64,000 nt of DNA from Armatimonadota bacterium (GTDB lineage Bacteria; Armatimonadota; Fimbriimonadia; Fimbriimonadales; Fimbriimonadaceae): positions 469,238-533,237 of the forward strand of contig JAFDWQ010000003.1 in NCBI GenBank assembly GCA_018268395.1, in the 5' to 3' direction. The translations under genes and the position numbers were made by a program. Within the stretch, counting starts at the first letter, position 1. Every line of letters begins with the position of its first letter. Positions 1 through 64,000 of the stretch are shown here, piece after piece. Under the pieces are notes generated by a model. The model worked only from the letters and a program-made list of their open reading frames with translations, did no database searches and was not told the DNA's origin.

Positions 1-25
1 CATCGTTAGAGGAAACAAGAATTCA

Positions 26-628
26 ATGCCGACCAAACGTCAGCAGATCCTCGAACTTGCCAAGCAGAGAGGCGCCATTCGGCCACGCGACCTCCGACAG
101 ATCGGTGTGAGTCCAAGCTACCTCGGCCACCTCATGTCCAGAGGTGAGCTCATCAGATCGAGCAGGGGCCTCTACACACTGGCGACATTCGAACTCACCC
201 AAGATCACACTCTCGTCGAAGCCGTCCGGACTCAGCCCAAGGGCGTCGTCTGTCTACTTTCGGCCCTCGCTTTCCATCACGTCGGCACACAGCTGCCACA
301 TCAGGTTTGGCTAGCCGTCCCCTTTGGATCGTGGATCGCCAAGCCGAGCGGAATTCCTATCAGAACCGTCGTCATGCGCCACGACGGCTACTTTCCAGGA
401 ATCGAGAGACACCAAATCGAAGGGGTCGAGGTGCCAGTCTATTCGGTCGCAAAGACCATTGCAGACTGTTTCAAGTTCAGGCAAACAATTGGAATTGGTG
501 TGGCCATCGAAGCCCTCCGCGAAGCCCTGCGCGATCGCCGTTGTACTCGGGACGAACTGCACAGGCACGCCAAGGCACTCCGGGTGGAACGCGTCATGCG
601 TCCATATCTTGAGGCACTTTCAGCATGA
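26..628 (+). CDS. AbiEi-family antitoxin of a type IV toxin-antitoxin pair
   Basis: 200 aa. The N-terminal ~50 residues form a winged-helix-like segment (RPRDLRQIGVSPSYLGHLMSR) followed by RSSRGLYTLA, the usual start of AbiEi antitoxins. The middle carries the family's CLLSALAFHH block and the C-terminal part the VYSVAKTIADCFKFR block. In this family the N-terminal domain represses the operon and the C-terminal domain counteracts the toxin kinase/nucleotidyltransferase. The ATG is preceded by a purine-rich AGAGGA. The stop overlaps the toxin start by 4 bases (ATGA), so the two are translationally coupled. Assignment rests on motif recognition and on the neighbouring toxin. Confidence 0.85.
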   Translation: MPTKRQQILELAKQRGAIRPRDLRQIGVSPSYLGHLMSRGELIRSSRGLYTLATFELTQDHTLVEAVRTQPKGVVCLLSALAFHHVGTQLPHQVWLAVPFGSWIAKPSGIPIRTVVMRHDGYFPGIERHQIEGVEVPVYSVAKTIADCFKFRQTIGIGVAIEALREALRDRRCTRDELHRHAKALRVERVMRPYLEALSA

Positions 629-1497
629 GCAAGCCCGTCACCAACGTCGGAGAGTCCCTTCGTGCACGCCTGTTGAACACAGCGCGTGCACGCAATGAGA
701 CATTCGATCTGGTCTTAACCAGGTTCGCCCTGGAACGATTCCTCTATCGCCTCTCCAACTCTGAGCACAGGTCAAGTTTGATCCTGAAGGGCGCCATGCT
801 CTTTGAGCTCTGGAGTGGCACCCCGCACCGTGCCACCAGAGACCTCGACCTTTTGGCGAAAAGTATCGACAGCGATCAGATAGCGCGGATCCTTCGAGAG
901 ATCTGCCCGCCCGAAGTCGATCCCCCTGACGGCCTGCACTTTGATCTAGCCAATCTTAAAATCGCCGAGATAAGGGAGGCGGACCGGTACGGAGGCATCC
1001 GGGCTAAATTTGTGGCACGACTGACCACTGCGATCATTCCCATTCAAATTGACTTCGGCATTGGTGACATCGTGACCCCGGAACCTGAGGAAACCGACTA
1101 TCCAACCTTGCTCGACATGCCTGCACCTCGGCTCCTCGCATATCCTCGCGCCACTGTCATCGCCGAGAAGCTTGAAGCCGTAGTCGATCTTGGGTTCGCC
1201 AATAGCCGATTGAAGGATTTTTTCGACCTTTGGTTCTTTGCGACGACTTTTAACGATGATCTGGAGAGCTTAGCGATTGCCGTCCGTCGCACCTTCGAAC
1301 GCCGTGGCCAAACGGTGCCAGACTCGGTGCCCAACGGACTCAGCGACGAGTTCGCTGAGTATGCAGGAAAGCACCAGCAATGGGCAGCTTTTGTGGGCGG
1401 TTTAGGCACGGAAGCCCCGAGTCTGGCTGACGTGATCGCAGAAATTCGACCGTGGGCATCGAAAATCTTCGCACTTGCACGAAACACTTCAGCATAA
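625..1497 (+). CDS. AbiEii/AbiGii-family nucleotidyltransferase toxin
   Basis: 290 aa, starting inside the antitoxin stop codon. Residues ~50-75 read LILKGAMLFELW...RATRDLDLL. This is the AbiEii version of the nucleotidyltransferase signature: a Gly-containing loop, then an Arg-Thr/Ala-x-D-x-D metal-binding strand. The later block ATVIAEKLEAVVDLG...NSRLKDFFDLW is typical of the family (K, E and KDFFDLW). Family members inactivate translation by modifying tRNA or cause reversible growth arrest after phage infection; the substrate here is unknown. Length is normal and the reading frame is intact. Confidence 0.87.
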   Translation: MSKPVTNVGESLRARLLNTARARNETFDLVLTRFALERFLYRLSNSEHRSSLILKGAMLFELWSGTPHRATRDLDLLAKSIDSDQIARILREICPPEVDPPDGLHFDLANLKIAEIREADRYGGIRAKFVARLTTAIIPIQIDFGIGDIVTPEPEETDYPTLLDMPAPRLLAYPRATVIAEKLEAVVDLGFANSRLKDFFDLWFFATTFNDDLESLAIAVRRTFERRGQTVPDSVPNGLSDEFAEYAGKHQQWAAFVGGLGTEAPSLADVIAEIRPWASKIFALARNTSA

Positions 1498-2235
1498 GCC
1501 AGTCTGAGTAACCATGTCAAAACAATCCGAACCGACTGGCAAATTCCTGCAGTTAACACATCAATATTCGGTCTACAGAAAGCTGAGTAGTCTAAAATAA
1601 GTGGGTAGCACTGCCCCGACTCCTCCCTGCTCCGCAACCGAGGCCCGCGTCAAGCAGAGGCGCCAAATTCAATTATGCCCGCAAAGCGGCCACGTATAGT
1701 AACTTGTGACCGCCATCCAAGCCCTGGTCTCGAAAGGAGCAAATGACTGGGGCTCTTCTCGCATTGTGACCGGAAGGGGTGGCCGGCGAACATGTCCCGG
1801 TCTGACCCGATGAAACGGTAAGTTCCCATGATAGAGAGATTGGTGTTCGTACCCTTTGTGACCAAGGAGTGGACGGCCACCTCCCGGACAATCGGCACAC
1901 GCCTTGCGGACGCCTGGCAGGATGTTCTCCGTCGCATGAACCATCGCCTCCGAACAACTGCCCCACTTCACTCTGACGGCTGCAAGCCGACGCCAATAAT
2001 CCGGTGCCCTCCATCATCTCCTCGGTCACCCGAGCTGCTATCAGGCCCAGAACGACCTCGCATGCTGCGCCACATGTTGTGCGGCCGCCGAACTCACGGC
2101 GTGGACAGCGGAATTGACGAGAATGAGGCCGTTCTGGCTCAAATCCGCCTGATCGGGCTTGCCCCATACGCCAACGACGAGTGCGGAGAACTCACTGCCT
2201 AGTTCCCGTACTCAAGGCTTACCGGCACCATAACT
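1498..2235. other. 738-bp gap without a convincing gene; holds a diverged copy of repeat family A
   Basis: Short ORFs occur on both strands but none has a recognisable domain, ribosome-binding site or codon bias. Positions ~1892-1990 resemble the dispersed repeat copies near 27.6 kb and 30.9 kb (shared GACGCCTGGCAGGATG, then GCATGAACCATCGCC... ACTGCCCCACTTC). Confidence 0.6.
1892..1990. repeat. Dispersed intergenic repeat family A, diverged copy 3
   Basis: GACGCCTGGCAGGATG, CATCGCC and ACTGCCCC-CTTC line up with the copies at 27.6 and 30.9 kb, but the middle is diverged and the 3' part is missing. Confidence 0.5.
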
Positions 2236-3540
2236 TCAATCTTGCTTGCGCTCCGCATCAAACTCATCCATGCGCTGCAAGGCCCTTTTCAGCACCCTGC
2301 GCGTTTTTCCGCTGACCACTGCAAGCCTCACGACCTCTTTCCACACGGCTTGCGTTGACACTCCTCTCATCCTCTGGTGAGACGCTGTGAGGCAAAGGCA
2401 TACCAATCGAATTGCGAACTGCATGCCAGGCATGAGGTCTGCACCAAACTGCCCCTCGTGTACGTAAGTGTTCCTAATCGTAGCTAGTGCCTCGAACCTG
2501 GCCCGCACCACGTTGCTGTTCCCGAAGATGGCCGAGCACCGCTCAACGACCTCACTTGTCTTGTGCGTTCCTACCACAAGTTCAAGCGAACGCCAGAGGG
2601 ACGCCATTGCCGTTGACGGCAGAGCCTGATCGATCGCTTCTTGAAAAGCGTCAATTGCCTGATGCAGGGCGACCAAAGGTGACGAGCTACTGGGCGTCCT
2701 TGCGAAACTCTCAAGCATCCCAATAGCAGCGATCCACTCGCGTTCCTTGGGGTTCCCCCTGGGAGGAAGTCGGTCAGGGTGTCTGCCGTAGTCTTTGACT
2801 TCTTCGCCGTCGACCACATATCCAAAAGAGGGCATTGGGTGCGTGGCATACGGACCGCCAGCATGGCCCAAGGGCTGGCTGACACCAAGGTGGCAGTCCA
2901 GGTTTAGGCAGGCACGAAAGAGACTAAAGACATCGTACGCCTCCTCAAAGGCCGCATCGGTCGAAGGAGAGGAGATCTTGACCTTGACCGGAACGTAGTT
3001 CGAGAGGTCGGATATGACGCGCGAACGATCAGCTGAACTGTGCCAGTACTGACTTTGCGTCAGGTGAGTTTCCAGTTCGGAAAACTCACCCGGCGCACCT
3101 AGCTTGAGTGAACGGCCAAGCAGCTTTAGAGCCCTCAATCCGTTCGGCAAACTCGGCAGGTCTGCAGCGAAAACAACTTTCATGGGTCTTGATGCCGCTC
3201 GCCGCTCTTTGGCCAGCTTCTGCAATGAGGCGATGAAAGTCGAGATGCCGTTGTCCCGGTTTTGCTTCGCCAACATGGCAGCCGTTACGACCAGGTTGCC
3301 TTTATCGTGGACCCTTTCATGACCCCAACTCACCACGCCGCACAGCCAGAACTGAACCTCCCAGTACATGCCAAAGTTGAGGATCCGAAGGGGCCCGACT
3401 TCTGGAAGCTCTGTTGCGACGCCGCGCTTCCTGCGATTTTCCTTAGGCTGCTTTTCAGGCTCGGTAACGACGATCCCTTGCAGCTCTTCAACTAGCTGCC
3501 ATGCAAACTTCCGGCGGCCCTCAGGAATATTGATCGGCAC
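2236..3540 (-). CDS. Hypothetical protein with a C-terminal HEPN-like (Apea-type) motif
   Basis: 434 aa, no signal peptide or membrane segment. The N-terminal half is not recognised. Residues ~290-400 look helical (QAIDAFQEAIDQAL, SLWRSLELVVG) and contain ATIRNTYVHEG at ~353-363. This gives R356-N-T-Y-V-H361, the R(x4)H signature of HEPN ribonucleases, in the sequence style of Apea-like HEPN proteins. It stands alone on the minus strand, facing the AbiE operon. HEPN proteins in such settings are usually RNases of defence or toxin systems; that role here is inference. Confidence 0.6.
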   Translation of the reverse strand: MPINIPEGRRKFAWQLVEELQGIVVTEPEKQPKENRRKRGVATELPEVGPLRILNFGMYWEVQFWLCGVVSWGHERVHDKGNLVVTAAMLAKQNRDNGISTFIASLQKLAKERRAASRPMKVVFAADLPSLPNGLRALKLLGRSLKLGAPGEFSELETHLTQSQYWHSSADRSRVISDLSNYVPVKVKISSPSTDAAFEEAYDVFSLFRACLNLDCHLGVSQPLGHAGGPYATHPMPSFGYVVDGEEVKDYGRHPDRLPPRGNPKEREWIAAIGMLESFARTPSSSSPLVALHQAIDAFQEAIDQALPSTAMASLWRSLELVVGTHKTSEVVERCSAIFGNSNVVRARFEALATIRNTYVHEGQFGADLMPGMQFAIRLVCLCLTASHQRMRGVSTQAVWKEVVRLAVVSGKTRRVLKRALQRMDEFDAERKQD

Positions 3541-3912
3541 GCTCTCATTTTGTCAGGGTCTAGCACTGCTCCCATCAAGTGTCGCTTCGTGCTCGGTGGG
3601 ACTTATTGAAGGGGTCAGAATTCGTTTCCCTGAAGCCGCCTCAATTGTGGCTACAGTTCCGCCCGGCTGACGGGGCATTGCTCAAGTCAAGGGCACCCTC
3701 GCATGCGGAGCCGCTTCTACCGAAAAGGGCCCGCCCTTGACTTCCGAACGGAACTTCGCAATCGGACTCTTCCAGGCTTTAGGAAAAGAAACTGTGCTCA
3801 TTCGATCTGGTTACAGGTATCTCTGCCGGGCCGCCCCACTGACGACAAGGACTTGATCATTTCCACAAACAACCTTAGGTTGTAGCTCCAGATTCTCAGA
3901 ACGGAGGTAGAG
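3541..3912. promoter_or_regulatory. 372-bp divergent intergenic region between the HEPN-like gene and ardC
   Basis: No gene is visible. It must hold both divergent promoters. The only clear site is the ACGGAGG ribosome-binding sequence at 3900-3906, just upstream of the ATG at 3913. Confidence 0.45.
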
Positions 3913-4800
3913 ATGGCACAGGCACCGGTCTCGCGGCGCAGCGTTTACGAACGCGTGACGAACCAGATCATCGAGAGCATCGAATCGGGGGCGGCAACCT
4001 ATGAGATGCCATGGCACGCAAGCGGAGCCGACGTATCGATCCCCAGAAATGCTGCGACCGGCAATCGCTATCGCGGCGTCAACGTCCTCGCCCTTTGGAT
4101 GGCCGCTCATGCATCCTGCTATCCTGAGAACATCTGGGCGACCCTAGCTCAGTGGAACAGCCTTGGTCACTCTGTCAAACGCGGCGAGAAGGCGACCGTT
4201 GCCGTATTCTGGAAACCAGCTGAGGCCGCGCCTGATGACCGGACAGAGACTCAGGATGAAGTCGAGGGCTCGCCGCGACAACAATGGATCGCCCGCGCAT
4301 TCTCTGTATTCAACGCAGCTCAAACGTCGGATTACCAGCTGCCTCAAACTGAAGTCCTGGAACCCCGCAGGCGAATTGTGCGTGCGGAAGTCTTCTTTGG
4401 AGCTTTGAACGCAGATATCAGGCACGGAGGATCGAAGGCTTACTACAAGCCATTGACCGACCACGTTCAGATGCCGCCTTTTGAGGCCTTTTTCGACGAA
4501 ATTGCCTACTACTCAACGCTTTCCCACGAGGTCACCCACTGGACGGCGCACCCATCGCGTCTCAACCGCGATCTCTCAGGACGTTTTGGAACCGATTCCT
4601 ATGCTGCCGAAGAGCTCGTAGCAGAGCTTGGGTCAGCTTTCATCTGCGCAGATCTCGCCATTGAACTTGAGCCACGCCTCGACCATGCTGGCTACATCCA
4701 ATCATGGTTGAAGCTCTTGTCGTCAGACAGCAGGGCCATCTTCACTGCTGCACAGCAAGCTCAGAGAGCTGCCGACTTCCTTCATCACCTTCAGCCATGA
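3913..4800 (+). CDS. ardC: ArdC-like antirestriction / zincin metallopeptidase protein
   Basis: 295 aa. The N-terminal ~130 residues match the ArdC single-stranded-DNA-binding domain: VYERVTNQIIESIESGAATYEMPW, NRYRGVNVLALW, then TLAQWNSLGHSVKRGEKA. The C-terminal half is a zincin-like peptidase with HEVTH at 205-209 and a downstream EELVAE at 233-238 supplying the third ligand. ArdC proteins are carried by conjugative plasmids and protect incoming DNA against restriction. This agrees with the TraG, TraD and relaxase genes 3-6 kb downstream. A strong ribosome-binding site (GGAGG) precedes the ATG. Confidence 0.88.
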   Translation: MAQAPVSRRSVYERVTNQIIESIESGAATYEMPWHASGADVSIPRNAATGNRYRGVNVLALWMAAHASCYPENIWATLAQWNSLGHSVKRGEKATVAVFWKPAEAAPDDRTETQDEVEGSPRQQWIARAFSVFNAAQTSDYQLPQTEVLEPRRRIVRAEVFFGALNADIRHGGSKAYYKPLTDHVQMPPFEAFFDEIAYYSTLSHEVTHWTAHPSRLNRDLSGRFGTDSYAAEELVAELGSAFICADLAIELEPRLDHAGYIQSWLKLLSSDSRAIFTAAQQAQRAADFLHHLQP

Positions 4801-5006
4801 TCGGACTGACACAGGGTGTATGGATAGCACCGCGCGGCACTAGCCGATTGCAGCGGCGGTCGTAAGGACATCCCGTTTCGCACATGCACGCAAGCCTCCA
4901 CAGCTGATCCTCCAGGGCTTCGCCAATCTGGGGCCTGCAGCATCAAACAGCGAACAAAAAGCACTTTGCATTGTGGCGGTGACTCTACACCATTCAATAC
5001 CCATAC

Positions 5007-6173
5007 TTGAATTTCACTCATATCTCCGGATACCATCAAGCGCCGCAGGTGATAACTGACCCACACTCCGAGCTATGGTGGCTGACCGATGCACACATTC
5101 CCAGCGCGTCATTCAAATTGAGGCGCAAACGATGGCACGACAAGTGCATGGACGCCCACGGGCAAACAGCGCACGAGTGCGGACATGGCATATGGCAGAA
5201 CCAGCTTTATGCTAATCGCGATCAAGATAGTTTCCCCGGGGCATGTCAGTGGTGGAGCCGTTACCTTAATGTCGGCTATTGCCTTGCATCTCAGCTCATA
5301 GCGCGTGCAAACCTTGTGGAAGCCGAACGAGTTGCTGGAACGGTCTGCCGCTTCTGCGATCAACTCCTGCCGGCACAAAATGACGAGTGCACTCGCAAGA
5401 TCATTTTCGGACGGTTCAAGGCTCGTCGCTACGAATGTGGCGCCAGGAGGCGCGGGATGGTCAGCCATTACATCGAGGACACAGATCGTGATCGTCAGTT
5501 GAGCGAATTGTTTCCCGGGATCATAGCTGAACTACTTCAGGCGAAATTTGAAAATCTGGTGTTCGATGAATTGGAGGCTCCAAACTCGCAAACGGGACTT
5601 CCCGAGCCGCTTGCAATGCACGACGATTATACGGAGTGTCACTTGGAGGTAATGTCGGATTGTGTGCGGCTCTACTGGTGGATATCCATTGTTTACAGAT
5701 TCCAGACACCAGATTGGATGAAGGCTATAGAAATCTCAACCACCGAGTCGACCAGCACAGGCTTTGAGTTTTGTGCCCAACAGTGCCGCGACTTCATCGA
5801 ACTATACCGTATGCACTCTTTTCGATCCGACGGTAGCCCGAAACTAAGGTTCCGCCCTGGCCTGTTCGACAGCTATGTTAGAGCCAGATCGCTCTTGGAG
5901 GCAAAGGAAAGATCCTCATTGATAGAATTGACCGCAAAACTCGCCAATTATGCAAGAGACAATGCCCAGGCGATAAACGCAACTACAATGGCCTCACTGG
6001 TCGAAACAGCCATGGGACTAGCCTACCTCATCGAAGACGGTGAGTGCATGATGCCAAGCGAATTTGAAAGGGAAGCCACCATGCGTGATCTCTCGAGTAA
6101 CTCATTTTGGAACGCATATGATCACCTAGATCACGTGGGTCGGCGCCTCTTTGGCTTTGATGAATTGAGATAG
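5007..6173 (+). CDS. Hypothetical protein
   Basis: 388 aa from a TTG start; an ATG at 5148 (residue 48) is an equally possible start and neither has a clear ribosome-binding site. No domain is recognised. The protein is rich in Cys and Trp early (CRFCDQLL ~112-118) and helical in the C-terminal third (ELTAKLANYARDNAQAINATTMASLVETAMG). Intact over more than 1 kb and clearly coding; function unknown. Confidence 0.6.
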   Translation: MNFTHISGYHQAPQVITDPHSELWWLTDAHIPSASFKLRRKRWHDKCMDAHGQTAHECGHGIWQNQLYANRDQDSFPGACQWWSRYLNVGYCLASQLIARANLVEAERVAGTVCRFCDQLLPAQNDECTRKIIFGRFKARRYECGARRRGMVSHYIEDTDRDRQLSELFPGIIAELLQAKFENLVFDELEAPNSQTGLPEPLAMHDDYTECHLEVMSDCVRLYWWISIVYRFQTPDWMKAIEISTTESTSTGFEFCAQQCRDFIELYRMHSFRSDGSPKLRFRPGLFDSYVRARSLLEAKERSSLIELTAKLANYARDNAQAINATTMASLVETAMGLAYLIEDGECMMPSEFEREATMRDLSSNSFWNAYDHLDHVGRRLFGFDELR

Positions 6174-6178
6174 TGCAG

Positions 6179-6538
6179 CTATTGGTTTGGCTGTTCTCGT
6201 GCGATTTTCGCCTTTAGCCAAGGAATACTGGCAGAATAGTCTCGCCCAGTCACAGAACCAATAATCATTAGGATGTCAGGGTCGTCTAGAGATACATTCA
6301 TCTTACTTGATAACCGACGTACAGCGGCGAAGTCTTGTTCTGAGAGTCGGATTGTAAATATTGCGTATTCACATCGATCTGCATCTTCGTAAACTGGCTC
6401 GTTGCAGTCATGCATCAACCCATGAAACCTGGTATTGCGAACAATTGATCTTACGAGATTCAAACTGTCCTCCCCAGTTGCTTGATCAGTGTCTTCTTTC
6501 TTGTGTTTCAAGTTAGCACCATGAAAATGATTCCGCAA
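6179..6538 (-). CDS. Small hypothetical protein
   Basis: 119 aa, convergent with and only 5 bp from the preceding gene. Nothing is recognised. The middle (EYAIFTIRLSEQDFAAVRRLSSKMNVSLDDPDILMIIG) has an alternating strand-helix pattern. AT content is higher than in the flanking genes. It could be a real accessory gene or a remnant. Confidence 0.4.
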   Translation of the reverse strand: MRNHFHGANLKHKKEDTDQATGEDSLNLVRSIVRNTRFHGLMHDCNEPVYEDADRCEYAIFTIRLSEQDFAAVRRLSSKMNVSLDDPDILMIIGSVTGRDYSASIPWLKAKIAREQPNQ

Positions 6539-7037
6539 GCTTCTCAGTGTTAACCCAGCTAAAGTGCGATATGGTATGGAATGATACGCCGAAAGAGGTT
6601 GACAGGATTACTGTTTCAGCGACGCGGAAGCCAGAGTTGTGGTCGTCTTGTGTAGGCACTTGCAGATAAGGTTACCATCGAATCAGTGCTCTGCTGGGCC
6701 AGGTTGTCCTGATTATCCCGCACGTTCCTTCCGCTTAGAAGAGGATCTAGCGTACAGTACATCCGCTGCGCTCAATTTTCTGCGAATCGGAAGCGTCAGT
6801 TCACCTCACGCCTTTATTGGCCAGGGGAATCCCGCCAATTTGACGACCTGTGCCAGACGCGGCTGCTCTCGCAAGGGTACAGCCCCTAGCCCTGCCGCCA
6901 TCTTCCCCCAGTTTCAGTGCCCTGCCAACCTGGGGACACCCCTATGGCTTCGCGCCCTTGCACTCACAGCCCTTTGCGCCTGGCCCTCTACGGTCATCGG
7001 CGGGAATTCACTGGCCGACCAACTAAGGAGCAGTACC
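6539..7037. other. 499-bp gap, no gene seen
   Basis: An open frame runs through it into the next gene, but its translation before 7038 lacks any ribosome-binding site or recognisable sequence. The real gene begins at 7038 behind a good AAGGAG. Confidence 0.5.
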
Positions 7038-7250
7038 ATGAAGAAGCACCTCACCGCGTACGCCGTGCGTCAATCAGAGAACGGAAAATCCTACTGGACC
7101 CGCATCGGTCCAGCCTTCGCGATCAAGGGAAATGGAGCAGCCGTGATCCTCGACGCACTACCAGCGCCTGCCGACGGCAAGTACAAGATCGTGCTCTTTC
7201 CTCCGAAGGAAAAACCGGACGCGACCAGCACTGTCGTTTCCTTCGAATAG
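7038..7250 (+). CDS. Small conserved hypothetical protein of mobile-element type
   Basis: 70 aa. The start is fixed by AAGGAG at 7025-7030, 7 bases before the ATG. The sequence KKHLTAYAVRQ...GKSYWTRIGPAF...LDALPAPADGKYKIVLF resembles the short WTRIGxAF...LxALPxxGxIVL proteins often seen beside conjugation genes of proteobacterial plasmids. No function is known. It lies between ardC and the transfer genes, in keeping with a mobile-element origin. Confidence 0.65.
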   Translation: MKKHLTAYAVRQSENGKSYWTRIGPAFAIKGNGAAVILDALPAPADGKYKIVLFPPKEKPDATSTVVSFE

Positions 7251-7344
7251 CAGTCAATCGACCCGTGGCAGGATGCTACGGGTCGCTTTTCTTCTGGTAA
7301 ATGACGAAGGGACGCTAAGACCATGCTGCGTATAAACTCATCAA

Positions 7345-7923
7345 GTGACCGACAGAGAGATGAACTGGCGCCGGGCCATGAACCAGTCACTCGGATTCAT
7401 CAAGAGCCGTTTCACGCCAAGTGACTATCCGGATCGCGCTGTCGCTCAACGTGACTTTACGTTGGAGCTCGGTCAAGAGCACATCGAAGCCATGGAACGT
7501 CTCGACGACTTGGACGCCGAGCGGCGTTCAACCTTCACCGAGCAATGGAAGGCAAGCGAACGATCACGCATTCAAAGAGATGCCAACGCCGCCGTCTCGC
7601 GCGAACTCTATCCCGCGCGTCAAGTCGAGGTTCACGAACCTTATCTGAAGGAACTGCGCGAACTCGCGGACGACACCAACCAACGCTTCCTGCTCAACCC
7701 CGACTTTCAGGCCGCGAGGATCATGATGGAGACCAAGATCTCACAGCGCAGGGAAGAGGTCGAGCGGATCTTCACGGAGACAGAGCGCGAGCTCAACGAG
7801 CGGTTTGGGATCACCGAGCACGAAACCCAACCGCGCAAATGGGAACTGGTCGACGCCTTTCTCTCAAAGATTCAAGACCAGAAGTCCCGCCAGCGCGAAG
7901 ACGGGCACGACTTTGACAGATAA
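7345..7923 (+). CDS. Hypothetical charged, helical protein
   Basis: 192 aa from GTG at 7345; an in-frame ATG at 7360 behind AGAGAG may be the true start. Highly charged and predicted helical throughout (EAMERLDDLDAERRSTFTEQW; ISQRREEVERIFTETERELNERFG), with coiled-coil character. It converges on traG, ending 4 bp away. Possibly an accessory protein of the mobilization module; no family recognised. Confidence 0.55.
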   Translation: MTDREMNWRRAMNQSLGFIKSRFTPSDYPDRAVAQRDFTLELGQEHIEAMERLDDLDAERRSTFTEQWKASERSRIQRDANAAVSRELYPARQVEVHEPYLKELRELADDTNQRFLLNPDFQAARIMMETKISQRREEVERIFTETERELNERFGITEHETQPRKWELVDAFLSKIQDQKSRQREDGHDFDR

Positions 7924-7927
7924 GAGC

Positions 7928-9619
7928 TCAGAGCACAGTCAGCAGGCTGACGTGCATCAGCGGCACGAACACCCACTCTGACCCGCATGTGACCGGATCA
8001 AAGCAAGCCTCACGGTACCCCAGCATGTCGCCTTCGACACAGATGTCTTTGTCTGGATACTTCGCTGCGATCGTCGACGCCAAGGCGTCTTGATCGAAAT
8101 TTGATTGAACCTTTTCCGCGCGCGCCGTGGCAGCAGGTCTCAGGAGCGGTTCCTCGTCCGATGGCCAAGTGCCGAGCTGTTTAGGCGAGCGCGGCGTCCC
8201 GTAGGTCGGGTTGGGCAAGAGCCGTCCTTCGAATGCCTGGTGCGACCTAACGTCCAGTTTCGAGATCCAGGCGGGGCGATAGCCCCTGACAAAGGCGATC
8301 AAGTCGTTTTGCGGTAGAGTGCGCACCTCGTCGGGTTTCAGCAGGTCACGCTGGACGAAGGACAACATCCCTGCTGTAGGCAGCATCGCGCCGTGCTGGC
8401 CGATGAACTTGCTCACATACTCGGCGGTGTGCTGATCGTTCACGTTGAAGAACACATGAGCGCCGGCACCGGCGAAGATGCCGTGATAGCCTGGATCCGG
8501 CCAAAGCTTCTGCATCTGGCTCAAATACTGAAAGATCAGTGCGAACCTTCCGCCGGTACCCTCTATAAAAGCCATCGATTGCTCGACGACCGCGAGGCGA
8601 CCGACCGCAGCAGCATACTCATCGAGCATGAAGAGCACGGGCGGCACGTTTTCCACGAACGGTGCTCGGAGCGTCGCCACGATACAACAGCTTAGTACCA
8701 GCCGTATCCAGGGAGAATAGAGCTCCAACTTCTCGAACGGGCAAACGATGAAGACCGTTGTGCTACCCTGCTTCAGATCGTAAGGGTGAAAGTCTGAAGT
8801 GCGTAAGTGGTCGTGCCATACCGGGCTGTTGAGCCAGGCCAAGGAACGAAGCGCCAAGGAGAGAAAAGAGGCCCTTTCTTTCAGGTTGACCTTGTCCCAC
8901 CAGGTTCCCGTCTTCGAAATGACATCGCGCAATACAGGGTCAGGATGCTCGTTGAGAGTCAGGGCCGAAAAGATCTCGTCCAGCGATCCTTCAAGCCCAC
9001 CGCCGATCCGGGCCAACATGATCAGGTTCCGGTCCTTGCGCGGGACGAAGAAGAGCAGGTAGGTCAGCAGTCCACAAAGGATCGCTCGGGCACCGTCGCG
9101 CCAATGCTGCTCCTTCTCCCCTTCCTTCGGTACCAACAGCGCGTCCGCGACCATGCCCACATCGTCCAACACTTCAGCGTAATTGGCATTGTCGAAGACC
9201 GACAGAGGGTTGAAGCTGTGGATCGGGACCGGATCGTCCATACCGTAGCTCTGCAGCTTCTGCGTCGGGTCCAGAACGACGACGTTCTGATTCATTGCGC
9301 CGGATCGGTGGCGGTGCGCCACCGCGGCGTTCTCCCCTTTCGGATCCGTGACCACCATGCTGCCCTGATAGCCTGCGAGATTGGCCTGAACGAATCCAAC
9401 CCCCTTGCCCGTACGCGGAGGGGCAAGCACAATCACATGCCCTTGCCGGTTCAGGCAACAGAGCCAGCCGTCTTGGTTTTGGCCCAAGATGATGCTCCCG
9501 GGACGATAATCGTAGAGATGTAGTTCCTCGGCCTCCTCCGCCGTCATCCAGCGCGCGGAGCCGTGCGCATGCGCATTGAGCTCTCCGCCGCCACCCGTCA
9601 ATCCCGGAAAATGTGCCAT
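7928..9619 (-). CDS. traG: TraG/VirD4-family coupling ATPase lacking the N-terminal membrane anchor
   Basis: 563 aa. Residues 20-27 (GSARWMTA) match the point in TraG proteins just after the transmembrane domain, so the usual two N-terminal helices are absent. Walker A is APPRTGKG (66-73) and Walker B is VLFMLDEY (328-335). Between and after them are the family blocks VVTDPKGE (89-96), FNPLSVFD, a QYLSQMQKLW sensor region and the C-terminal TLPQNDLIAFVRGY. Coupling proteins hand the relaxase-DNA complex to a type IV secretion channel; no channel genes are in the window. It is followed upstream by traD (6-bp gap) and faces away from oriT, as in Ti-type transfer regions. Confidence 0.9.
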   Translation of the reverse strand: MAHFPGLTGGGGELNAHAHGSARWMTAEEAEELHLYDYRPGSIILGQNQDGWLCCLNRQGHVIVLAPPRTGKGVGFVQANLAGYQGSMVVTDPKGENAAVAHRHRSGAMNQNVVVLDPTQKLQSYGMDDPVPIHSFNPLSVFDNANYAEVLDDVGMVADALLVPKEGEKEQHWRDGARAILCGLLTYLLFFVPRKDRNLIMLARIGGGLEGSLDEIFSALTLNEHPDPVLRDVISKTGTWWDKVNLKERASFLSLALRSLAWLNSPVWHDHLRTSDFHPYDLKQGSTTVFIVCPFEKLELYSPWIRLVLSCCIVATLRAPFVENVPPVLFMLDEYAAAVGRLAVVEQSMAFIEGTGGRFALIFQYLSQMQKLWPDPGYHGIFAGAGAHVFFNVNDQHTAEYVSKFIGQHGAMLPTAGMLSFVQRDLLKPDEVRTLPQNDLIAFVRGYRPAWISKLDVRSHQAFEGRLLPNPTYGTPRSPKQLGTWPSDEEPLLRPAATARAEKVQSNFDQDALASTIAAKYPDKDICVEGDMLGYREACFDPVTCGSEWVFVPLMHVSLLTVL

Positions 9620-9625
9620 GGCTTC

Positions 9626-9886
9626 CTACCTCAGATTGCTTGCATCCAAATTGAATAACTGCCGGTCGCGCGGCTTCATCAGTCGCTTGGACAGGGCCTT
9701 TCGGATGAACCGGGCGAACTCTTCGTGATCCGCCATCTCAAGCATTACGACCGCCCCGATCAATATCTTCCGACGTGTGTCGTCTTTGCGCGACTGCATA
9801 CGGTTCCTTGCCGCCAAGCGTTGGATCTCGGCGTCTAGCTGAGCCCGCTTCTGTTTCAACACTTCAATCCGGTTCTCAGCGCCCAT
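9626..9886 (-). CDS. traD: TraD-like small conjugal transfer protein
   Basis: 86 aa. The N-terminal half is a basic helix (KQKRAQLDAEIQRLAARNRMQSRK). The C-terminal half reads DTRRKILIGAVVMLEMADHEEFARFIRKAL...MKPRDRQLFNL, the pattern of the small TraD/accessory proteins located next to oriT in MobQ systems. It probably helps the relaxosome. It forms a two-gene operon with traG and diverges from the relaxase across oriT. Confidence 0.75.
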   Translation of the reverse strand: MGAENRIEVLKQKRAQLDAEIQRLAARNRMQSRKDDTRRKILIGAVVMLEMADHEEFARFIRKALSKRLMKPRDRQLFNLDASNLR

Positions 9887-9894
9887 ATTACAAC

Positions 9895-9911
9895 CTATGA
9901 TTGTATCATAG
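9895..9911. promoter_or_regulatory. Inverted repeat upstream of traD
   Basis: CTATGAT-TGT-ATCATAG is a perfect 7-bp inverted repeat with a 3-base centre, 9 bases upstream of the traD start. It could be an operator for the traD-traG operon or an accessory relaxosome site. A second perfect repeat, CATCAA-CCG-TTGATG, lies at ~9932-9946. Confidence 0.4.
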
Positions 9912-9950
9912 ATATGTCGTCAAGTCACAAACATCAACCGTTGATGAACC

Positions 9951-10013
9951 GAGCGCAGTAAGGGCGCACTTATACGTTGCTTCGCAACGGTGCGGCAGGG
10001 CCTTGCCCTGCAC
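9951..10013. other. oriT: MobQ-type origin of transfer (oriT)
   Basis: Positions 9959-9974 read TAAGGGCGCACTTATA. Its complement contains TAAGTGCGCCCT, the nick-region core of RSF1010/Ti-type (MobQ) origins. The following CGTTGC-TTC-GCAACG... is an inverted repeat (9975-9989), as in Ti oriTs, and GCAGGGC-CTT-GCCCTGC (9996-10012) is another. The site lies between divergent traD and the relaxase gene, where MobQ origins sit. Recognised from memory of the consensus. Confidence 0.8.
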
Positions 10014-10043
10014 CCATTAGTTGAATAGGGAACACTCGCGAAA

Positions 10044-10904
10044 ATGCAAGGATACTATCATCTGTCTGTCTCAGTGATCGGAAGAGGACAAGGCCGTTCG
10101 GCAGTCGCTTGCGCAGCCTATCGGTCAGGTACAAGGATAAAGGACGAGCGATATGGCAGGACGCACGACTATTCCTTTCGGACAGGCGTGCAGCTGAGCG
10201 GCGTGTCAGCGCCGCAGAACGCCCCTTCTTGGACCCGTAACCGGTCAGATCTTTGGAACCAACTTGAAGCCTTCGAAAAGCGCAAGGATGCGCAGCTCGC
10301 ACGGGAGTTTGTGCTCGGCCTGCCACACCTACTCAGTCTTGAGCAGCAAGCGGAAGTCCTGGAACGGTTCATCCGATCCGAATTCCTCGCACGTGGTTTG
10401 GTAGCCGATTGGGCGATCCACGACGCGAACCAGTCCGGAGACGTGCGCAATGTTCATGCACACGTGATGGTGACCATGCGCACTTTGTCGCCTGCAGGCT
10501 TCGATCCCATCAAGGAACGGGAGTTGAACACGCCGTTACAGCTGAATGCATGGCGGGCGAACTGGGCCGAAGCGGTGAATCAGGCCTTTCGAGAGCATGG
10601 CGTACTCGACGCAGAAGGTCGACTCTTAGAGGTTGATCACCGGAGCTACGAAGACCAGGGTCTCGCACTAGAGCCGACGTACCATATGGGTGTTCATGCC
10701 ACGGCGATGGAGCGGCGAGGCAAGCTCACGGAACTCGGTGAGCGCAACCGGTCAATCCTTAAACGCAATGAGATGCAGCCCGACTGCGCCGATAGCAGGC
10801 GGCACGGCGCGGTCCGTGGTTTCCTGTCTAGCACGAGGGCCAAGCAAAGGGAAGCACACGATCGTGAGCGGAGCGACCAGTATAACAGCGAGATGGAACC
10901 TTAG
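10044..10904 (+). CDS. MobA/MobL-family (MobQ) relaxase, short form
   Basis: 286 aa. The N-terminus reads YYHLSVSVIGRGQGRSAVACAAYRSG, with the probable DNA-attacking tyrosine at Tyr26. The metal-binding histidines are His127 in AIHDAN and His138/His140 in NVHAHVMVT. The relaxase nicks oriT and covalently carries the transferred strand. The protein ends soon after the nuclease domain, unlike ~1000-residue TraA proteins with a helicase part, so it is either a naturally short Mob protein or a truncated TraA. It starts 31 bp from oriT. Confidence 0.88.
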   Translation: MQGYYHLSVSVIGRGQGRSAVACAAYRSGTRIKDERYGRTHDYSFRTGVQLSGVSAPQNAPSWTRNRSDLWNQLEAFEKRKDAQLAREFVLGLPHLLSLEQQAEVLERFIRSEFLARGLVADWAIHDANQSGDVRNVHAHVMVTMRTLSPAGFDPIKERELNTPLQLNAWRANWAEAVNQAFREHGVLDAEGRLLEVDHRSYEDQGLALEPTYHMGVHATAMERRGKLTELGERNRSILKRNEMQPDCADSRRHGAVRGFLSSTRAKQREAHDRERSDQYNSEMEP

Positions 10905-11458
10905 AGATGGCCGGAGCTCGTAGTGAAGGCACTTTGGACATAACCGAAAACACGTTCTGCTGCCGGTTCGGAGTACACCTCCAGATCCTTGCGCCACTGT
11001 TTGTCATCGGCTCCGCCTAGACTCTTAGCAAAATTACCAAGGCCCAGTTTCGGCAAAAACATGTCTGCCACTTTCCCGAGCGTCTCGGCACCGTTTAGTG
11101 CAAGCGGATAGCAGATGCGTAGTGTATTGAAATTCAGGACGGATCCCCAGAATTCGTTCCCGTCCAGATGACGTGCTAGAAGGACTGCCCCTAGACTGCC
11201 TTCCTGAAGAGACCATCCCTGAACCTTCATAGTGGGGAAGATCTCCGTCAATGATGCCACCATTCCAGGAGGATTGACTTCATACAGGGCGACGTTGGAA
11301 ATTACCAGCCCGCCACTGTGTCCATAGCGGTCCTTGGGAAGGATGATCTTCTCACCAGCAGGGATCACTTTGACAAGACCCACGAACGCTCTAGTATATG
11401 GGCCGTAGGCATTGCGCTCGAAATTCAGCCATGGCATGGACCAATCGTACAACAGCAA
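10901..11458 (-). CDS. Hypothetical protein
   Basis: 185 aa from a TTG; the ATG eight codons in (ATG CCA TGG) may be the real start. It overlaps the relaxase stop by 4 bp, convergently. No domain recognised. The middle has alternating hydrophobic strands (GGLVISNVALYEVNPPGMVASL), and there is no signal peptide. Confidence 0.45.
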   Translation of the reverse strand: MLLYDWSMPWLNFERNAYGPYTRAFVGLVKVIPAGEKIILPKDRYGHSGGLVISNVALYEVNPPGMVASLTEIFPTMKVQGWSLQEGSLGAVLLARHLDGNEFWGSVLNFNTLRICYPLALNGAETLGKVADMFLPKLGLGNFAKSLGGADDKQWRKDLEVYSEPAAERVFGYVQSAFTTSSGHL

Positions 11459-11759
11459 AGTGTCTCACGAACTTCCAATGTCATAAGTCTAGCCATCTTA
11501 CGGGCCTCATTGCCGCGAGCCTTCGGCTATTGTCCACTTTGGTTCTCACACTTGTTTCGTGACTGCAATGGCTAGTGCATCCAAATCTTGATGGGAAGGA
11601 ACAACTGCGGCGACGACGACGCGCCTAAGCCGCCGACTTGTCACCGGACGAATGGTCGGTCCGTCCATTCAACGAATACCCAGACCTAACAGTGACGCTT
11701 GTCGGGCGACCAGCGCAAGCCGCTTCTGAACAGTAGTCCAGGCCCACGATTGGTGAGGT
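11459..11759. other. 301-bp gap, nothing seen
   Basis: No ORF with coding character, repeat or structured RNA was recognised here. Confidence 0.5.
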
Positions 11760-12068
11760 TCACGGCAATGAGCCTGGCTCGGTGAGGGCCTTCGCGTACT
11801 CATTGAGGGCTTGCGGTACGGTCAACTCGAGGGCGCGAACGATGTCCACCAGCTCGACGACACTGACACCGCGCTGGCCAGTCTCGATCTCCACTATGAA
11901 GTTGTGGCGCTTTTGGAGTCGCGCGGACAGTTGGCGCTGGCTCAAACCTGCCTCCAAGCGCCACTTTACGATGAGGCGCAGCAAGGCATCGTGTTCGCGG
12001 CGGTGAACCGTGTTTTCCGAGCTCACCAAGGCAAGATGACCGTTGGAGTGGTAGGAATATGCTACCAT
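11760..12068 (-). CDS. XRE/Cro-type helix-turn-helix regulator
   Basis: 102 aa if translated from the ATG at 12068. The open frame extends upstream to 12152, but that would overlap the divergent lipoprotein gene. Residues ~30-90 form a Cro/CI domain: LRLIVKWRLEAGLSQRQLSARL, then IVEIETGQRGVSVVELVDIVRAL. It is a DNA-binding repressor, probably autoregulatory, and diverges from the lipoprotein gene, so that gene is a likely target. Confidence 0.75.
   Translation of the reverse strand: MVAYSYHSNGHLALVSSENTVHRREHDALLRLIVKWRLEAGLSQRQLSARLQKRHNFIVEIETGQRGVSVVELVDIVRALELTVPQALNEYAKALTEPGSLP
12050..12066. promoter_or_regulatory. Candidate operator overlapping the XRE start codon
   Basis: GGTAG-GAATATG-CTACC is a perfect 5-bp inverted repeat that touches the XRE start codon (12066-12068) and lies 25 bp before the lipoprotein ATG. 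Its symmetry and position fit autorepression, but it is short and could be chance. Confidence 0.3.
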
Positions 12069-12090
12069 AGGATTCCACTTCGGTGATGCT

Positions 12091-12867
12091 ATGAAGACCA
12101 ATTCTAATCCCTGTGCTCTACTGGGCCATTTTCTGCTCTTCCTCACGATCATTCCGCTTGCTCTTGGGTGCGGGGGCAGCTCAGCCTCGGGCGGGAGTGG
12201 CGGTGGCGGGACGACCGACCTGGCGATCGCCTATGACATGACGGGATTCTCTGGGACGCTTCAGACGGCTTTGAGCGAGTCCGCCTCACCTCAGACTGTC
12301 AAAGTGAACGTGAACGGTGTCCTCCGGACGGTGAGCAACGTGATTGTGGCCAAGGACATCACTGCAGGAAGTCAGGTCGTACTCTTGAGCGAAGGCTCTA
12401 AAGTCGTCAATGCCGTCATACCAAATGCAGGACTGGGAGCCACGCTAGGTCAGACCTCCTTTAAAGTCCCTCTTTCTCCGGACGGAGTGCTTCAAGCTAG
12501 CGTAATCGCTCAAAACCTGATCGAGATGACCACGCCCGCTGCCGAATGGCAGGGTCAGTCGTTCTCGAATGGCTTTCTGATCCGCTTCTTCAGCGCGACA
12601 CAAGGCGACCATCACGTCCGCGTCGATTCAGCAATGAAGCTCGCAAGTGACGTACGGACGCTAACTGGAACGCTTCCCGTCACTTACACCTCGACAGCTT
12701 CCGTAGACTTTTCGATCAAGTTTACGGGAACTGACCTGTCCTACATTGAGTTCGCCATCGATGGCATTCCGGCTACAGACGGCACGCTCGCCGCTCCGTG
12801 GAAGACGACGAGGCTTACGACAGGAAAACTCAACTTCACCAACGCGATCGTGAGCGCTTTCTTCTAG
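12091..12867 (+). CDS. Lipoprotein of unknown function
   Basis: 258 aa. Signal peptide with hydrophobic core LLFLTIIPLALGC; the lipobox LALGC gives an acylated Cys at ~27. A Gly/Ser linker (GGSSASGGSGGGG) follows, then a beta-rich domain (VKVNVNGVLRTVSNVIV, TSFKVPLSPDG, SVDFSIKFTGTDLSYIEFAIDG). Expected at the outer or inner membrane facing the periplasm. No family recognised. Confidence 0.7.
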   Translation: MKTNSNPCALLGHFLLFLTIIPLALGCGGSSASGGSGGGGTTDLAIAYDMTGFSGTLQTALSESASPQTVKVNVNGVLRTVSNVIVAKDITAGSQVVLLSEGSKVVNAVIPNAGLGATLGQTSFKVPLSPDGVLQASVIAQNLIEMTTPAAEWQGQSFSNGFLIRFFSATQGDHHVRVDSAMKLASDVRTLTGTLPVTYTSTASVDFSIKFTGTDLSYIEFAIDGIPATDGTLAAPWKTTRLTTGKLNFTNAIVSAFF

Positions 12868-13556
12868 CCGCTGCTCCAGCCTGAGAAGTCGGCGACAAAT
12901 CGTGCGGCCGCCGTGGCGAGTTCAGTCGCCATGAGAATCCGATACCCGGCTATCTCAGGCTGCGAGATTGTAGGGGAGAGCAATAAGATCTCGACTATCT
13001 CATGCCGACTTCACTCTAGTGATTTCGGCCGATTCTTCGGTCGCAAACGTCACGAGTCGGACGGCGCAAGAACGCTCCGCTTCGTGTCGGAGAACGACGG
13101 TGGCCTGACCATGGGTGACCTCCTTTTAGGTGGCCGGGCTGAGAGGGGACGGCTTGTGCCCGTTTGCAGCCCGGTTCCCAAGGAACTTGCCTTCGTCGCT
13201 GGAGCTGCGCGGAGGGGTCTCACGGCCATGGACGTGGTTCTACCCTGCTTCGTGCATCGGGCGTCCTTTTTTAACGTTCCTTGCGGAACCAGGGCAACGC
13301 CGCACGAACCATCGGCCTTGTCCTGGCCACCCAAGCGAGTAGTCATCCTTGGTCTTTCCACCCGTCGCTCTTCGCCTGGCCACCCGCTGGCCAGGGCAAT
13401 GGTCTGTCAATGTAGCTTAGGTAGGAAATGCGGCGTCAATCGTGCCACACTAAAGGAGCAGGTCCGTTGCCACCGCCGGACCAACAGTACTTTGCCGGTC
13501 CAATTCTGTTTGTCGCAACCTTCGTTAGCGCACATCATCAATACAGGAGCGCTCTG
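12868..13556. other. 689-bp gap with a repeat family B copy
   Basis: A long plus-strand open frame crosses this stretch but has no domain and covers a dispersed repeat. Positions ~13276-13365 match the repeats near 31.9 and 34.3 kb (GCGGAACCAGG, then CGGCCTTGTCCTGGCCACCC). Treated as non-coding. Confidence 0.55.
13276..13365. repeat. Dispersed intergenic repeat family B, copy 1
   Basis: GCGGAACCAGGGCAACGCCG and CGGCCTTGTCCTGGCCACCC correspond to parts of the copies at 31.9 and 34.3 kb; the 5' module with GAGAACCTTGGG is absent. Confidence 0.65.
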
Positions 13557-13943
13557 CTATACTTTTCGAGACAATAATCCACATCCAAAAGAGAGGGCAG
13601 CACCTCCGAGGAGCGTGACGTTCAACATGACCGAAACTAGCAAGCTCTCATGCGACAAAGATTGTGACGGATTAGCAAGTTTCAATCCAATCAAGAGTGC
13701 TGATGCTTGCGACAAAAGGTGACATACCAGTAATGCTGGAATCAAGTTGGCACCCAAGGACTTACGCTCAGTCACTCTGTCTCTCAAGCGAACGCCGCAT
13801 ACGTAGCACGCTATGGTATTAATCGTTAGAACACCGAGTAGTAGTCGGGGGCTTGGCAACCACAAAAACAAAGATGGCTCGGCAAGAAGAAGCAAACATC
13901 CGACGATTATGATCGACTTTTCAAGTGCCCGAAGCGTCTTCAT
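13557..13943 (-). CDS. Small multi-span membrane protein, candidate immunity protein
   Basis: 128 aa with about four hydrophobic segments (IIIVGCLLLLAEPSLFLWL; LLLGVLTINTIACYVCGV; LIPALLVCHLLSQASALLIGL; LLVSVMLNVTLLGGAALSFG). It starts 49 bp downstream of the orphan RHS tip on the same strand, the usual position of an immunity gene. The membrane location suits a tip that itself has a hydrophobic toxin region. The immunity role is inference from position. Confidence 0.5.
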   Translation of the reverse strand: MKTLRALEKSIIIVGCLLLLAEPSLFLWLPSPRLLLGVLTINTIACYVCGVRLRDRVTERKSLGANLIPALLVCHLLSQASALLIGLKLANPSQSLSHESLLVSVMLNVTLLGGAALSFGCGLLSRKV

Positions 13944-13992
13944 CTGGTTTTAGTTCCGTTCATTGGCCAACTGGCCGTCAGCTTCCGACAGA

Positions 13993-14850
13993 CTACGTAA
14001 TCAAATTGCGACTTAACCCAAGACATCTGGCTTGTTCCTCTATCCAGCAATTGGGCCTTGGATGCCTAATGCACCATTCCGTGGCAAATGTGTCGCAATT
14101 CTTAATTTTGACAGGAGGAGTGCCGGGCAAAGGAGGAAACGTCGGAGCTACTCCCGGAGGCGGAAGAATAGGGGGGTCAGGGCTTGTCGGAGGCAAGCAG
14201 GGCTGTTTTATCGGCGGCAAACTATTGCATGGCCCGTAAGGACTATTCATACACCATAGGTAAAACAGAGTTGCGTTAATAAGCAGCATCAACAAAGCGG
14301 CGGCACCGAGTATCAGCAGCAATGGCCCACAGACGAAGGCGCACGTTCCAGCCGTAAAGATTGCGCATGCCAAACAAGTAGCGAGGGCTCCGCCGACCAG
14401 CCATCCAGCATTAAATGTGGCTGCCAGCAATGCATTATCAAAACAGCAATCATCCTTTTGCTCCAATGGAGTCATTGGGCGCAGACCTAAGTAGTCCGTG
14501 TTTGAAACAACCTTGCCTCCGACATAAGCGTACTGGGCTTGGAATGGCCAAAGCGGATCTACGGTCATCCACCGTCCCTGCGCGGGTCTGTAATGCCTGG
14601 CCCGAATGTACAGCCTGGAGCCGTCGTCATAGTAGCCCAGCGTCCCCACGAAATTGAAAGGTGAGCTGCCCGAGCCCGTGGTCGTGCGGACCTCGCCGTA
14701 CGGCCAATAGACGTAGGTGGCCTTGGTCGTGGTGGCGTCCTGGAGGGCGGCGGTCGATCCCAGGGTGTCAGGCCTGTAGAGCCGCTCCGTCCCGTTCCGG
14801 TCCTCGTGGAGGACCACCCCGTTCACCACCGTATACCGGGTCGTGGCCAC
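13993..14850 (-). CDS. Orphan RHS core plus toxin tip (copy A)
   Basis: 285 aa from GTG at 14850; an in-frame TGA lies two codons upstream, so it cannot extend. Residues 1-120 are RHS-associated core: RYTVVNGVVLHEDRNG, RLYRPDTLGSTAALQDA, YWPYGEV, YYDDGSRLYIRARHYRPAQGRW, DPLWP, then DYLGL at the cleavage/variation border. Beyond that is a unique tip with a long hydrophobic stretch (~145-210), a Pro-rich segment and a Cys-rich C-terminus. Its first ~115 residues are close to those of the tip at 18413-19237. It lacks an RHS body, so it is a displaced cassette or donor. Confidence 0.8.
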   Translation of the reverse strand: MATTRYTVVNGVVLHEDRNGTERLYRPDTLGSTAALQDATTTKATYVYWPYGEVRTTTGSGSSPFNFVGTLGYYDDGSRLYIRARHYRPAQGRWMTVDPLWPFQAQYAYVGGKVVSNTDYLGLRPMTPLEQKDDCCFDNALLAATFNAGWLVGGALATCLACAIFTAGTCAFVCGPLLLILGAAALLMLLINATLFYLWCMNSPYGPCNSLPPIKQPCLPPTSPDPPILPPPGVAPTFPPLPGTPPVKIKNCDTFATEWCIRHPRPNCWIEEQARCLGLSRNLIT

Positions 14851-15364
14851 GGTTCATTGTAGCCCAACAACAGCTGAGTCCTCTTTTGAATAGCCTAATC
14901 GGGGACGTTATCGTTCATTCAGTCAGGTCTAGGCTCTGGCAACGTCTGATGGTGCCATTCGCGAGCCCGGCGTATTCCCGTTCGTCCCGGAATCTTCCAA
15001 AGTAGGCCAGCGAGCAATGGGGTGAAGGAGCGCTCCTTGGCGACGTGAATGGTCGTCTCCCGCTTCAAGGTGCTGACCTTGGTTATGGTTCCTAGGGTAC
15101 AATCGACATGGTTGTGCTGGAAGGGACGACGAAGAAGGTGCACTACCTGATCGGACGCGACTCTTCGGGTTATTGTTTTTTGTTGTCGTCCAGAGCATGT
15201 CTTGTAGTTGTTGTCGGACGAGCTGCCCCGGCAAGTGTCGGATGCTCCGCATTACAGCTGCATACAATCGGTCCGCGCCGCAAGTTCATACATGCCCTAA
15301 GCGACGGGCGCGCCAAGGACGCAAACTGCAAGATCAACAGCTCGCTGCGAGTAGAAGTAGGGAA
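14851..15364. other. 514-bp gap, no gene recognised
   Basis: Small frames on both strands show no domain. The interval separates the RHS orphan tip from the decayed plus-strand glycosyltransferase gene and may be the scar of an insertion. Confidence 0.4.
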
Positions 15365-16071
15365 ATGGGAATTGCTGAAGGGATGGTCGAGGTCGAACAC
15401 CCCTTCGTCTCGATCCTGTTGCCGACACGCCATCGGCCCGGGGCATTGCGGCGCAGCGTGGCCTCGCTCGTCGATCGGGCAGCAGGCTCGGTCGAGATTT
15501 TGCTAGCCGTCGATGACGACGATGGCTTGACCCTTGATGACCTCGGGCAGAGTCCTATTCCGGGTTCTCACTTGTTTGTCGGACCTCGGCTCGGATATGC
15601 AAACCTCCACATGTACGTGAACTTCCTCGCCGCACGGGCCAACGGCGACTGGCTGTTCCTGTGGAACGACGACGCCGTTATGGAAACGCTGCATTGGGAC
15701 GTCGTCGTGGCCTCATTCGGTGATCGGTTCGCCGTGCTAAATCCGGACTCGAATCAGGCAACCACAAGACGTCTTCGTGTATCTCTCCGATCGTGCCAGC
15801 CCTCATGTTTAGAGAACTTGGCCACCTATCGCGCAGCAACCACAACGACACGTACATCGAGCATGTTGCTAACCGTCTCGGCATCCGAACGGACGTGGAG
15901 ATCTACGTGCGGCATGAGCGGGCCGACCTCACGGGCGACAACGATGACGACGTGTACCACTAGCGCCAGTTTACGACGGGCGAGTTTTTCGGACGAGAAA
16001 TGCAATCGTGGATCATGGCAGACGTTGAGCGATTGCGGCCGCTGGTGCAGGAGTGGGCAGACAGGAAATGA
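15365..16071 (+). pseudogene. Family 2 glycosyltransferase, frameshifted and with an in-frame stop
   Basis: From ATG 15365 the translation begins HPFVSILLPTRHRPGALRRSV, with NFLAARANGDWLFLWNDDAV as nucleotide-sugar region (NDD = DxD). This is a GT-A type glycosyltransferase. Around 15750-15775 the frame breaks. The continuation in another frame reads PIVPALMFRELGHLS, TYIEHVANRLGI, DVEIYVRHERADL and is interrupted by TAG at ~15960 (VYH*RQFTTGEFFG). It then ends at 16069-16071, overlapping the next gene by ATGA. The original operon arrangement is preserved but the protein cannot be made intact. Confidence 0.75.
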
Positions 16072-17313
16072 AGTTAGGATTCGTCGCTCTCGGAAAGTTG
16101 GGGCTGCCCTGTGCGCTCGCGATGGAACACTACGGGGGTCACCGTGTCTTTGGCACGGACACGAGCAAGGAGGTCCTCGGATACGTCCGTACTCGGCACA
16201 TTCCATATCGAGAGGAACAAGCGCAAGGACTGCTCGATGAGTCATCGCTGGAGTTGTGCAGTACCGACGAACTCTTCGATCAGTGCGATCTAATCTTTTT
16301 GGCCGTGCAAACTCCTCACGGTCCGGAGTATGAAGGTGTCACGCCACTGCCCCCCATGCGCGCGCACTTTGACTACCAATACATTAAAGCTGCGGCAGCC
16401 GATCTCTCTGCCGCCGCCGACCGGCTGGCACGGGACCGTGAACCTGGCCCTCGTCTCAACGGTGCTACCAGGGACGATCAATCGGGAGATCAGGCACCTA
16501 CTATCGTCCAGAGTGCGATTCTGCTACAATCCGTTTTTCATAGCGATGGGCACGACCATCCCGGATCTTATGGATCCGGAGTTCGTCCTCTTGGGGTCGG
16601 AAGATCATGACATTCTCGAACTGATGCAAACTTTGTACGGGAGCCTACATGGGCGACCGATGTTTTGCACAACCGTGTGCACGGCCGAACTCATCAAGGT
16701 CGCGTACAACACGTTCATCGGTATGAAGGTCGTGTTCGCGAACACGATGATGGAGGTCAGCGAGCATGTGGGCGCGGACGTCGACGACGTTACAGCCGCC
16801 TTGTCTCTCGCGACGAAGCGTCTGCTCAGTCCGAAGTACATGCGGGCGGACATGGGAGACGGTGGCGGATGCCACCCCCGGGACAACATCGCCATGTCCT
16901 ACCTCGCGAGGCAATTGGGGTTGAGTTTCGACATCTTCGAGGCAATCATGGCGGCCAGAGGCCGACAGACAGAATGGATAGCGAACCTAGCGGTGGCAGA
17001 ATCGCGAAACAGGGATCTGGCCATCGTAGTGCTCGGAAAAGCATACAAGCCGGAGACAAACTTGACGGTAGGCAGCCCTGCCGTATTGTTGGCAAACTTG
17101 ATCGCCGCTCAAGGCGGTGCCGTTGCAGCATACGATCCGTTTACGGACGGTGAGGCGACCGACGTATTCGTCAAGTCCGCCGTGTTCGTGCTGGGAACTA
17201 ATCACGAGGCGTTCCACGCGGTCAAATTCCCAGAAGGATCTGTGGTAATCGATCCTTGGCGTGCAATATGTGCTCAGCAGGGTGTAGCATTGGTGTCCAT
17301 TGGGCGCGGCTAG
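16068..17313 (+). pseudogene. UDP-glucose/GDP-mannose dehydrogenase family, one frameshift
   Basis: Starts at ATG 16068 with the Rossmann strand KLGFVALGKLGLPCALAME. The frame changes near 16425-16440. After it the translation continues NLALVSTVLPGTINREI, AELIKVAYNTFIGMKVVFANTMMEV, GDGGGCHPRDN (catalytic Cys of the dehydrogenase centre) and a C-terminal domain IVVLGKAYKPETNLTVGSPA. The enzyme oxidises nucleotide-sugar C6 to the uronic acid. Everything but the single frame break is intact, so a sequencing error or a very recent mutation is possible. Confidence 0.8.
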
Positions 17314-17399
17314 ATCGAAGCTCATGCAAAGGTTCTTGCCACGAGTCCGCGTGGCGCATCCCAGTTCAGCCTAGATATCTCCAATGGGATAAACCGGTG

Positions 17400-17740
17400 T
17401 AGTCTTAATCACTGAGAAACACGGTCTTGAATCTACGGCCGTGCCAATTGGTTCGCCAATCCACATGCCCAGCATCGGCCAGTGTCGGCTCGGCCCAGAC
17501 GTAAAGCCTGACTCCCGTGGTAGTAGTAGCCCAGTGTCCAGAGATTTTGAAGAGCGAGCTACTGGAACCATGCTCGTCCTGCCTCTTCATACGGCAATAA
17601 GCCGTTGGTGGCCTTGGTCGTCATCGCGTCATGCTGGGTGACGGCGGAGCACAGGGTGTCGTGGCGGTAGAGCCGCTCAGTCTCGCTACAGTCCCGTGGT
17701 GGGCCACGCCGTTCACCATAGTGTATCGGGCCGTAGCCAC
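17400..17740 (-). pseudogene. Decayed RHS tip (copy C)
   Basis: Read on the minus strand from GTG 17740, the DNA follows the 5' part of the two intact tips: GTGGCTACGGCCCGATACAC, then GGCTCTACCGCCACGACACC, GACGACCAAGGCCACC, and later a piece like the TLGYYYDG...LYVRARQ region. Several frame changes and stops destroy the frame. It shows that tips were copied or displaced here more than once. Confidence 0.7.
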
Positions 17741-17881
17741 TCTGTAATATGCTCAAGTCAATCGCTCCCGGGTCGGAAATGAGTGCGCCAATCTGTTTTC
17801 AAAGTCATGCCCGTCCGCTCGAATCCGAAACGAGCACCGTCTAGTTTCGACACGACCGTTAGGCTTGGAACGATGCAGTCA

Positions 17882-18343
17882 TTACAGAGAAGCGGCCATC
17901 CGCTTAAACTCTCGGAACGCGCTAAGATATGTCAAAGGTTCATGGCGCGCATAAAATCGAAAGTAAATACTTAGCGCACGATGTTTTCGATGATCAAACT
18001 CCCTTAATAGTGTAGCGAGACTAGCCCATTCCGAGGCTGTCCGAGCCATCAATCCAATCATAAAGGGGTCTAGCCCGATACTTTCTGGATCACTCCCTCC
18101 TGCCAGGAAAACCGGTGCAAAGTAAGCAAATGCTCTCGGGCTCAGTCGAGTAGGTTCAATTGAATACATGTCGTCAAGCGAAATGAGGTTTCTAGGTGTA
18201 GCCAGAAGCCAGCTTATTTTTCCCCTCAATTGCCAATCTCGCGGATTACGGAATAGGTCTGCCGCTGTCAACGGTGCAACCGAATTTTGGAAAGCGCTTT
18301 CAACCACAAGTCTTACCCTGAGAATGTCGTGGGAAAGATCCAT
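17882..18343 (-). CDS. Candidate immunity protein for the adjacent RHS tip
   Basis: 153 aa, starting 69 bp downstream of the tip stop on the same strand. No recognised family and no signal peptide. Features include LSPRAFAYFAPVFLAGG and SEWASLATLLREFDHRKHRALSIYFRFYARHEP. Small unrelated genes directly after RHS tips usually encode the cognate immunity protein; that is the only basis for the call. AT content is higher than in the RHS genes, as usual for tip/immunity pairs. Confidence 0.5.
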   Translation of the reverse strand: MDLSHDILRVRLVVESAFQNSVAPLTAADLFRNPRDWQLRGKISWLLATPRNLISLDDMYSIEPTRLSPRAFAYFAPVFLAGGSDPESIGLDPFMIGLMARTASEWASLATLLREFDHRKHRALSIYFRFYARHEPLTYLSAFREFKRMAASL

Positions 18344-18412
18344 TACTTTGCAGAGAGTGCACAGACAGAGGCGGAGAAGCAGGCGTCACACATTATATTC
18401 TATATATACTAT

Positions 18413-19237
18413 TCATCGGCCAAAGGTAAGTAGCGGCCCAAAAATGGGCCATGTCCATGGGGGAGGAGGTGGAATGCGGACACCAGGCCCTGGAAGGATC
18501 AGGCACTTCACGAGTGCAATTAGAAAGCACTTACGGACACCGTTCCTAAGACTGCGGAGCTTTTCTCCGTGTGTCCACTCCCAGGGCCAGTGGCACAAAC
18601 GCGACACTATCAGTTGCGCCAGGTAACATAGTACCATGAGAAAGAGTTTCTTGAGTAACGTAGAGCAATGATCTGTACCTTTGCAGGCTAGCCCCACCTT
18701 GCAAATGGTTTGAGTGATCATGTTGACCCAAGCGCACATCCAGCAGTAAGCTAGAACCATCACTACTATTGCCGTAACGATGGCGAAGGCTGCGGCTAAG
18801 GCAGCGCCAACCGCTCCTCCAAAAAGACCACCAAGTCCACCAAGCACCGGTAGCGGAATCACTATGGAAAGGCCCGAAGGATCGCTATTCTTGATCGGGT
18901 GATTTTCCGCATAATTGTACGCAGCCTCGTCTGGCCACAGCGGGTCTACGGTCATCCACCGCCCCTGCACGGGCCTGTATTGCCTGGCCCGGACGTAGAG
19001 TCTGGCACCGTCGTCGTAGTAGCCGAAAGTGCCGACATACTTGAAGCGGGAGCTGCCGGAGCCAGTGTTGGAGCGGATCTCTCCATACGGCCAGTAGTCG
19101 TAGGTGGCCCGAGTGGTGGTCGCGTCCTGAAGGGCGGCTGTCGAGCCGAGCGTGTCGGGCCGGTAGAGCCGCTCTGTGCCGTTTCGGTCCTCGTGGAGGA
19201 CCACCCCGTTCACAACCGTGTACCTGGTGGTGGCCAA
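18413..19237 (-). CDS. RHS core plus toxin tip (copy B), directly after the RHS body
   Basis: 274 aa from TTG 19237, in the +1 frame relative to the RHS body, whose stop is 2 bases away. Residues 1-115 are RHS core (RYTVVNGVVLHEDRNG, RLYRPDTLGSTAALQDA, YWPYGEI, YYDDGARLYVRARQYRPVQGRWMTVDPLW, NSDPSGL). The tip then has a Gly/Ala-rich hydrophobic stretch (PVLGGLGGLFGGAVGAALAA, then AIVTAIVVMVLAYCW), a Cys-containing region and a Pro/Trp-rich end (PPPPPWTWPIFG). The hydrophobic, glycine-zipper-like tip suggests a membrane-active toxin; this is inference. Confidence 0.75.
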   Translation of the reverse strand: MATTRYTVVNGVVLHEDRNGTERLYRPDTLGSTAALQDATTTRATYDYWPYGEIRSNTGSGSSRFKYVGTFGYYDDGARLYVRARQYRPVQGRWMTVDPLWPDEAAYNYAENHPIKNSDPSGLSIVIPLPVLGGLGGLFGGAVGAALAAAFAIVTAIVVMVLAYCWMCAWVNMITQTICKVGLACKGTDHCSTLLKKLFLMVLCYLAQLIVSRLCHWPWEWTHGEKLRSLRNGVRKCFLIALVKCLILPGPGVRIPPPPPWTWPIFGPLLTFGR

Positions 19238-19238
19238 C

Positions 19239-22200
19239 TCAGTCCTTTTCCATCAGGTAGTCGCTACCGTCCCAGATCATGGTGGTCAGTTTGGCCCCGA
19301 GCCCACTTTGGACCAGCGACCTCCGAAGGCCGTCGGCCGAATAGGTGTAGGTCGAGAACGGTGGAGCGACGTTGGCGAGCTCTTCAATGGTCAGTCTGTC
19401 CTCGTCGTCGTACGTCCAGTTCGTCACCTGTCCGTTTCTATCCTCGCGGGTCTGGTTTCCGTTGTCGTCATATGTGTACGTGACCAACGTCGGGCCGTCC
19501 TGCAGGGTCGTCACCCTGTTGGCCACATCGAAGCTGTAGGTCATCGGCTGCAGGCCCTGGTGCCACTTCAGCGTCAAGTTGCCGCGCGTGTCGTATCCGA
19601 AGGTGGCCGTACCGCCCGAAACGGACTGTCCCGTCAAACGGTACGCGTCGTCCATCGTGTAGTTGGTCGCAATACCGTCTTTTGCCGAAGCGGTCTTATT
19701 GCCTGCTCCGTCCCACGTGTCGACGATGGTCATGACGAAGGCACCGGCGGGGTTCTTTTCGGTCAGAGTCGTCAACCGTGAAGCCGCGTCGTACTCCCAG
19801 CGCCGCTGCCAGCCTTGATCCATCAGAAGGGTGGTCAGCCTCGAAGCCGCATCGTACTGCTGCGTAAAGATCCGTCCGTTCGGGTTACGGATTTCCGATA
19901 TCCTGTTCAATGCATCGAAGGCGTACGTCATGACCCCGCCGTCCGGATCGATGAGGGTCGTGCGGTTACCCACGGCATCATATTTCCGTTGGAGCCTGTA
20001 ACCGACCTGGGTCTCATCGATCACCTCGCTTCGCTTCGAGTATGCGAAAGTCGTCGCGCCGGTCCAATCGACAAGGGTCGTGCGTCGCGACAACGCGTCG
20101 TACTGCATCGTGGCCCGTTGTCCGTTCGCATAGTGGAGCGAGACCGTACGGTCCAGGGCGTCATAAGTGAGCGATTTGATCCTTCCCCTGGCGTTCATGA
20201 CCGTGACGGGCCGGCCCTTACGGTCGTACGAGGTCGTCGTCGTCAAGCCGAGCTGATTGCCTAACGTATGGCGCCATCCTTCGGGCGTGTAGCCGATCGT
20301 AGTGCGCGCGCCGGCCGGATCGATGATAGCGGTCTGTTGACCGGCGAGGTCGTATTCGTAAGACGTCGTGTTGCCGTTCGCGTCCGTCACCGCGGACAGA
20401 CGGTTCGAGGACGTACCATAGGCGTTCGTCGTAATCTTGCCGTTCGCGTCACAGACGGTGACGACATTGCTGACCTGGTCGAAGGAGTACGTCGCCCGGT
20501 TTCCGAGCGGATCGATCGAGGACCGAACACGTCCGACGGCATCGAAGACCGTCTGGGAAAGGCAGCCTGTCTGATCGGTGCTTTGAACTTGCCGGTTGCG
20601 TGCGTCGTAGCCGAACGTCGTGGTGCCGTTCAACGCATCCGTGACGGTCGTGACGTTGTTGCGCGTGTCGTATTCGGTAGACGTGCTATGCCCCAGCGCG
20701 TCGGTCACTGCGGCCCGACGGCCCGCCGCATCGAACGCGTAGACCATCGTGAAGCCGAGCTGGTCCTGCACCGTGGTGAGCCGACTGGCGGCGTCGTACT
20801 CGTAGACCATCGTGAACCCTAACGCGTCGGTCACCGTTGTCACGTTCCCGAGGACGTCGTACTCGTACGTGGTCCTATCACCGAGAGCGTTAATGACCAA
20901 GGTGCGGTTCCCATACCGGCCGTAGGCGTAGGTCGTGCGGTTCCCTAGTGGATCGACTTCCGCCGTCAACATGCATTGGTCGTACACGTAGTTCCACACC
21001 GGTGCGTCCGCACCGACCGTATAGGGTCCGATTCTCGCGGTCACGTTGTCAGAAAGGTCATATTGGAAACAGGTCACCCGCCCGAGAGGATCCGTGGTCT
21101 GCAGCAGGCGGTTCAATGGATCGTACAGGTTCGTAACGACCCCACCGTCGCTGTGTTGAATGCTGACAACGTTGCCCAGAGAGTCATAGTTCAAGGTCGT
21201 GACCAGGCCTCTTGCGTCCTTCATGGTCCGCATCAAGCCCTGTGCAGTGTACGAATATGTGGTCCGCTGACCTAACGGATCGATCGCTGCCAAAAGCCTC
21301 CGTTTGTTCGCCAGCGTTGAGACATCGGAGTAGACGGACGTCCAGACGTTATTGAGGGCGTCGACGACGGTCGTTAAGTTCAGGAACGCGTCGTACTTGT
21401 ACGTTGTGATGTTGCCTAGAGCGTCCGTTTCCGACAGGACCAGTCCCACGCTGTTGTTCGTGAACGCCTTGTGCACGCCCATCGGCCTATTCGAAGACGC
21501 GAGCCAGCCGTTTCCATCGTACGTCGATGTCTCGACGACTCCATCTGGCGACGTCACCGTGGACACGCGACCGTCGGCGTCGAAGACATACGTGGTCTTT
21601 CCTCCCAGTGGCGACGTGATGACTGTCCGCTTCTGCGCCTCGTTGTACTCGTAGCTCCAGAAAGGAGATTCTGGCGTAGTACCCAAGATCATGCTCACGA
21701 CGCGCCTGTCTGCATTGAACACATAGGACGTGACGAAGCCTCTTGGATCCTCTATGCTGTTCAGAATGGACACCGTGTCGTTCGTTACCGTCGTGTAACC
21801 GTAGCGGGTCACACAGCCCGACGGGACGACCATGGTGGTGAGGTTCCGGTTCGAGTCGTATTGGAACGTCCAGTGCCGACCGCCCCAATCGTCGATGCCG
21901 CTCAGAAGCGAGGTCGGAGATCCGGTGGAATAAGCGAAACTCAGTAGCGCTCCGCCGGGGACAGCGATGCTGTCCAGGTACGGGAATCCTCCGATCGCCG
22001 AATAGCTGTACGTATGCCTGTTGCCGTAAGTGTCCTCCACCCTTGACAGACTATAAGTGGTCGTGGCTACCTTCGGAGCGTAGACCGCCTTTATGCCGTC
22101 CGGGTAGTGCTCGGTGAACTCGTCAGAACCTGAACTGTACGTGAGCGTGGTGTACGACATCTGGTTCGCAGCCGAGTAGTTTCCGGCGTCCAACTCGAAT

Positions 22201-22529
22201 ACAGATACGTCCTGATTGCCCCGCACCACTTTCGCATAAGTCGTACCGTTGTTCGTGTAGCTGACGATGGATTGGAACACGTTGGCCGACCGTGCCTTTC
22301 CCACCGGGCCGTCCAAATCGCTGGCAGAGTCGTAATAGAGGCTCACATCGACCCCGAACCCCCGGGCCTTCAGCCTCAATTCGGGGTCGACGACTAGCCT
22401 TCCCGTTGCGGGATCAGGCGTAGGCCGATAAGGATGCGCTCTTTCACGTGCGGTCGTACCGACATAGGCCGGCAAACCTGTCTCTGGGTTCCACGTCTCT
22501 GGGCCGAACTCTCGTGCCATGGCTCTCAT
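19239..22529 (-). CDS. RHS/YD-repeat body protein
   Basis: 1096 aa from ATG 22529, 2 bp after the stop of the preceding mini-protein gene. The open frame extends upstream to 22667, but that part overlaps the mini-protein. The N-terminal ~75 residues are unique (GPETWNPETGLPAYVG; a PELRLKARGFGVDVSLYYDS block). The rest is made of dozens of YD repeats (YDxxGNxTxxTDxxG type), the shell that encapsulates polymorphic toxins. It ends at SDYLMEKD with TGA, just where the core/tip should continue, so body and tip are in different frames. No signal peptide is visible; export may use a different route or partner. Confidence 0.85.
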   Translation of the reverse strand: MRAMAREFGPETWNPETGLPAYVGTTARERAHPYRPTPDPATGRLVVDPELRLKARGFGVDVSLYYDSASDLDGPVGKARSANVFQSIVSYTNNGTTYAKVVRGNQDVSVFELDAGNYSAANQMSYTTLTYSSGSDEFTEHYPDGIKAVYAPKVATTTYSLSRVEDTYGNRHTYSYSAIGGFPYLDSIAVPGGALLSFAYSTGSPTSLLSGIDDWGGRHWTFQYDSNRNLTTMVVPSGCVTRYGYTTVTNDTVSILNSIEDPRGFVTSYVFNADRRVVSMILGTTPESPFWSYEYNEAQKRTVITSPLGGKTTYVFDADGRVSTVTSPDGVVETSTYDGNGWLASSNRPMGVHKAFTNNSVGLVLSETDALGNITTYKYDAFLNLTTVVDALNNVWTSVYSDVSTLANKRRLLAAIDPLGQRTTYSYTAQGLMRTMKDARGLVTTLNYDSLGNVVSIQHSDGGVVTNLYDPLNRLLQTTDPLGRVTCFQYDLSDNVTARIGPYTVGADAPVWNYVYDQCMLTAEVDPLGNRTTYAYGRYGNRTLVINALGDRTTYEYDVLGNVTTVTDALGFTMVYEYDAASRLTTVQDQLGFTMVYAFDAAGRRAAVTDALGHSTSTEYDTRNNVTTVTDALNGTTTFGYDARNRQVQSTDQTGCLSQTVFDAVGRVRSSIDPLGNRATYSFDQVSNVVTVCDANGKITTNAYGTSSNRLSAVTDANGNTTSYEYDLAGQQTAIIDPAGARTTIGYTPEGWRHTLGNQLGLTTTTSYDRKGRPVTVMNARGRIKSLTYDALDRTVSLHYANGQRATMQYDALSRRTTLVDWTGATTFAYSKRSEVIDETQVGYRLQRKYDAVGNRTTLIDPDGGVMTYAFDALNRISEIRNPNGRIFTQQYDAASRLTTLLMDQGWQRRWEYDAASRLTTLTEKNPAGAFVMTIVDTWDGAGNKTASAKDGIATNYTMDDAYRLTGQSVSGGTATFGYDTRGNLTLKWHQGLQPMTYSFDVANRVTTLQDGPTLVTYTYDDNGNQTREDRNGQVTNWTYDDEDRLTIEELANVAPPFSTYTYSADGLRRSLVQSGLGAKLTTMIWDGSDYLMEKD

Positions 22530-22531
22530 CC

Positions 22532-22831
22532 TTAGTCTAACGGCGCGCACGGGTTGGTAGGGCCAGGCGAGTTCGAGGTCGGGAGAGCCGGCACTTGTGG
22601 GCACGATGCACTTGGAAGGCGGGGGCTGTTGAAAGTCGCGCAAGTTCCTGATGCCCCGTTTGCACACGATCCGCAGTCACCAGGTTGGCCGTTTCCAGGC
22701 ACTCCGCCATTGCCGCCGTTCCCTCCTCCCGGGCCGCCATACCCTCCTCCCGACCCGCCCGGGCCGCCACCCCCGCCGAACTCAGGAGGCCATTGGAAAC
22801 AGGACCAACAGAACCAGGGGGGCATCGCCAT
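22532..22831 (-). CDS. Gly-rich, Cys-rich mini-protein
   Basis: 99 aa from ATG 22831, behind AGAGGG and 10 bp after the NifU-like stop. Three parts are visible: an aromatic/Cys start (PPWFCWSCFQWPPEF), a ~35-residue Gly-rich stretch (PGGSGGGYGGPGGGNGGNGG), and a Cys/Pro-rich end (DCGSCANGASGTC, then PSASCPQVP and NPCAPLD). No signal peptide. Four-gene operon context: glycosyltransferase, NifU-like protein, this gene, RHS body. Function unknown; it might be a structural or N-terminal partner of the RHS protein. Confidence 0.65.
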   Translation of the reverse strand: MAMPPWFCWSCFQWPPEFGGGGGPGGSGGGYGGPGGGNGGNGGVPGNGQPGDCGSCANGASGTCATFNSPRLPSASCPQVPALPTSNSPGPTNPCAPLD

Positions 22832-22841
22832 CAGAATCCCT

Positions 22842-23189
22842 CTAAGCTTCGTCGGGTGTGCGATCCGCCATGCTTTGGAATGCACTTAAGGCCAATTGGG
22901 CCAGATCGCGTTTACCTTCGGGAACTTCTCTAACCAATACTACCAAGTCCCTGGCTGTAAGTTCATTAGAGAACGCTAATGTTCGCCCTGCCATGAGGCG
23001 GCAGAGCAGTTCGCAAAAAGCCCGCGCGTGCGGACAGCTGTAGGTTTGGAACCGGCACTCTTCGATTGTCCCCTCCCGCTCGCGCAGCGTGAACTTGACG
23101 TACGGCCCTTCGCCCGGAGTCCCCAGCTGGCCCCGATGCGTCGGGCGTTCGACGGCACCCTCGTGTCTTGGCATGCCCGAAAGCGACAT
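22842..23189 (-). CDS. NifU/IscU-fold protein lacking two ligand cysteines
   Basis: 115 aa from ATG 23189 (a TTG at 23207 is possible). The order of elements follows the IscU/NifU N-terminal scaffold fold: GTIEECRFQTYSCPHARAF, LMAGRTLAFSNELTARDL, then EGKRDLAQLALSAFQSMAD. Of the three Fe-S ligand cysteines, only the one in TYSCPHA is present. The first (GAPxCGD position) reads GTPGEGP and the third (KxHCSxLA position) reads KRDLAQLA. It therefore probably does not assemble clusters. It is tightly coupled with the glycosyltransferase upstream and the mini-protein downstream. Confidence 0.65.
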   Translation of the reverse strand: MSLSGMPRHEGAVERPTHRGQLGTPGEGPYVKFTLREREGTIEECRFQTYSCPHARAFCELLCRLMAGRTLAFSNELTARDLVVLVREVPEGKRDLAQLALSAFQSMADRTPDEA

Positions 23190-23199
23190 GACCGTGGCA

Positions 23200-26100
23200 C
23201 TAAGCAAGACCGTCTTCCTCCGCTAACCCCAGGGTGACGTTAACGCGGCGGACGTGCTGCCTGGTCTGGTCGTGAAACGGATTGAGCCTGTGCGCGACAA
23301 GCAGGTGCTCCCTTGCGCCTCTTGGATCGCCTGCCAGCATGCGGCTGACGCCGATCATGAAGGCTGCCTCCGGCTCTCCGGCAGCCTCGAGTTCTCGAAG
23401 GACATGGACCGCTCGCGAATTCTGCCCGGCGTCAAAGCAGGCCCTTGCAAGGCACAAGCGAGGTTCCAGCGCCGTCGGGCAAGTTCGCGCGATGTTCTCG
23501 AAGAGGCGTTGCCGTTCCATTGGCCCACCTTGTGCTTCGGCGAACCTGGCAGCATGGCTACAGTAGAGCTTGCCGAGCCCATCGATTTTATTGAGGTGAT
23601 CCAGACACAATTGAGCAGTGCTCCAGTCTCTAACTTCCATCGCTATCGTGAAGAGCTCCTCGGCGCTAGGCGCGTAGTCGCTCGAGGACGAAAGTGCCTT
23701 GAGATAGTGCTCTTTGGCCTCAGTCCGGCGTCCAAGTGCGTTGAGGACCCCTGCGAGGTTATGGTGCGTCTTGAAGCCCTTGATACCGATATCAAAGCTG
23801 TTGAAGCACGAGCTGACGTCGGCATCCAGTGCCGCGGAATAGTGATGCACGGCCTCTTGTAGGTTTCCGCAGCGACTGTGAAGCAGGGCTCTCTGAAAGT
23901 GGAGTTCCGGATCTGTCCCGACGGCCCTCAGTCCTTCTTCAAGCGTCCAGGCGCTTTCGGCACTCAGCCCGAGTTCGCGTTGGCTCACTGCGAGCAGTAC
24001 GTACGCCTTTCTCAGGTGGCTCTCGCCCGGTTCTGCCGCCTCGATGCTCTTCTTGAGCCACCTGCAAGCTTTCTTGTGCTGGGTGTTGAAGTGGGCCGTC
24101 ATTCCAAGATTGAAGAGAACGAACGGATGGTTCGGCCGCTCTGTTAGGTCTAGCCAAAGAAGCGCACGGTCGCGCGCCCTCTTTTTGGCCTGCCCTTCCG
24201 GGCTCGTGTCGTAGCCGGAATGGAGTACGACTGCGTATAGCCTACTGATCATGCCACCGCCTGACCGAAGGCTCTGCAGGACTTGTTCGTGGATGCGTCC
24301 TTCGAATCGGACGTTCGGACCCCTCCGGAAGAGCTTGACATGGTCGACCCTCGTTCCTGCGTCCTTGCCGTCCGTCACGAACTGGACGGGTATGACGAAG
24401 CCGGAAACATCGGCAGGAGCGCTCATCGCCGCGTCAAGAATAGCTTCACCAGTTTTCATCGGTAAGGTGTCGTCCGCATCCATCCAAAAGATCCAGCTTC
24501 CCTTAGCGTACGAGAGCGAGCGGTTCCGGGCGTCGGAGAAACTGTTCTCCCAAGGGTGTTCATAGACCTTTGCCCCGAACGATCGCGCGATCTCCTGCGT
24601 ACCGTCCGTGGAGCCAGTGTCGACCACGATGATCTCTTTGAAAAACGGTTCGGCGCTTCGCAGGCAGTCTCCAATGACCCTTGCTTCATCCTTGACGATC
24701 ATGCAAAGGCTGATGTCTGCAAGCTGCGCCGCAGACCGAAACGAAGCAAGAAGGACCTCTGGTCGCCTGCTCTCGTCGAAGACGGTGCGCTCAGAGGACA
24801 GGCCCGGCAGGACGTTGACGAAGCCGCACTCGGTGTCGATCCGCCACTTGTCCAAGTACCGGGCCTCGTTCTGGCGCAACAGCAAGTTTCCGTCCACGCC
24901 CAACCGGAACATGCTCGCCGATCCGCGGTGATGGACGAACGCCCGCTCTGATATTGACAGTCTGTATCCCGCTCGACGCATCCTGTAGCAGAGGTCGTTG
25001 TCCTCAAAGAACCCAAGCCCGAACGATTCGTCGAAGGGGCCGACCTCTTCGAACACAGAGCGCTTCACGGCCAAACAGAAGCCGACCAGCATGTCCACGT
25101 CCCTTGCCCGTTTCGCGGTTGCGGCCAAATCCTCCGCGAACAGCTCGATGGTCTCCAGGCTCGTGTACGTCGGATCGATCTGCTGGTTGTGCCCCACGTT
25201 GTTACTGACAGGGCCGGTTGCAGCCACCGAACCGCTCGACATGAGGTCCTTGATCATTTCCCTGATACCGGGTCGGGTCACGATCGTATCGCTATTGAGA
25301 AAGAGGAGGACGTTTCCCGTCGCCGCGTTCGCCGCCTGGTTACTCGCCCGAGCAAAACCCAAATTCTGTTCGTTTTCGATCAAGTGGACCCAGTCGCGCT
25401 GTCTCACCAACGCGTTCGACCCGTCAGGAGAGGCATTGTCGACGACAATGGTCTCGTGCAGAAGGTCCCTGCAAGACTCCAAACTGTCGAGGCAACGCAC
25501 TATGTCGTCTTCACCGCCGCAAAGAGGAATGCACACCGAGACCTTCGGGTCCGTATCCGCCCTTCCTTCGGATCCCGTGAAGAAAGACTGGAGCGCCGTT
25601 CGAGGCAAATCCCATTCCTTGTCCATGCACGGTTCCAGGACCGCCGGGCAACGGATTCTCTCCGTGAACAGGTAGCACTCAGGGTGGGTCGGATGGAGGT
25701 TCCTCACCGTGTGGTCAGTCTTCCAAGCCTGCCACTTCTTCGTCCACCAGCCGGACACGACCTCGTCTCGGTGCGACCAGGTCTCCAGCTTTCGTAGGAT
25801 ACGTTCGTCAGGGCCGCAATACGACAGGTGGTGGAGCGACCCGATCCCGGCGCCCAAGCGCACTCGACGCTTCCCAGAGTAATTCCGAATGTGATGGTGT
25901 TCGGCGGCGTCAGCTCGTACCATCAGGACCGGCGTCAAGCTCTCGGGCGGCCGTATGGCGTACTCCGGGGACCTCCAGTACGTCTGCATCTCAACTTCGA
26001 CAACATCGGCCAGGTTTGCCTTCGCAACGGCCGAAAGCGCTTTACCAAGGGACGGTTCGACGATCTCGTCTCCATCGACGGTCAGGAGAAACGTCACGCC

Positions 26101-26364
26101 TCGCCGACGGGCTTCGCCCAAAGCATAGGAGCGGTGCAGCGATTCGCTTGACCAATCGCCCTCACAGACTTCGGCACCCGCACTGTGCGCGATTTCGGCA
26201 CATCGTGCCCAGTCGCCCGGCTCGGCATGCCACGGAACACGGCTTACGAACACCATCACGGGTCCAAGCTGCTTGACCGACGCGATGCTGTCGGCAAGAT
26301 AGTACCAGTCGTCGTGGACGCAGTACGCGGTCGCGATCGAGGATCCCGGTTTGTCCCTTGTCAC
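23200..26364 (-). CDS. Three-domain glycosyltransferase with C-terminal TPR repeats
   Basis: 1054 aa, GTG start. Domain 1 (~1-250) is a GT-A-like fold with TVDGDEIVEP. Domain 2 (~275-510) is a family 2 glycosyltransferase: VSVCIPLCGG, ETIVVDNASPDGS, NLGFARASNQ, LFLNSDT, FGLGFFEDNDLCYRMRRAG. Domain 3 (~550-770) is a second family 2 transferase: ISLCMIVKDEARVIGDCL, EIIVVDTGSTDGT, WMDADDTLP, then RIHEQV. Residues ~790-1040 are tetratricopeptide-like helices. It is cytoplasmic and probably adds several sugars to a polymer or protein. It heads the operon that ends with the RHS body, so the RHS protein or mini-protein may be a substrate; that is speculation. Confidence 0.8.
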   Translation of the reverse strand: MTRDKPGSSIATAYCVHDDWYYLADSIASVKQLGPVMVFVSRVPWHAEPGDWARCAEIAHSAGAEVCEGDWSSESLHRSYALGEARRRGVTFLLTVDGDEIVEPSLGKALSAVAKANLADVVEVEMQTYWRSPEYAIRPPESLTPVLMVRADAAEHHHIRNYSGKRRVRLGAGIGSLHHLSYCGPDERILRKLETWSHRDEVVSGWWTKKWQAWKTDHTVRNLHPTHPECYLFTERIRCPAVLEPCMDKEWDLPRTALQSFFTGSEGRADTDPKVSVCIPLCGGEDDIVRCLDSLESCRDLLHETIVVDNASPDGSNALVRQRDWVHLIENEQNLGFARASNQAANAATGNVLLFLNSDTIVTRPGIREMIKDLMSSGSVAATGPVSNNVGHNQQIDPTYTSLETIELFAEDLAATAKRARDVDMLVGFCLAVKRSVFEEVGPFDESFGLGFFEDNDLCYRMRRAGYRLSISERAFVHHRGSASMFRLGVDGNLLLRQNEARYLDKWRIDTECGFVNVLPGLSSERTVFDESRRPEVLLASFRSAAQLADISLCMIVKDEARVIGDCLRSAEPFFKEIIVVDTGSTDGTQEIARSFGAKVYEHPWENSFSDARNRSLSYAKGSWIFWMDADDTLPMKTGEAILDAAMSAPADVSGFVIPVQFVTDGKDAGTRVDHVKLFRRGPNVRFEGRIHEQVLQSLRSGGGMISRLYAVVLHSGYDTSPEGQAKKRARDRALLWLDLTERPNHPFVLFNLGMTAHFNTQHKKACRWLKKSIEAAEPGESHLRKAYVLLAVSQRELGLSAESAWTLEEGLRAVGTDPELHFQRALLHSRCGNLQEAVHHYSAALDADVSSCFNSFDIGIKGFKTHHNLAGVLNALGRRTEAKEHYLKALSSSSDYAPSAEELFTIAMEVRDWSTAQLCLDHLNKIDGLGKLYCSHAARFAEAQGGPMERQRLFENIARTCPTALEPRLCLARACFDAGQNSRAVHVLRELEAAGEPEAAFMIGVSRMLAGDPRGAREHLLVAHRLNPFHDQTRQHVRRVNVTLGLAEEDGLA

Positions 26365-26385
26365 GACTTGTATTCTACAGAAGTA

Positions 26386-27105
26386 ATGCCATCGACTGCT
26401 CCCGGACCTGAAAGGCTCACGGTGACCTTTGAGACGAAATGTTGGGAGGAAGACTGGCAGCGACTTCTCGCTCCCGGAGTGCTCGCAGAGCGTATAGGGC
26501 GGTTGGCCCGACCGTTCGACGAACGCGTCCTGTTCGTGAACAACGTTCGGGACCCTAAGCAGGTGTCCAGGATCGCTGACCGTTTGGTCTCACAAGAGGT
26601 ACTGACCAAGTACTACTTCGTGTCAGACGTCATCGACGAAGCCCTTGACCGTTTCCGACTCAGGCCAAGCGATCTCGGCGATGGCTATTGGTATTCAAGC
26701 GCCGAGTTATCGGGGCTCCACCTTTGCGATACACGGGCGTTGCTCCATTTTTCGAGCGACACTGCAATGGCCCACGTTCACGACTGGGTCACACCGGGCC
26801 TGGACCGGCTTGATAAACGCGTCTCCGTCGTTTGTCCGGTTTGGAACGGACGGTTGTTGGAAGCACGTGTCGAGTCCACGTCACAGGTCGGCCCGTACCT
26901 TCTTGGCGCGGGATTTTCGGATCAGTGCTATCTTGTAATGAAAGAGCCGTGGCTAACCGCCAATTTTAGCCTTGATCACCCGCATGGCGAGAGATACCCT
27001 TCCTATGGTGGTCCATTGTTCGAGCGGAGAGCCGACGCTTGGCTTCGTCATAGCGGTCTTGTCCGAGCCGTGGACACCAGAGCAACGTACATCCATCCGG
27101 CTTAA
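26386..27105 (+). CDS. Hypothetical protein of glycosylation-locus type
   Basis: 239 aa from ATG 26386, diverging from the large glycosyltransferase with only 21 bp between the start codons. It begins LTVTFETKCWEEDWQRLL and has RVLFVNNVRDPKQVSRIADRL and a DTRALLHFSSDTAM block. Proteins with this pattern occur in bacterial glycan biosynthesis clusters. No catalytic signature can be named. Confidence 0.55.
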   Translation: MPSTAPGPERLTVTFETKCWEEDWQRLLAPGVLAERIGRLARPFDERVLFVNNVRDPKQVSRIADRLVSQEVLTKYYFVSDVIDEALDRFRLRPSDLGDGYWYSSAELSGLHLCDTRALLHFSSDTAMAHVHDWVTPGLDRLDKRVSVVCPVWNGRLLEARVESTSQVGPYLLGAGFSDQCYLVMKEPWLTANFSLDHPHGERYPSYGGPLFERRADAWLRHSGLVRAVDTRATYIHPA

Positions 27106-28096
27106 TATCGAAAGTTTACGAGTACATGTTGTGCATTAAGGCGATCCAAAGCTAGCGATAGGGTCTCTGCCGTCAGGATGTTTGAAGGCGGAGCATGCCT
27201 GACCATTTGGGACGTCCCTTTCTCCTCGAGCTGCAAGAGCTATCCGAGCCGCAAGTCGGACATTCGGATCATCAATGCAGACTCGACGCTTTCCCATAGT
27301 GTGACTTCATCGCGATCTAAATGCAGTCAGTCAAAAGCTGAGGCAGTGCCACAAATCCAATAGTGTGCGCCAAGAAGGGGCAAGGACTGGTTAGATAATA
27401 TGCGAAAGCGAGGCAACTCCTCAAGGCGGGTTCATTAACTGCCATGATTTTGACGTAAGAGTCCCTTAAGAATTCATCAGCATAGACGAGGTAGTTGCAG
27501 AGACTATTCCACGTCCACCAGACGCATTCGTAAGAATTCTACTGGAAACCCAACTTAAGGTGCAGATCCAATTGGAATGTCTAGATGAAGAAGGCGAATT
27601 TGGCGCTCGCCGCCGCCTCAACGAACCGTCCGGAACGGATACCTTCCTGCCCCGGACCTCACGCCTATCGGACGCCTGGCCGGATGCGCGAGCGATTGCG
27701 CACGATCATCGCCGCTTCGCAACTGCCCAGCTTCGCTCTCTACGAATGACAGGCGGCTTTCCGGTGCCGGTTCCTTCCATCCTCGCCTCTCGGTCGAGGC
27801 GACACTTTCGCTGCCCAAAAGGCCGACGTTTAGAAAGAGCAAGCAATCTGCCCTAGATTCGTCACCCACCCATCCGCAGGATCAATTTGAAATTCGATTC
27901 CGCTTTGGTTTGGTCCACGTGGCACGAAGAACCATGGGCATTCGCCGTGACCTCATCGATGCTTCAGCTCTGCGAGTACCAAGAGAGCCGTCGAAAACAG
28001 CTTGAACTGCGACCAATCACCTGAGGACTCGTAGCTACTCAAACATATCGTTCCCATACGGTGTCCACGTAGAAACATACATGGTAACATCTCATA
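27106..28096. other. 991-bp gene-poor stretch with a repeat family A copy
   Basis: Only short frames without coding character. Positions ~27630-27813 carry the dispersed repeat shared with ~30895-31080. The rest shows nothing recognisable. Confidence 0.55.
27630..27813. repeat. Dispersed intergenic repeat family A, copy 1
   Basis: Shares GACGCCTGGC-GGATG, CGAGCGATTGCGCACGATCA, CAACTGCCC-GCTTCGCTCT, GACAGGCGGC and GGTTCCTTCCATCCTC with ~30895-31080, roughly 80-85% identical by eye. On the minus strand both copies could encode ASTERRGWKEP...SEAGQLRSGDDRAQS, but substitutions are not clearly codon-patterned. Confidence 0.75.
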
Positions 28097-28534
28097 GTGC
28101 TGAACGAAACGGAACTGAAAAGCGTGGGCTCATGGCTTCATGAGCACTACGAGTATGACGAAACTGGACGAGACGCCGTACCGCTGGATGACGACGTTCG
28201 TGTTGGGATAGAGGAATTCATTGCAGAACTACCCAAATGTGGTGACATGCAATCTCTTGAAAGGGATGTCGACAGCTTTGTTTCAAGCGAAGAAGTTACG
28301 CCCCTCGTGCAGAAAGCAGTAGCAGCGCCAGACTCTGACAAGCAGGATGCGACACTGGCAACAATGACTGTTGCCGCCGCCCTCTGGTACATTGCTCAGA
28401 CCCTCCTGAAGATTGATTATGAGACAGATTCTCTCACGAAAAGCCGGAAGCTAAAAGTTCGTGTGCGAAAAGGCAAAGCATCTCCTGAATCACTCGGCAA
28501 TTGTCTCAAGTGGATACTGAACCTCAAACAATGA
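28097..28534 (+). CDS. Hypothetical protein
   Basis: 145 aa, GTG start. Acidic N-terminal half (EELKSVGSWLHEHYEYDETG-like composition), a central hydrophobic helix (TMTVAAALWYIAQTLL) that may be a buried or membrane helix, and a basic C-terminus (KSRKLKVRVRKGK). It converges on and overlaps by 11 bp the end of the decayed CHAT gene. No family recognised. Confidence 0.5.
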   Translation: MLNETELKSVGSWLHEHYEYDETGRDAVPLDDDVRVGIEEFIAELPKCGDMQSLERDVDSFVSSEEVTPLVQKAVAAPDSDKQDATLATMTVAAALWYIAQTLLKIDYETDSLTKSRKLKVRVRKGKASPESLGNCLKWILNLKQ

Positions 28535-29829
28535 GTTCAGCTCGAGTATCTCGCTTTTTATCGTCAATGCTCCCGCCCAGCTGAATCGGATGCCCCTTCG
28601 GACTGAAGTATACATTGTACAAGTTGTCATGAGCCAACTGCAGTTTATCGTCAGTTGCAGACACGACCATGGCAAGTGCTTCCTAAAAGGTATTACCCTC
28701 AACCCAAGCAATAGGCGCGATGGCCTCAAGCATCCTAAGGCTTGCCGATAGTGAGACCGCTGTCATCGCTGCGAGGACAATGCTTGCCCCAATTCTAAGA
28801 AAGGCTGTTGTAAGATCGATTGCATGTTTGTCTTCCATCCCTGCGTTCGCCTCCGGCTCCACAGACAAACAGAATTACCGCTGGTGAGTTGGTCAGCCCG
28901 TTTTCACCCGTATCATTGATCTTGCGCGCGATGTCCAATCGTGCATCGACCACATGATTGTGATGCATCTCAAATCCAGAACTCTGTTGATCAGAGCCAA
29001 GATATGTGCCATGGCTAGCAACTATGACTGCATTGCAGTCAGAGTGCGGAGAGTTGCTGAGTGCCTTCAGAAAAGATGACTTGCGAAATAATGGCACGAC
29101 AGTAACTTCGTGATCTGCGGAATCTTGTGCTACGTCCATTAGTTTCGCTGCAACAGCTGACGAGGAAAGAGCAGGCTTCTGAGTGCCCGTTGTACTGCCA
29201 ACACTAACAATTACCTTACCGACGATTGACTTACTTTCTGCTCGGCCAAACACACGGGGGTCGTCATCTCTAACAGGCTCCATGTTCTTTATGTAAGCGA
29301 TTGGACGAACAAGGCCCAGAAGTAATTGCGCACAGTCTGTTGCCGTCTCGATGTTTACGTCGCTTCGAGGAATGTCACTTGCCATTAAGAGGTGCCAGGG
29401 TATTGGTACGCCCCGCCTGTGTACATTGAGTGCATGTGAAAGGGAGTAATGAGTGGTAGGACGCGCCCATGAGAAGTATGTTGCTCGCAAATCTGGTATT
29501 CTACGGTCTCGAAGAACGGACAAAAAGGTATTTGTAAGCGCAATTGAACTGTGTATTGCTTCGGATAGTTTTAAAAGGCAGTTCTGATGCAGTTCGTGAC
29601 CCCGAAGCAACTGGCCATACATGTCCGCGTACTCTGACCATGCTTTGAGCGCGAAGTCAGAGTCGTCCAGCAACTGTCTCAGGTTGTCTGCATTGATATC
29701 TTCGAAGTTTGAAAGATGCTCGCCCGGAACAAAGGTGTCACCAAAAATCGTAAATGAACAGCTACCATTGAGAGAACGGTTAAATGTAACCGCAGCGTTC
29801 GCACTTATATGTTGCATGCACAGTCCCAT
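28524..29829 (-). pseudogene. CHAT-domain protease, frameshift and in-frame amber codon
   Basis: An intact 344-residue reading frame from ATG 29829 carries the CHAT catalytic features: His273 in VIVASHGTYLG and Cys323 in VILFVCGAGG. Just after the Cys the frame is lost at ~28845. In the +1 frame the family continuation is clear (DLTTAFLRIGASIVLAAMTAVS, as in the GL-FL-AGA-V--SLW block). It runs through TAG at ~28686 (NTF*EALAMVV) to TGA at 28524-28526 (NLYNVYFSPKG, PIQLGGS). CHAT proteases are caspase relatives used in defence. The N-terminal ~190 residues are helical and unrecognised. Confidence 0.7.
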
Positions 29830-29872
29830 GACAGGGGCAATCTGGGACTAAATGCCTAGCTCAGGTGGCCAA

Positions 29873-30523
29873 CTACAGGTGCTCCGAGTTTTGTAATCTT
29901 ACCTGCATTTGACGGAACCGCTCAGACGAGGGGTCAAATGAAATGGCAATGTCCTCGCGCTTGACACATTCCCCATCAAAAGCGTCAATGAGCTGGAAGC
30001 TAACCGTGACCGCGTCGCCTGTGGAAGGCGTAACTTGGGGACGAAGGATGGTAGCATCGCGCTCTATTTCGGAGTTGTATCCGACAGAGGTTACAAAGAC
30101 GACGGGCTGCGCGATGTCTGAGAAGTCCGAGAAAAGAGAAGTGACATCAACGCTCACATGCAGTTGAGCGCCCTTCAATTCCACCTTGGCGACATCCGTG
30201 TCAGCCTTCATTACAGGTTGAGACGACGGAGCGCCGAAAAAGGCCGCTTCGCTGGCGTCCCTTCCAATCCAATTGCTCCCCCTGCTGACCTTCATGGGCT
30301 TCGGACTCCGCTCCTTGCCTGGCCGCTGGGCACGAGTGACTTGTTCCCTGGGCTCCGCAGTCCAGAGCTCCGTAGGAATACTGGAGTCCTGTTCAATGTC
30401 AAGACGGCGCCCCGGAGCCAACGGCCTGGTGATCCGAGTTCCGAGACCTTGCTTCAAGGCACGTGCCTGAATTTTTCGGACGCCGGGACTTTGACCTCGA
30501 ATCGCTGAATATGACTCCAGCAC
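29873..30523 (-). CDS. All-beta-looking protein upstream of the CHAT gene, in frame with the S16-like ORF
   Basis: 216 aa from GTG 30523. The first ~80 residues are basic and low in structure and include the S16-type ending (GVLES). Residues ~105-215 alternate in a beta-sandwich-like pattern (KVELKGAQLHVSVDV, QPVVFVTSVGY, DAVTVSFQLIDAF). It lies 43 bp upstream of the CHAT gene, same strand. The frame is continuous with the S16-like ORF apart from one TAG codon, so this may be the distal part of a 294-codon gene. No family recognised. Confidence 0.45.
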   Translation of the reverse strand: MLESYSAIRGQSPGVRKIQARALKQGLGTRITRPLAPGRRLDIEQDSSIPTELWTAEPREQVTRAQRPGKERSPKPMKVSRGSNWIGRDASEAAFFGAPSSQPVMKADTDVAKVELKGAQLHVSVDVTSLFSDFSDIAQPVVFVTSVGYNSEIERDATILRPQVTPSTGDAVTVSFQLIDAFDGECVKREDIAISFDPSSERFRQMQVRLQNSEHL

Positions 30524-30565
30524 CCCATCTGTCCAAAGTAATCTCAGCGTGGTGGCGTCATTCGG

Positions 30566-30757
30566 CTATGCTCCAACAAGCAACCAATATAGGGCCCGTT
30601 CAGATTCTAGCGTGAGAAATTGTTTCTTTGAAACGGGGTCGTAGGTGCCAATACACTCGATTGTTCGTCCTTTCTGCCTCTTGCGCTCATCTGCCACGAC
30701 AATTCGGTAGAAGGGACGGTGCTTTCGGCCCTGTCTTTCTAGCCTGATCTTTACCAC
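30566..30757 (-). pseudogene. rpsP: Ribosomal protein S16-like domain cut by an amber codon
   Basis: GTG start, 63 codons reading VKIRLERQGRKHRPFYRIVV, ADERKRQKGRTIECIGTYDP, then ERALYWLLVGA and TAG. S16 proteins normally continue VGAQP-D-V--LL---G. After the TAG the same frame reads PNDATTLRLLWTDGVLE, so the stop replaces a likely CAG. No ffh, rimM, trmD or KH-domain gene is nearby, so this is an extra S16 copy in an accessory setting. It is followed in frame by the beta-rich segment and then the CHAT protease. Confidence 0.75.
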
Positions 30758-30894
30758 TCTTTACTACATACCTCTGCAGCAGTCAGGGGGCTTGCGCCTC
30801 GCTCACTGCCAGCAAGAAAATTGGGAGCACTACGATAGCACAAATCCGTCTTAGTATGGGGACGGTTCAGAGTAGTCGCCGCCGCCCCGACGAA

Positions 30895-31080
30895 CGTCAG
30901 GAGGGATATATTCCCGCCCCGGAATTCACGTCAGTCTGACGCCTGGCAGGATGCACGAGCGATTGCGCACGATCATCGCCGCTGCGCAACTGCCCCGCTT
31001 CGCTCTTTACGGCTGACAGGCGGCCTTCTGGGCCCGGTTCCTTCCATCCTCTCCTCTCGGTTGAGGCGACATCTTCGCTG
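30895..31080. repeat. Dispersed intergenic repeat family A, copy 2
   Basis: Collinear with ~27630-27813 over about 185 bp, including CGAGCGATTGCGCACGATCA and GGTTCCTTCCATCCTC. A shorter, more diverged copy is at ~1892-1990. Confidence 0.75.
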
Positions 31081-31253
31081 GCCGTTGCACGCCCCGAAGT
31101 TTTTGGGTAGCCTGTTTCGGAAGTCCTGCTATGTAGGCGGACAGCTGGTCTGAACACTTCCGAAAAAACTTCCGAAGTTCTGGTGCGTGTCCTTGCGTTA
31201 TGAGTTTGAAACGCGAGGTTCAAACGGGACGAAATACCCGCCAAAATTGCCCC

Positions 31254-31308
31254 GAGCAGGAATTTCGTAAACAGCAGGTCACCAGTTCGAATCTGGTCAT
31301 CGGCTCCA
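31254..31308 (+). pseudogene. tRNA-Thr(CGT) remnant
   Basis: GAGCAGGAATTTCGTAAACAGCAG is followed by a perfect T-arm and 3' acceptor strand (CACCAG-TTCGAAT-CTGGT, CATCGGC-T-CCA). The TTCGTAA loop fits a threonine CGT anticodon, but the anticodon stem does not pair (GGAAT against ACAGC). The D-arm and 5' acceptor strand are unrecognisable upstream. The expected 5' strand, GCCGATG, is typical of tRNA-Thr. Confidence 0.65.
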
Positions 31309-31309
31309 G
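31275..31309 (+). repeat. attL: Left 35-bp direct repeat (tRNA 3' end), att-like
   Basis: Identical over 35 bp to 36262-36296. It spans the T-arm and CCA end of a tRNA-Thr gene, the commonest core for site-specific integration. No integrase gene lies between the copies. Confidence 0.6.
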
Positions 31310-31816
31310 AGTTTTGAACTTAAGTAGTTAGAGTTCCAAACCAAATCAATCCGTTGAATTCGATTTTGACAGTGTAGTTGACAGTTCTCGGCGTAGTCTT
31401 CTGCTCCTCTGAGGGGTCTTGGCAGGCGAGCCCGACAGGTCACTCGGCGGCAGGTAGGTCTTCAAATTCAGTAAGGTGGTCGGCTCGATCCCTGGCTCGC
31501 CTTCAGGCTCCTCGGTCACCTGGCGAGGCCGACACCGATGCCCCCGCCCCTGCCCCTTCTCGCGAGGGGATGCGGCCCCGCAAATTTTGAGAAGCTGGAA
31601 AACTTCATTAGGGAGCGGCCGTCCGTGGGCCTGGAGTCGGTGCGGACGACCGAATTTGTCGACCCCCCACCGGGAGCAGTCAGGGGCAAGGCCGTTCGTA
31701 CGATCCTCAAGTCCGCCTCCAAGAGACGTCCGAACTTTCCGGCACCCCCGGGGGCAGGGGCAAAAGTGGGACGGGGGTCGATTTGCAGTAAGCCTCTCAG
31801 ATTTTTCTGCCCTTTC

Positions 31817-31985
31817 CGAGAACCTTGGGCCGGACGTAGGGCGAGGAAGAGTGCGTAACCGGCTGATATCGATCGAGCGCACACACGCAGAAGCCCATGT
31901 TCCTTAAGAACCATGACAAGGTCGTACGAACCGTCGGCCTTGTCCTGGCCGCCCAAGCGAGACCACCCTTAGTCCTGCCACCCGC
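31817..31985. repeat. Dispersed intergenic repeat family B, copy 2
   Basis: Shares GAGAACCTTGGGCCGGACGT, AGGGCGAGGAAGAG, ATCGAGCGCACAC, GGCCTTGTCCTGGCC and CTTAGT-CTGCCACCCGCC with 34229-34401. Confidence 0.75.
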
Positions 31986-32023
31986 CAAGGTGGGGCTCGA
32001 TCCCCGTCTGCCTTGAAGGTCCG

Positions 32024-32130
32024 CTCCGTACACGACGAAGGGCCCTCGGCAGGACGCTTGCAGTAGGCTGTCCTTCCTGACGGGCCCGTAATCGTGCCAC
32101 CCCGGAGGAGGTCACCCATCGTCGGGACAC
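32024..32130. repeat. Repeat family B, second module
   Basis: ACACGACGAAGGGC ... GGGCCCGTAATCGTGCCACC ... GAGGTCACCCATCGTCGGG corresponds to a module at ~34113-34222. The order of the modules relative to the 31817/34229 module differs, so the family is mosaic. Confidence 0.6.
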
Positions 32131-32384
32131 CCTGCCGCGACAAACGGGCCACACGGAAGGGAGGTCACCCTTCGTCGAGCGACCTGTGGGGCCACGCGCT
32201 GAGACGACACGCACTCGGTCGTCCCCTAGTCCTTACGGACACATGGGTGCAAACGGGCACGACTCATCCCGTTTCACCCATGCCACCCGCCGTGGCCCAA
32301 GTAACCAGCCCTTGAACGGCTGGGGGGGAGTCTAAGGGCAGGCCATCCAGGTGGCCGTCACCCATGGTCTTGCCACCAGCCGTG

Positions 32385-32849
32385 CTAGTGAAGTTCAATC
32401 AACAGAACGCTGTCATCCTTGATCCGCCTAGCGAGATCCTTACCGCGGTAATTAATCATTGTCGAAGACCCCGATTTCTCGACTGTGCATGAAAACTCTC
32501 CGTACTGTCCGCCTAAATACTCGCGAGTCCAAATACTGCCTTCAGGTGCTACCGTGAAGCGCTGGCCGCTCTCTCTAAGCGTGAGCGTTTGCGGCGTACT
32601 TGCATAGTTAACGAAAAGCACGTTATGCACCTTCGAGCAACCGCATGCCGCGAGGCATGCCGCAGAAACAACAACAATCCGAGCGAAACTGAATGCTATG
32701 CGGGCGTGTTTGACTATAGCTTGACGGTTTATACACTCACCTAAGCAGAGGCACCACCGGGATAATCGGGTATGCTGGCCCTGACATCGGATCACGGTAT
32801 GGATAACCAGCAGCATTGTATGCATCGATTTCCATTGGCGCATTGTCAT
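32385..32849 (-). CDS. Lipoprotein, candidate immunity protein, start uncertain
   Basis: The open frame has 154 codons from ATG 32849, but the first ~40 lie inside the RHS gene. A convincing signal peptide and lipobox lie in the middle (FARIVVVSAACLAAC, Cys at residue 69), followed by a ~85-residue domain (NVLFVNYASTPQTLTLRESG, EFSCTVEKSG). No ATG, GTG or TTG lies at the right distance before the signal peptide; GTG 32795 is the nearest. Position directly after an RHS toxin suggests a periplasmic immunity protein. Start and expression remain open. Confidence 0.5.
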   Translation of the reverse strand: MTMRQWKSMHTMLLVIHTVIRCQGQHTRLSRWCLCLGECINRQAIVKHARIAFSFARIVVVSAACLAACGCSKVHNVLFVNYASTPQTLTLRESGQRFTVAPEGSIWTREYLGGQYGEFSCTVEKSGSSTMINYRGKDLARRIKDDSVLLIELH

Positions 32850-34050
32850 GCGACAAAGTGCTGACGTACCCTATGATCGTCATGGGCAAATAGGCAGCCC
32901 CGTAGCAGTTCTCTTGCTCGATATGCCAGTGCTCGTGCTTACGCCATCTTGAACTCTTAAGGTACAATTCATAGTCCTCTTCGTCGTGGATTCTGGTGTA
33001 TCCACTTATCGTCATGGCGTTGCCCTTAAGGTTAATCCGTGAGAACAGGTCAGCGTCGTGATCAACGCCTACATATACCATGTATCCTTCGGGATCTCTC
33101 CGCCATGGATCGATCCAAATCCACTCGATGTCCCAGGACTTGCCTCTTCCAGGTTTACCTTGCAAGACCCAGCGCAATCCCTCCGGATCCGCGGCCCCTA
33201 TCGGGTTCCCATCGCAGTACCCGTACAGGTTCGCCCCGCCCTCGTAGCCGATCGGGTCGCGGTTCAGCCACCGCCCCTGACCCGGATCCACATACCGCTG
33301 CCCGCAGAGGTAGAGGCCCGTCTCCGAGTCGTAGTAGTAGCCCCAGCGCCCGTTCCAGCGCCAGCAGTCTGCACCGATGTACTGCGGCACGTTCACGTAT
33401 TGCCCGTAGCACTCGTACATCGAGGAGTTGTCGAGCGTGCCGTCTGCCTTTAGGCGGTGCACCACCGAGCCTTGCTGGTCGAACTGGTAATAGCGCCAAG
33501 AAGACCCGCCCCATCGTGCCACGAGCCCGTCGGGGGCGAAGACGTTGATGGCGGTGACGGTGCCGCTCGCGTCCGTCTCCAACACCGGCTTGCCGCCGTC
33601 GTAATAGAAGTACTTGGCCGTCGAAGTCGGCGTCCCGCCGCCCTGTGGGACGCTGGTCGCGCTGTCCTTCCACGCCCTGAGGCCGTCCGACCGGGTGCCG
33701 TACCAGCGGTACGCGCCTGTGCTTGAAACCGTCTTTAGGCGCGCCTCCTCGTCCCAGGTCATCGTTGCCCCGGCATAGGCCGTCGGGCTGCCGTTGCCGT
33801 CGAAGGCGAAGCCCGTCGCGCTGCGCTGGTTGTCAGCGTTGAAAATCAGCGCGTCGTCACGGTACGTCGTCGGATTGCCTGCGCCGTTTTGCGAGCCATC
33901 TTCTCGTACGGCCTGCGCGCTAAGGGCAGGCGCCTCCGAGGAGGCGCCGCCCGCATCGGACGAGGCGTCCGCTCCAGTCGCTCCGAGACAGAGCGCTGCG
34001 GCGAGGGCCGTTAAGCACGCGGTCAGGGCGCGGAATCGTCTCGCGGCCAC
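32737..34050 (-). CDS. Secreted mini-RHS protein with HExxH metallopeptidase-like tip
   Basis: 437 aa, GTG start. Signal peptide 1-30 (ALTACLTALAAALCLGATGADA). RHS repeats and core occupy ~60-290: NADNQRSATGFAFDGNGSP, YQFDQQGSVVHRLKADG, YYYDSETGLYLCGQRYVDPGQGRW, RDPIGYEGG, NLYGYCDGNP, AADPEGL. The tip (~295-437) has KHEHWHIEQENCYGAAYLP. HEHWH is an HExxH zinc motif, and the Gln and G--YLP that follow recur in RHS-linked peptidase tips (HEYGH--QS---G--YLP). The probable role is a zinc peptidase toxin delivered across the envelope. It is complete, unlike the other tips. Confidence 0.75.
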   Translation of the reverse strand: MAARRFRALTACLTALAAALCLGATGADASSDAGGASSEAPALSAQAVREDGSQNGAGNPTTYRDDALIFNADNQRSATGFAFDGNGSPTAYAGATMTWDEEARLKTVSSTGAYRWYGTRSDGLRAWKDSATSVPQGGGTPTSTAKYFYYDGGKPVLETDASGTVTAINVFAPDGLVARWGGSSWRYYQFDQQGSVVHRLKADGTLDNSSMYECYGQYVNVPQYIGADCWRWNGRWGYYYDSETGLYLCGQRYVDPGQGRWLNRDPIGYEGGANLYGYCDGNPIGAADPEGLRWVLQGKPGRGKSWDIEWIWIDPWRRDPEGYMVYVGVDHDADLFSRINLKGNAMTISGYTRIHDEEDYELYLKSSRWRKHEHWHIEQENCYGAAYLPMTIIGYVSTLSHDNAPMEIDAYNAAGYPYRDPMSGPAYPIIPVVPLLR

Positions 34051-34480
34051 GAGCGTGGTTCTACCACCTTCTCACCCTCCTCTCGCGTGCGATGCGACAG
34101 ACCCGTGAGAGTCCGTGCCGGACACGACGAAGGGCTCGCCAGTGGCGGCTGTCGAGAGCCGGTCCGAAGAGGCGAGCCCGTCATCGTGCCACCCGTCGAG
34201 AGGCCACCCATCGTCGGGCCACCCAGCCGAGAACCTTGGGCCGGACGTAGGGCGAGGAAGAGCGTGTATCCGGCCGATATCTATCGAGCGCACACGCCTG
34301 GGAGCCCTTATTCCTGCGGAACCAGGACAAAGCCGCACGATCATCGCCCTTGTCCTGGCCACCCAAGCGAGAGGTCAGCCTTAGTTCTGCCATCCGCCGT
34401 GTCAGAGCGCGCGAGAAGCAGGCCACCAGGATGAGGCACCCTTCGTCTTGCTATGCATCGCAGTATATTCAGCCGCCCGG
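34051..34480. other. 430-bp gap with repeat family B copy
   Basis: No gene seen. Holds the family B modules at ~34113-34222 and 34229-34401, between the mini-RHS gene and the Imm-like gene. Confidence 0.55.
34229..34401. repeat. Dispersed intergenic repeat family B, copy 3
   Basis: Collinear with 31817-31985 over ~170 bp. The part from GCGGAACCAGG to CCACCCAAGCGAG also matches 13287-13338. Confidence 0.75.
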
Positions 34481-35065
34481 CTACAGGAGGTCGCGAACGG
34501 GCCGCGGAGGCCCCGCAGACGGAGCCTCAAGATCGTACCAGTCGGGCTTGAAATCCCAGTCTCCCTGCGCTTCCTTAAAGCTTCTAAGCCTTCGAAGGAG
34601 GATCTCGGCCGCGACCTCTCCATACAGGGTTGCCTTCGGATATCTGAGTATTTCTACCGCTGTAGCAGGTCGAAGAAAGGAGTCTACGTGAGCCCCCTCC
34701 TTTTCGTATGGCACGAGCCGGCACAATATGTGCTCCTCACCCAGGCTCCTTCTGAGGGGGGTAGAATTGACCACCATCGGCACTGGTTCGTCCAGGATCG
34801 GGTTCGAACTATCAGAACCCAACCGCATCCACTTTTCCTGGTCGATCGCCCGGGGGATCGTCCGGATTACAAAGTCTGGCTCTTTCCGGACGATAAGCGG
34901 CCAATCGTCCACGGCCTCGTTGGGCCGAATCAGCCTAAACCGCCCTATTAGCTGACGCGAACCTCTCGGAAACGCGAACCAGACGAACATCACCGCATGG
35001 TGGCCCGGGCCGGTCTCGATGAGGAAGACGTCGCCGGGCCCAAACCTTTGCTTCTTGGTCCTCAT
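34481..35065 (-). CDS. Candidate immunity protein, Imm26-like start
   Basis: 194 aa from ATG 35065, 24 bp after the tip stop. It begins RTKKQRFGPGDVFLIETGPG and has GRFRLIRPNE. The GDVFxI...G...G opening resembles the Imm26 family of immunity proteins associated with nuclease toxins. The C-terminal half (AVEILRYPKATLYGEVAAEILLRRL) is helical. Intact frame, same strand as the GIY-YIG tip. The family call is from memory of the motif. Confidence 0.55.
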   Translation of the reverse strand: MRTKKQRFGPGDVFLIETGPGHHAVMFVWFAFPRGSRQLIGRFRLIRPNEAVDDWPLIVRKEPDFVIRTIPRAIDQEKWMRLGSDSSNPILDEPVPMVVNSTPLRRSLGEEHILCRLVPYEKEGAHVDSFLRPATAVEILRYPKATLYGEVAAEILLRRLRSFKEAQGDWDFKPDWYDLEAPSAGPPRPVRDLL

Positions 35066-35089
35066 GTCATGTCACCTAGGCAACTCTAG

Positions 35090-36247
35090 CTACTTTAGGT
35101 AATCGGCATACCTTGTGGAGCCGCCTCGTATACCGTTGATTTTGTTCACATTTCCAGGTGCGCCAAGTCCTTTTATGTTGGCGTCTCGGCCCTCTAGGAA
35201 GAACTGATCCCAATACCGTTGTTCTGCATAGTCGTCCGTTTCCCGAAGTTTCTCAAAACTCCAGCCTCCACGAACCGGATCTTCCTCCCAATGTTTAGAC
35301 CGCATAAGGAAGTTCTTGGTACGACCGACATAATGTTCGCCTGTTTCCAAGTTCCTCAACAAATACACTCCTCCCCTCGTGGCGTCGGAAGCACTGTCGA
35401 CTGCCTCAGTGCCGTGCTTCACTAGTTTAGCGCCCCGGGCGACCCAACTCCCTGGAGCATATGGAATGACGGTCGCCGCAATGCTCCAACCTAGCCCGAG
35501 CCACTTCCATCCGTTTCCAGGATCCTGGACAATGTCACCGATATCCATGGCGATGCCCGCGATGTCGGCAATCGTTTCGATAGGCAAGAGCCCGCTCGGG
35601 TCGGCCGAGTTCACCGGGTCGCCGAGGCAGTAGGCGTACCAGTTCGGCCCGTCGTACGCAGGATCCCGTGTGAGGAACCGCCCCGTGCTCGGGTCGTAGT
35701 AGCGGTGCCCCACGTGCTGGAGTCCGGTGTCCTCCTCGCCGTAGCCGAAGAAGCCGCCGAAGCCCGAGGCCCCCTTCCACGTGCCTGAACTGCCGACGAC
35801 CGCCCCGAACGCGTCGTAACTCCGCGATGCCGCCACTGTTTGGCCGGAACCGCTCTGTGCGTCCTATAGACTTCAGCCCGCCGTGGAGATAGGTGGTCGT
35901 CGACGAGCGGCGCTCGCTGACTCCAGGCGTGTACGAGGCATTGTCGTCGGCGAGGACGGGCGAGAGCACCGACGTGCCCGCGCGGAGATAGTCGAGCGTC
36001 GTCGAACCGTCGCCCACCGCCACCCTGGCACGCGACCGTTGTAGCCGAAGGTGCGAGTGCCGAAGCCGCCCGTCATCGTGACGAGGCGGTCGTCGTCGTC
36101 GTACTGGGGCGCGCCGCTTGGTCGCTCCATCTCGGTCAGTCGGCCGGCCAAGTCGGTCATGGTGGTGGAATCGCCGTCATTGTCGTATATCAGGTTCGTG
36201 TCCGTCCCGCTCAGGTCTACGACCTTCTTGCCCCGCCCCGCCCCATT
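35090..36247 (-). pseudogene. RHS remnant with an intact GIY-YIG nuclease tip
   Basis: The upstream part (36247-35840) is RHS repeat with two frame changes: GTDTNLIYDNDGDSTT and TDLAGRLTEMERPSG, then GDGSTTLDYLRAGTS, then QSGSGQTVAASRSYDAFG. From GTG 35836 a 248-residue frame is intact: RHS core (GEEDTGLQHVGHRYYDPSTGRF, DPVNSADPSGL), then a tip with GVYLLRN...HYVGRTKNFLMRSKHWEED and a later AEQRYWDQF. This fits GIY-YIG endonucleases (GVYLL ~ GIY, YVG ~ YIG, then Arg, and Glu/Tyr downstream). The tip could be made alone. RHS homology stops 15 bp from the tRNA-end repeat. Confidence 0.75.
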
Positions 36248-36261
36248 GTAGATATAAAGAA

Positions 36262-36296
36262 CAGGTCACCAGTTCGAATCTGGTCATCGGCTCCAG
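36262..36296 (+). repeat. attR: Right 35-bp direct repeat (tRNA 3' end), att-like
   Basis: Identical to 31275-31309. Here no anticodon or D-arm remains upstream: the sequence before it belongs to the truncated RHS gene. The pair brackets 4987 bp, start to start. Confidence 0.6.
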
Positions 36297-36414
36297 GAAT
36301 TCATCGCTCCTCGTCCGCCTCTTGGACGTGAAACGCCGGTCTTTGTCCCGCACTTCCTTAAGGCCTCGTGTCTCCTGGGAGTCCACACCTCGGCAATAAT
36401 GAACTCGGAAGACG

Positions 36415-37239
36415 ATGGACGCCGTGGACGTACGCAAGCAATGGGACGACGAAGGTTACGTCCTCGTCAAAGGGCTCTTCTCGGTCGCGGAGACCGACCA
36501 GATCCGGGACCACTTCATGGAGTGGAACGCAAGCGACCGGAAAGAAGACTTCGACAGGATCGACCCGACGGGCCAAGACCCTCTCGCCCAGTTCCCCAGG
36601 ATCATCCATCCGCACCGGAAAGACCGGATCAGCCTCGACTTCCTGCTCGATGAGAGGATCAAGACGGCCTTAGCCACGTTCCTCGACGAGGAGCCCTTCG
36701 CCGCTCAGACGATGTTCTACTTCAAGCCGCCCGGAGCCCGAGGACAGGCGTTGCACCAAGACCAGCACTACCTGAGGGCCGAACCTGGCACGTGCGTCGC
36801 AGCGTGGCTCGCGGTGGACGCCTGCGACGACGACAACGGGTGCATGCAGGTCGTCCCGAGGTCGCACAGACTCCCCTTGCTGTGCCACGTCCCCGCCGAT
36901 ACGGAACGGAGCTTCACGAGCCAGACCATCCCTGTCCCCGAAGGCTATGAACCGGTCTCGGCCGTCATGGAGGCGGGCGACGTCTTGTTCTTCCACGGCA
37001 ACCTGATCCACGGCAGCGGCCCGAACGCGTCCGACACGAGGTTTCGCAGGGCGCTCATCGCCCACTATGTGACGGGCGACGCGGAACAGGCCTCGCACTT
37101 CTACCATCCCCTGCTCCGGTTCGACGGCACCGTCGTGGACTTGGCCGATTCGCCGGAAGGGGGCCAGTGCGGGGTGGTGACCGAAGCCGGGATCGAGATG
37201 GTCGCGTCCCATATGCCTGGGCCCTCTGCACCACATTAG
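36415..37239 (+). CDS. Phytanoyl-CoA dioxygenase (PhyH) family protein
   Basis: 274 aa, ATG start. Fe(II)/2-oxoglutarate oxygenase with the facial triad HQD (His114, Asp116) and His199 in NLIHGSGPN; RRALIAHYV supplies the 2-oxoglutarate-binding Arg (~211-212). It begins VRKQWDDEGYVLVKGLFS, as usual. Cytoplasmic; substrate unknown. First gene of the ordinary high-GC chromosome after the repeat region. Confidence 0.85.
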   Translation: MDAVDVRKQWDDEGYVLVKGLFSVAETDQIRDHFMEWNASDRKEDFDRIDPTGQDPLAQFPRIIHPHRKDRISLDFLLDERIKTALATFLDEEPFAAQTMFYFKPPGARGQALHQDQHYLRAEPGTCVAAWLAVDACDDDNGCMQVVPRSHRLPLLCHVPADTERSFTSQTIPVPEGYEPVSAVMEAGDVLFFHGNLIHGSGPNASDTRFRRALIAHYVTGDAEQASHFYHPLLRFDGTVVDLADSPEGGQCGVVTEAGIEMVASHMPGPSAPH

Positions 37240-37280
37240 GGGACTCTTATCGTAGGAAGGTCGGATGGAGTCCGCCTTTC

Positions 37281-37781
37281 ATGAATGAACGGTTCGAGTG
37301 GTACTACCTAGGGTCGTCCGGCCAGATGGGGCCGATGAGCGAAGAGCAGCTCTTGGAACTGGCCGATAGCGCCGTCCTGACACGGGACACGATGGTCTGG
37401 AAAGTCGGGATGGAGGCGTGGACGGCGGCCGGTTCGGTCCCACGATTGGCCGAACGGCTACGTCCGGTCTGGACGCCTCCTCCACCGCCGCAGAACGTGC
37501 CAGGACACGGGGCGCCCCCCGGTCCCGGGCGGAGCCGCACGTGCCCCGTCGACGGCACGGCCCTCCGCCGCGTCCAACGGACCGGGATCGACATCGACAC
37601 GTGCCCGGCGTGCCGGGGTGTCTGGCTCGATCACGGAGAACTGGAGAAACTGATCGACCGGGAAGACGACGGCTACGGGCGGAGCCGGGACGACGACGAC
37701 GACGACGGTTGGAAGACCGGACGTCGCGACGGCAAAAGAAAGAAAAACCTCTTCGGCGAGGTGTTCGACATCTTCGACTGA
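37281..37781 (+). CDS. GYF_2 plus TFIIB-type zinc-finger protein
   Basis: 166 aa; ATG 37281 is chosen because the GYF_2 domain begins right there (FEWYYLGSSGQMGPMSEEQL, then DTMVWKVGMEAW). A Pro-rich linker follows, then a zinc ribbon of the bacterial zf-TFIIB type: RTCPVDGTAL...IDTCPACRGVWLDHGELEKL. The end is Asp- and Lys-rich. The role is unknown; such proteins are often protein-protein or metal-binding adaptors. Confidence 0.75.
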   Translation: MNERFEWYYLGSSGQMGPMSEEQLLELADSAVLTRDTMVWKVGMEAWTAAGSVPRLAERLRPVWTPPPPPQNVPGHGAPPGPGRSRTCPVDGTALRRVQRTGIDIDTCPACRGVWLDHGELEKLIDREDDGYGRSRDDDDDDGWKTGRRDGKRKKNLFGEVFDIFD

Positions 37782-37813
37782 GAGGAGTCCCGCGGCGGGT
37801 AAACCCGGCACTC

Positions 37814-38719
37814 ATGAGCCGTGAGGCCCCGGGTTCCCGTGTCGGCCTGCTGACGGGCGTCGCGCTGTGCTCCTTCGCGGCGAACTCGCTCCTGTGCCGT
37901 TCGGCGCTCAGGGGCGGCACGATCGATCCGGCGACGTTCACCGTCGTCCGGCTCGTCGCCGGATCGGTCCTCCTCACCGTGTTCGCGGGCCGCGCCACGT
38001 GGAAGCACGGCGACTGGGCCTCGGCGGCCTTCCTGGGGATCTATGCCGCCGCTTTTTCCTTTGCCTACCTCGGCCTCTCTGCGGGAACCGGGGCCCTCTT
38101 GCTGTTCGGCGCCGTCCAAGCGACGATGTTGGGCGTCGGAATGGTCCGGAGCGAGCGTCCCGTGCCACGGGAGTGGGCCGGGCTCGCGGTCGGTTTGGGC
38201 GGCCTCGTTTGGCTTTTGTTTCCGGGCCTGACCGCCCCGCCTCTCGGTCCCGCGTTTCTCATGGTCCTCGCAGGCGTGGCGTGGGGTGTCTACACGTTGA
38301 GAGGCCGTCGGTCGACGGACGCCGTCGCGACCACGGCCGGAAATTTCGTCCGGGCCGCGCTCCTTTCCTTACCGTTACTCGCGGTTCCCGGCGCGTCCCT
38401 TCACGGCACGGCTTCCGGACTTTCCTTGGCCGCAACGTCAGGAGCCGTGACGTCGGGCCTTGGGTACGTCGCGTGGTACGCGGCCCTCCGCCGACTGTCG
38501 GGCCCAAGGGCGGCCATCGTTCAACTGAGCGTCCCGGTGCTGGCCGGACTCGCCGGAGTCCTCTTCCTTCAGGAGTCGATGACCGTACGTCTCGCCGTGG
38601 CGACCGTTCTTGTCGTCGGTGGCGTCGCGCTCGCTCTGACGGCCGGCGGTTCCCAGCCCGGAGTCAAGAAACAGGATCCCGTCGGAACCGAAGATCCGGG
38701 ACAAGTCGGCATAGACTGA
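37814..38719 (+). CDS. EamA/DMT-family transporter
   Basis: 301 aa, ATG 37814. Ten hydrophobic segments in two EamA halves: GLLTGVALCSFAANSLLCR with IDPATFTVVRLVAGSVLL in the first, FLMVLAGVAWGVYTLRGRRS and LGYVAWYAAL...AIVQLSVPVLAGLAGVLFLQE in the second. A metabolite exporter of the inner membrane; substrate unknown. It starts 32 bp after the previous gene. Confidence 0.85.
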   Translation: MSREAPGSRVGLLTGVALCSFAANSLLCRSALRGGTIDPATFTVVRLVAGSVLLTVFAGRATWKHGDWASAAFLGIYAAAFSFAYLGLSAGTGALLLFGAVQATMLGVGMVRSERPVPREWAGLAVGLGGLVWLLFPGLTAPPLGPAFLMVLAGVAWGVYTLRGRRSTDAVATTAGNFVRAALLSLPLLAVPGASLHGTASGLSLAATSGAVTSGLGYVAWYAALRRLSGPRAAIVQLSVPVLAGLAGVLFLQESMTVRLAVATVLVVGGVALALTAGGSQPGVKKQDPVGTEDPGQVGID

Positions 38720-38873
38720 GCGCGGAGAGATCCGTGCGAGATGTCACGTCGCGCCCGTTCGCCGTCTTGAGCCCAACCGCCGTCGCCGGACGGGCCAGAC
38801 CCACCTTGGCTCCCTCACCTGGACCGGCTCACGGCCATAGGTATGAGCTTTATGGCGGATCCGCCGTCAGGGA

Positions 38874-39155
38874 TCAGAACCCGGCGTACGCTCCCATGTC
38901 CGGCGGCGTCAGCGCCTCCATGTCGGCCTGATGGGCGCAATCGGGACAGAGCACTTCGCAGTTCGAGAGGTCGTCCTCTCCGTGCAGCGGGTGCTCTTTG
39001 ATGTGATGGAACGTCGCCGTCGTCATTTTGAGCCTGGACTGGCAACGGGTCATGTAGTGGAGGGAGCAGCCGGAGCGCTTGCACTCGCACCGCCCACCGC
39101 TCCGCTCGAGCGCGGCTTTCTTCGTGGTCTCGGAGAACATCGTGCGGGACGGCAA
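38874..39155 (-). CDS. HNH endonuclease-domain protein
   Basis: 93 aa. CECKRSGC near the N-terminus, then FHHIKEHPLHGEDDLSNCEVLCPDCAHQ: the HNH pattern (HH, N, and two Cys pairs binding structural zinc). Small stand-alone HNH proteins are common; target unknown. It converges on the transporter gene. Confidence 0.7.
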   Translation of the reverse strand: MPSRTMFSETTKKAALERSGGRCECKRSGCSLHYMTRCQSRLKMTTATFHHIKEHPLHGEDDLSNCEVLCPDCAHQADMEALTPPDMGAYAGF

Positions 39156-39469
39156 GTCTTTCGCTTGCGACCGTTCGGCACGGTCCGCACTCCGGACGCC
39201 GGACGGTCCAGCGTCAGGTTCACTGTATCACGTCGGTCTCTGAAGTGATCGTCGGCGGGACGAACGCCCGACACGTGTCGTCGGAAACGTCGACGAGGTT
39301 CGAAACGTCTCATCGAAGAGCCGATCCCTGAAGAAGTCCTGCGTCTGCAAAACTCCGGACACTCTCGCCCCGTCGCGACCGTACATTCCCTTGTGACTTT
39401 CGGTCGGCGCACTGAACAATGTCCGACAGCGGACGTCACCGCCTGTCTGGGCTTGGGAACCTTTAAGGA
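39156..39469. promoter_or_regulatory. 314-bp region upstream of the type II secretion operon
   Basis: No gene. It must contain the promoters of the divergent HNH gene and of gspE. An AAGGA ribosome-binding site lies at 39463-39468, next to the gspE ATG. No clear -35/-10 pair could be assigned. Confidence 0.4.
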
Positions 39470-41017
39470 ATGAACGGGGCGAACGGTACGGCTACCGAAA
39501 CCGGCGGCAAGTTGCCCGTCTTCGACCTCTCGGAACAGAAACCGGATCCGGAGGCGATCGAACTCGTCCCGGGCGAGTTCGCCCTCAAACACCAGATCTT
39601 GCCCGTCGCGTTCGAAGGCGACGTGCTCGTCGTCGCGATCGGCGGGCTCCAGTCGTTGCAGGCCGTCGCCGACCTCGGCGTCCTCATCGAACGGCCGGTC
39701 AAAGCCGTCCAGGCCAACCCGCAACTCATCCGTGACCGCATCGAAGAGCGGTTCCTCGAAGGCATCCTCTCCCAGCTTCCCGGCGACGAGGGCCCGTCGA
39801 CGGAGATCGACGATTCGACGGATCTGGCCGACCTCCAAAAGATGGCCGGTGAGACGGCCGTCGTCCAGATGGTCAACCTCCTGTTCGCACAGGCCGTGCG
39901 CGACAATGCCAGCGACATCCACATCGAGCCGTACGAGCGCGAGGTCAAGGTCCGGTACCGCATCGACGGCATGCTTCACGACATGCTTCGGCCGCCGAAG
40001 CGGATGCACGCCGCGATCGTCTCCCGACTGAAGATCCTCGGCGAGATGAACATCGCCGAGCGGCGGCTGCCCCAAGACGGGCGCATCAAACTGACGATCG
40101 CCGGCCGGGCCGTCGACGTTCGCGTCTCGATCGTGCCGACGGTGTTCGGAGAACGCGCGGTCATGAGGATCCTCGACAAGGGGACGGCCATGCTCGGGCT
40201 GGAAGAGTTGGGTATGCAGCCGGACGTCCTGGAGAAGTTCCGACGGCTCATTTCGATCCCGTACGGCATCATCCTTGCGACAGGGCCCACGGGTTCGGGC
40301 AAATCCACGACGCTGTACGCGTCCCTACAGGAGATCTACGACCCGAGCAAGAACATCCTGACGATCGAGGACCCGGTCGAATACCAGGTCCCTGGGATCG
40401 GACAGGTCCAAGTCCGGCCTAACATTGGCCTCTCCTTCGCCTCGGGTCTGCGCTCCTTCTTACGGCAAGACCCGGACGTCATCATGGTCGGTGAAATCCG
40501 CGACCACGAGACGGCCGAGATCGCGATCCACGCCGCTTTGACGGGCCACCTCGTCTTCAGCACCCTGCACACGAACGACGCTCCCGGCGCACTGACACGG
40601 TTGCTCGACATGGGCGTCGAGCCGTACCTTGCTGCGAGTTCGGTCATCGGCGTCGTGGCCCAGCGGCTCGTCCGGCGCAACTGTCCGTTCTGCGCGGAGC
40701 CGACCTCCTTTGACGCGGACGCGTTGGCCGCGATCGGCGTCTCCAAGGGCGAAACCGGCGACTTCCGCAAAGGCAAGGGTTGCGACAAGTGCCAAGGGAC
40801 GGGCTTTAAAGGCCGCCAAGGCGTGTACGAACTCTTGATGGTCGACGAGACCATCCGGCACCTCACCGTCGAGCGCGCATCGGCGGGCGTGATCAAGGAG
40901 CACGCGACGGGCGTCCAGAAAATGCGGACCCTCCTCGGGGACGGCCGGGTCGCCGTCCTGAACGGCCGTTCCACGCCGGACGAAGTCCTCCGTGTCTGCC
41001 AGAGGGAGGGTCTGTGA
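39470..41017 (+). CDS. gspE: Type II secretion ATPase GspE
   Basis: 515 aa. The N-terminal domain (~15-105) binds the GspL platform. The ATPase core has Walker [10 protein letters not shown] (~273-281), the Asp box TIEDPVEYQ, Walker [10 protein letters not shown] (~336-344) and a His box STLHTNDA. A tetra-Cys zinc element (CPFC ~404, CDKC ~437) is specific to GspE/PilB types. A cytoplasmic hexamer, it powers pseudopilus assembly. First gene of an 11-gene cluster; its stop overlaps the GTG of gspF. Confidence 0.95.
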
Positions 41018-42222
41018 CGTCGTTCGCCTATACGGCCGTCGAGGCGTCGGGACGACGTCGCAACGGCATCGTCGACGCTTCAGACCGCGAGTCGGCCGTC
41101 GCCCAACTCTTGTCGGGCGGGCTCTTCGTCGTCGACATCCGCCCGGAAGCCGGGGTGAAACAGATGGTCCAGGCGTCGAAGCCTGGGCGCGTGTCCCGTA
41201 GCGACATCGCCATCTTCACGCGCCGGCTCGCCGACCTCTCGGCGGCCGGGCTTCCCTTGGACCGCGTCCTCCAAGTCGTGGGCGAACAGTCGGAAAGCAA
41301 AGTTCTGGTGGACGTCGCCGAACAGGCCTTGGTCGACGTCAAAGCGGGCCTCAGCGTGTCCCAAGCTCTGGCCAAACACCCCAAAGTCTTCAATAGCGTC
41401 TACACCGAAACGTTGCGTGCCGGCGAGGCGAGCGGCCAGCTACCGAGCGTCGCGACGCGTCTGGCGGACTTTCTCGAGACCGAAGTCGCGCGCCGGAGCC
41501 AGATCACGAACGCGCTGATCTATCCGGCGATCCTCAGCGCGACGGCCGCGTTCGTCGTCATCTTCCTGCTGACCTTCGTCGTGCCACGGCTGTCCGGCGT
41601 GTTCCGCGACCTGGGCAACGATTTGCCCGTGACCACGAAGATCCTCCTCGGCGTCACCGACTTCATCACGACGAACTGGATCGCGATCGTCGTCGGAATC
41701 GTCGCCGCGATCGTGGGGTACAGGATGTGGGCGGCGACGGAAGCCGGGGCGAGGGCCAGGGACACGATCGTGCTGAAGCTGCCCTTGGTCGGCAAGGTGT
41801 GGACCAAGGCCGTCGTCGCCCGGTTCTCCCATGTCCTTGGGACGCTGGTCTTCGGCGGCGTGCCGATCCTAGAAGCGCTACAGATCGCCGGGATGTCGGC
41901 GGGGAACAGGGTGTTCCGCGACACCAGCAACCAAGTGGCGGGCGACGTGCGAGAGGGCCGCTCGATCGCGGCCTCCATGCGGGACGCGGGGTCGTTCCCT
42001 CCGGTGCTGACCCATATGGTCGCGATCGGCGAAGAGACGGGCGACCTTCCCAAGATGCTGTCCCGTGTCGCGGGGAGCTTGGACTTCGAGGTCGAACACG
42101 GGATGAAGCGGCTCACAGCGATGGTCGAGCCGGTCATCGTCCTGACCATGGGGTTCTTCGTCGGATTCGTCGTGCTTTCCGTCATCCTACCGATCTATCA
42201 AGCTCAAGAACTGGTGAAATGA
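41014..42222 (+). CDS. gspF: Type II secretion inner-membrane platform protein GspF
   Basis: 402 aa, GTG start overlapping the gspE stop. Two T2SSF domains (~65-190 and ~265-390) with membrane segments ~167-195, ~217-240 and ~370-395 ([21 protein letters not shown]). Block [21 protein letters not shown] and the duplicated [23 protein letters not shown] are typical. Confidence 0.93.
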
Positions 42223-42258
42223 AATGACAAAGAATCTCCTTGCGAGGCGTATCAGACC

Positions 42259-42684
42259 ATGAAACGGCGAAAGAAAGCGTTTACGCTCATCGAGCTGCTC
42301 GTCGTCATCTTGATCCTCGCGATCCTGGCGGCCCTGATCGTGCCGCGGGTCGTGAACAAGACGTCGGACGCGAAGCGCTCGAAGGCCGCCAGCGACATTT
42401 CGTCCCTCCACACGGCCCTGAACAATTTCAGGTTGGACTGTGACCGCTTCCCGACGTCCGAAGAAGGCCTGGCCGCCTTACGGAGCCAACCCGCCGACGT
42501 TCCCGGATGGCGCGGCCCGTATTTGGACAAACCGCTTCCTCCCGACCCCTGGGGCAACGAGTACTACTACGAGAACACGGGTAACGATAACTTTGTCGTC
42601 ATGTCCTATGGTGCCGACGGTGCACCGGGTGGAGAAGGCGACGGAATGGACGTCGGCGGAGAAGACGACTCCGGCGGGGGCTAG
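42259..42684 (+). CDS. gspG: Major pseudopilin GspG
   Basis: 141 aa. Prepilin cleavage motif AFTLIELLVV with Glu+5 and a following hydrophobic helix. The C-terminal domain has DRFPTSEEGLAALRSQP and RGPYLDKPLPPDPWGNEYYY, diagnostic for the calcium-stabilised GspG. The Gly/Asp-rich tail is lineage-specific. Forms the pseudopilus shaft. Confidence 0.93.
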   Translation: MKRRKKAFTLIELLVVILILAILAALIVPRVVNKTSDAKRSKAASDISSLHTALNNFRLDCDRFPTSEEGLAALRSQPADVPGWRGPYLDKPLPPDPWGNEYYYENTGNDNFVVMSYGADGAPGGEGDGMDVGGEDDSGGG

Positions 42685-42696
42685 CCGCACGTCCTG

Positions 42697-43203
42697 ATGC
42701 GTCGTGGGTTCACACTGATCGAATTGAGCGTCGTCATCGTGGTCTTGGCCATGATGGCGGCCCTGATCGTGCCGAACCTGGTCACGTCGCTGAGGGGCGG
42801 GCAGGTCAAGGTTTACCGACAGTCGGTGTTCGACATCGTGCGGCAAGGCCGGGAAGAGGCGGTCACAAGGGGGACGACCGTCACTTTGAAGGGCGAAGAG
42901 TCGGGAGTTTTCAGCCTGACTCAAGCAGGCGAGGACGGCGACGCGACGATCAAGGAGACGCGCGAGGGCGGTGACGTGACCGCATCCGGGTTCGAGTCGT
43001 TCTCGACGGCCTCGACGGACGCCGAATGGTCGACGCGCTTCTTCCCCGACGGATCGAGCGAAGGCGGAGCGTTCCAACTGGACGAAGGGTCGTCTTCGGT
43101 CACGGTCAGGATACGCAGGGCCGACGGACGGATGACGGTCACGAGCGGGCCGGTCAGCGACAACGCGAACGACGAGACGAAATGGGAGGTCGGGACGTGG
43201 TGA
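42697..43203 (+). CDS. gspH: Minor pseudopilin GspH
   Basis: 168 aa. Prepilin signal GFTLIELSVV at the N-terminus, then VYRQSVFDIVRQGREEAVTRGTTVTL, the GspH/FimT pattern of a long first helix and beta strands. Order in the operon (after gspG, before gspI) supports the call. Stop overlaps the next start (GTGA). Confidence 0.85.
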   Translation: MRRGFTLIELSVVIVVLAMMAALIVPNLVTSLRGGQVKVYRQSVFDIVRQGREEAVTRGTTVTLKGEESGVFSLTQAGEDGDATIKETREGGDVTASGFESFSTASTDAEWSTRFFPDGSSEGGAFQLDEGSSSVTVRIRRADGRMTVTSGPVSDNANDETKWEVGTW

Positions 43204-43577
43204 AGCGGTCGAATGGCTTCTCGCTGATCGAAGTGCTCGTCGCAGTGGCGATGACGGGGATCGCCGTCGCCGGGCTCGTCGGCACGCTCGGATACATGTC
43301 GAAGTCGGAGGCGCGGGCGCTTGAACGCGAGAAAGTGCAGGCTTTGGCCCAAGACAAGATCGACGAAGTCATGGCCGTAGGGACGTACGACCAGACGGAG
43401 GGGAACTTTGAGGACCTTGGCGTCTCCGGATACTCCTGGACGATGACTCTCGATACGACGCAACTCCCGGACGTGGATTCAGTGACCGTGACCGTCACGA
43501 AGGACACCGATTCGACGATGTCACAGTCGCTCGGCACGCTCGTCTACCGGCCGACGACGACGGGGGCGGCACCGTGA
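43200..43577 (+). CDS. gspI: Minor pseudopilin GspI
   Basis: 125 aa from GTG 43200, overlapping the gspH stop by 4 bases, with GGGAGG upstream at 43184-43189. The frame is open further upstream inside gspH, but the prepilin signal NGFSLIEVLVAVAM begins at residue 5 from this GTG. Features QDKIDEVMAVG and GYSWTMTLDT fit GspI, a component of the tip complex with J and K. Confidence 0.88.
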   Translation: MKRSNGFSLIEVLVAVAMTGIAVAGLVGTLGYMSKSEARALEREKVQALAQDKIDEVMAVGTYDQTEGNFEDLGVSGYSWTMTLDTTQLPDVDSVTVTVTKDTDSTMSQSLGTLVYRPTTTGAAP

Positions 43578-44263
43578 AACGTCGGGGCGTGACGCTACTG
43601 GAACTCCTGGTGTCGTCCATCCTGGCAGCGGCGATCACCTCGGCGCTTTCAATGGCCTTCTCGGTGGCGGCCAAGCACCAGCAGACGTACGCAAGGCCCA
43701 GGGTCGAAGCGGAACTCCGGACGTACTTCGAGGACCGGATTCGGGCCCTTGTGTCACGGGCCCTGCTGAGCCCTGACGACGCCGACACCGTCACCGTTTT
43801 CAGAACGGACACCGACAGTCAAGGCGACGGTGCCTCAGACCGGTTGACGTTCACCATCGAGGGTCAAAGGTGGAACTACGGCGCGATGGACGACTCGAGT
43901 ACCGATTTCGAAAGCCGTAACGAGACCTGGGGGCCGGTCGGAGGCCTGACCGAAGTCAGTATCGGCACGACCGCGCAAGGCGAGGCCGGGTCCCGAACCG
44001 GTCTGTTCGTCCGATCCCAGACCCCGGCCGATTCCGACCATGAACAGGGTGGCTATGAGCAGGTCTTAGACGACCAGGTCGCGTCGGTGTCGTTCGAAGT
44101 CCTCGACGAGACAGGTAACTGGACGGCCTCGTGGGACTCGTCGACCTCCCGGACCCTGCCGACAGGGGTCAAAGTCTCGTACACCTTGCTCGACGATCCT
44201 GACACGGTCAGAAGCTTCGTCGTCAGACTCCGGAACGCGACGTCCCAGGCGGTGTCGCCGTGA
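43574..44263 (+). CDS. gspJ: Minor pseudopilin GspJ
   Basis: 229 aa, GTG start overlapping gspI. Prepilin signal GVTLLELLVSSILA, then a long domain with LTFTIEGQRW and VSYTLLDDPDTVRSFVVRLRN, like GspJ. Length and order agree. Confidence 0.83.
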   Translation: MKRRGVTLLELLVSSILAAAITSALSMAFSVAAKHQQTYARPRVEAELRTYFEDRIRALVSRALLSPDDADTVTVFRTDTDSQGDGASDRLTFTIEGQRWNYGAMDDSSTDFESRNETWGPVGGLTEVSIGTTAQGEAGSRTGLFVRSQTPADSDHEQGGYEQVLDDQVASVSFEVLDETGNWTASWDSSTSRTLPTGVKVSYTLLDDPDTVRSFVVRLRNATSQAVSP

Positions 44264-45486
44264 GAAGGAAGCGCGGTAGCGCGTTCGTCATGGCGCTGAT
44301 GGTGATCGTGGCCGTAACGTCCATCCTGGCCCTGACCGCATCCCGCGAACGGGTGAACCTTAAGGCGACCGTGAACAGGCTCGAAGCGCGGCGCGCCCGA
44401 ATGGCGGCCGAGGCCGGTGTGCAAGCGGCCATGGCCGAACTGGCCAACCTCACATCGACGTCGACGGTCGACCGGCTCGGTACATGGTCGACCTTCGGGG
44501 ACGAGGGCCTCATGCAGTACGTCGTCAACGACGTGGCCTTCCGCGTCCAGATCATCGACGCGGCGTCCTTAGTCAACTTGAACCGGGCATCGGAAGCGCA
44601 GCTGCAGAACATGAACCTGACGACGGCCCAGATCGATTCCCTCCTCGACTGGCGGGAAGAGGGGGAGACGGCCCGGACCGAAGGGGCGAAGGACGAGTTC
44701 TATCAGAACCTTCCGCAGCCCTACTCGGCGGCCAAAGGCCGGCTCCACGACATCAAAGACGTGCTCCTGGTCAAAGATTGGGTCCCTTCGACCGTGTTCT
44801 CGATGGACAACACGACGAACACGGGCATCGTGACGGTGCCGCTGTACGAACTGTGCACCGTGGAAAGCGGTGCCCCGAACACGGACGGCTCTGGGACGCA
44901 ACGGCAGAACATCAACACAGTCCAGGTCCAGCAGCTTGTCCAGGCCGGCATCGGCCAGCAGGCCGCTGCCGCGATCATCGCCCGGCGCAACGGCCTTGGG
45001 ACGTTCACCTCGATCAATCAGGCTGTCAGTGCTCCCGGAGTGGACGTGAACGCTGCCGGGATCATCATGGACAGGTTCTGGACGGACGGATCGACCCGGA
45101 TCGAGGGCCAACTGAACCTGAACACGGCGTCCGAGGAGGCCATCATGACGTTGCCTGGCATGACCCAGGACGTCGCGTCCTCGATCGTTTCCCGCCAAGA
45201 CGCAGGCTTTCAGCAATTGAGTGAACTGGCGCAGATCCCTGGCGTCACCACACAGTTGTTGGGCCAGACTGCCGACCTCCTCTCGGTCGGTTCCGACACG
45301 TTTCTGATCCGAGTCCGGGCGACGGCAGGTTCGACGGTGACCTGCGTCGAAGCCGTGGTCAGGATGGAGGGGACGTCTCCGACCCTCGTAAAGATCAGTG
45401 AGACACCAGAGAAAGACATGCTTTCCGTTTGGACATGGTCGAACGACTCGATCAACGACACCGTATTGAGCGAGGTGCGGCCATGA
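44260..45486 (+). CDS. gspK: Minor pseudopilin GspK
   Basis: 408 aa, GTG start. N-terminal RKRGSAFVMALMVIVAVTSI lacks the usual Glu+5, as GspK does. The large domain contains DAASLVNLNRASEAQLQNM and helix-hairpin-helix-like segments LNLNTASEEAIMTLPGMTQD and QQLSELAQIPGVT, typical of the saposin-like GspK insertion. Caps the pseudopilus. Stop overlaps gspL (ATGA). Confidence 0.88.
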   Translation: MRRKRGSAFVMALMVIVAVTSILALTASRERVNLKATVNRLEARRARMAAEAGVQAAMAELANLTSTSTVDRLGTWSTFGDEGLMQYVVNDVAFRVQIIDAASLVNLNRASEAQLQNMNLTTAQIDSLLDWREEGETARTEGAKDEFYQNLPQPYSAAKGRLHDIKDVLLVKDWVPSTVFSMDNTTNTGIVTVPLYELCTVESGAPNTDGSGTQRQNINTVQVQQLVQAGIGQQAAAAIIARRNGLGTFTSINQAVSAPGVDVNAAGIIMDRFWTDGSTRIEGQLNLNTASEEAIMTLPGMTQDVASSIVSRQDAGFQQLSELAQIPGVTTQLLGQTADLLSVGSDTFLIRVRATAGSTVTCVEAVVRMEGTSPTLVKISETPEKDMLSVWTWSNDSINDTVLSEVRP

Positions 45487-46769
45487 GGCCCGGAGACGGC
45501 GTCACTTATCCCGTCCTCGAGTACGCGCGCGACACCGTGCGCCTTTACACGCCCTCCACGGGCCGGGTCGTTTCGGCACGAAGGCCGCACGAGGTGCTGG
45601 CCGAACTCGGGCCGAACCGGACGGTCGTCCTCGCCTTGTCGCGGCGCAGTTCGTTCGTACGGTCGACGCGGTTGCCCGACGTGGACAAGGGGGCCTTGTC
45701 CGCGATCCTGGGGCTTCAAGTCGGCCAACTGTTCCCGCTCGCGCCGTCGGACCTGGCGTTCGATGCGGCGCCCGCCGAGGACAAGAACACGGAAGGGCGA
45801 CTGGCCACGATCGCGGCCGTCAAGACCGAACTGCTGTCCGAGGCCCTGGCCGCCTTGAAGGAGGCGGGGATCGGGACGGCGGCGGTCCTTCCGGCCGCTT
45901 GGTCGTCGGCCAGGATCGCCCGTTCTGCCGGACTCTCCGACTGCGCCGTTGTCGGACACGGTCCGGAGGGATTGACCATCGACCTCGTCCAAGGCGGCGC
46001 GGTCGTCCAGTCCCGTACCGTTCCCGCTCAAGAGTCCGCGACGGCGGTCGCCTCCGAGGTCGCCCAGAGCTTGGAAGCGGCCCAAATGTCGGACGTCGAG
46101 GTTTTGTGCGCTCCGGGAGTGCCCTATCCGGGCGGCCGGAAATGGGACGATGAGCCTTTGGCGGCCCTGTCCAACGGGCCGTTCGAGCTCTTCCTTGAAC
46201 TGCCCGAAGCCAAATTGGCCAAGGCCAAAAAGGAAGAGCACAAGCGAAAGAACCTGGCCCTCCTCCTGTGGGTCGCGGCCCTAGGGGTCGGGGCCGTGGT
46301 GTACGACATCCGGAGCAGCGAGGCGGAGACGGTGAAGAAGGCGGACAAGAAGTGGGCCGGGCGCCTCAAGACGATCCGTTCGGACAATTCGCTCGCTCAG
46401 TCCCGCGCGACCGAACTGCGGTCGGTGAAGGGCGTGGTGGACGTCGCGTTCGCACCGAAACAGCCGCTGTCCGACGTTACGACGGTCCTCTCGAACCTTT
46501 CGCCGCCTAGCCTTTGGCTGACGGGCGTCTCGGTCGAACGTGGGAAACGGGCCACGGTGAGAGGGACGGCGACCAACGGGCAGGCCGTCTCGGCCTACTT
46601 GACGTCGCTGGGCAGGCAATCACGGTTGAGGGACATTAAGCTCGTATTCGCGAACAATGCGCTGATCGAAAAGACACCGGTCGTCAACTTCTCGGTCTCG
46701 ATGCACGTCGTCGGCAATTTTCCGCTTCCCGAAAAGGCGGCAGGAGGGGCGGTTGCGCGGCGTTCGTGA
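45483..46769 (+). CDS. gspL: GspL/PilN-like secretion platform protein
   Basis: 428 aa from ATG 45483, overlapping the gspK stop; the frame is open 54 bases further upstream. An actin-like cytoplasmic part (~1-255: YPVLEYARDTVRLYTPSTG, VVGHGPEGLTIDLVQGG) is followed by a membrane helix (~260-280, NLALLLWVAALGVGAVVY) and a periplasmic PilN-type domain (LSNLSPPSLWLTGVSVERG). Links GspE to the inner-membrane complex. Sequence is diverged from proteobacterial GspL. Confidence 0.75.
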   Translation: MRPGDGVTYPVLEYARDTVRLYTPSTGRVVSARRPHEVLAELGPNRTVVLALSRRSSFVRSTRLPDVDKGALSAILGLQVGQLFPLAPSDLAFDAAPAEDKNTEGRLATIAAVKTELLSEALAALKEAGIGTAAVLPAAWSSARIARSAGLSDCAVVGHGPEGLTIDLVQGGAVVQSRTVPAQESATAVASEVAQSLEAAQMSDVEVLCAPGVPYPGGRKWDDEPLAALSNGPFELFLELPEAKLAKAKKEEHKRKNLALLLWVAALGVGAVVYDIRSSEAETVKKADKKWAGRLKTIRSDNSLAQSRATELRSVKGVVDVAFAPKQPLSDVTTVLSNLSPPSLWLTGVSVERGKRATVRGTATNGQAVSAYLTSLGRQSRLRDIKLVFANNALIEKTPVVNFSVSMHVVGNFPLPEKAAGGAVARRS

Positions 46770-47292
46770 CCCTTGGCAGACGGCCGGGATCGCGGCGATG
46801 GTGCTGACGGTCGGCCTCTTGGCGTTCCACCTTCTGGCTCCCATGCCGAGCGCGGCTCAGACGACCAAGCGGCATCGGGCCGAAGAGATCAAAACGGAAG
46901 CCGAGACCAAGTCCCTTCGAGAGGAAGTGGCCCGGATCAAGACCGAGATCGCCCCGAACCTGTGGGACGTTCCCGTCGACGAACTGGGCGCGGCGGTGAT
47001 GGGGGTCGTCGACAAGGCCGTCGCCGGAAAGGCCTTAAAAATCCAGGGATTTCGGCCCCAGAAGCCGATAACGGTCTCAGGGGTCACGAGGTTTCCGTAC
47101 CTCGTGGTCCTACAAGGCCCGTTCCAGCAGGTCGTAGGGTTTGTTAGGGATATTGAAACAACAGGAACGAAACTGGCCGTGAGCGGAGTACAAATGTCTG
47201 GGGCGGACGGAGCCACGGACACAGTTACGGCGACGATCGGGATCGTCGCGCTGAAGACCGAGGGAGGAAACAACGAACGTGAAACAAACTAA
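46753..47292 (+). CDS. gspM: GspM/PilO-like secretion platform protein
   Basis: 179 aa, TTG start inside the gspL end. One N-terminal membrane helix (AGIAAMVLTVGLLAFHLLA), a coiled coil (HRAEEIKTEAETKSLREEVARIKTEI) and a ferredoxin-like periplasmic domain (FPYLVVLQGPFQQVVGFVRDIE). This is the layout of PilO/GspM. Identification rests on architecture and position. Confidence 0.7.
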   Translation: MRGVRDPWQTAGIAAMVLTVGLLAFHLLAPMPSAAQTTKRHRAEEIKTEAETKSLREEVARIKTEIAPNLWDVPVDELGAAVMGVVDKAVAGKALKIQGFRPQKPITVSGVTRFPYLVVLQGPFQQVVGFVRDIETTGTKLAVSGVQMSGADGATDTVTATIGIVALKTEGGNNERETN

Positions 47293-47989
47293 GCCGTTTT
47301 TCGCCCGGCCGCTCACATGGGTCGCGCTGGCGGCCTTGGGCATCGCCGGCTACGTCATGACCGAGCCGGAACAGTCCAAGGCGCCAAAGACGACGTCCTC
47401 CCGGCCCAAAAAGAAGTCCACGACCGCCGCTAAGGAGGAAGTGTTCACGAAGGAGGACACGACGGCCACGTTTTCTCCGGTCAAAGACCAGGTCAAGAAC
47501 TCCTTCCGGCCCATCGTGGCGAAGTCGGGCCGCTTCGGAGGAGCCGACGGGATGGCGAACGTGCTTCCAGGAGACTTTACGGGCGGCGACGGAAGCTGGG
47601 TCTACACGGGGTCCGTGGAAACGGACGGCGTGATGATGGCCCTGATCGAGAACCGTGCGACCGGAGACGCCGTGTACTTGAAGCGCGGCGAACGTTGGAA
47701 GAGCTCGTACGTCGTCGACATTACGGAAGATTCGGTCGTCATGCGGGGCCCTTCGGGCGAAAAAGCCCTTGGCCTCGTCGACGCCCCCGCCTCGATCGCC
47801 AGAACCGGCGGGGGTGGGCGAGCGTCTACACCGGTAGCGCCCATGAACGTGGACGTCCCGCGCAATTTCAGAGGCCCGATCGGGAACGGTGGAGGCAACG
47901 CGATGCCGAACGGCCTGAGCGTCGTGCCTGAAGCCGCGCCGGCCGGCCAAGTCCCGCAAGAAATCGTGTTCCCAGGAGACAACGAATGA
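47279..47989 (+). CDS. GspC/PilP-like protein coupling platform and secretin
   Basis: 236 aa, GTG start. A single N-terminal membrane helix (PLTWVALAALGIAGYVMT), a Lys/Thr-rich linker, then a small beta domain: GSVETDGVMMALIENRATGDAVYLKRG and SYVVDITEDSVVMRGPSGEKAL. This HR-like pattern matches the homology region of GspC/PilP that contacts the secretin N0 domain. The C-terminus is Gly/Pro-rich. It precedes gspD with an ATGA overlap. Confidence 0.65.
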   Translation: MKQTKPFFARPLTWVALAALGIAGYVMTEPEQSKAPKTTSSRPKKKSTTAAKEEVFTKEDTTATFSPVKDQVKNSFRPIVAKSGRFGGADGMANVLPGDFTGGDGSWVYTGSVETDGVMMALIENRATGDAVYLKRGERWKSSYVVDITEDSVVMRGPSGEKALGLVDAPASIARTGGGGRASTPVAPMNVDVPRNFRGPIGNGGGNAMPNGLSVVPEAAPAGQVPQEIVFPGDNE

Positions 47990-50379
47990 AACGCACACTG
48001 GCCCTTTTGGCGTTGCTGACCCTTCAGCCCGCCGTCCTCTTCGCGCAGGACTTCGACTCTGGGGACTCCGCCAAGCCATGGGACAGCTTGAAGCTGCCGA
48101 AAAAGTCCGTCAAGCTGGACTTTAAGGGGGCGAGCGTCGACGCCGTCATCCAGTACTTTTCCAAGGCGTCCGGGATCACGATCATCAAGGATCCTTCGTT
48201 GACGCAACCGTTGACGCTCTCGACGGCTAACGCGGTGCCGCTCAACGAAGCGTTCTCGATCTTGAACACCGCCCTTGGTCTCCGGAACTATGAGATCAAG
48301 AAGGACGGCAAGGTCCTCGTCGTCAAAGCGAAGCCTCAGAACAACCGGGGCGGGCGCGACATGACGGGAGGGGCGTCGTTCGACCCGTCGATGCTGGCGG
48401 GCGCAGGGCAGGATCAGAGCGTCCTCAAGGTCTACCGCGTCAACTTCGCGAACGCCTCGACCGTGGCGCGGGTCGTGAACGACGTCTTCGCCGGCACCGG
48501 CGGCGGCGGCCCCCAGTTCACGATGGCCCCAGGGGGCGCATTCGGGAACCGGGGCGGACGGACGCAGGGCCGAGGGTTCTCGTTCGGCGGCTTCGGCCAG
48601 CAGCAAACCATCCGGGCGTCTTCGGACGACTACTCCAACACCGTGATCGTGAACGCGCCGAGCAAGAACCAAAGGCAGGTCGAAGACCTGATCAAAGAGA
48701 TCGACACGCCGGCCGAAGAAGCCCAGAAGCCCAAGGTCTACCGGCTCGAGTTTGCGACGTCGGACGAACTTCAGCCTGTCATCAACAACGTTCTCGTCGC
48801 CAACGCTCCGCGAGGTAAGGGCGGCTCGACCTCCAACACCCCGGTGGACCGGCAGTTCTCCGGATTCCCGTTCGGCGGGCTGTTCGGCAACAGGCAGAAC
48901 TCGAACAATTCGGCGGTCGTGTCCGAACCAAGGACGAACTCGCTCATCGTCACGACCACCGAAGGCAACCACGAACTGGTCACCAAGGTGTTGAAAGACC
49001 TTGATACCGAGATCAAGATCCAGTCCACGACGTTCGTCCTGCCGCTCGACAACGCGCGAGCCGACCAGGTCGCGCAACTGATGCAACAAGCCTTCGGCAC
49101 GCGGACGGGCGCCAACGGGCGGTCGAACAACACGGGCCGGACGAGCACTCAAAACGGGACGCAGAACCGGAACAACCGCAACAACAACGGCGGTAACCGG
49201 CTCGGAAACGGCAACCAATTGGGCGGGAACGTCGGCAACGAAGACACGTTGGCGCTGGAGGTCGGCGAGGACGGACAACTCCGGACGAGCATCGACGTCA
49301 ACAGTGAACTGATGGCCCAGTTTTTCGGCGGTCAGTTCGGTGGAGGCGGCCAGAACAACCAGAACCGGACGAACCAGAACACGGGTCAGACCGTGGGACG
49401 TGACGCCCAGGGACGGGTCGTTCCGGTCCAAGACTTGACGAATCAGGTCACGGTCATCCCCGATCAGAACACGAACAGCCTGATCATCGTCACGACCCCC
49501 GGCAACGCCGACCTGATCCGGAACATCGTCGCCCAGCTCGACCGCATCCCCGAGCAGGTCATGATCGAAACGATCATCGTCGAAGCGACCCTCGGATCGG
49601 AAGACAAACTCGGCGTCGAATGGAAGTTCGCACAGACGCCGGCGTTCGGGAACCCGGGGACGGGCGGTACGGCCGAAGGGAACTTCGGGCTCCAGACGGC
49701 GAACGGCCAAGGCTTCAGGTACACCCTGACAGGCGGGAACCTGACAGGCTTCATCAACGCGCTGAAGACGGACACGAAGTTCCAAGTGCTCTCAACGCCG
49801 AAGATCTTTACCAGCAACAACGTCGAAGCCGAGATCAACATCAGCCAGCGCGTCCCTTACGTGACGAGCCAACGGACGGACGTGAACGGCAACATCACAT
49901 ACACGTACGATTTCGAGGACGTCGGCATCGTGCTGACCGTGACCCCCAGGATCACGGCCAACGGCTACGTGACCATGGACGTGCTCCAGACCGCGAACGA
50001 CCTTCAGGGCTTCACGAGCTTCAACGCACCGATCGTCAACCAGCGTCAGGCGGAGACGACGGTCGCGGTGAAGGACGGCGAGACGATCATCCTCGGCGGC
50101 ATCATCCGCAACACGGTGACGTCCACGGTCAAAAAGATCCCTCTGCTGGGCGACATCCCGATCCTCGGCAACATCTTCCGGTCGACCGACCGGAGCAAGA
50201 ACAGAACAGAATTGCTCGTCTTCCTTAGCCCGCGCGTCGTCCGAAACCCGGACGATGCCGCCAAGCTGAGGAAGAACGAACAAGAAAAGCTCTCCAAGTC
50301 CACCCAAGGCGACCTCAAAAAGGTCATCGACGATGGCAAGGGTAAAAAGGGCGGCGACTCCAGTTCCGGAGACAGGTGA
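47986..50379 (+). CDS. gspD: Type II secretion outer-membrane secretin GspD
   Basis: 797 aa. Signal peptide 1-22 (LALLALLTLQPAVLFA). N0 domain at ~35-110 (VKLDFKGASVDAVIQYFSKA), then N1-N3 repeats separated by Gly/Asn-rich inserts (~175-205, ~285-310, ~370-415), which are longer than in model secretins. The secretin domain (~510-750) has EIPEQVMIETIIVEATLG-like and VPYVTSQRTDVNG blocks and ends with KDGETIILGGIIRNT and KIPLLGDIPILGNIFRS. Forms the outer-membrane pore. Confidence 0.95.
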   Translation: MKRTLALLALLTLQPAVLFAQDFDSGDSAKPWDSLKLPKKSVKLDFKGASVDAVIQYFSKASGITIIKDPSLTQPLTLSTANAVPLNEAFSILNTALGLRNYEIKKDGKVLVVKAKPQNNRGGRDMTGGASFDPSMLAGAGQDQSVLKVYRVNFANASTVARVVNDVFAGTGGGGPQFTMAPGGAFGNRGGRTQGRGFSFGGFGQQQTIRASSDDYSNTVIVNAPSKNQRQVEDLIKEIDTPAEEAQKPKVYRLEFATSDELQPVINNVLVANAPRGKGGSTSNTPVDRQFSGFPFGGLFGNRQNSNNSAVVSEPRTNSLIVTTTEGNHELVTKVLKDLDTEIKIQSTTFVLPLDNARADQVAQLMQQAFGTRTGANGRSNNTGRTSTQNGTQNRNNRNNNGGNRLGNGNQLGGNVGNEDTLALEVGEDGQLRTSIDVNSELMAQFFGGQFGGGGQNNQNRTNQNTGQTVGRDAQGRVVPVQDLTNQVTVIPDQNTNSLIIVTTPGNADLIRNIVAQLDRIPEQVMIETIIVEATLGSEDKLGVEWKFAQTPAFGNPGTGGTAEGNFGLQTANGQGFRYTLTGGNLTGFINALKTDTKFQVLSTPKIFTSNNVEAEINISQRVPYVTSQRTDVNGNITYTYDFEDVGIVLTVTPRITANGYVTMDVLQTANDLQGFTSFNAPIVNQRQAETTVAVKDGETIILGGIIRNTVTSTVKKIPLLGDIPILGNIFRSTDRSKNRTELLVFLSPRVVRNPDDAAKLRKNEQEKLSKSTQGDLKKVIDDGKGKKGGDSSSGDR

Positions 50380-51050
50380 ACATGAACAAGATCATTCGAA
50401 CCCTTGCGGTCGCAGCCATGATCGGCGCGGCTGCTCTCTCGATGGCGCAGGGCGGCGGTGGCCGCGGAATGCGAATGGGCGGCCCCGGTGGCGGCGGCCC
50501 GACGATGCTGTTGATGCGCGAAGACGTCCAGAAGGAGATCAAGCTCACGAGCGAGCAGAAGTCCAAGCTGGACGAGATGCGTCAAGCCATGCAGGAAAAG
50601 ATGCGCGAGATGTTCCAGAACGGCGGTGGCGGCGGTGACCGTGAAGCCATGATGGCCGAGATGCAGAAGATGCGGGCCGAGTCGGACAAGCAGACCAATG
50701 CGGTCCTGACCGCCGACCAGCAGAAGCGGCTCAAGGAACTCTGGATCCAACGCGAAGGCGCCCGTTCGATCACGAACGCGGACGTGCAGAAAGACCTCAA
50801 CATGACCGACGACCAGAAGGCGAAGGTCAAAGAGATCATGGCGGCTCAGGCTGAAGCCCAGCAGGGCCTCATGGAAAAAATGCGCAACCAAGAAATCGAC
50901 CGTGATGAGATGCGCACGATCATGACGAAGAACCAGGAAACCTTGAAGGAAAAGCTGAACGGCGTCCTCACCGACGAACAGAAGGCCCAACTCAAGAAGA
51001 TGGAAGGCGCCCCCTTCAAGTTCGAAGAGGGTAACGGCGGCATCGGCTAA
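50376..51050 (+). CDS. Spy/CpxP-like periplasmic protein
   Basis: 224 aa from GTG 50376 overlapping the gspD stop; ATG 50382 is the alternative. Signal peptide (TLAVAAMIGAAALSMA), then a Gly-rich stretch and Met-rich helices with three LTxxQ-type motifs: LTSEQKSKLDEM, LTADQQKRLKEL, MTDDQKAKVKEI, and LTDEQKAQLKKM near the end. Spy-type proteins are cradle-shaped periplasmic chaperones. As last gene of the secretion operon it may help cargo or pseudopilins. Confidence 0.75.
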   Translation: MNMNKIIRTLAVAAMIGAAALSMAQGGGGRGMRMGGPGGGGPTMLLMREDVQKEIKLTSEQKSKLDEMRQAMQEKMREMFQNGGGGGDREAMMAEMQKMRAESDKQTNAVLTADQQKRLKELWIQREGARSITNADVQKDLNMTDDQKAKVKEIMAAQAEAQQGLMEKMRNQEIDRDEMRTIMTKNQETLKEKLNGVLTDEQKAQLKKMEGAPFKFEEGNGGIG

Positions 51051-51072
51051 AGCCGGACGACCGTCGAACGGC

Positions 51073-51103
51073 AGGGCCGGATCACAATGATCCGGCCCTT
51101 TTT
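51073..51103 (+). terminator. Rho-independent terminator of the gsp operon
   Basis: A perfect 11-bp stem GGGCCGGATCA / TGATCCGGCCC with a CAA loop, followed by TTTTT at 51099-51103. Lies 23 bp after the Spy-like gene. Confidence 0.92.
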
Positions 51104-51241
51104 ATGCCTCAAGTGATCGAATTGCCGGTTTTGTCGCAAAGGGCGAACGTGCCTGCGCCGGACGGCGCACCTGGAGTAATCTAACGAACGTTCACGCGAA
51201 CGATTGGTTCGCATGACGATTCTCGTTTCAGGGACTGTTCT

Positions 51242-52600
51242 ATGAAGATTCGTAACGTCGCGCGCCGCGCCCTGGCCCCCGTGATGTGGGGCGTCTTCGC
51301 CTCCCTGCCCGCTCCGGCACTGTCACAGTCCGTCGGCGGCCAACCGCTGGTCCCTTACATTTTTACGTTCCCCTATCAAGACCAGTTTCTTAACGGACAG
51401 TTGCAGGACATGACGCACGCCTATCCTTACTGTGGCGTCAGGATCTTGGCGAAGGGCGACTATCACGTTCCGTCCTGGTCGATGCTCGTGCCTTTCCTGA
51501 CCGGCGTCTCAGCGTTCACCGATCCGGACCATCCGAACCTCGACCCGATCGTGGCCGTCGGCGCGTACAACCTCGGGAACACGGCGGGCCTTAAGCTGAT
51601 GGCCAATGAGCCGACGGCAGGCGTCGTCCTTGAGACCAACTACCTCGTACCGCCGACCTATTACCGCCAAATGGAGTGGTACTTGTCGTTCCGGACGACC
51701 CAAGGCAATCCTGGACAGGAATACAGGCCGATCAACATCAACTACGCACCGGACTTCGGTCAAGTCACGGGATCGTCGATCAGCGCCGCATCGCAACCAT
51801 GGGGAGCGAACTTCGAGTTCGTCGCTCCGGTCGGTGGGATCGCAGGGACGAGGTTTGCCCAGATCGGCTGGAGCGGCTCCGGCGGGGGCGCCATCAACGG
51901 GTTCCAGCACTCGGGCAACTCCACCGAGAACACCCTCATCGACATCCAAGCGCAAGGCGCCCAAAACTCTGTGATCCAAATCGGGTCACGGGGGATCACA
52001 GGCGTCGGGAGGTGGGCCACGCTCAGTCCCATGCAGTGCGCCATGAGCGTCGCGACGGCCAGCGATTTCCTCCGGCTCTACGACACGGGTTCGAACGGTG
52101 GAGGGGCCGTTTCGATCAACTCTTCGAACGCGGGCAACATGGCGGGAATCGTGGTCAGTAGCAGTTCCACGAACCGGCCCAGCATCGTAGGCAAAGGGAT
52201 CGCCGGGCAGGCGGCGCCCTTATTGCGGCTCGTCGATTCGTCGAACGCAGACCCGTCCACGAACAAGGGCGAGGTCTTTTCGGTCGACACCAACGGGAAC
52301 ATGCGGATCAAGGTCGGGACCGTGAACGCAGGGACCGGCCAAGGATCGGTCACGTTGACGAGCCCGTTCTCAGACATCCTCGGGGCGAACGGCACGAAAG
52401 GTGTGACCCTCCCGGTCGCGTCGTCCGGACTGGTCGTCCGTGGGTACGCGGACGGGAACAGCGCCGTTGTCCTTTGGCCCGCAAGCGGAGGCTCCATCAA
52501 CGGCGGACCGGCCAACGGCGCGATTTCGATCCCGGCCCACAAAGTGTTCACGGCGACAGCTCTCGATGGGAGCCGCTGGGCCGTCCAGGTCGGATCCTAG
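51242..52600 (+). CDS. Secreted protein of unknown function
   Basis: 452 aa, ATG start. Signal peptide 1-29 (ALAPVMWGVFASLPAPALSQ). The mature part is Gly/Ser/Asn-rich and beta-structured, with NSVIQIGSRGITGVGRW, GGAVSINSSNAGNMAGIVV and a C-terminal sandwich (GVTLPVASSGLVVRGYADG, HKVFTATALDGSRWAVQV), resembling surface or tail-fibre-like beta solenoids in composition only. It stands between two operons with its own upstream region (51104-51241) and could be a cargo of the adjacent secretion system (inference). Confidence 0.6.
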   Translation: MKIRNVARRALAPVMWGVFASLPAPALSQSVGGQPLVPYIFTFPYQDQFLNGQLQDMTHAYPYCGVRILAKGDYHVPSWSMLVPFLTGVSAFTDPDHPNLDPIVAVGAYNLGNTAGLKLMANEPTAGVVLETNYLVPPTYYRQMEWYLSFRTTQGNPGQEYRPININYAPDFGQVTGSSISAASQPWGANFEFVAPVGGIAGTRFAQIGWSGSGGGAINGFQHSGNSTENTLIDIQAQGAQNSVIQIGSRGITGVGRWATLSPMQCAMSVATASDFLRLYDTGSNGGGAVSINSSNAGNMAGIVVSSSSTNRPSIVGKGIAGQAAPLLRLVDSSNADPSTNKGEVFSVDTNGNMRIKVGTVNAGTGQGSVTLTSPFSDILGANGTKGVTLPVASSGLVVRGYADGNSAVVLWPASGGSINGGPANGAISIPAHKVFTATALDGSRWAVQVGS

Positions 52601-52654
52601 TCCTCCAGATTGGGGCCGTCGCCTCTGGCGGCCCCGATCCTTCAAACTGATTTC

Positions 52655-55279
52655 GTGCCCGACAAGATCCCTCTGACGTACACCTTCGGCAACCACATGC
52701 ATTGGGTGGACATGGAGTGGCTGTGGGGCTACCGTGTCTTGCCCGGCTCTGTGGCCGACATGCTCCGGTACTGCCACGAGACCGGCGCCAAAGGGTGCGT
52801 CAATTTCGACGGGATCGGCTACGAGAAACTCGCGGCAGAAGCACCGGAGGCCCTGCGGGCCTTGTGCGAGGCGGTCCAGGACGGCGTCGTCGAACCGGTC
52901 GGGTGTTCTTACGGCCAACCGTACGGGCTCTTCCATGGTGGCGAGTCGAACGTCCGACAACGGGTCTATGGCGTCCGGACCGTGATGCGGCTGCTCGGCG
53001 TCCGGCCGAAGACGTTCTGGGAAGAGGAGTTCGACTTTTTCCCCCAATTGCCGCAAATGTTGTCGGGCGTCGGGATGTCGGGAGCGTCGCTCTACTTCCA
53101 GTGGACCTGGCACACGCCCGAAGTCCCGTTCGAGGACGGGCCCGTGGTCTGGTGGGAAGGCGTCGACGGCACGCGCCTTCTGACTGCCACTCGGAACCGA
53201 ATGAACCTCCACCAATGGCCGGAGGACTTCCAGATCCTCTTGGACGAGCTGGCGGAAGATCCAAGGGACGCGCCGAGGCGCGGTTCGGGCGCCGCTCCAC
53301 CCCCGACCCCCTCCTCATGTTCGGGGCACGAACCATCCCCTGCACACGAGGAGGGGGCTCCGGAACCCCTCATCCTCCAATGGCTGGAACTCATGCCGTC
53401 GCCGGACTGGATGTGCCGGTCCGAAATCATGCTGCCGAAGCTGCTCGGACTGAAGGACGACCGGTTCGACGTCACCTTCGCGACTCTGGGAGAGTATCTG
53501 GACGGCGTCAGACCGGCGGCGGGCGAGGTTCCCGTGCGTCGCTACGGTCTCGAAGACGTCTGGCACGGCATGACGCTCGGGAAAAACGGGGACAGGCACG
53601 TCCGAAAGTCGGCCGCACTGGAACGCCGAATCCTGACGTCAGAGGCCGCTTGGGCGATCCTCGGACTGTTCGGCCGACCCTATAAGCCCTGGGACGTCTA
53701 TCCGGTCTGGGAACTCGAGGAGTGCTGGAGGATGCTCCTCGCCGCACAACACCACGACAACCACGAGTGTGAGGGCCTGTGCGGTCACGTCGCGGAAGCT
53801 CAAATGGGGTACGTCGAGACCGCCTTGGACACGAACGATCCGGTCGGCCACCTCGGCGCTAGGCTACCGGCGGGCGCCACGGGCCTGACCTTTAACGGGC
53901 TCGCGCGACCTGTCCCTCGAACCGGTCAGGCCCCTCCAGTCCCGGCCTGGGGCTACTCCGTGGATTTCGGACCAAGCGGGCCCGAACGTGCGGCTTGGAC
54001 GACGGAAGGGGACGCAGCGGTCTTCCGCTCGGGCGAGTTCGAATGCGCCGTATCTCGCAAGACGGGCGGGCTCCTCCGCCTCCGGAGAGGCGAACACGCC
54101 CTCACGTTCGAAGACGGGGCTTGGCCGCACTTTTCATGGGGCGAAAACGGAGAAGCGCGAGTCGCACAAGGGCTCTACCGTCCCATGGAACACAACGGTC
54201 CCGGGAACGAGCTCTTCGTCATGTTCGGAAGCCAGGGCGACTTCGGCGTTTGGTACCTTCCACGCCCCGAATCGGGAAGCCTCGAGGTCGTCGTCAGCGT
54301 CGAGCCTGGCTCCGATTTGATGCCAGGAGACCCAATGACGATCGACCCGGGATATGCAGGCGGAGTGAAGTGCCGGTGGCGTCCCCCGTTCCCCGTCCAC
54401 AAGGTGTTCGCCGATTCGCCTTACAGCGTCGCGGAAGTCGGAAAGGGATCGTCCGGCCGTCGCAAGTACCCGGAGGGCGACTGGATGACGAGCCCGCAAT
54501 GGTTCGAACAGGTCGAGGGCGCCTTCACGTCCTCGAGCTTCGTCGACTTCGTCGACGAGAACGGCGACGGCCTCCTCGTGTCCCACGACGGCTCGCAACA
54601 ATGGTTCCGCACGGACGAAGGTTTTGAAAACGTCTTGCTCGTCCGCGACCCCTGGGACGGGGACGAGGCCGTCCTCGAAAGCCGGGCCGCCTACCGCCTC
54701 ACGCTCCACGGGCCGCTTGTGGACAGTGAGCGGATCCGCCTCGGATGGCTGTTGTCGGGCAGGCAAGACCATGCGAGGGACGACCATCCGTTGCAGAAGC
54801 GGCCGCGCGTCGCCTCTGGACTAGCAGACCGCCCGATCCCGAGCGACTTCAGCTTTTGTCAAGTTTCGACGCCCAACGTTGTCGCGACCGCCTTGTACCG
54901 GGAGTCCGAAGACCCCTCCGGGAGGGGACTCGAAAGGTATGCGGGCCGGGGCATGGGCTACCCGTACGTCCTCCGGCTCGTCGAATTCGACGGTCTGGGG
55001 ACCACCGTCGTCCTCAACGTCGCCGGGCCCGTCGAAGGGGCCTTCAAGACCGATCTCATGGGCGAAATCCAGGAGGAGCTGCGGCCCGAGAGAGGGGATG
55101 ACCGACTCTTGAGTTCCGACGCCGACGGGCTGAGTCGGTTCGGGATCGAAGCCGCCCGATTGACCTTCACCATGCGGCCGCACGAGATCGCGACGCTTTA
55201 TCTCGACATCGTTCCGGGCAGGAAACAGGTGCGCGACCTCGATTCCAAGCGCGAAGTCTGGGCGACCGTGCACCGGTAG
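52655..55279 (+). CDS. GH38-like glycoside hydrolase (alpha-mannosidase type)
   Basis: 874 aa from GTG 52655; the frame opens at TTG 52610. The N-terminus has TFGNHMHWVDMEWLWGY, a variant of the GH38 zinc/nucleophile motif (HxHxDxxWLW) with one extra residue. Next come DMLRYCHETG, WEEEFDFFPQLPQMLSG and, further on, a middle helical domain (LAAQHHDNHECEGLCGHV) and a beta-sandwich C-terminal half. Around 53271-53372 an Arg/Pro/Ser-rich insert keeps the frame and looks like repeat DNA. No signal peptide. Probably hydrolyses mannose-containing or related glycans. Confidence 0.7.
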   Translation: MPDKIPLTYTFGNHMHWVDMEWLWGYRVLPGSVADMLRYCHETGAKGCVNFDGIGYEKLAAEAPEALRALCEAVQDGVVEPVGCSYGQPYGLFHGGESNVRQRVYGVRTVMRLLGVRPKTFWEEEFDFFPQLPQMLSGVGMSGASLYFQWTWHTPEVPFEDGPVVWWEGVDGTRLLTATRNRMNLHQWPEDFQILLDELAEDPRDAPRRGSGAAPPPTPSSCSGHEPSPAHEEGAPEPLILQWLELMPSPDWMCRSEIMLPKLLGLKDDRFDVTFATLGEYLDGVRPAAGEVPVRRYGLEDVWHGMTLGKNGDRHVRKSAALERRILTSEAAWAILGLFGRPYKPWDVYPVWELEECWRMLLAAQHHDNHECEGLCGHVAEAQMGYVETALDTNDPVGHLGARLPAGATGLTFNGLARPVPRTGQAPPVPAWGYSVDFGPSGPERAAWTTEGDAAVFRSGEFECAVSRKTGGLLRLRRGEHALTFEDGAWPHFSWGENGEARVAQGLYRPMEHNGPGNELFVMFGSQGDFGVWYLPRPESGSLEVVVSVEPGSDLMPGDPMTIDPGYAGGVKCRWRPPFPVHKVFADSPYSVAEVGKGSSGRRKYPEGDWMTSPQWFEQVEGAFTSSSFVDFVDENGDGLLVSHDGSQQWFRTDEGFENVLLVRDPWDGDEAVLESRAAYRLTLHGPLVDSERIRLGWLLSGRQDHARDDHPLQKRPRVASGLADRPIPSDFSFCQVSTPNVVATALYRESEDPSGRGLERYAGRGMGYPYVLRLVEFDGLGTTVVLNVAGPVEGAFKTDLMGEIQEELRPERGDDRLLSSDADGLSRFGIEAARLTFTMRPHEIATLYLDIVPGRKQVRDLDSKREVWATVHR
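53271..53372. repeat. Palindrome-bearing insert inside the GH38-like gene
   Basis: Contains CCCCCTCCTC ... GAGGAGGGGG as inverted arms about 30 bases apart, and encodes low-complexity APRRGSGAAPPPTPSSCSG. It resembles the GC-rich palindromic elements found between genes and leaves the frame open. Confidence 0.5.
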
Positions 55280-55655
55280 CGCCTGTCCGGCTCCCAATCC
55301 GGCCCCAATCCGCTCCCGCGGGACAACGTTGGGATCGAAAAGGACCGGGCTTATCGCCTGACCATCCTCTCGATGAGTGAGGAAATCACGGGCCAGAGTG
55401 CTACGGACCGCTTCCGGAGTGCTACGGACCGCTCCCGGAGTGTTACGGACCGCTCTCGGAGTGCTACGGACCGCTACCGGAGTGCTACGGACCGCTCCTG
55501 GAGTGCTACGGACCGCTCTCGGAGTGCTACGGACCGCTCCCGGAGTGAAAGTGACCGGCCCTGGTGACCTCACGTACCCAAGATCCTGTCTGGGCGAGCA
55601 GGGCCGGCCGACGGCAGGTGGGCCGATGACGCATCGGGCAGGTACAACCTCGGAC
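55280..55655. other. 376-bp gap holding the 21-bp tandem repeat
   Basis: No gene. The ABC transporter operon promoter is expected here, either side of the repeat array at 55396-55563. Confidence 0.5.
55396..55563. repeat. Tandem repeat, eight 21-bp units
   Basis: Unit GAGTGCTACGGACCGCT followed by N-C-C/T-G. Seven units differ at only one to three positions; the eighth (55543-55563) is diverged. The period is a multiple of three, so frames stay open on both strands, but neither translation is convincing protein. Within each unit AGTGCTACGGACCGCT has partial dyad character (AG-G...C-CT). Confidence 0.9.
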
Positions 55656-56942
55656 ATGACGCGACGCCAGGCCCTCGCCTGGATGACGGCCGCTGCGACG
55701 CTGCCGCTCGGCTGCCGGGCCTCCGACGACGGTCGGACCGTGATCCGTGTCGCGAACTGGGGCGGGGCCGGGGACGACAGCGATTATTTCAAGATGGTCC
55801 GGTCGCTCTATGACAGATATTCCGACCACGACCCCACCTCACGGGTCCGTGTCGAACTCGTTCCGGGCAGCCAGGAGTACGTCAGCAAGCTGTTGCTCGA
55901 CCACATCGCGGGGGCGATGCCCGATGTCGTCACGATCGACGCGAGCAGCGCCGCCGTCTTCATCGATAACGGTCTCCTCGCCGACCTGACGCCCTTCGCC
56001 GAATCGGACCCAACGTTCGACCTCGACGGTTTCTTCCCGAACGTGGTCGACATCGCCCGACGCGGGAAGGGGCTCTTCGCGGTGCCGATCGACTTCACTC
56101 CGATGGTCCTCTATTGCAACGCGCGCCACTTCCGCGAGGCCGGCGTGCCCTTGCCGGAGGGAAAGTGGTCGCACGCGGAGTTCCTTGAGAAGGCGAAGGC
56201 CCTGACCACGGCCGATCGGTTCGGCTTCGAGTTCGCGAACTGGATGCCGGGGTGGGTCACGTTCCTGTGGAACCACGGCGCCGATGTGCTCTCGCCGGAC
56301 GGCGCTCGGGCGAGCGGGTTTTTGGACTCGGAGAAGAGCATCGAGGCGATCGGTTTCGTCGCGGACCTGGTCTCGAAGCACAAGGTGTCGCCGTCGCTCA
56401 GCCAGACGGCGGCGGCCGGGGTGGACTATTTCGCGACGGGGCGGGCGTCGATGAAGGTCGTGGGGCACTGGTTCCTGGTCGGGCTCGCCGCCTCGCAGGA
56501 GGTGGACCTGGAAGACGTGGTCGTGGTCGAGCTGCCGACGGAACTCGACCGCTCCGAGACGGTGATGTACGAGGCGGGGCTCGGTATCGGAGGGTCGTGC
56601 AAGCACCCGCAGAAGGCCTGGGAGTTCATCAAGTATTGGACCGGGCACGGGGTGCAGTCGAAGTACAACACGAGCGGCATCGCGGTGAGCGCGAGAAAGG
56701 ACGTGGAGGAGGCGAAGCTCGCGGACAAGACTCTGTCGCCGCGTGCGGTCGAGCGGAACCGTGCGTTCCAGCGGATCGTGCCTTCGGCGCGCCCGCCGTG
56801 GGGTTCGAGGGTCGAGGGGTACGACCGCGTCGAGGACAACTGTCAAAAGGCGATGGACGCGGTGCTGAAGAACGGCGTGCCTGTGAAGGAGGCGTTCGCG
56901 AAAGCGGCGCGGGACATCGACCTGGAGTTCTCACGGCGGTGA
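55656..56942 (+). CDS. Sugar ABC transporter substrate-binding lipoprotein
   Basis: 428 aa from ATG 55656; ATG 55626 is an alternative. The signal TRRQALAWMTAAATLPLGC combines a twin-Arg-like start with a lipobox Cys at ~20, so it is a lipoprotein possibly exported folded. Family 1 extracellular binding protein: VIRVANWGGAGD, AMPDVVTIDASSAAVFIDNG, YCNARHFREAGVPLPEGKWSH and AWEFIKYWTG. Binds an oligosaccharide. The stop overlaps the first permease (GTGA). Confidence 0.88.
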   Translation: MTRRQALAWMTAAATLPLGCRASDDGRTVIRVANWGGAGDDSDYFKMVRSLYDRYSDHDPTSRVRVELVPGSQEYVSKLLLDHIAGAMPDVVTIDASSAAVFIDNGLLADLTPFAESDPTFDLDGFFPNVVDIARRGKGLFAVPIDFTPMVLYCNARHFREAGVPLPEGKWSHAEFLEKAKALTTADRFGFEFANWMPGWVTFLWNHGADVLSPDGARASGFLDSEKSIEAIGFVADLVSKHKVSPSLSQTAAAGVDYFATGRASMKVVGHWFLVGLAASQEVDLEDVVVVELPTELDRSETVMYEAGLGIGGSCKHPQKAWEFIKYWTGHGVQSKYNTSGIAVSARKDVEEAKLADKTLSPRAVERNRAFQRIVPSARPPWGSRVEGYDRVEDNCQKAMDAVLKNGVPVKEAFAKAARDIDLEFSRR

Positions 56943-57814
56943 GAAGGTCGCGTTCGGCCTGGGCCTTCGTCGCGCCTGCGGCCTTGCACCTGCTCGTCTT
57001 CGCGGTGGTGCCGATCGTCTACGCCTTCGTCGTCAGCCTCTTCGATTGGCGGATCCTCAAGGGGACGATGCCGTTCGTCGGGTTCGGCAAGTACCAGGAA
57101 GTGCTTCAAGACCCGCCGTTCTGGAACGCGATGTTGAACTCCGCGAAGTTCGCTGCGCTCAGTGTGCCTGCCGGCATGGCCGTAGCGCTCTTGGTCGCGA
57201 TGCCGCTCGCGTCGCAGCTCAAGGGGATGGGGCTGTTCCGGACGCTCTATTACATCCCTGCGATCAGCAGCATGGTCGCGGTCTCGATGCTGTGGATCTA
57301 CATGTTCCTGCCCGGGAACGGTCTGATCAACGCGACGACCTCGCTGTTCGGGGTCAAGAGCGTGGACTTTCTCAACGAGACAGGCTGGGCGATGCCGGCG
57401 CTCGCGTTCATGAGCGTCTGGACGGGGCTCGGCCCCAGGATGATCATCTATGTCGCCGGGTTGCTCGGCGTCCCGCCTTCGCTGTACGAGGCGGCCGAGC
57501 TGGACGGTGCGGGTGCTTGGTCACGGTTCTGGAACGTGACGTGGCCGATGCTCGCGCCGACGAACGTGTTCGTGCTTGTCACGGGCACGATCACGGCCTT
57601 CCAGCTTTTCACGCCCGTTTACATGATGACCAAAGGCGGGCCGCTCGACTCGACCGACGTCGTCGGCTACCACGTGTTCGTGGAAGCCTGGAAGAAGTTC
57701 CACGTCTCGACCGCGTCGGCCCAGTCGTTCCTGTTGTTGGTCGTCGTCGGCTCGGTCGCGCTTGTCCAGTACCGCATGATGCGGCGGCAGTTGGAGGGGT
57801 ACTCGGCGGGATGA
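56939..57814 (+). CDS. Sugar ABC transporter permease, MalF/UgpA type
   Basis: 291 aa from GTG 56939. Six membrane helices; the ATPase-contacting EAA loop reads EAAELDGAGAWSRFWNVTWPML. N-terminal AWAFVAPAALHLLVFAVVPIVYAFVVS is typical. Overlaps both neighbours. Confidence 0.92.
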   Translation: MRRSRSAWAFVAPAALHLLVFAVVPIVYAFVVSLFDWRILKGTMPFVGFGKYQEVLQDPPFWNAMLNSAKFAALSVPAGMAVALLVAMPLASQLKGMGLFRTLYYIPAISSMVAVSMLWIYMFLPGNGLINATTSLFGVKSVDFLNETGWAMPALAFMSVWTGLGPRMIIYVAGLLGVPPSLYEAAELDGAGAWSRFWNVTWPMLAPTNVFVLVTGTITAFQLFTPVYMMTKGGPLDSTDVVGYHVFVEAWKKFHVSTASAQSFLLLVVVGSVALVQYRMMRRQLEGYSAG

Positions 57815-58626
57815 AAACGGTCCTTCGCTATGCGGTGCTCACGCTGATCGCCCTGTTCCTGATGGCGCCGTTCGTCTGGATGGTCCTCGTGAGCCTTCAG
57901 GAGAGCAAGTCTGCGATCCCTGAGGTCTCCAAGCTAATCCCTGAGAAACCGCATTGGGAGAACTACCGCACGGTCGTCCTCTCTCCCCAGGTCCCCGTCT
58001 TCCGGTTCTTTTTGAATTCGGTGCTCGTGGCGGGCGGTGTCGTCCTCGGCCAGCTCGTGGTGTGCTCGATGGCGGCCTATGCGTTCGCCAGGCTCAAGTT
58101 CCGGTTCAAGGAACCCCTCTTCACGCTCTTCCTGCTGAGCATGATGTTCTCGGGGACGGTGACCCAGATCCCCGTCTTTCTGATGCTACGTGGCATGGGG
58201 TGGCTCGATACCTATGCCGCACTGATCGTTCCCGGGGTCGGCAGCGCGTTCGGGGTCTTCCTCCTCCGGCAGTTCTTCAGCCAGATCCCGTTCGAACTGG
58301 ACGAAGCGGCTCGGATCGATGGGGCCGGCGATTGGACGATCTACTCGCGGCTGACCGTGCCGATGAGCCGGGCCGCGCTTGCGACTCTGGGCGCTTTCGC
58401 CTTCATCGCCACATGGACAGACTTCTTCTGGCCTTTGATCGCGACGTCGTCGTTGGAAATGAGGACCCTCGAAGTCGGCCTGAGCATCTTCAAGGACTCC
58501 TACCAAGGACAGAACTGGCCGCTTCAAATGACGGCCGCGGTCGTCACGCTACTGCCGTGCCTGATCGTGTTCTTGCTCCTTCAGCGACACTTTGTCAAGG
58601 GCGTGACGATCGGCAGCATCAAGTAG
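57811..58626 (+). CDS. Sugar ABC transporter permease, MalG/UgpE type
   Basis: 271 aa, ATG start overlapping the previous stop. Six helices and the EAA loop ELDEAARIDGAGDWTIYSRLTVPM; C-terminal HFVKGVTIGSIK is characteristic. No ATPase gene follows, so a shared MsiK-type ATPase elsewhere is likely. Confidence 0.93.
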   Translation: MKTVLRYAVLTLIALFLMAPFVWMVLVSLQESKSAIPEVSKLIPEKPHWENYRTVVLSPQVPVFRFFLNSVLVAGGVVLGQLVVCSMAAYAFARLKFRFKEPLFTLFLLSMMFSGTVTQIPVFLMLRGMGWLDTYAALIVPGVGSAFGVFLLRQFFSQIPFELDEAARIDGAGDWTIYSRLTVPMSRAALATLGAFAFIATWTDFFWPLIATSSLEMRTLEVGLSIFKDSYQGQNWPLQMTAAVVTLLPCLIVFLLLQRHFVKGVTIGSIK

Positions 58627-58658
58627 GGCCGGTCACCCGAAGGTGCCAGAATGGGGTC

Positions 58659-61082
58659 ATGCCCTTCCTCGCGGCGCTCGTGTCGCCGGCACCTCAGACC
58701 GCCCTCAAGACAGGCACCGTCATCAGCCGCACGACGGTCGTCGCGCCCCGCGTTTATCGGTTGCCGAACGCGGACGAATCTTGGTCGAAGGCCGCGATCA
58801 CGGTCAAGGGAAAGGGGATCACGGTCGATTTTCGCGGCGCCACGCTACAAGGGGCGGATCCGTCCGTCGAACCGGACGCCCGAAAAGGCCTCGGGGTCTT
58901 GGTGACGGGAGAGAACGTCACCATCAAGAACCTTCGGATCCGCGGGTACAAAGTCGGCCTCTTCGCGAAGGGTTGTCAAGGTCTGCGGCTGATCGACTGC
59001 GACTTTTCCTATAACTGGAAGCAGCACCTCCTCAGCGATACCGAGAAGGAGGACACTGCGGACTGGATGAGCTTTCACAAGAACGAGAATCGCGAGTGGT
59101 TCCGTTATGGAGCGGGCGCTTATCTCGAGGATTGCGATAAGTTCGAAGTCAAGAACTTACGCGTGACGGGTGGACAGTGCGGACTGATGCTGACCCGGTG
59201 CGACTTCGGCAAGGTCTGGAACTGCGACCTCTCGTTCAACTCCGGTCTGGGCCTAGGAATGTACAGGTCTTCCGACAACAAAGTCATGCACAACAAGATG
59301 GACTGGTGCGTGCGTGGTTACTCGCACGGCGTCTATAACAGAGGCCAGGACTCGGCCGGCATCCTGGTCTTCGAGCAGTGCATGCGCAACGTTTTCGCCT
59401 ACAACTCGGCGACCCACGGCGGCGACGGCTTCTTCCTTTGGGCCGGGCAGCATACGATGGACACGGGCGAGGGCGGGTGTAACGACAACCTGCTGTACGG
59501 CAACGACTTCAGCCATTCGCCGGCGAACGCCATCGAAGCGACCTTCAGCCGCAACGCCTTCGTCATGAACCGGCTGATCGATTGCTGGCACGGGATCTGG
59601 GGAGGGTACAGCTACGACACCAAGATCATTGCCAACGTCTTCGCTTTGAACGGCGAGGCCGTCGCGATCGAGCACGGGCAGAAGAACACGCTCTGGCTGA
59701 ACTCCTTCGACGGAGACACGCTGGGCGTCTACCTGTGGCAGAACGCCGGGAAGCCGGATCCGAACTGGGGCTATCCGAAGCATAAGGACACGCGGAACTT
59801 CGGCTCGGTCGTCCTTCAGAACAACTTCAACGGCCTGACGGAAGCAGCCGTCGTCCTCGGTTCGGGAACGGACGTGAAAGTCCAAAAGAACACCGTCAAC
59901 CAGTCGAAAAAGGCGTTCGTCTTCAGCGGCGAGCAAAACGGGACGATCGTCGGTTCGAACAGCGTGTTCGGCGACGACACGGAGCCGACGTACGTGGGCG
60001 TCGCGTTCCGCGACAACGTCTTCTCGAAGAACGACACGACCGTCAAGGCGCCATGGATGACCCGGGGCGGCAACGCCAACGTCTCCAGCGAACCCGAAGG
60101 GTTGAAGGCGTACCTGGCTTCGTTCGGCGTGTGGTTCGGGATGCGCGACTTGGAGCACGCGATCGAAGAAGCCCAGGAAGAAGGGTTGAAAGAGGGGTTG
60201 GAAGACCTCAAAGCGGTCGCCAAGTACCACGTCGAGCCGCTTGACGACGGCCAAGACCCCTTCATTCCGCAAGGCTCCATCCGCGGACGGCGCTACATCC
60301 TTGTCGACGAATGGGGGCCCTATGATTTCCGCCGACCGCTCCTCTGGCCACGCGGCAAGGTCGCAGCCAGCTCGACGGCGATCGAGCCGGACGGTCGCCA
60401 GACGTCCTCCGCCACCGAGGGCAGGACGTTCGAGATCCTGGGCCCGACGGGGACTTGGAAGCTGAAGTCGGCGACTCCAGGAGTCACGTTGACCGCGCGT
60501 TCCGGCTCGGTCCCTGGCAAAGTCACGGCCCAATGGCCTGCCACGTCCCAGGACATCGACATCGAACTGGCGTACGTCGGAGGAGCGACGGTCGACCACC
60601 GAGGCGTCTTTACGCCTAAGGGTCGACCGGTGACGTTCGGTTGGTCGAAGTCTTTCCTTCCGATCGCCTGGACGGTCCGCTTCTGGACATGGGCGCAGGG
60701 AAGCGACCCTCGCACGGAGCCGGAGGCCTTTGCCAAAACCTTGGAGGGTGGGCCGGTCGCGACATATGCGGACACAGAACTCAGTTTCGCGACCGGCGGA
60801 TCGCCACGCCAGGGGGTTCCAGCCGACAGGTTCGCGACGAAGGCCGAAGGCACGTTCGAGACGGGAGCCGGGCCCTTCACGTTGAACGTGACCGCCGACG
60901 ACGGCGTCCGGGTCTGGGTCGACGGGAAGCAGGTGATCGACGAATGGCACTGGCAGGCACCCACCCAGTACACGCGCGATCTGAACTTGGCGAAGGGGCG
61001 TCACACGATCAGGGTCGATCACTTCGAGATCGACGGCTATACCGCCCTGAAGGTCGAGGTCAAGCCCAAGAAGCGGGTTTGA
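58659..61082 (+). CDS. Right-handed beta-helix protein with C-terminal PA14 domain
   Basis: 807 aa from ATG 58659. Residues ~40-470 are a parallel beta-helix (repeated N-V-I--N and L-G-D-S patterns such as NVTIKNLRIRGYKVGLFAKG, NNFNGLTEAAVVLGSGTDVKVQKN), as in NosD and pectate-lyase-like proteins. After a linker, ~665-800 is a PA14 domain: EGTFETGAGPFTLNVTADDGVRVWVDGKQVIDEWHWQ...GRHTIRVDHFE. No clear signal peptide from this start. Probably a carbohydrate-binding or -cleaving protein of the locus. Confidence 0.75.
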   Translation: MPFLAALVSPAPQTALKTGTVISRTTVVAPRVYRLPNADESWSKAAITVKGKGITVDFRGATLQGADPSVEPDARKGLGVLVTGENVTIKNLRIRGYKVGLFAKGCQGLRLIDCDFSYNWKQHLLSDTEKEDTADWMSFHKNENREWFRYGAGAYLEDCDKFEVKNLRVTGGQCGLMLTRCDFGKVWNCDLSFNSGLGLGMYRSSDNKVMHNKMDWCVRGYSHGVYNRGQDSAGILVFEQCMRNVFAYNSATHGGDGFFLWAGQHTMDTGEGGCNDNLLYGNDFSHSPANAIEATFSRNAFVMNRLIDCWHGIWGGYSYDTKIIANVFALNGEAVAIEHGQKNTLWLNSFDGDTLGVYLWQNAGKPDPNWGYPKHKDTRNFGSVVLQNNFNGLTEAAVVLGSGTDVKVQKNTVNQSKKAFVFSGEQNGTIVGSNSVFGDDTEPTYVGVAFRDNVFSKNDTTVKAPWMTRGGNANVSSEPEGLKAYLASFGVWFGMRDLEHAIEEAQEEGLKEGLEDLKAVAKYHVEPLDDGQDPFIPQGSIRGRRYILVDEWGPYDFRRPLLWPRGKVAASSTAIEPDGRQTSSATEGRTFEILGPTGTWKLKSATPGVTLTARSGSVPGKVTAQWPATSQDIDIELAYVGGATVDHRGVFTPKGRPVTFGWSKSFLPIAWTVRFWTWAQGSDPRTEPEAFAKTLEGGPVATYADTELSFATGGSPRQGVPADRFATKAEGTFETGAGPFTLNVTADDGVRVWVDGKQVIDEWHWQAPTQYTRDLNLAKGRHTIRVDHFEIDGYTALKVEVKPKKRV

Positions 61083-61194
61083 CACATTCTTAGAGGGGTC
61101 TAAGGGGCCGTTCTGGACGTCCAAGGGGAACTTTTCGTCAAGTCCGTGGTATTTGTCTTAGTGGGCCGGACGTCCGTGCCCGAGGATTGGTTCT

Positions 61195-61752
61195 ATGACT
61201 AAAGTCGTTCTCGTCGCGGCAGTCGCCGCCATTGTCGCCCTGCCCGTCATGGCCCTGAACGGAGTCGAATCCGGCCTCGCCAAAGGCGAAAGCGTGACCC
61301 CGTTCCATCCGGACCATATCAACGGCCCGCTTAAGGGAACCGACAAGTGCTTCCCCTGCACGTTCGGAAAACGGCCCGCGATCCAAGTCTGGGTCAACAA
61401 CGACGACATGAAGAACGTCGCCAAGATCGCAGAAAGCCTGCAGGCCAACATCGATTCGCACAAGGCCCAGGAGTTCAAGGCGATGATCGTCGTCCTCACG
61501 AACGACAAGGCTGCCACGAAGATGCAGATCGGCAAGGCCCTCGACCTCGGGAAGGTCAAGGACGTGGCGATCAGCCTGATCGCACCGAACCATGAAGCGA
61601 TCAAAGCCTACAAGATCAACACCGATAGCTCGGTCAAGAACACGTTCTTGCTCTACAGGGATTGGACCGTCGCCAACAAGTTCGTGAACGTGAAGCTCGA
61701 CGACAAGGCTTGCGGCGAAATGTGCGAAGCCATCAGCGGCCTCGTCAAGTAA
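61195..61752 (+). CDS. Secreted thioredoxin-like protein
   Basis: 185 aa. Signal peptide (VVLVAAVAAIVALPVMA). The mature part has DKCFPCTFGKRPAIQVWVN (a Cys-x-x-Cys in an unusual context), then KEFKAMIVVLTND-like strands and a C-terminal RDWTVANKFVNVKL, reminiscent of thioredoxin folds used as copper or redox proteins. Periplasmic. Confidence 0.6.
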   Translation: MTKVVLVAAVAAIVALPVMALNGVESGLAKGESVTPFHPDHINGPLKGTDKCFPCTFGKRPAIQVWVNNDDMKNVAKIAESLQANIDSHKAQEFKAMIVVLTNDKAATKMQIGKALDLGKVKDVAISLIAPNHEAIKAYKINTDSSVKNTFLLYRDWTVANKFVNVKLDDKACGEMCEAISGLVK

Positions 61753-61777
61753 TCCCGTTCAACGCTGTCAGAAGTGT

Positions 61778-61800
61778 GGCGCGCCCGGATCGGGCGCGCC
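61778..61800. terminator. Bidirectional terminator hairpin
   Basis: GGCGCGCCCG-GAT-CGGGCGCGCC, a perfect 10-bp stem, lies between convergent genes. The flanking T-run is weak (TATTTC) on the plus strand. Confidence 0.65.
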
Positions 61801-62426
61801 TATTTCGTTGCGGACTGCTGGAGTCTCTCAAGGGCGGTTCCGGCCGCCAGTTGGACTTGTCCGCCTTCCGGCGCCGTGAAGACGAGCATCCGCTTGTTCG
61901 ACGCGAGCCGCAGGACGGTGAGCTTTTGCATCTCGGCCGTCAGTTGGTCCATGAACAGGTCTTGGGCGACACCGGCTTGGGTGCCTCCTTCAGCCGCCTT
62001 TCGGGACTCTTCCTGCGCTTGCTGCAGCGGTTTTCCGTTGAACGATTCGTAGGTGAGCGTCAGGCCCTGTCCGTTTTCGGCCCATTTTCCGGCGACCTTC
62101 CATTCCGCTTTCATCCTTCGATAGACGAACGTTCCGTCCGAAGCGAAGTCGAAGACGTTCGAGACGGGCTGATCGGCCATTTGTTGGGACAGGGCTCCGA
62201 TACCGAGCTGCTTGGCGAATTCAGGATCGACATAGTCCGTCAGCGCCCAGTGTCCGACGACGAACCCGCTGTACGATTTCAAAGCCTCCGAGGATCCGAA
62301 CTCAGGTGCTCCGTCACCCGACCGGACGTCGAACTCGGGCGTCGAGTTCGAAGGAGAAGCACAGCCGAAGAGCGACGCTGTTCCTACCGCCAGGCAAAGA
62401 CCGATAAGCGACCGCTTCACGGCCAT
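61800..62426 (-). CDS. Lipoprotein of unknown function
   Basis: 208 aa. Signal peptide with lipobox ASLFGC (Cys ~22), then Ser/Asn linker. The domain contains FVVGHWALTDYV, FDFASDGTFVYRRM and KAEWKVAGKWAENGQGLTLTYESF, the pattern of small lipocalin-like 'G-W' beta barrels. Periplasmic. Confidence 0.65.
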   Translation of the reverse strand: MAVKRSLIGLCLAVGTASLFGCASPSNSTPEFDVRSGDGAPEFGSSEALKSYSGFVVGHWALTDYVDPEFAKQLGIGALSQQMADQPVSNVFDFASDGTFVYRRMKAEWKVAGKWAENGQGLTLTYESFNGKPLQQAQEESRKAAEGGTQAGVAQDLFMDQLTAEMQKLTVLRLASNKRMLVFTAPEGGQVQLAAGTALERLQQSATK

Positions 62427-62436
62427 ATCTTACCGT

Positions 62437-63999
62437 TCACGATTTCGCGACGATCTCAAAGTGTTCTGAGACCACGTCTTGGCGCCTTGCCGAAGGTTCG
62501 ACCTTCAGTTTGACGACTTTGCCGTCCTTGACGTCGCACTCGACGGTCGTCCGGAACGGTGCGTGCAACTTGAAAGAGACGTCCCAATCCTTGGGCCAAG
62601 CGGGCAGGATCCTAATCTCCTTTCCGACGCACTGCATCAACATCTCCTGTACCGCGATCAAGATGTTGCCTCCGTGACACTGGTCAGGGAGCCAATCGTA
62701 GTTCGGTCCCCACACGGCGGGAAACCGATGGGACGGGTTCGAATTGGCGGCTTTTGACAAAAGGGACGCTTTCGCATCGTCGACGAGGCCCGCGATCGCG
62801 GCGACCTGCGCGTCGTATTGCCAACCGGATCGGGCTTTCTCGATCCGTTGTCGGAACGTCTCGCGGGCGGTTTCGAGATCCTCGCGACCCGTCCCGAAGA
62901 TGCGGAACGGCCAGATCGCATAGAACTCCGTGTTCTCGACGTTGGACCTCTCGTCCTTGTACTTTTCTGCGGGGCCGAGCACCGTCTTGCCGTTCCGGAC
63001 CGTACGGGGCACGGTAGGGCACGCCCGCGATGCCGCGGCGAACCGCTCGCGGTCCTCGGCCGGCGCTGCACCGAGCGCGGCGATCCGGGCCGATACGGTG
63101 CACAGGCCCGCGACGCTGGGCGTGTCGTTCACGACGTCGTGCCAGTAGGTTTCGGCAGACTGGGTGGGCGTGATGACGAAGGTGCCGTCCGCTCCCTTGA
63201 GGAACCGCGACTCATAGTACGCCAAGACTCCACGGGCCATCGGTAGGAGCCGCTGCGTCAAGAAGCTCCGGTCTTGAGTCACGTCGTAGTCGTCGAGCAT
63301 GAGCGAGACGAGTTCTAGCCCTTGCTGCCACGCCCATTGCCACCAGGGGCACAGGACTTCGCCGGGAGTGTGGCCGGACCGGTCCCAACCGTAGTCTCCG
63401 TTCGAATAGGTGCCGAAGAAGGACATCGTCTCGGGGAAGTAGACGCCCTCGGCTCCGTAATACGACTTTGCGCGGGAGCGGCAAAGGACGGACACGTCTT
63501 CGAACATCCGGTACAGCGGTTCCATCATCTCGCGGTCGCCCCGCGCAGGCATCGACGCGTAAGGGAACCTCGTGTTCTGCCACCAAAAACAGTCGCCCCA
63601 ACGGCGCCAGTCCTCGTTAAACTCCGGGCCGCCGCTCAGTCCTGGTTCGACCGTAAAGATCGAACCATTGAACTTGATCGGGTACCGGCCACGCCCGGCG
63701 CAGGCCGTCACGTACCTCTGCAGCACGTAGGCCTGTGTGACGAAGCTCGAGGTCCCGGTGTTCGGGCCGTCCCCGGCGACACGCTCGCCGTCGAGGAACA
63801 GGGACAAGGCGCCGGTTTCCGCGCTGTACGTCATCGCGACGTGTTGCCAAGTCCCGACTTTCAATTCCGGGCCCACGATGGTCTTGTCGCCAACGATGCC
63901 TCTGAGTCGGCCACCGTGGGTGTCGAACAAGAAGCCGTCAGACCCTCCTGGAGTGACCTTGTCGAAGATCCGACCGCCTAAGGCGTCGGGCCGGATCCA
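62437..63999 (-). CDS. LamG plus glycoside-hydrolase-like protein, 5' end beyond window
   Basis: At least 520 aa; the frame is open to the right edge. The first ~90 visible residues are the end of a LamG/concanavalin domain (GSDGFLFDTHGGRLRGIVG, TWQHVAMTYSAETGALSLFLDG). The rest is an alpha/alpha-barrel-like enzyme: YVTACAGRGRYPIKFNG, WRRWGDCFWWQNTRFPYASM, YFPETMSFFG, PTQSAETYWHDVVND, ENTEFYAIWPFRIFG. It ends with EMLMQCVGKEIRILPAWPKDWDVSFKLHAP, resembling GH95-type and related families. Degrades or modifies an oligosaccharide; exact family not certain. Confidence 0.75.
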   Translation of the reverse strand, partial: WIRPDALGGRIFDKVTPGGSDGFLFDTHGGRLRGIVGDKTIVGPELKVGTWQHVAMTYSAETGALSLFLDGERVAGDGPNTGTSSFVTQAYVLQRYVTACAGRGRYPIKFNGSIFTVEPGLSGGPEFNEDWRRWGDCFWWQNTRFPYASMPARGDREMMEPLYRMFEDVSVLCRSRAKSYYGAEGVYFPETMSFFGTYSNGDYGWDRSGHTPGEVLCPWWQWAWQQGLELVSLMLDDYDVTQDRSFLTQRLLPMARGVLAYYESRFLKGADGTFVITPTQSAETYWHDVVNDTPSVAGLCTVSARIAALGAAPAEDRERFAAASRACPTVPRTVRNGKTVLGPAEKYKDERSNVENTEFYAIWPFRIFGTGREDLETARETFRQRIEKARSGWQYDAQVAAIAGLVDDAKASLLSKAANSNPSHRFPAVWGPNYDWLPDQCHGGNILIAVQEMLMQCVGKEIRILPAWPKDWDVSFKLHAPFRTTVECDVKDGKVVKLKVEPSARRQDVVSEHFEIVAKS

Positions 64000-64000
64000 A

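Follow-up and report, generated by a model that had tools for sequence, protein, structure and literature searches.

The locus described here lies in a window of 64,000 nt (the whole stretch of DNA that was analysed) and raises the question of what an extra domain resembling ribosomal protein S16 is doing next to the gene for a putative CHAT-type protease, and whether, as the original prediction proposed, the S16-derived domain may be the target or released effector of that protease. The cassette that holds both has the look of a defence module that once worked and has not been described before; the positions of its parts and of the surrounding features are collected in Table 1.

Table 1. Features of the cassette and of the element that carries it. 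Positions are those of the window, or of the contig where prefixed C3 (C3:458452 is window position -10785)
Feature	Position	Strand	Remarks
bS16-like domain	30506..30757	-	GTG start; TAG 30566-30568, at a usual Gln, breaks the domain
Arg/Pro/Ser-rich linker, 99 residues	30209..30505	-	in frame with S16; no family
Beta-rich domain, 111 aa	29873..30208	-	stop TAG 29873-29875
CHAT-like gene, first part	28849..29829	-	N-terminal half is helical; ASHG (His motif) 29008-29019; CGAGG (Cys motif) 28849-28863
CHAT-like gene, continuation after +1 frameshift	28524..28853	-	internal TAG 28683-28685; TGA 28524-28526
145-aa ORF, intact, possible hydrophobic helix	28097..28534	+	converges on CHAT and overlaps it by 11 bp
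Direct repeat D1, left copy	27607..27813	+	
Direct repeat D1, right copy	30876..31080	+	85% identical to left copy
Direct repeat D1, third copy	C3:462873-463011		after CBASS operon
Complete tRNA-Thr(CGT)	C3:456274-456348		
Tyrosine integrase	C3:456468-457619		directly after tRNA-Thr
Type III CBASS operon	C3:458452-462826 (window -10785 to -6411)		after integrase
AbiEi/AbiEii pair	26..1497	+	same element
T4SS coupling protein	7928-9619	-	
MobA/MobL relaxase	10044-10904	+	
Repeat of tRNA-Thr(CGT) 3' end	31254..31309	+	att-like element end
Second repeat of tRNA-Thr 3' end	36255..36296	+	possible outer att site

The 63 residues ahead of the first TAG score 79.4 bits against PF00886, and a profile search of the genome returns the domain as a second bS16 copy at 81.2 bits (cut-off 27), inside the range of the other copies in the phylum. 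TIGR00002 is matched at 9e-24, and 22 of the 24 near-invariant S16 columns (those with at least 90% conservation) are kept. An extra S16-like domain is therefore present as predicted, and it does lack the usual ribosomal neighbours, the canonical rpsP being found intact at C3:687434, where ffh precedes it and KH/rimM follows. The conserved columns together with the normal profile score argue that the island copy was under constraint until recently. It shares with bS16 its domain, profile score and conserved positions, but lies outside the ffh-rpsP-rimM context, is fused to the linker and beta domain, and is interrupted by a TAG that falls inside the domain and at no gene junction; most S16 proteins have Gln at this position, and the island copy reads GA*PND where the canonical copy reads GAQPTE. 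In an S16 tree the island copy sits on a long branch and is placed outside the family; grouping it with its own genus gives a p-AU of 0.0585, and grouping with the family (p-AU 0.313) is not rejected. A recent duplication of the resident rpsP is disfavoured by the long branch and the own-genus value. The ribosomal protein helps to fold the 5' domain of 16S rRNA. E. coli S16 has in addition been reported to nick DNA, as a DNase, and to bind cruciforms (PMC10931766, citing Oberto 1996).

Beyond the TAG the S16 frame stays open for 230 codons, through the linker and the beta-rich domain to the next stop, which upholds the claim that the two parts share one frame apart from a single TAG; just 1 of 2000 shuffles of the post-TAG stretch is equally stop-free. 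The G+C content by codon position is coding-like in the beta part (0.60/0.38/0.60) and has no periodicity in the linker (0.62/0.59/0.61), as either a disordered linker or former non-coding DNA would show. Structure prediction, which had been suggested as a check on the beta-rich part, does yield six strands and a C-terminal helix (AlphaFold), but at low confidence; a fold comparison of models made without homologues recovers S16 only, the models being too poor for use. In profile scans the beta domain, whose model is too poor for its fold to be compared, matched no gasdermin, and neither this domain nor the linker nor the 145-aa ORF matched EACC1.

The ATG of the CHAT-like gene at 29829 lies 43 bp past the end of the S16-beta frame, on the same strand. 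Its unshifted frame stops at 28795, and this ORF (28795-29829) matched no family in profile searches. A +1 shift near 28850, directly after VILFVCGAGG, opens a frame that reads EANAGMEDKHAIDLTTAFLRIGASIVLAAMTAVSLSASLRML, typical of the C-terminal part of CHAT domains, and runs on to the TGA at 28524-28526, precisely where the interval given in the original prediction begins. When the frameshift is bridged the protein matches PF12770 at E=1.3e-4 and 22.0 bits, against a curated cut-off of 24, and it is on this match that the CHAT label depends; the spacing given in the original prediction holds, but its CHAT label is supported only after read-through of the frameshift. In an alignment with local CHAT proteins VIVASHG falls on the catalytic His and VILFVCGAG on the Cys, in the arrangement expected of the family, with His-Gly behind one strand and Cys behind the next. 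By hhalign against a local CHAT profile P is 0.011, with 2 of 200 shuffles scoring higher, and the whole-sequence score against this profile is at most modestly above shuffles; the model has a pLDDT of 35, at which the order of strands and helices is no more than compatible with a caspase-haemoglobinase fold. We accept the product, from its sequence, as a divergent, putative CHAT-type protease just below formal membership of the family. The whole cassette (30757-28524, minus strand), made up of S16, linker, beta domain and CHAT-like gene, carries three lesions, namely the TAG in S16, the +1 frameshift after the Cys motif, and the TAG in the CHAT continuation. Decay through a TAG and a frameshift had been recognized correctly, but the second TAG was overlooked.

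The cassette is cargo of a mobilisable defence island integrated in a tRNA-Thr gene, and its place at the distal end of this element follows from the repeats of the tRNA-Thr 3' end, the integrase, the mobility genes, CBASS and AbiE. The type III CBASS operon has the order TRIP13, two HORMA proteins, CD-NTase and SAVED/PD-DExK nuclease, and ArdC is also encoded in the element. Such a setting fits a role in defence. The D1 repeats bracket the S16-beta-CHAT genes together with the convergent 145-aa ORF, and the sole third copy in the genome is the one that follows the CBASS operon; as a structured or attC-like element D1 was rejected, since one copy folds moderately (z -2.3) and the others do not. 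The 145-aa ORF is a possible partner in the cassette; profile scans gave it no family, and no relative was found in plasmids or viral contigs.

Several other features of the region may be recorded. A 510-aa protein (C3:465213-467114, minus strand) has a weak caspase match (PF00656, E=0.0037), and a 121-aa ORF directly before its gene, without a Pfam match, looks EACC1-like. A second dispersed repeat family (window 13276-13364, 31816-31986 and 34227-34398) lies near Rhs-core genes and recurs on several of the genome's contigs. Possible polymorphic toxin cassettes are represented by an Rhs-repeat protein of 1142 aa (window 19239-22667) and by a short protein that joins an Rhs core to a C-terminal part of its own (window 32737-34050, minus strand). 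In the sister species G001 the same tRNA-Thr site is used by a different element, with a repeat of the tRNA-Thr 3' end present twice, 15.8 kb apart (locus L120, 1640-1696 and 17426-17482), an ORF resembling an integrase gene at one end, and apparent RND efflux genes inside.

The search for relatives yielded this one copy. Two S16 copies occur in one of 291 genomes of the phylum, which is the present genome, and no convincing relative of the beta domain or the CHAT gene was found among the 291; weak CHAT or beta matches at five loci (L027, L029, L033, L034 and L036) were read and discarded as frame accidents in unrelated sequence. The cassette DNA has no match in the three other genomes of the genus. 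A scan of 84,980 species with exact 8-residue patterns gave 34 loci for S16-beta, essentially the S16 part alone, with no CHAT domain within about 5 kb of them, and no locus for the CHAT pattern; these patterns are the reach outside the phylum, so that distant relatives, which may escape an exact match of this length, may exist there. Plasmid and phage records gave matches to the S16 part only, and viral contigs no match to the cassette. Among 101 relatives the closest S16-CHAT distance in the matches listed is about 17 kb (G017, where the S16 is the only copy). An S16-CHAT neighbourhood, whose absence from other genomes the original prediction had itself set as a ground for refutation, was not found elsewhere, other phyla having been reached by the exact patterns alone, and an S16-beta fusion was met nowhere else in the 291 genomes, plasmids and viral contigs or, by pattern, in the 84,980 species. 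The cassette is a single damaged copy, the only one found, and the S16-CHAT association has no comparative support.

Our preferred reading, which we hold tentatively and as somewhat short of probable, is that of a recently inactivated cargo cassette whose intact form was a two-component, abortive-infection-type module. The S16-beta protein would be the partner or substrate of the CHAT protease, either holding it inactive or being cut by it; through its S16 domain this partner would be tethered to 16S rRNA, to the 30S subunit or else to some structured nucleic acid, and its beta domain would bind the protease or a trigger. Infection that disturbs translation or nucleic acid would then release or activate the protease, and active CHAT would act as executioner, cleaving its partner and possibly host proteins. 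Consistent with such a module are the conserved S16 positions, the common strand, the 43 bp spacing and the long frame open beyond the TAG, the CHAT profile match, with His and Cys motifs where they should be once the frameshift is read through, the company of defence and mobility genes in the stretch from tRNA-Thr to the repeat of its 3' end, and the D1 repeats on either side of the cassette, of which a further copy lies behind the CBASS operon; against it stand the single instance, a CHAT score under the Pfam cut-off, a whole-sequence score against the local CHAT profile that is hardly distinct from shuffles, the lack of codon periodicity in the linker and the low-confidence models. The original interpretation is partly supported, by the S16 paralogue, the CHAT-like protease, the decay and, as a new observation, the defence-island setting; the proposed functional link between S16 and CHAT is plausible, with S16 as a hypothetical target or released effector. 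The more specific proposal of an undescribed, mobile-element-borne guard of the 30S subunit, in which the S16 domain would anchor to or sense the state of translation or nucleic acid and CHAT would act on it, we regard as doubtful.

The single instance and the featureless linker make an accidental joining of S16 nearly as likely as the module. The element would have carried a beta-CHAT defence pair, upstream of which an S16 fragment without any role became joined in frame; the cassette's uniqueness among the 291 genomes, a fusion seen nowhere else, the aperiodic linker and adjoining repeats that suit recombination in a repeat-rich island all agree with this. It is a serious rival, which we hold as somewhat less likely than the module. 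The frame that is open across the junction counts against it, and so does the S16 domain, which has its own start and near-complete conservation yet is well diverged from the resident copy on its long branch, features that suggest that it was probably long selected after leaving other S16 lineages. It is improbable that the S16 was a spare ribosomal protein of the mobile element, for example replacing or competing with the resident S16, and was unrelated to the adjoining protease: it is a complete domain by itself and keeps nearly all conserved positions, but it runs in frame into the beta domain, lies in a gene that ends 43 bp from CHAT, and accompanies a resident rpsP that is intact.

TAG ends 18 of 54 long ORFs in the same island, so that this genome uses it as a normal stop codon and the two TAGs are true lesions; reassignment of TAG to Gln was rejected on the same count. 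That the genes are intact, the lesions being errors of assembly or base calling or the TAG codons being read through, is improbable: a single one-base shift is typical of long-read error and one change turns either TAG into CAG, but three independent lesions fall within 2.2 kb, two being substitutions, a TAG stop is in common use, and no suppressor tRNA was seen in the stretches scanned. The cassette is a recently inactivated pseudogene, and a working module is not expected in this genome.

A damaged singleton, the cassette serves chiefly as a starting point for searches. Should intact relatives exist, a CHAT protease would have in it, as far as found, its first partner based on S16, and a proteolytic switch with which bacteria guard their small ribosomal subunit would be suggested; the literature searched contained no paper combining CHAT, ribosomal protein S16 and caspase-like. 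Ribosomal-protein domains have been re-used in predicted defence proteins before, as S1-like OB folds and L12/ClpS insertions in conflict systems (PMC7159879), but the fold here differs, and S16 is absent from the main text of that study (Kaur et al., 2020). The same paper describes caspase-activated conflict systems, in which a caspase-fold protease may act on a neighbouring protein or be held back by it, among them two-gene EACC1-caspase systems. The cassette resembles these in having a small upstream gene before a putative caspase-fold protein, but the gene directly 5' of its protease is S16-beta and not a single-helix membrane EACC1; what we read as an EACC1-like/caspase-like pair lies in the same element. 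CHAT or caspase-fold proteases in defence operons can also act on a neighbouring protein or be restrained by one, as in Craspase/Csx29 (PMC9729208, PMC10028731), the type III-E system of gRAMP, TPR-CHAT/Csx29 and a protein substrate. No gRAMP or Cas gene was matched by PADLOC in the cassette ORFs, nor any Cas among the element proteins scanned, and the partner here is an S16-beta fusion beside a CHAT protein whose N-terminal half is not identified as TPR, whereas what the cassette shares with Craspase is a CHAT protease beside a partner gene in a defence setting.
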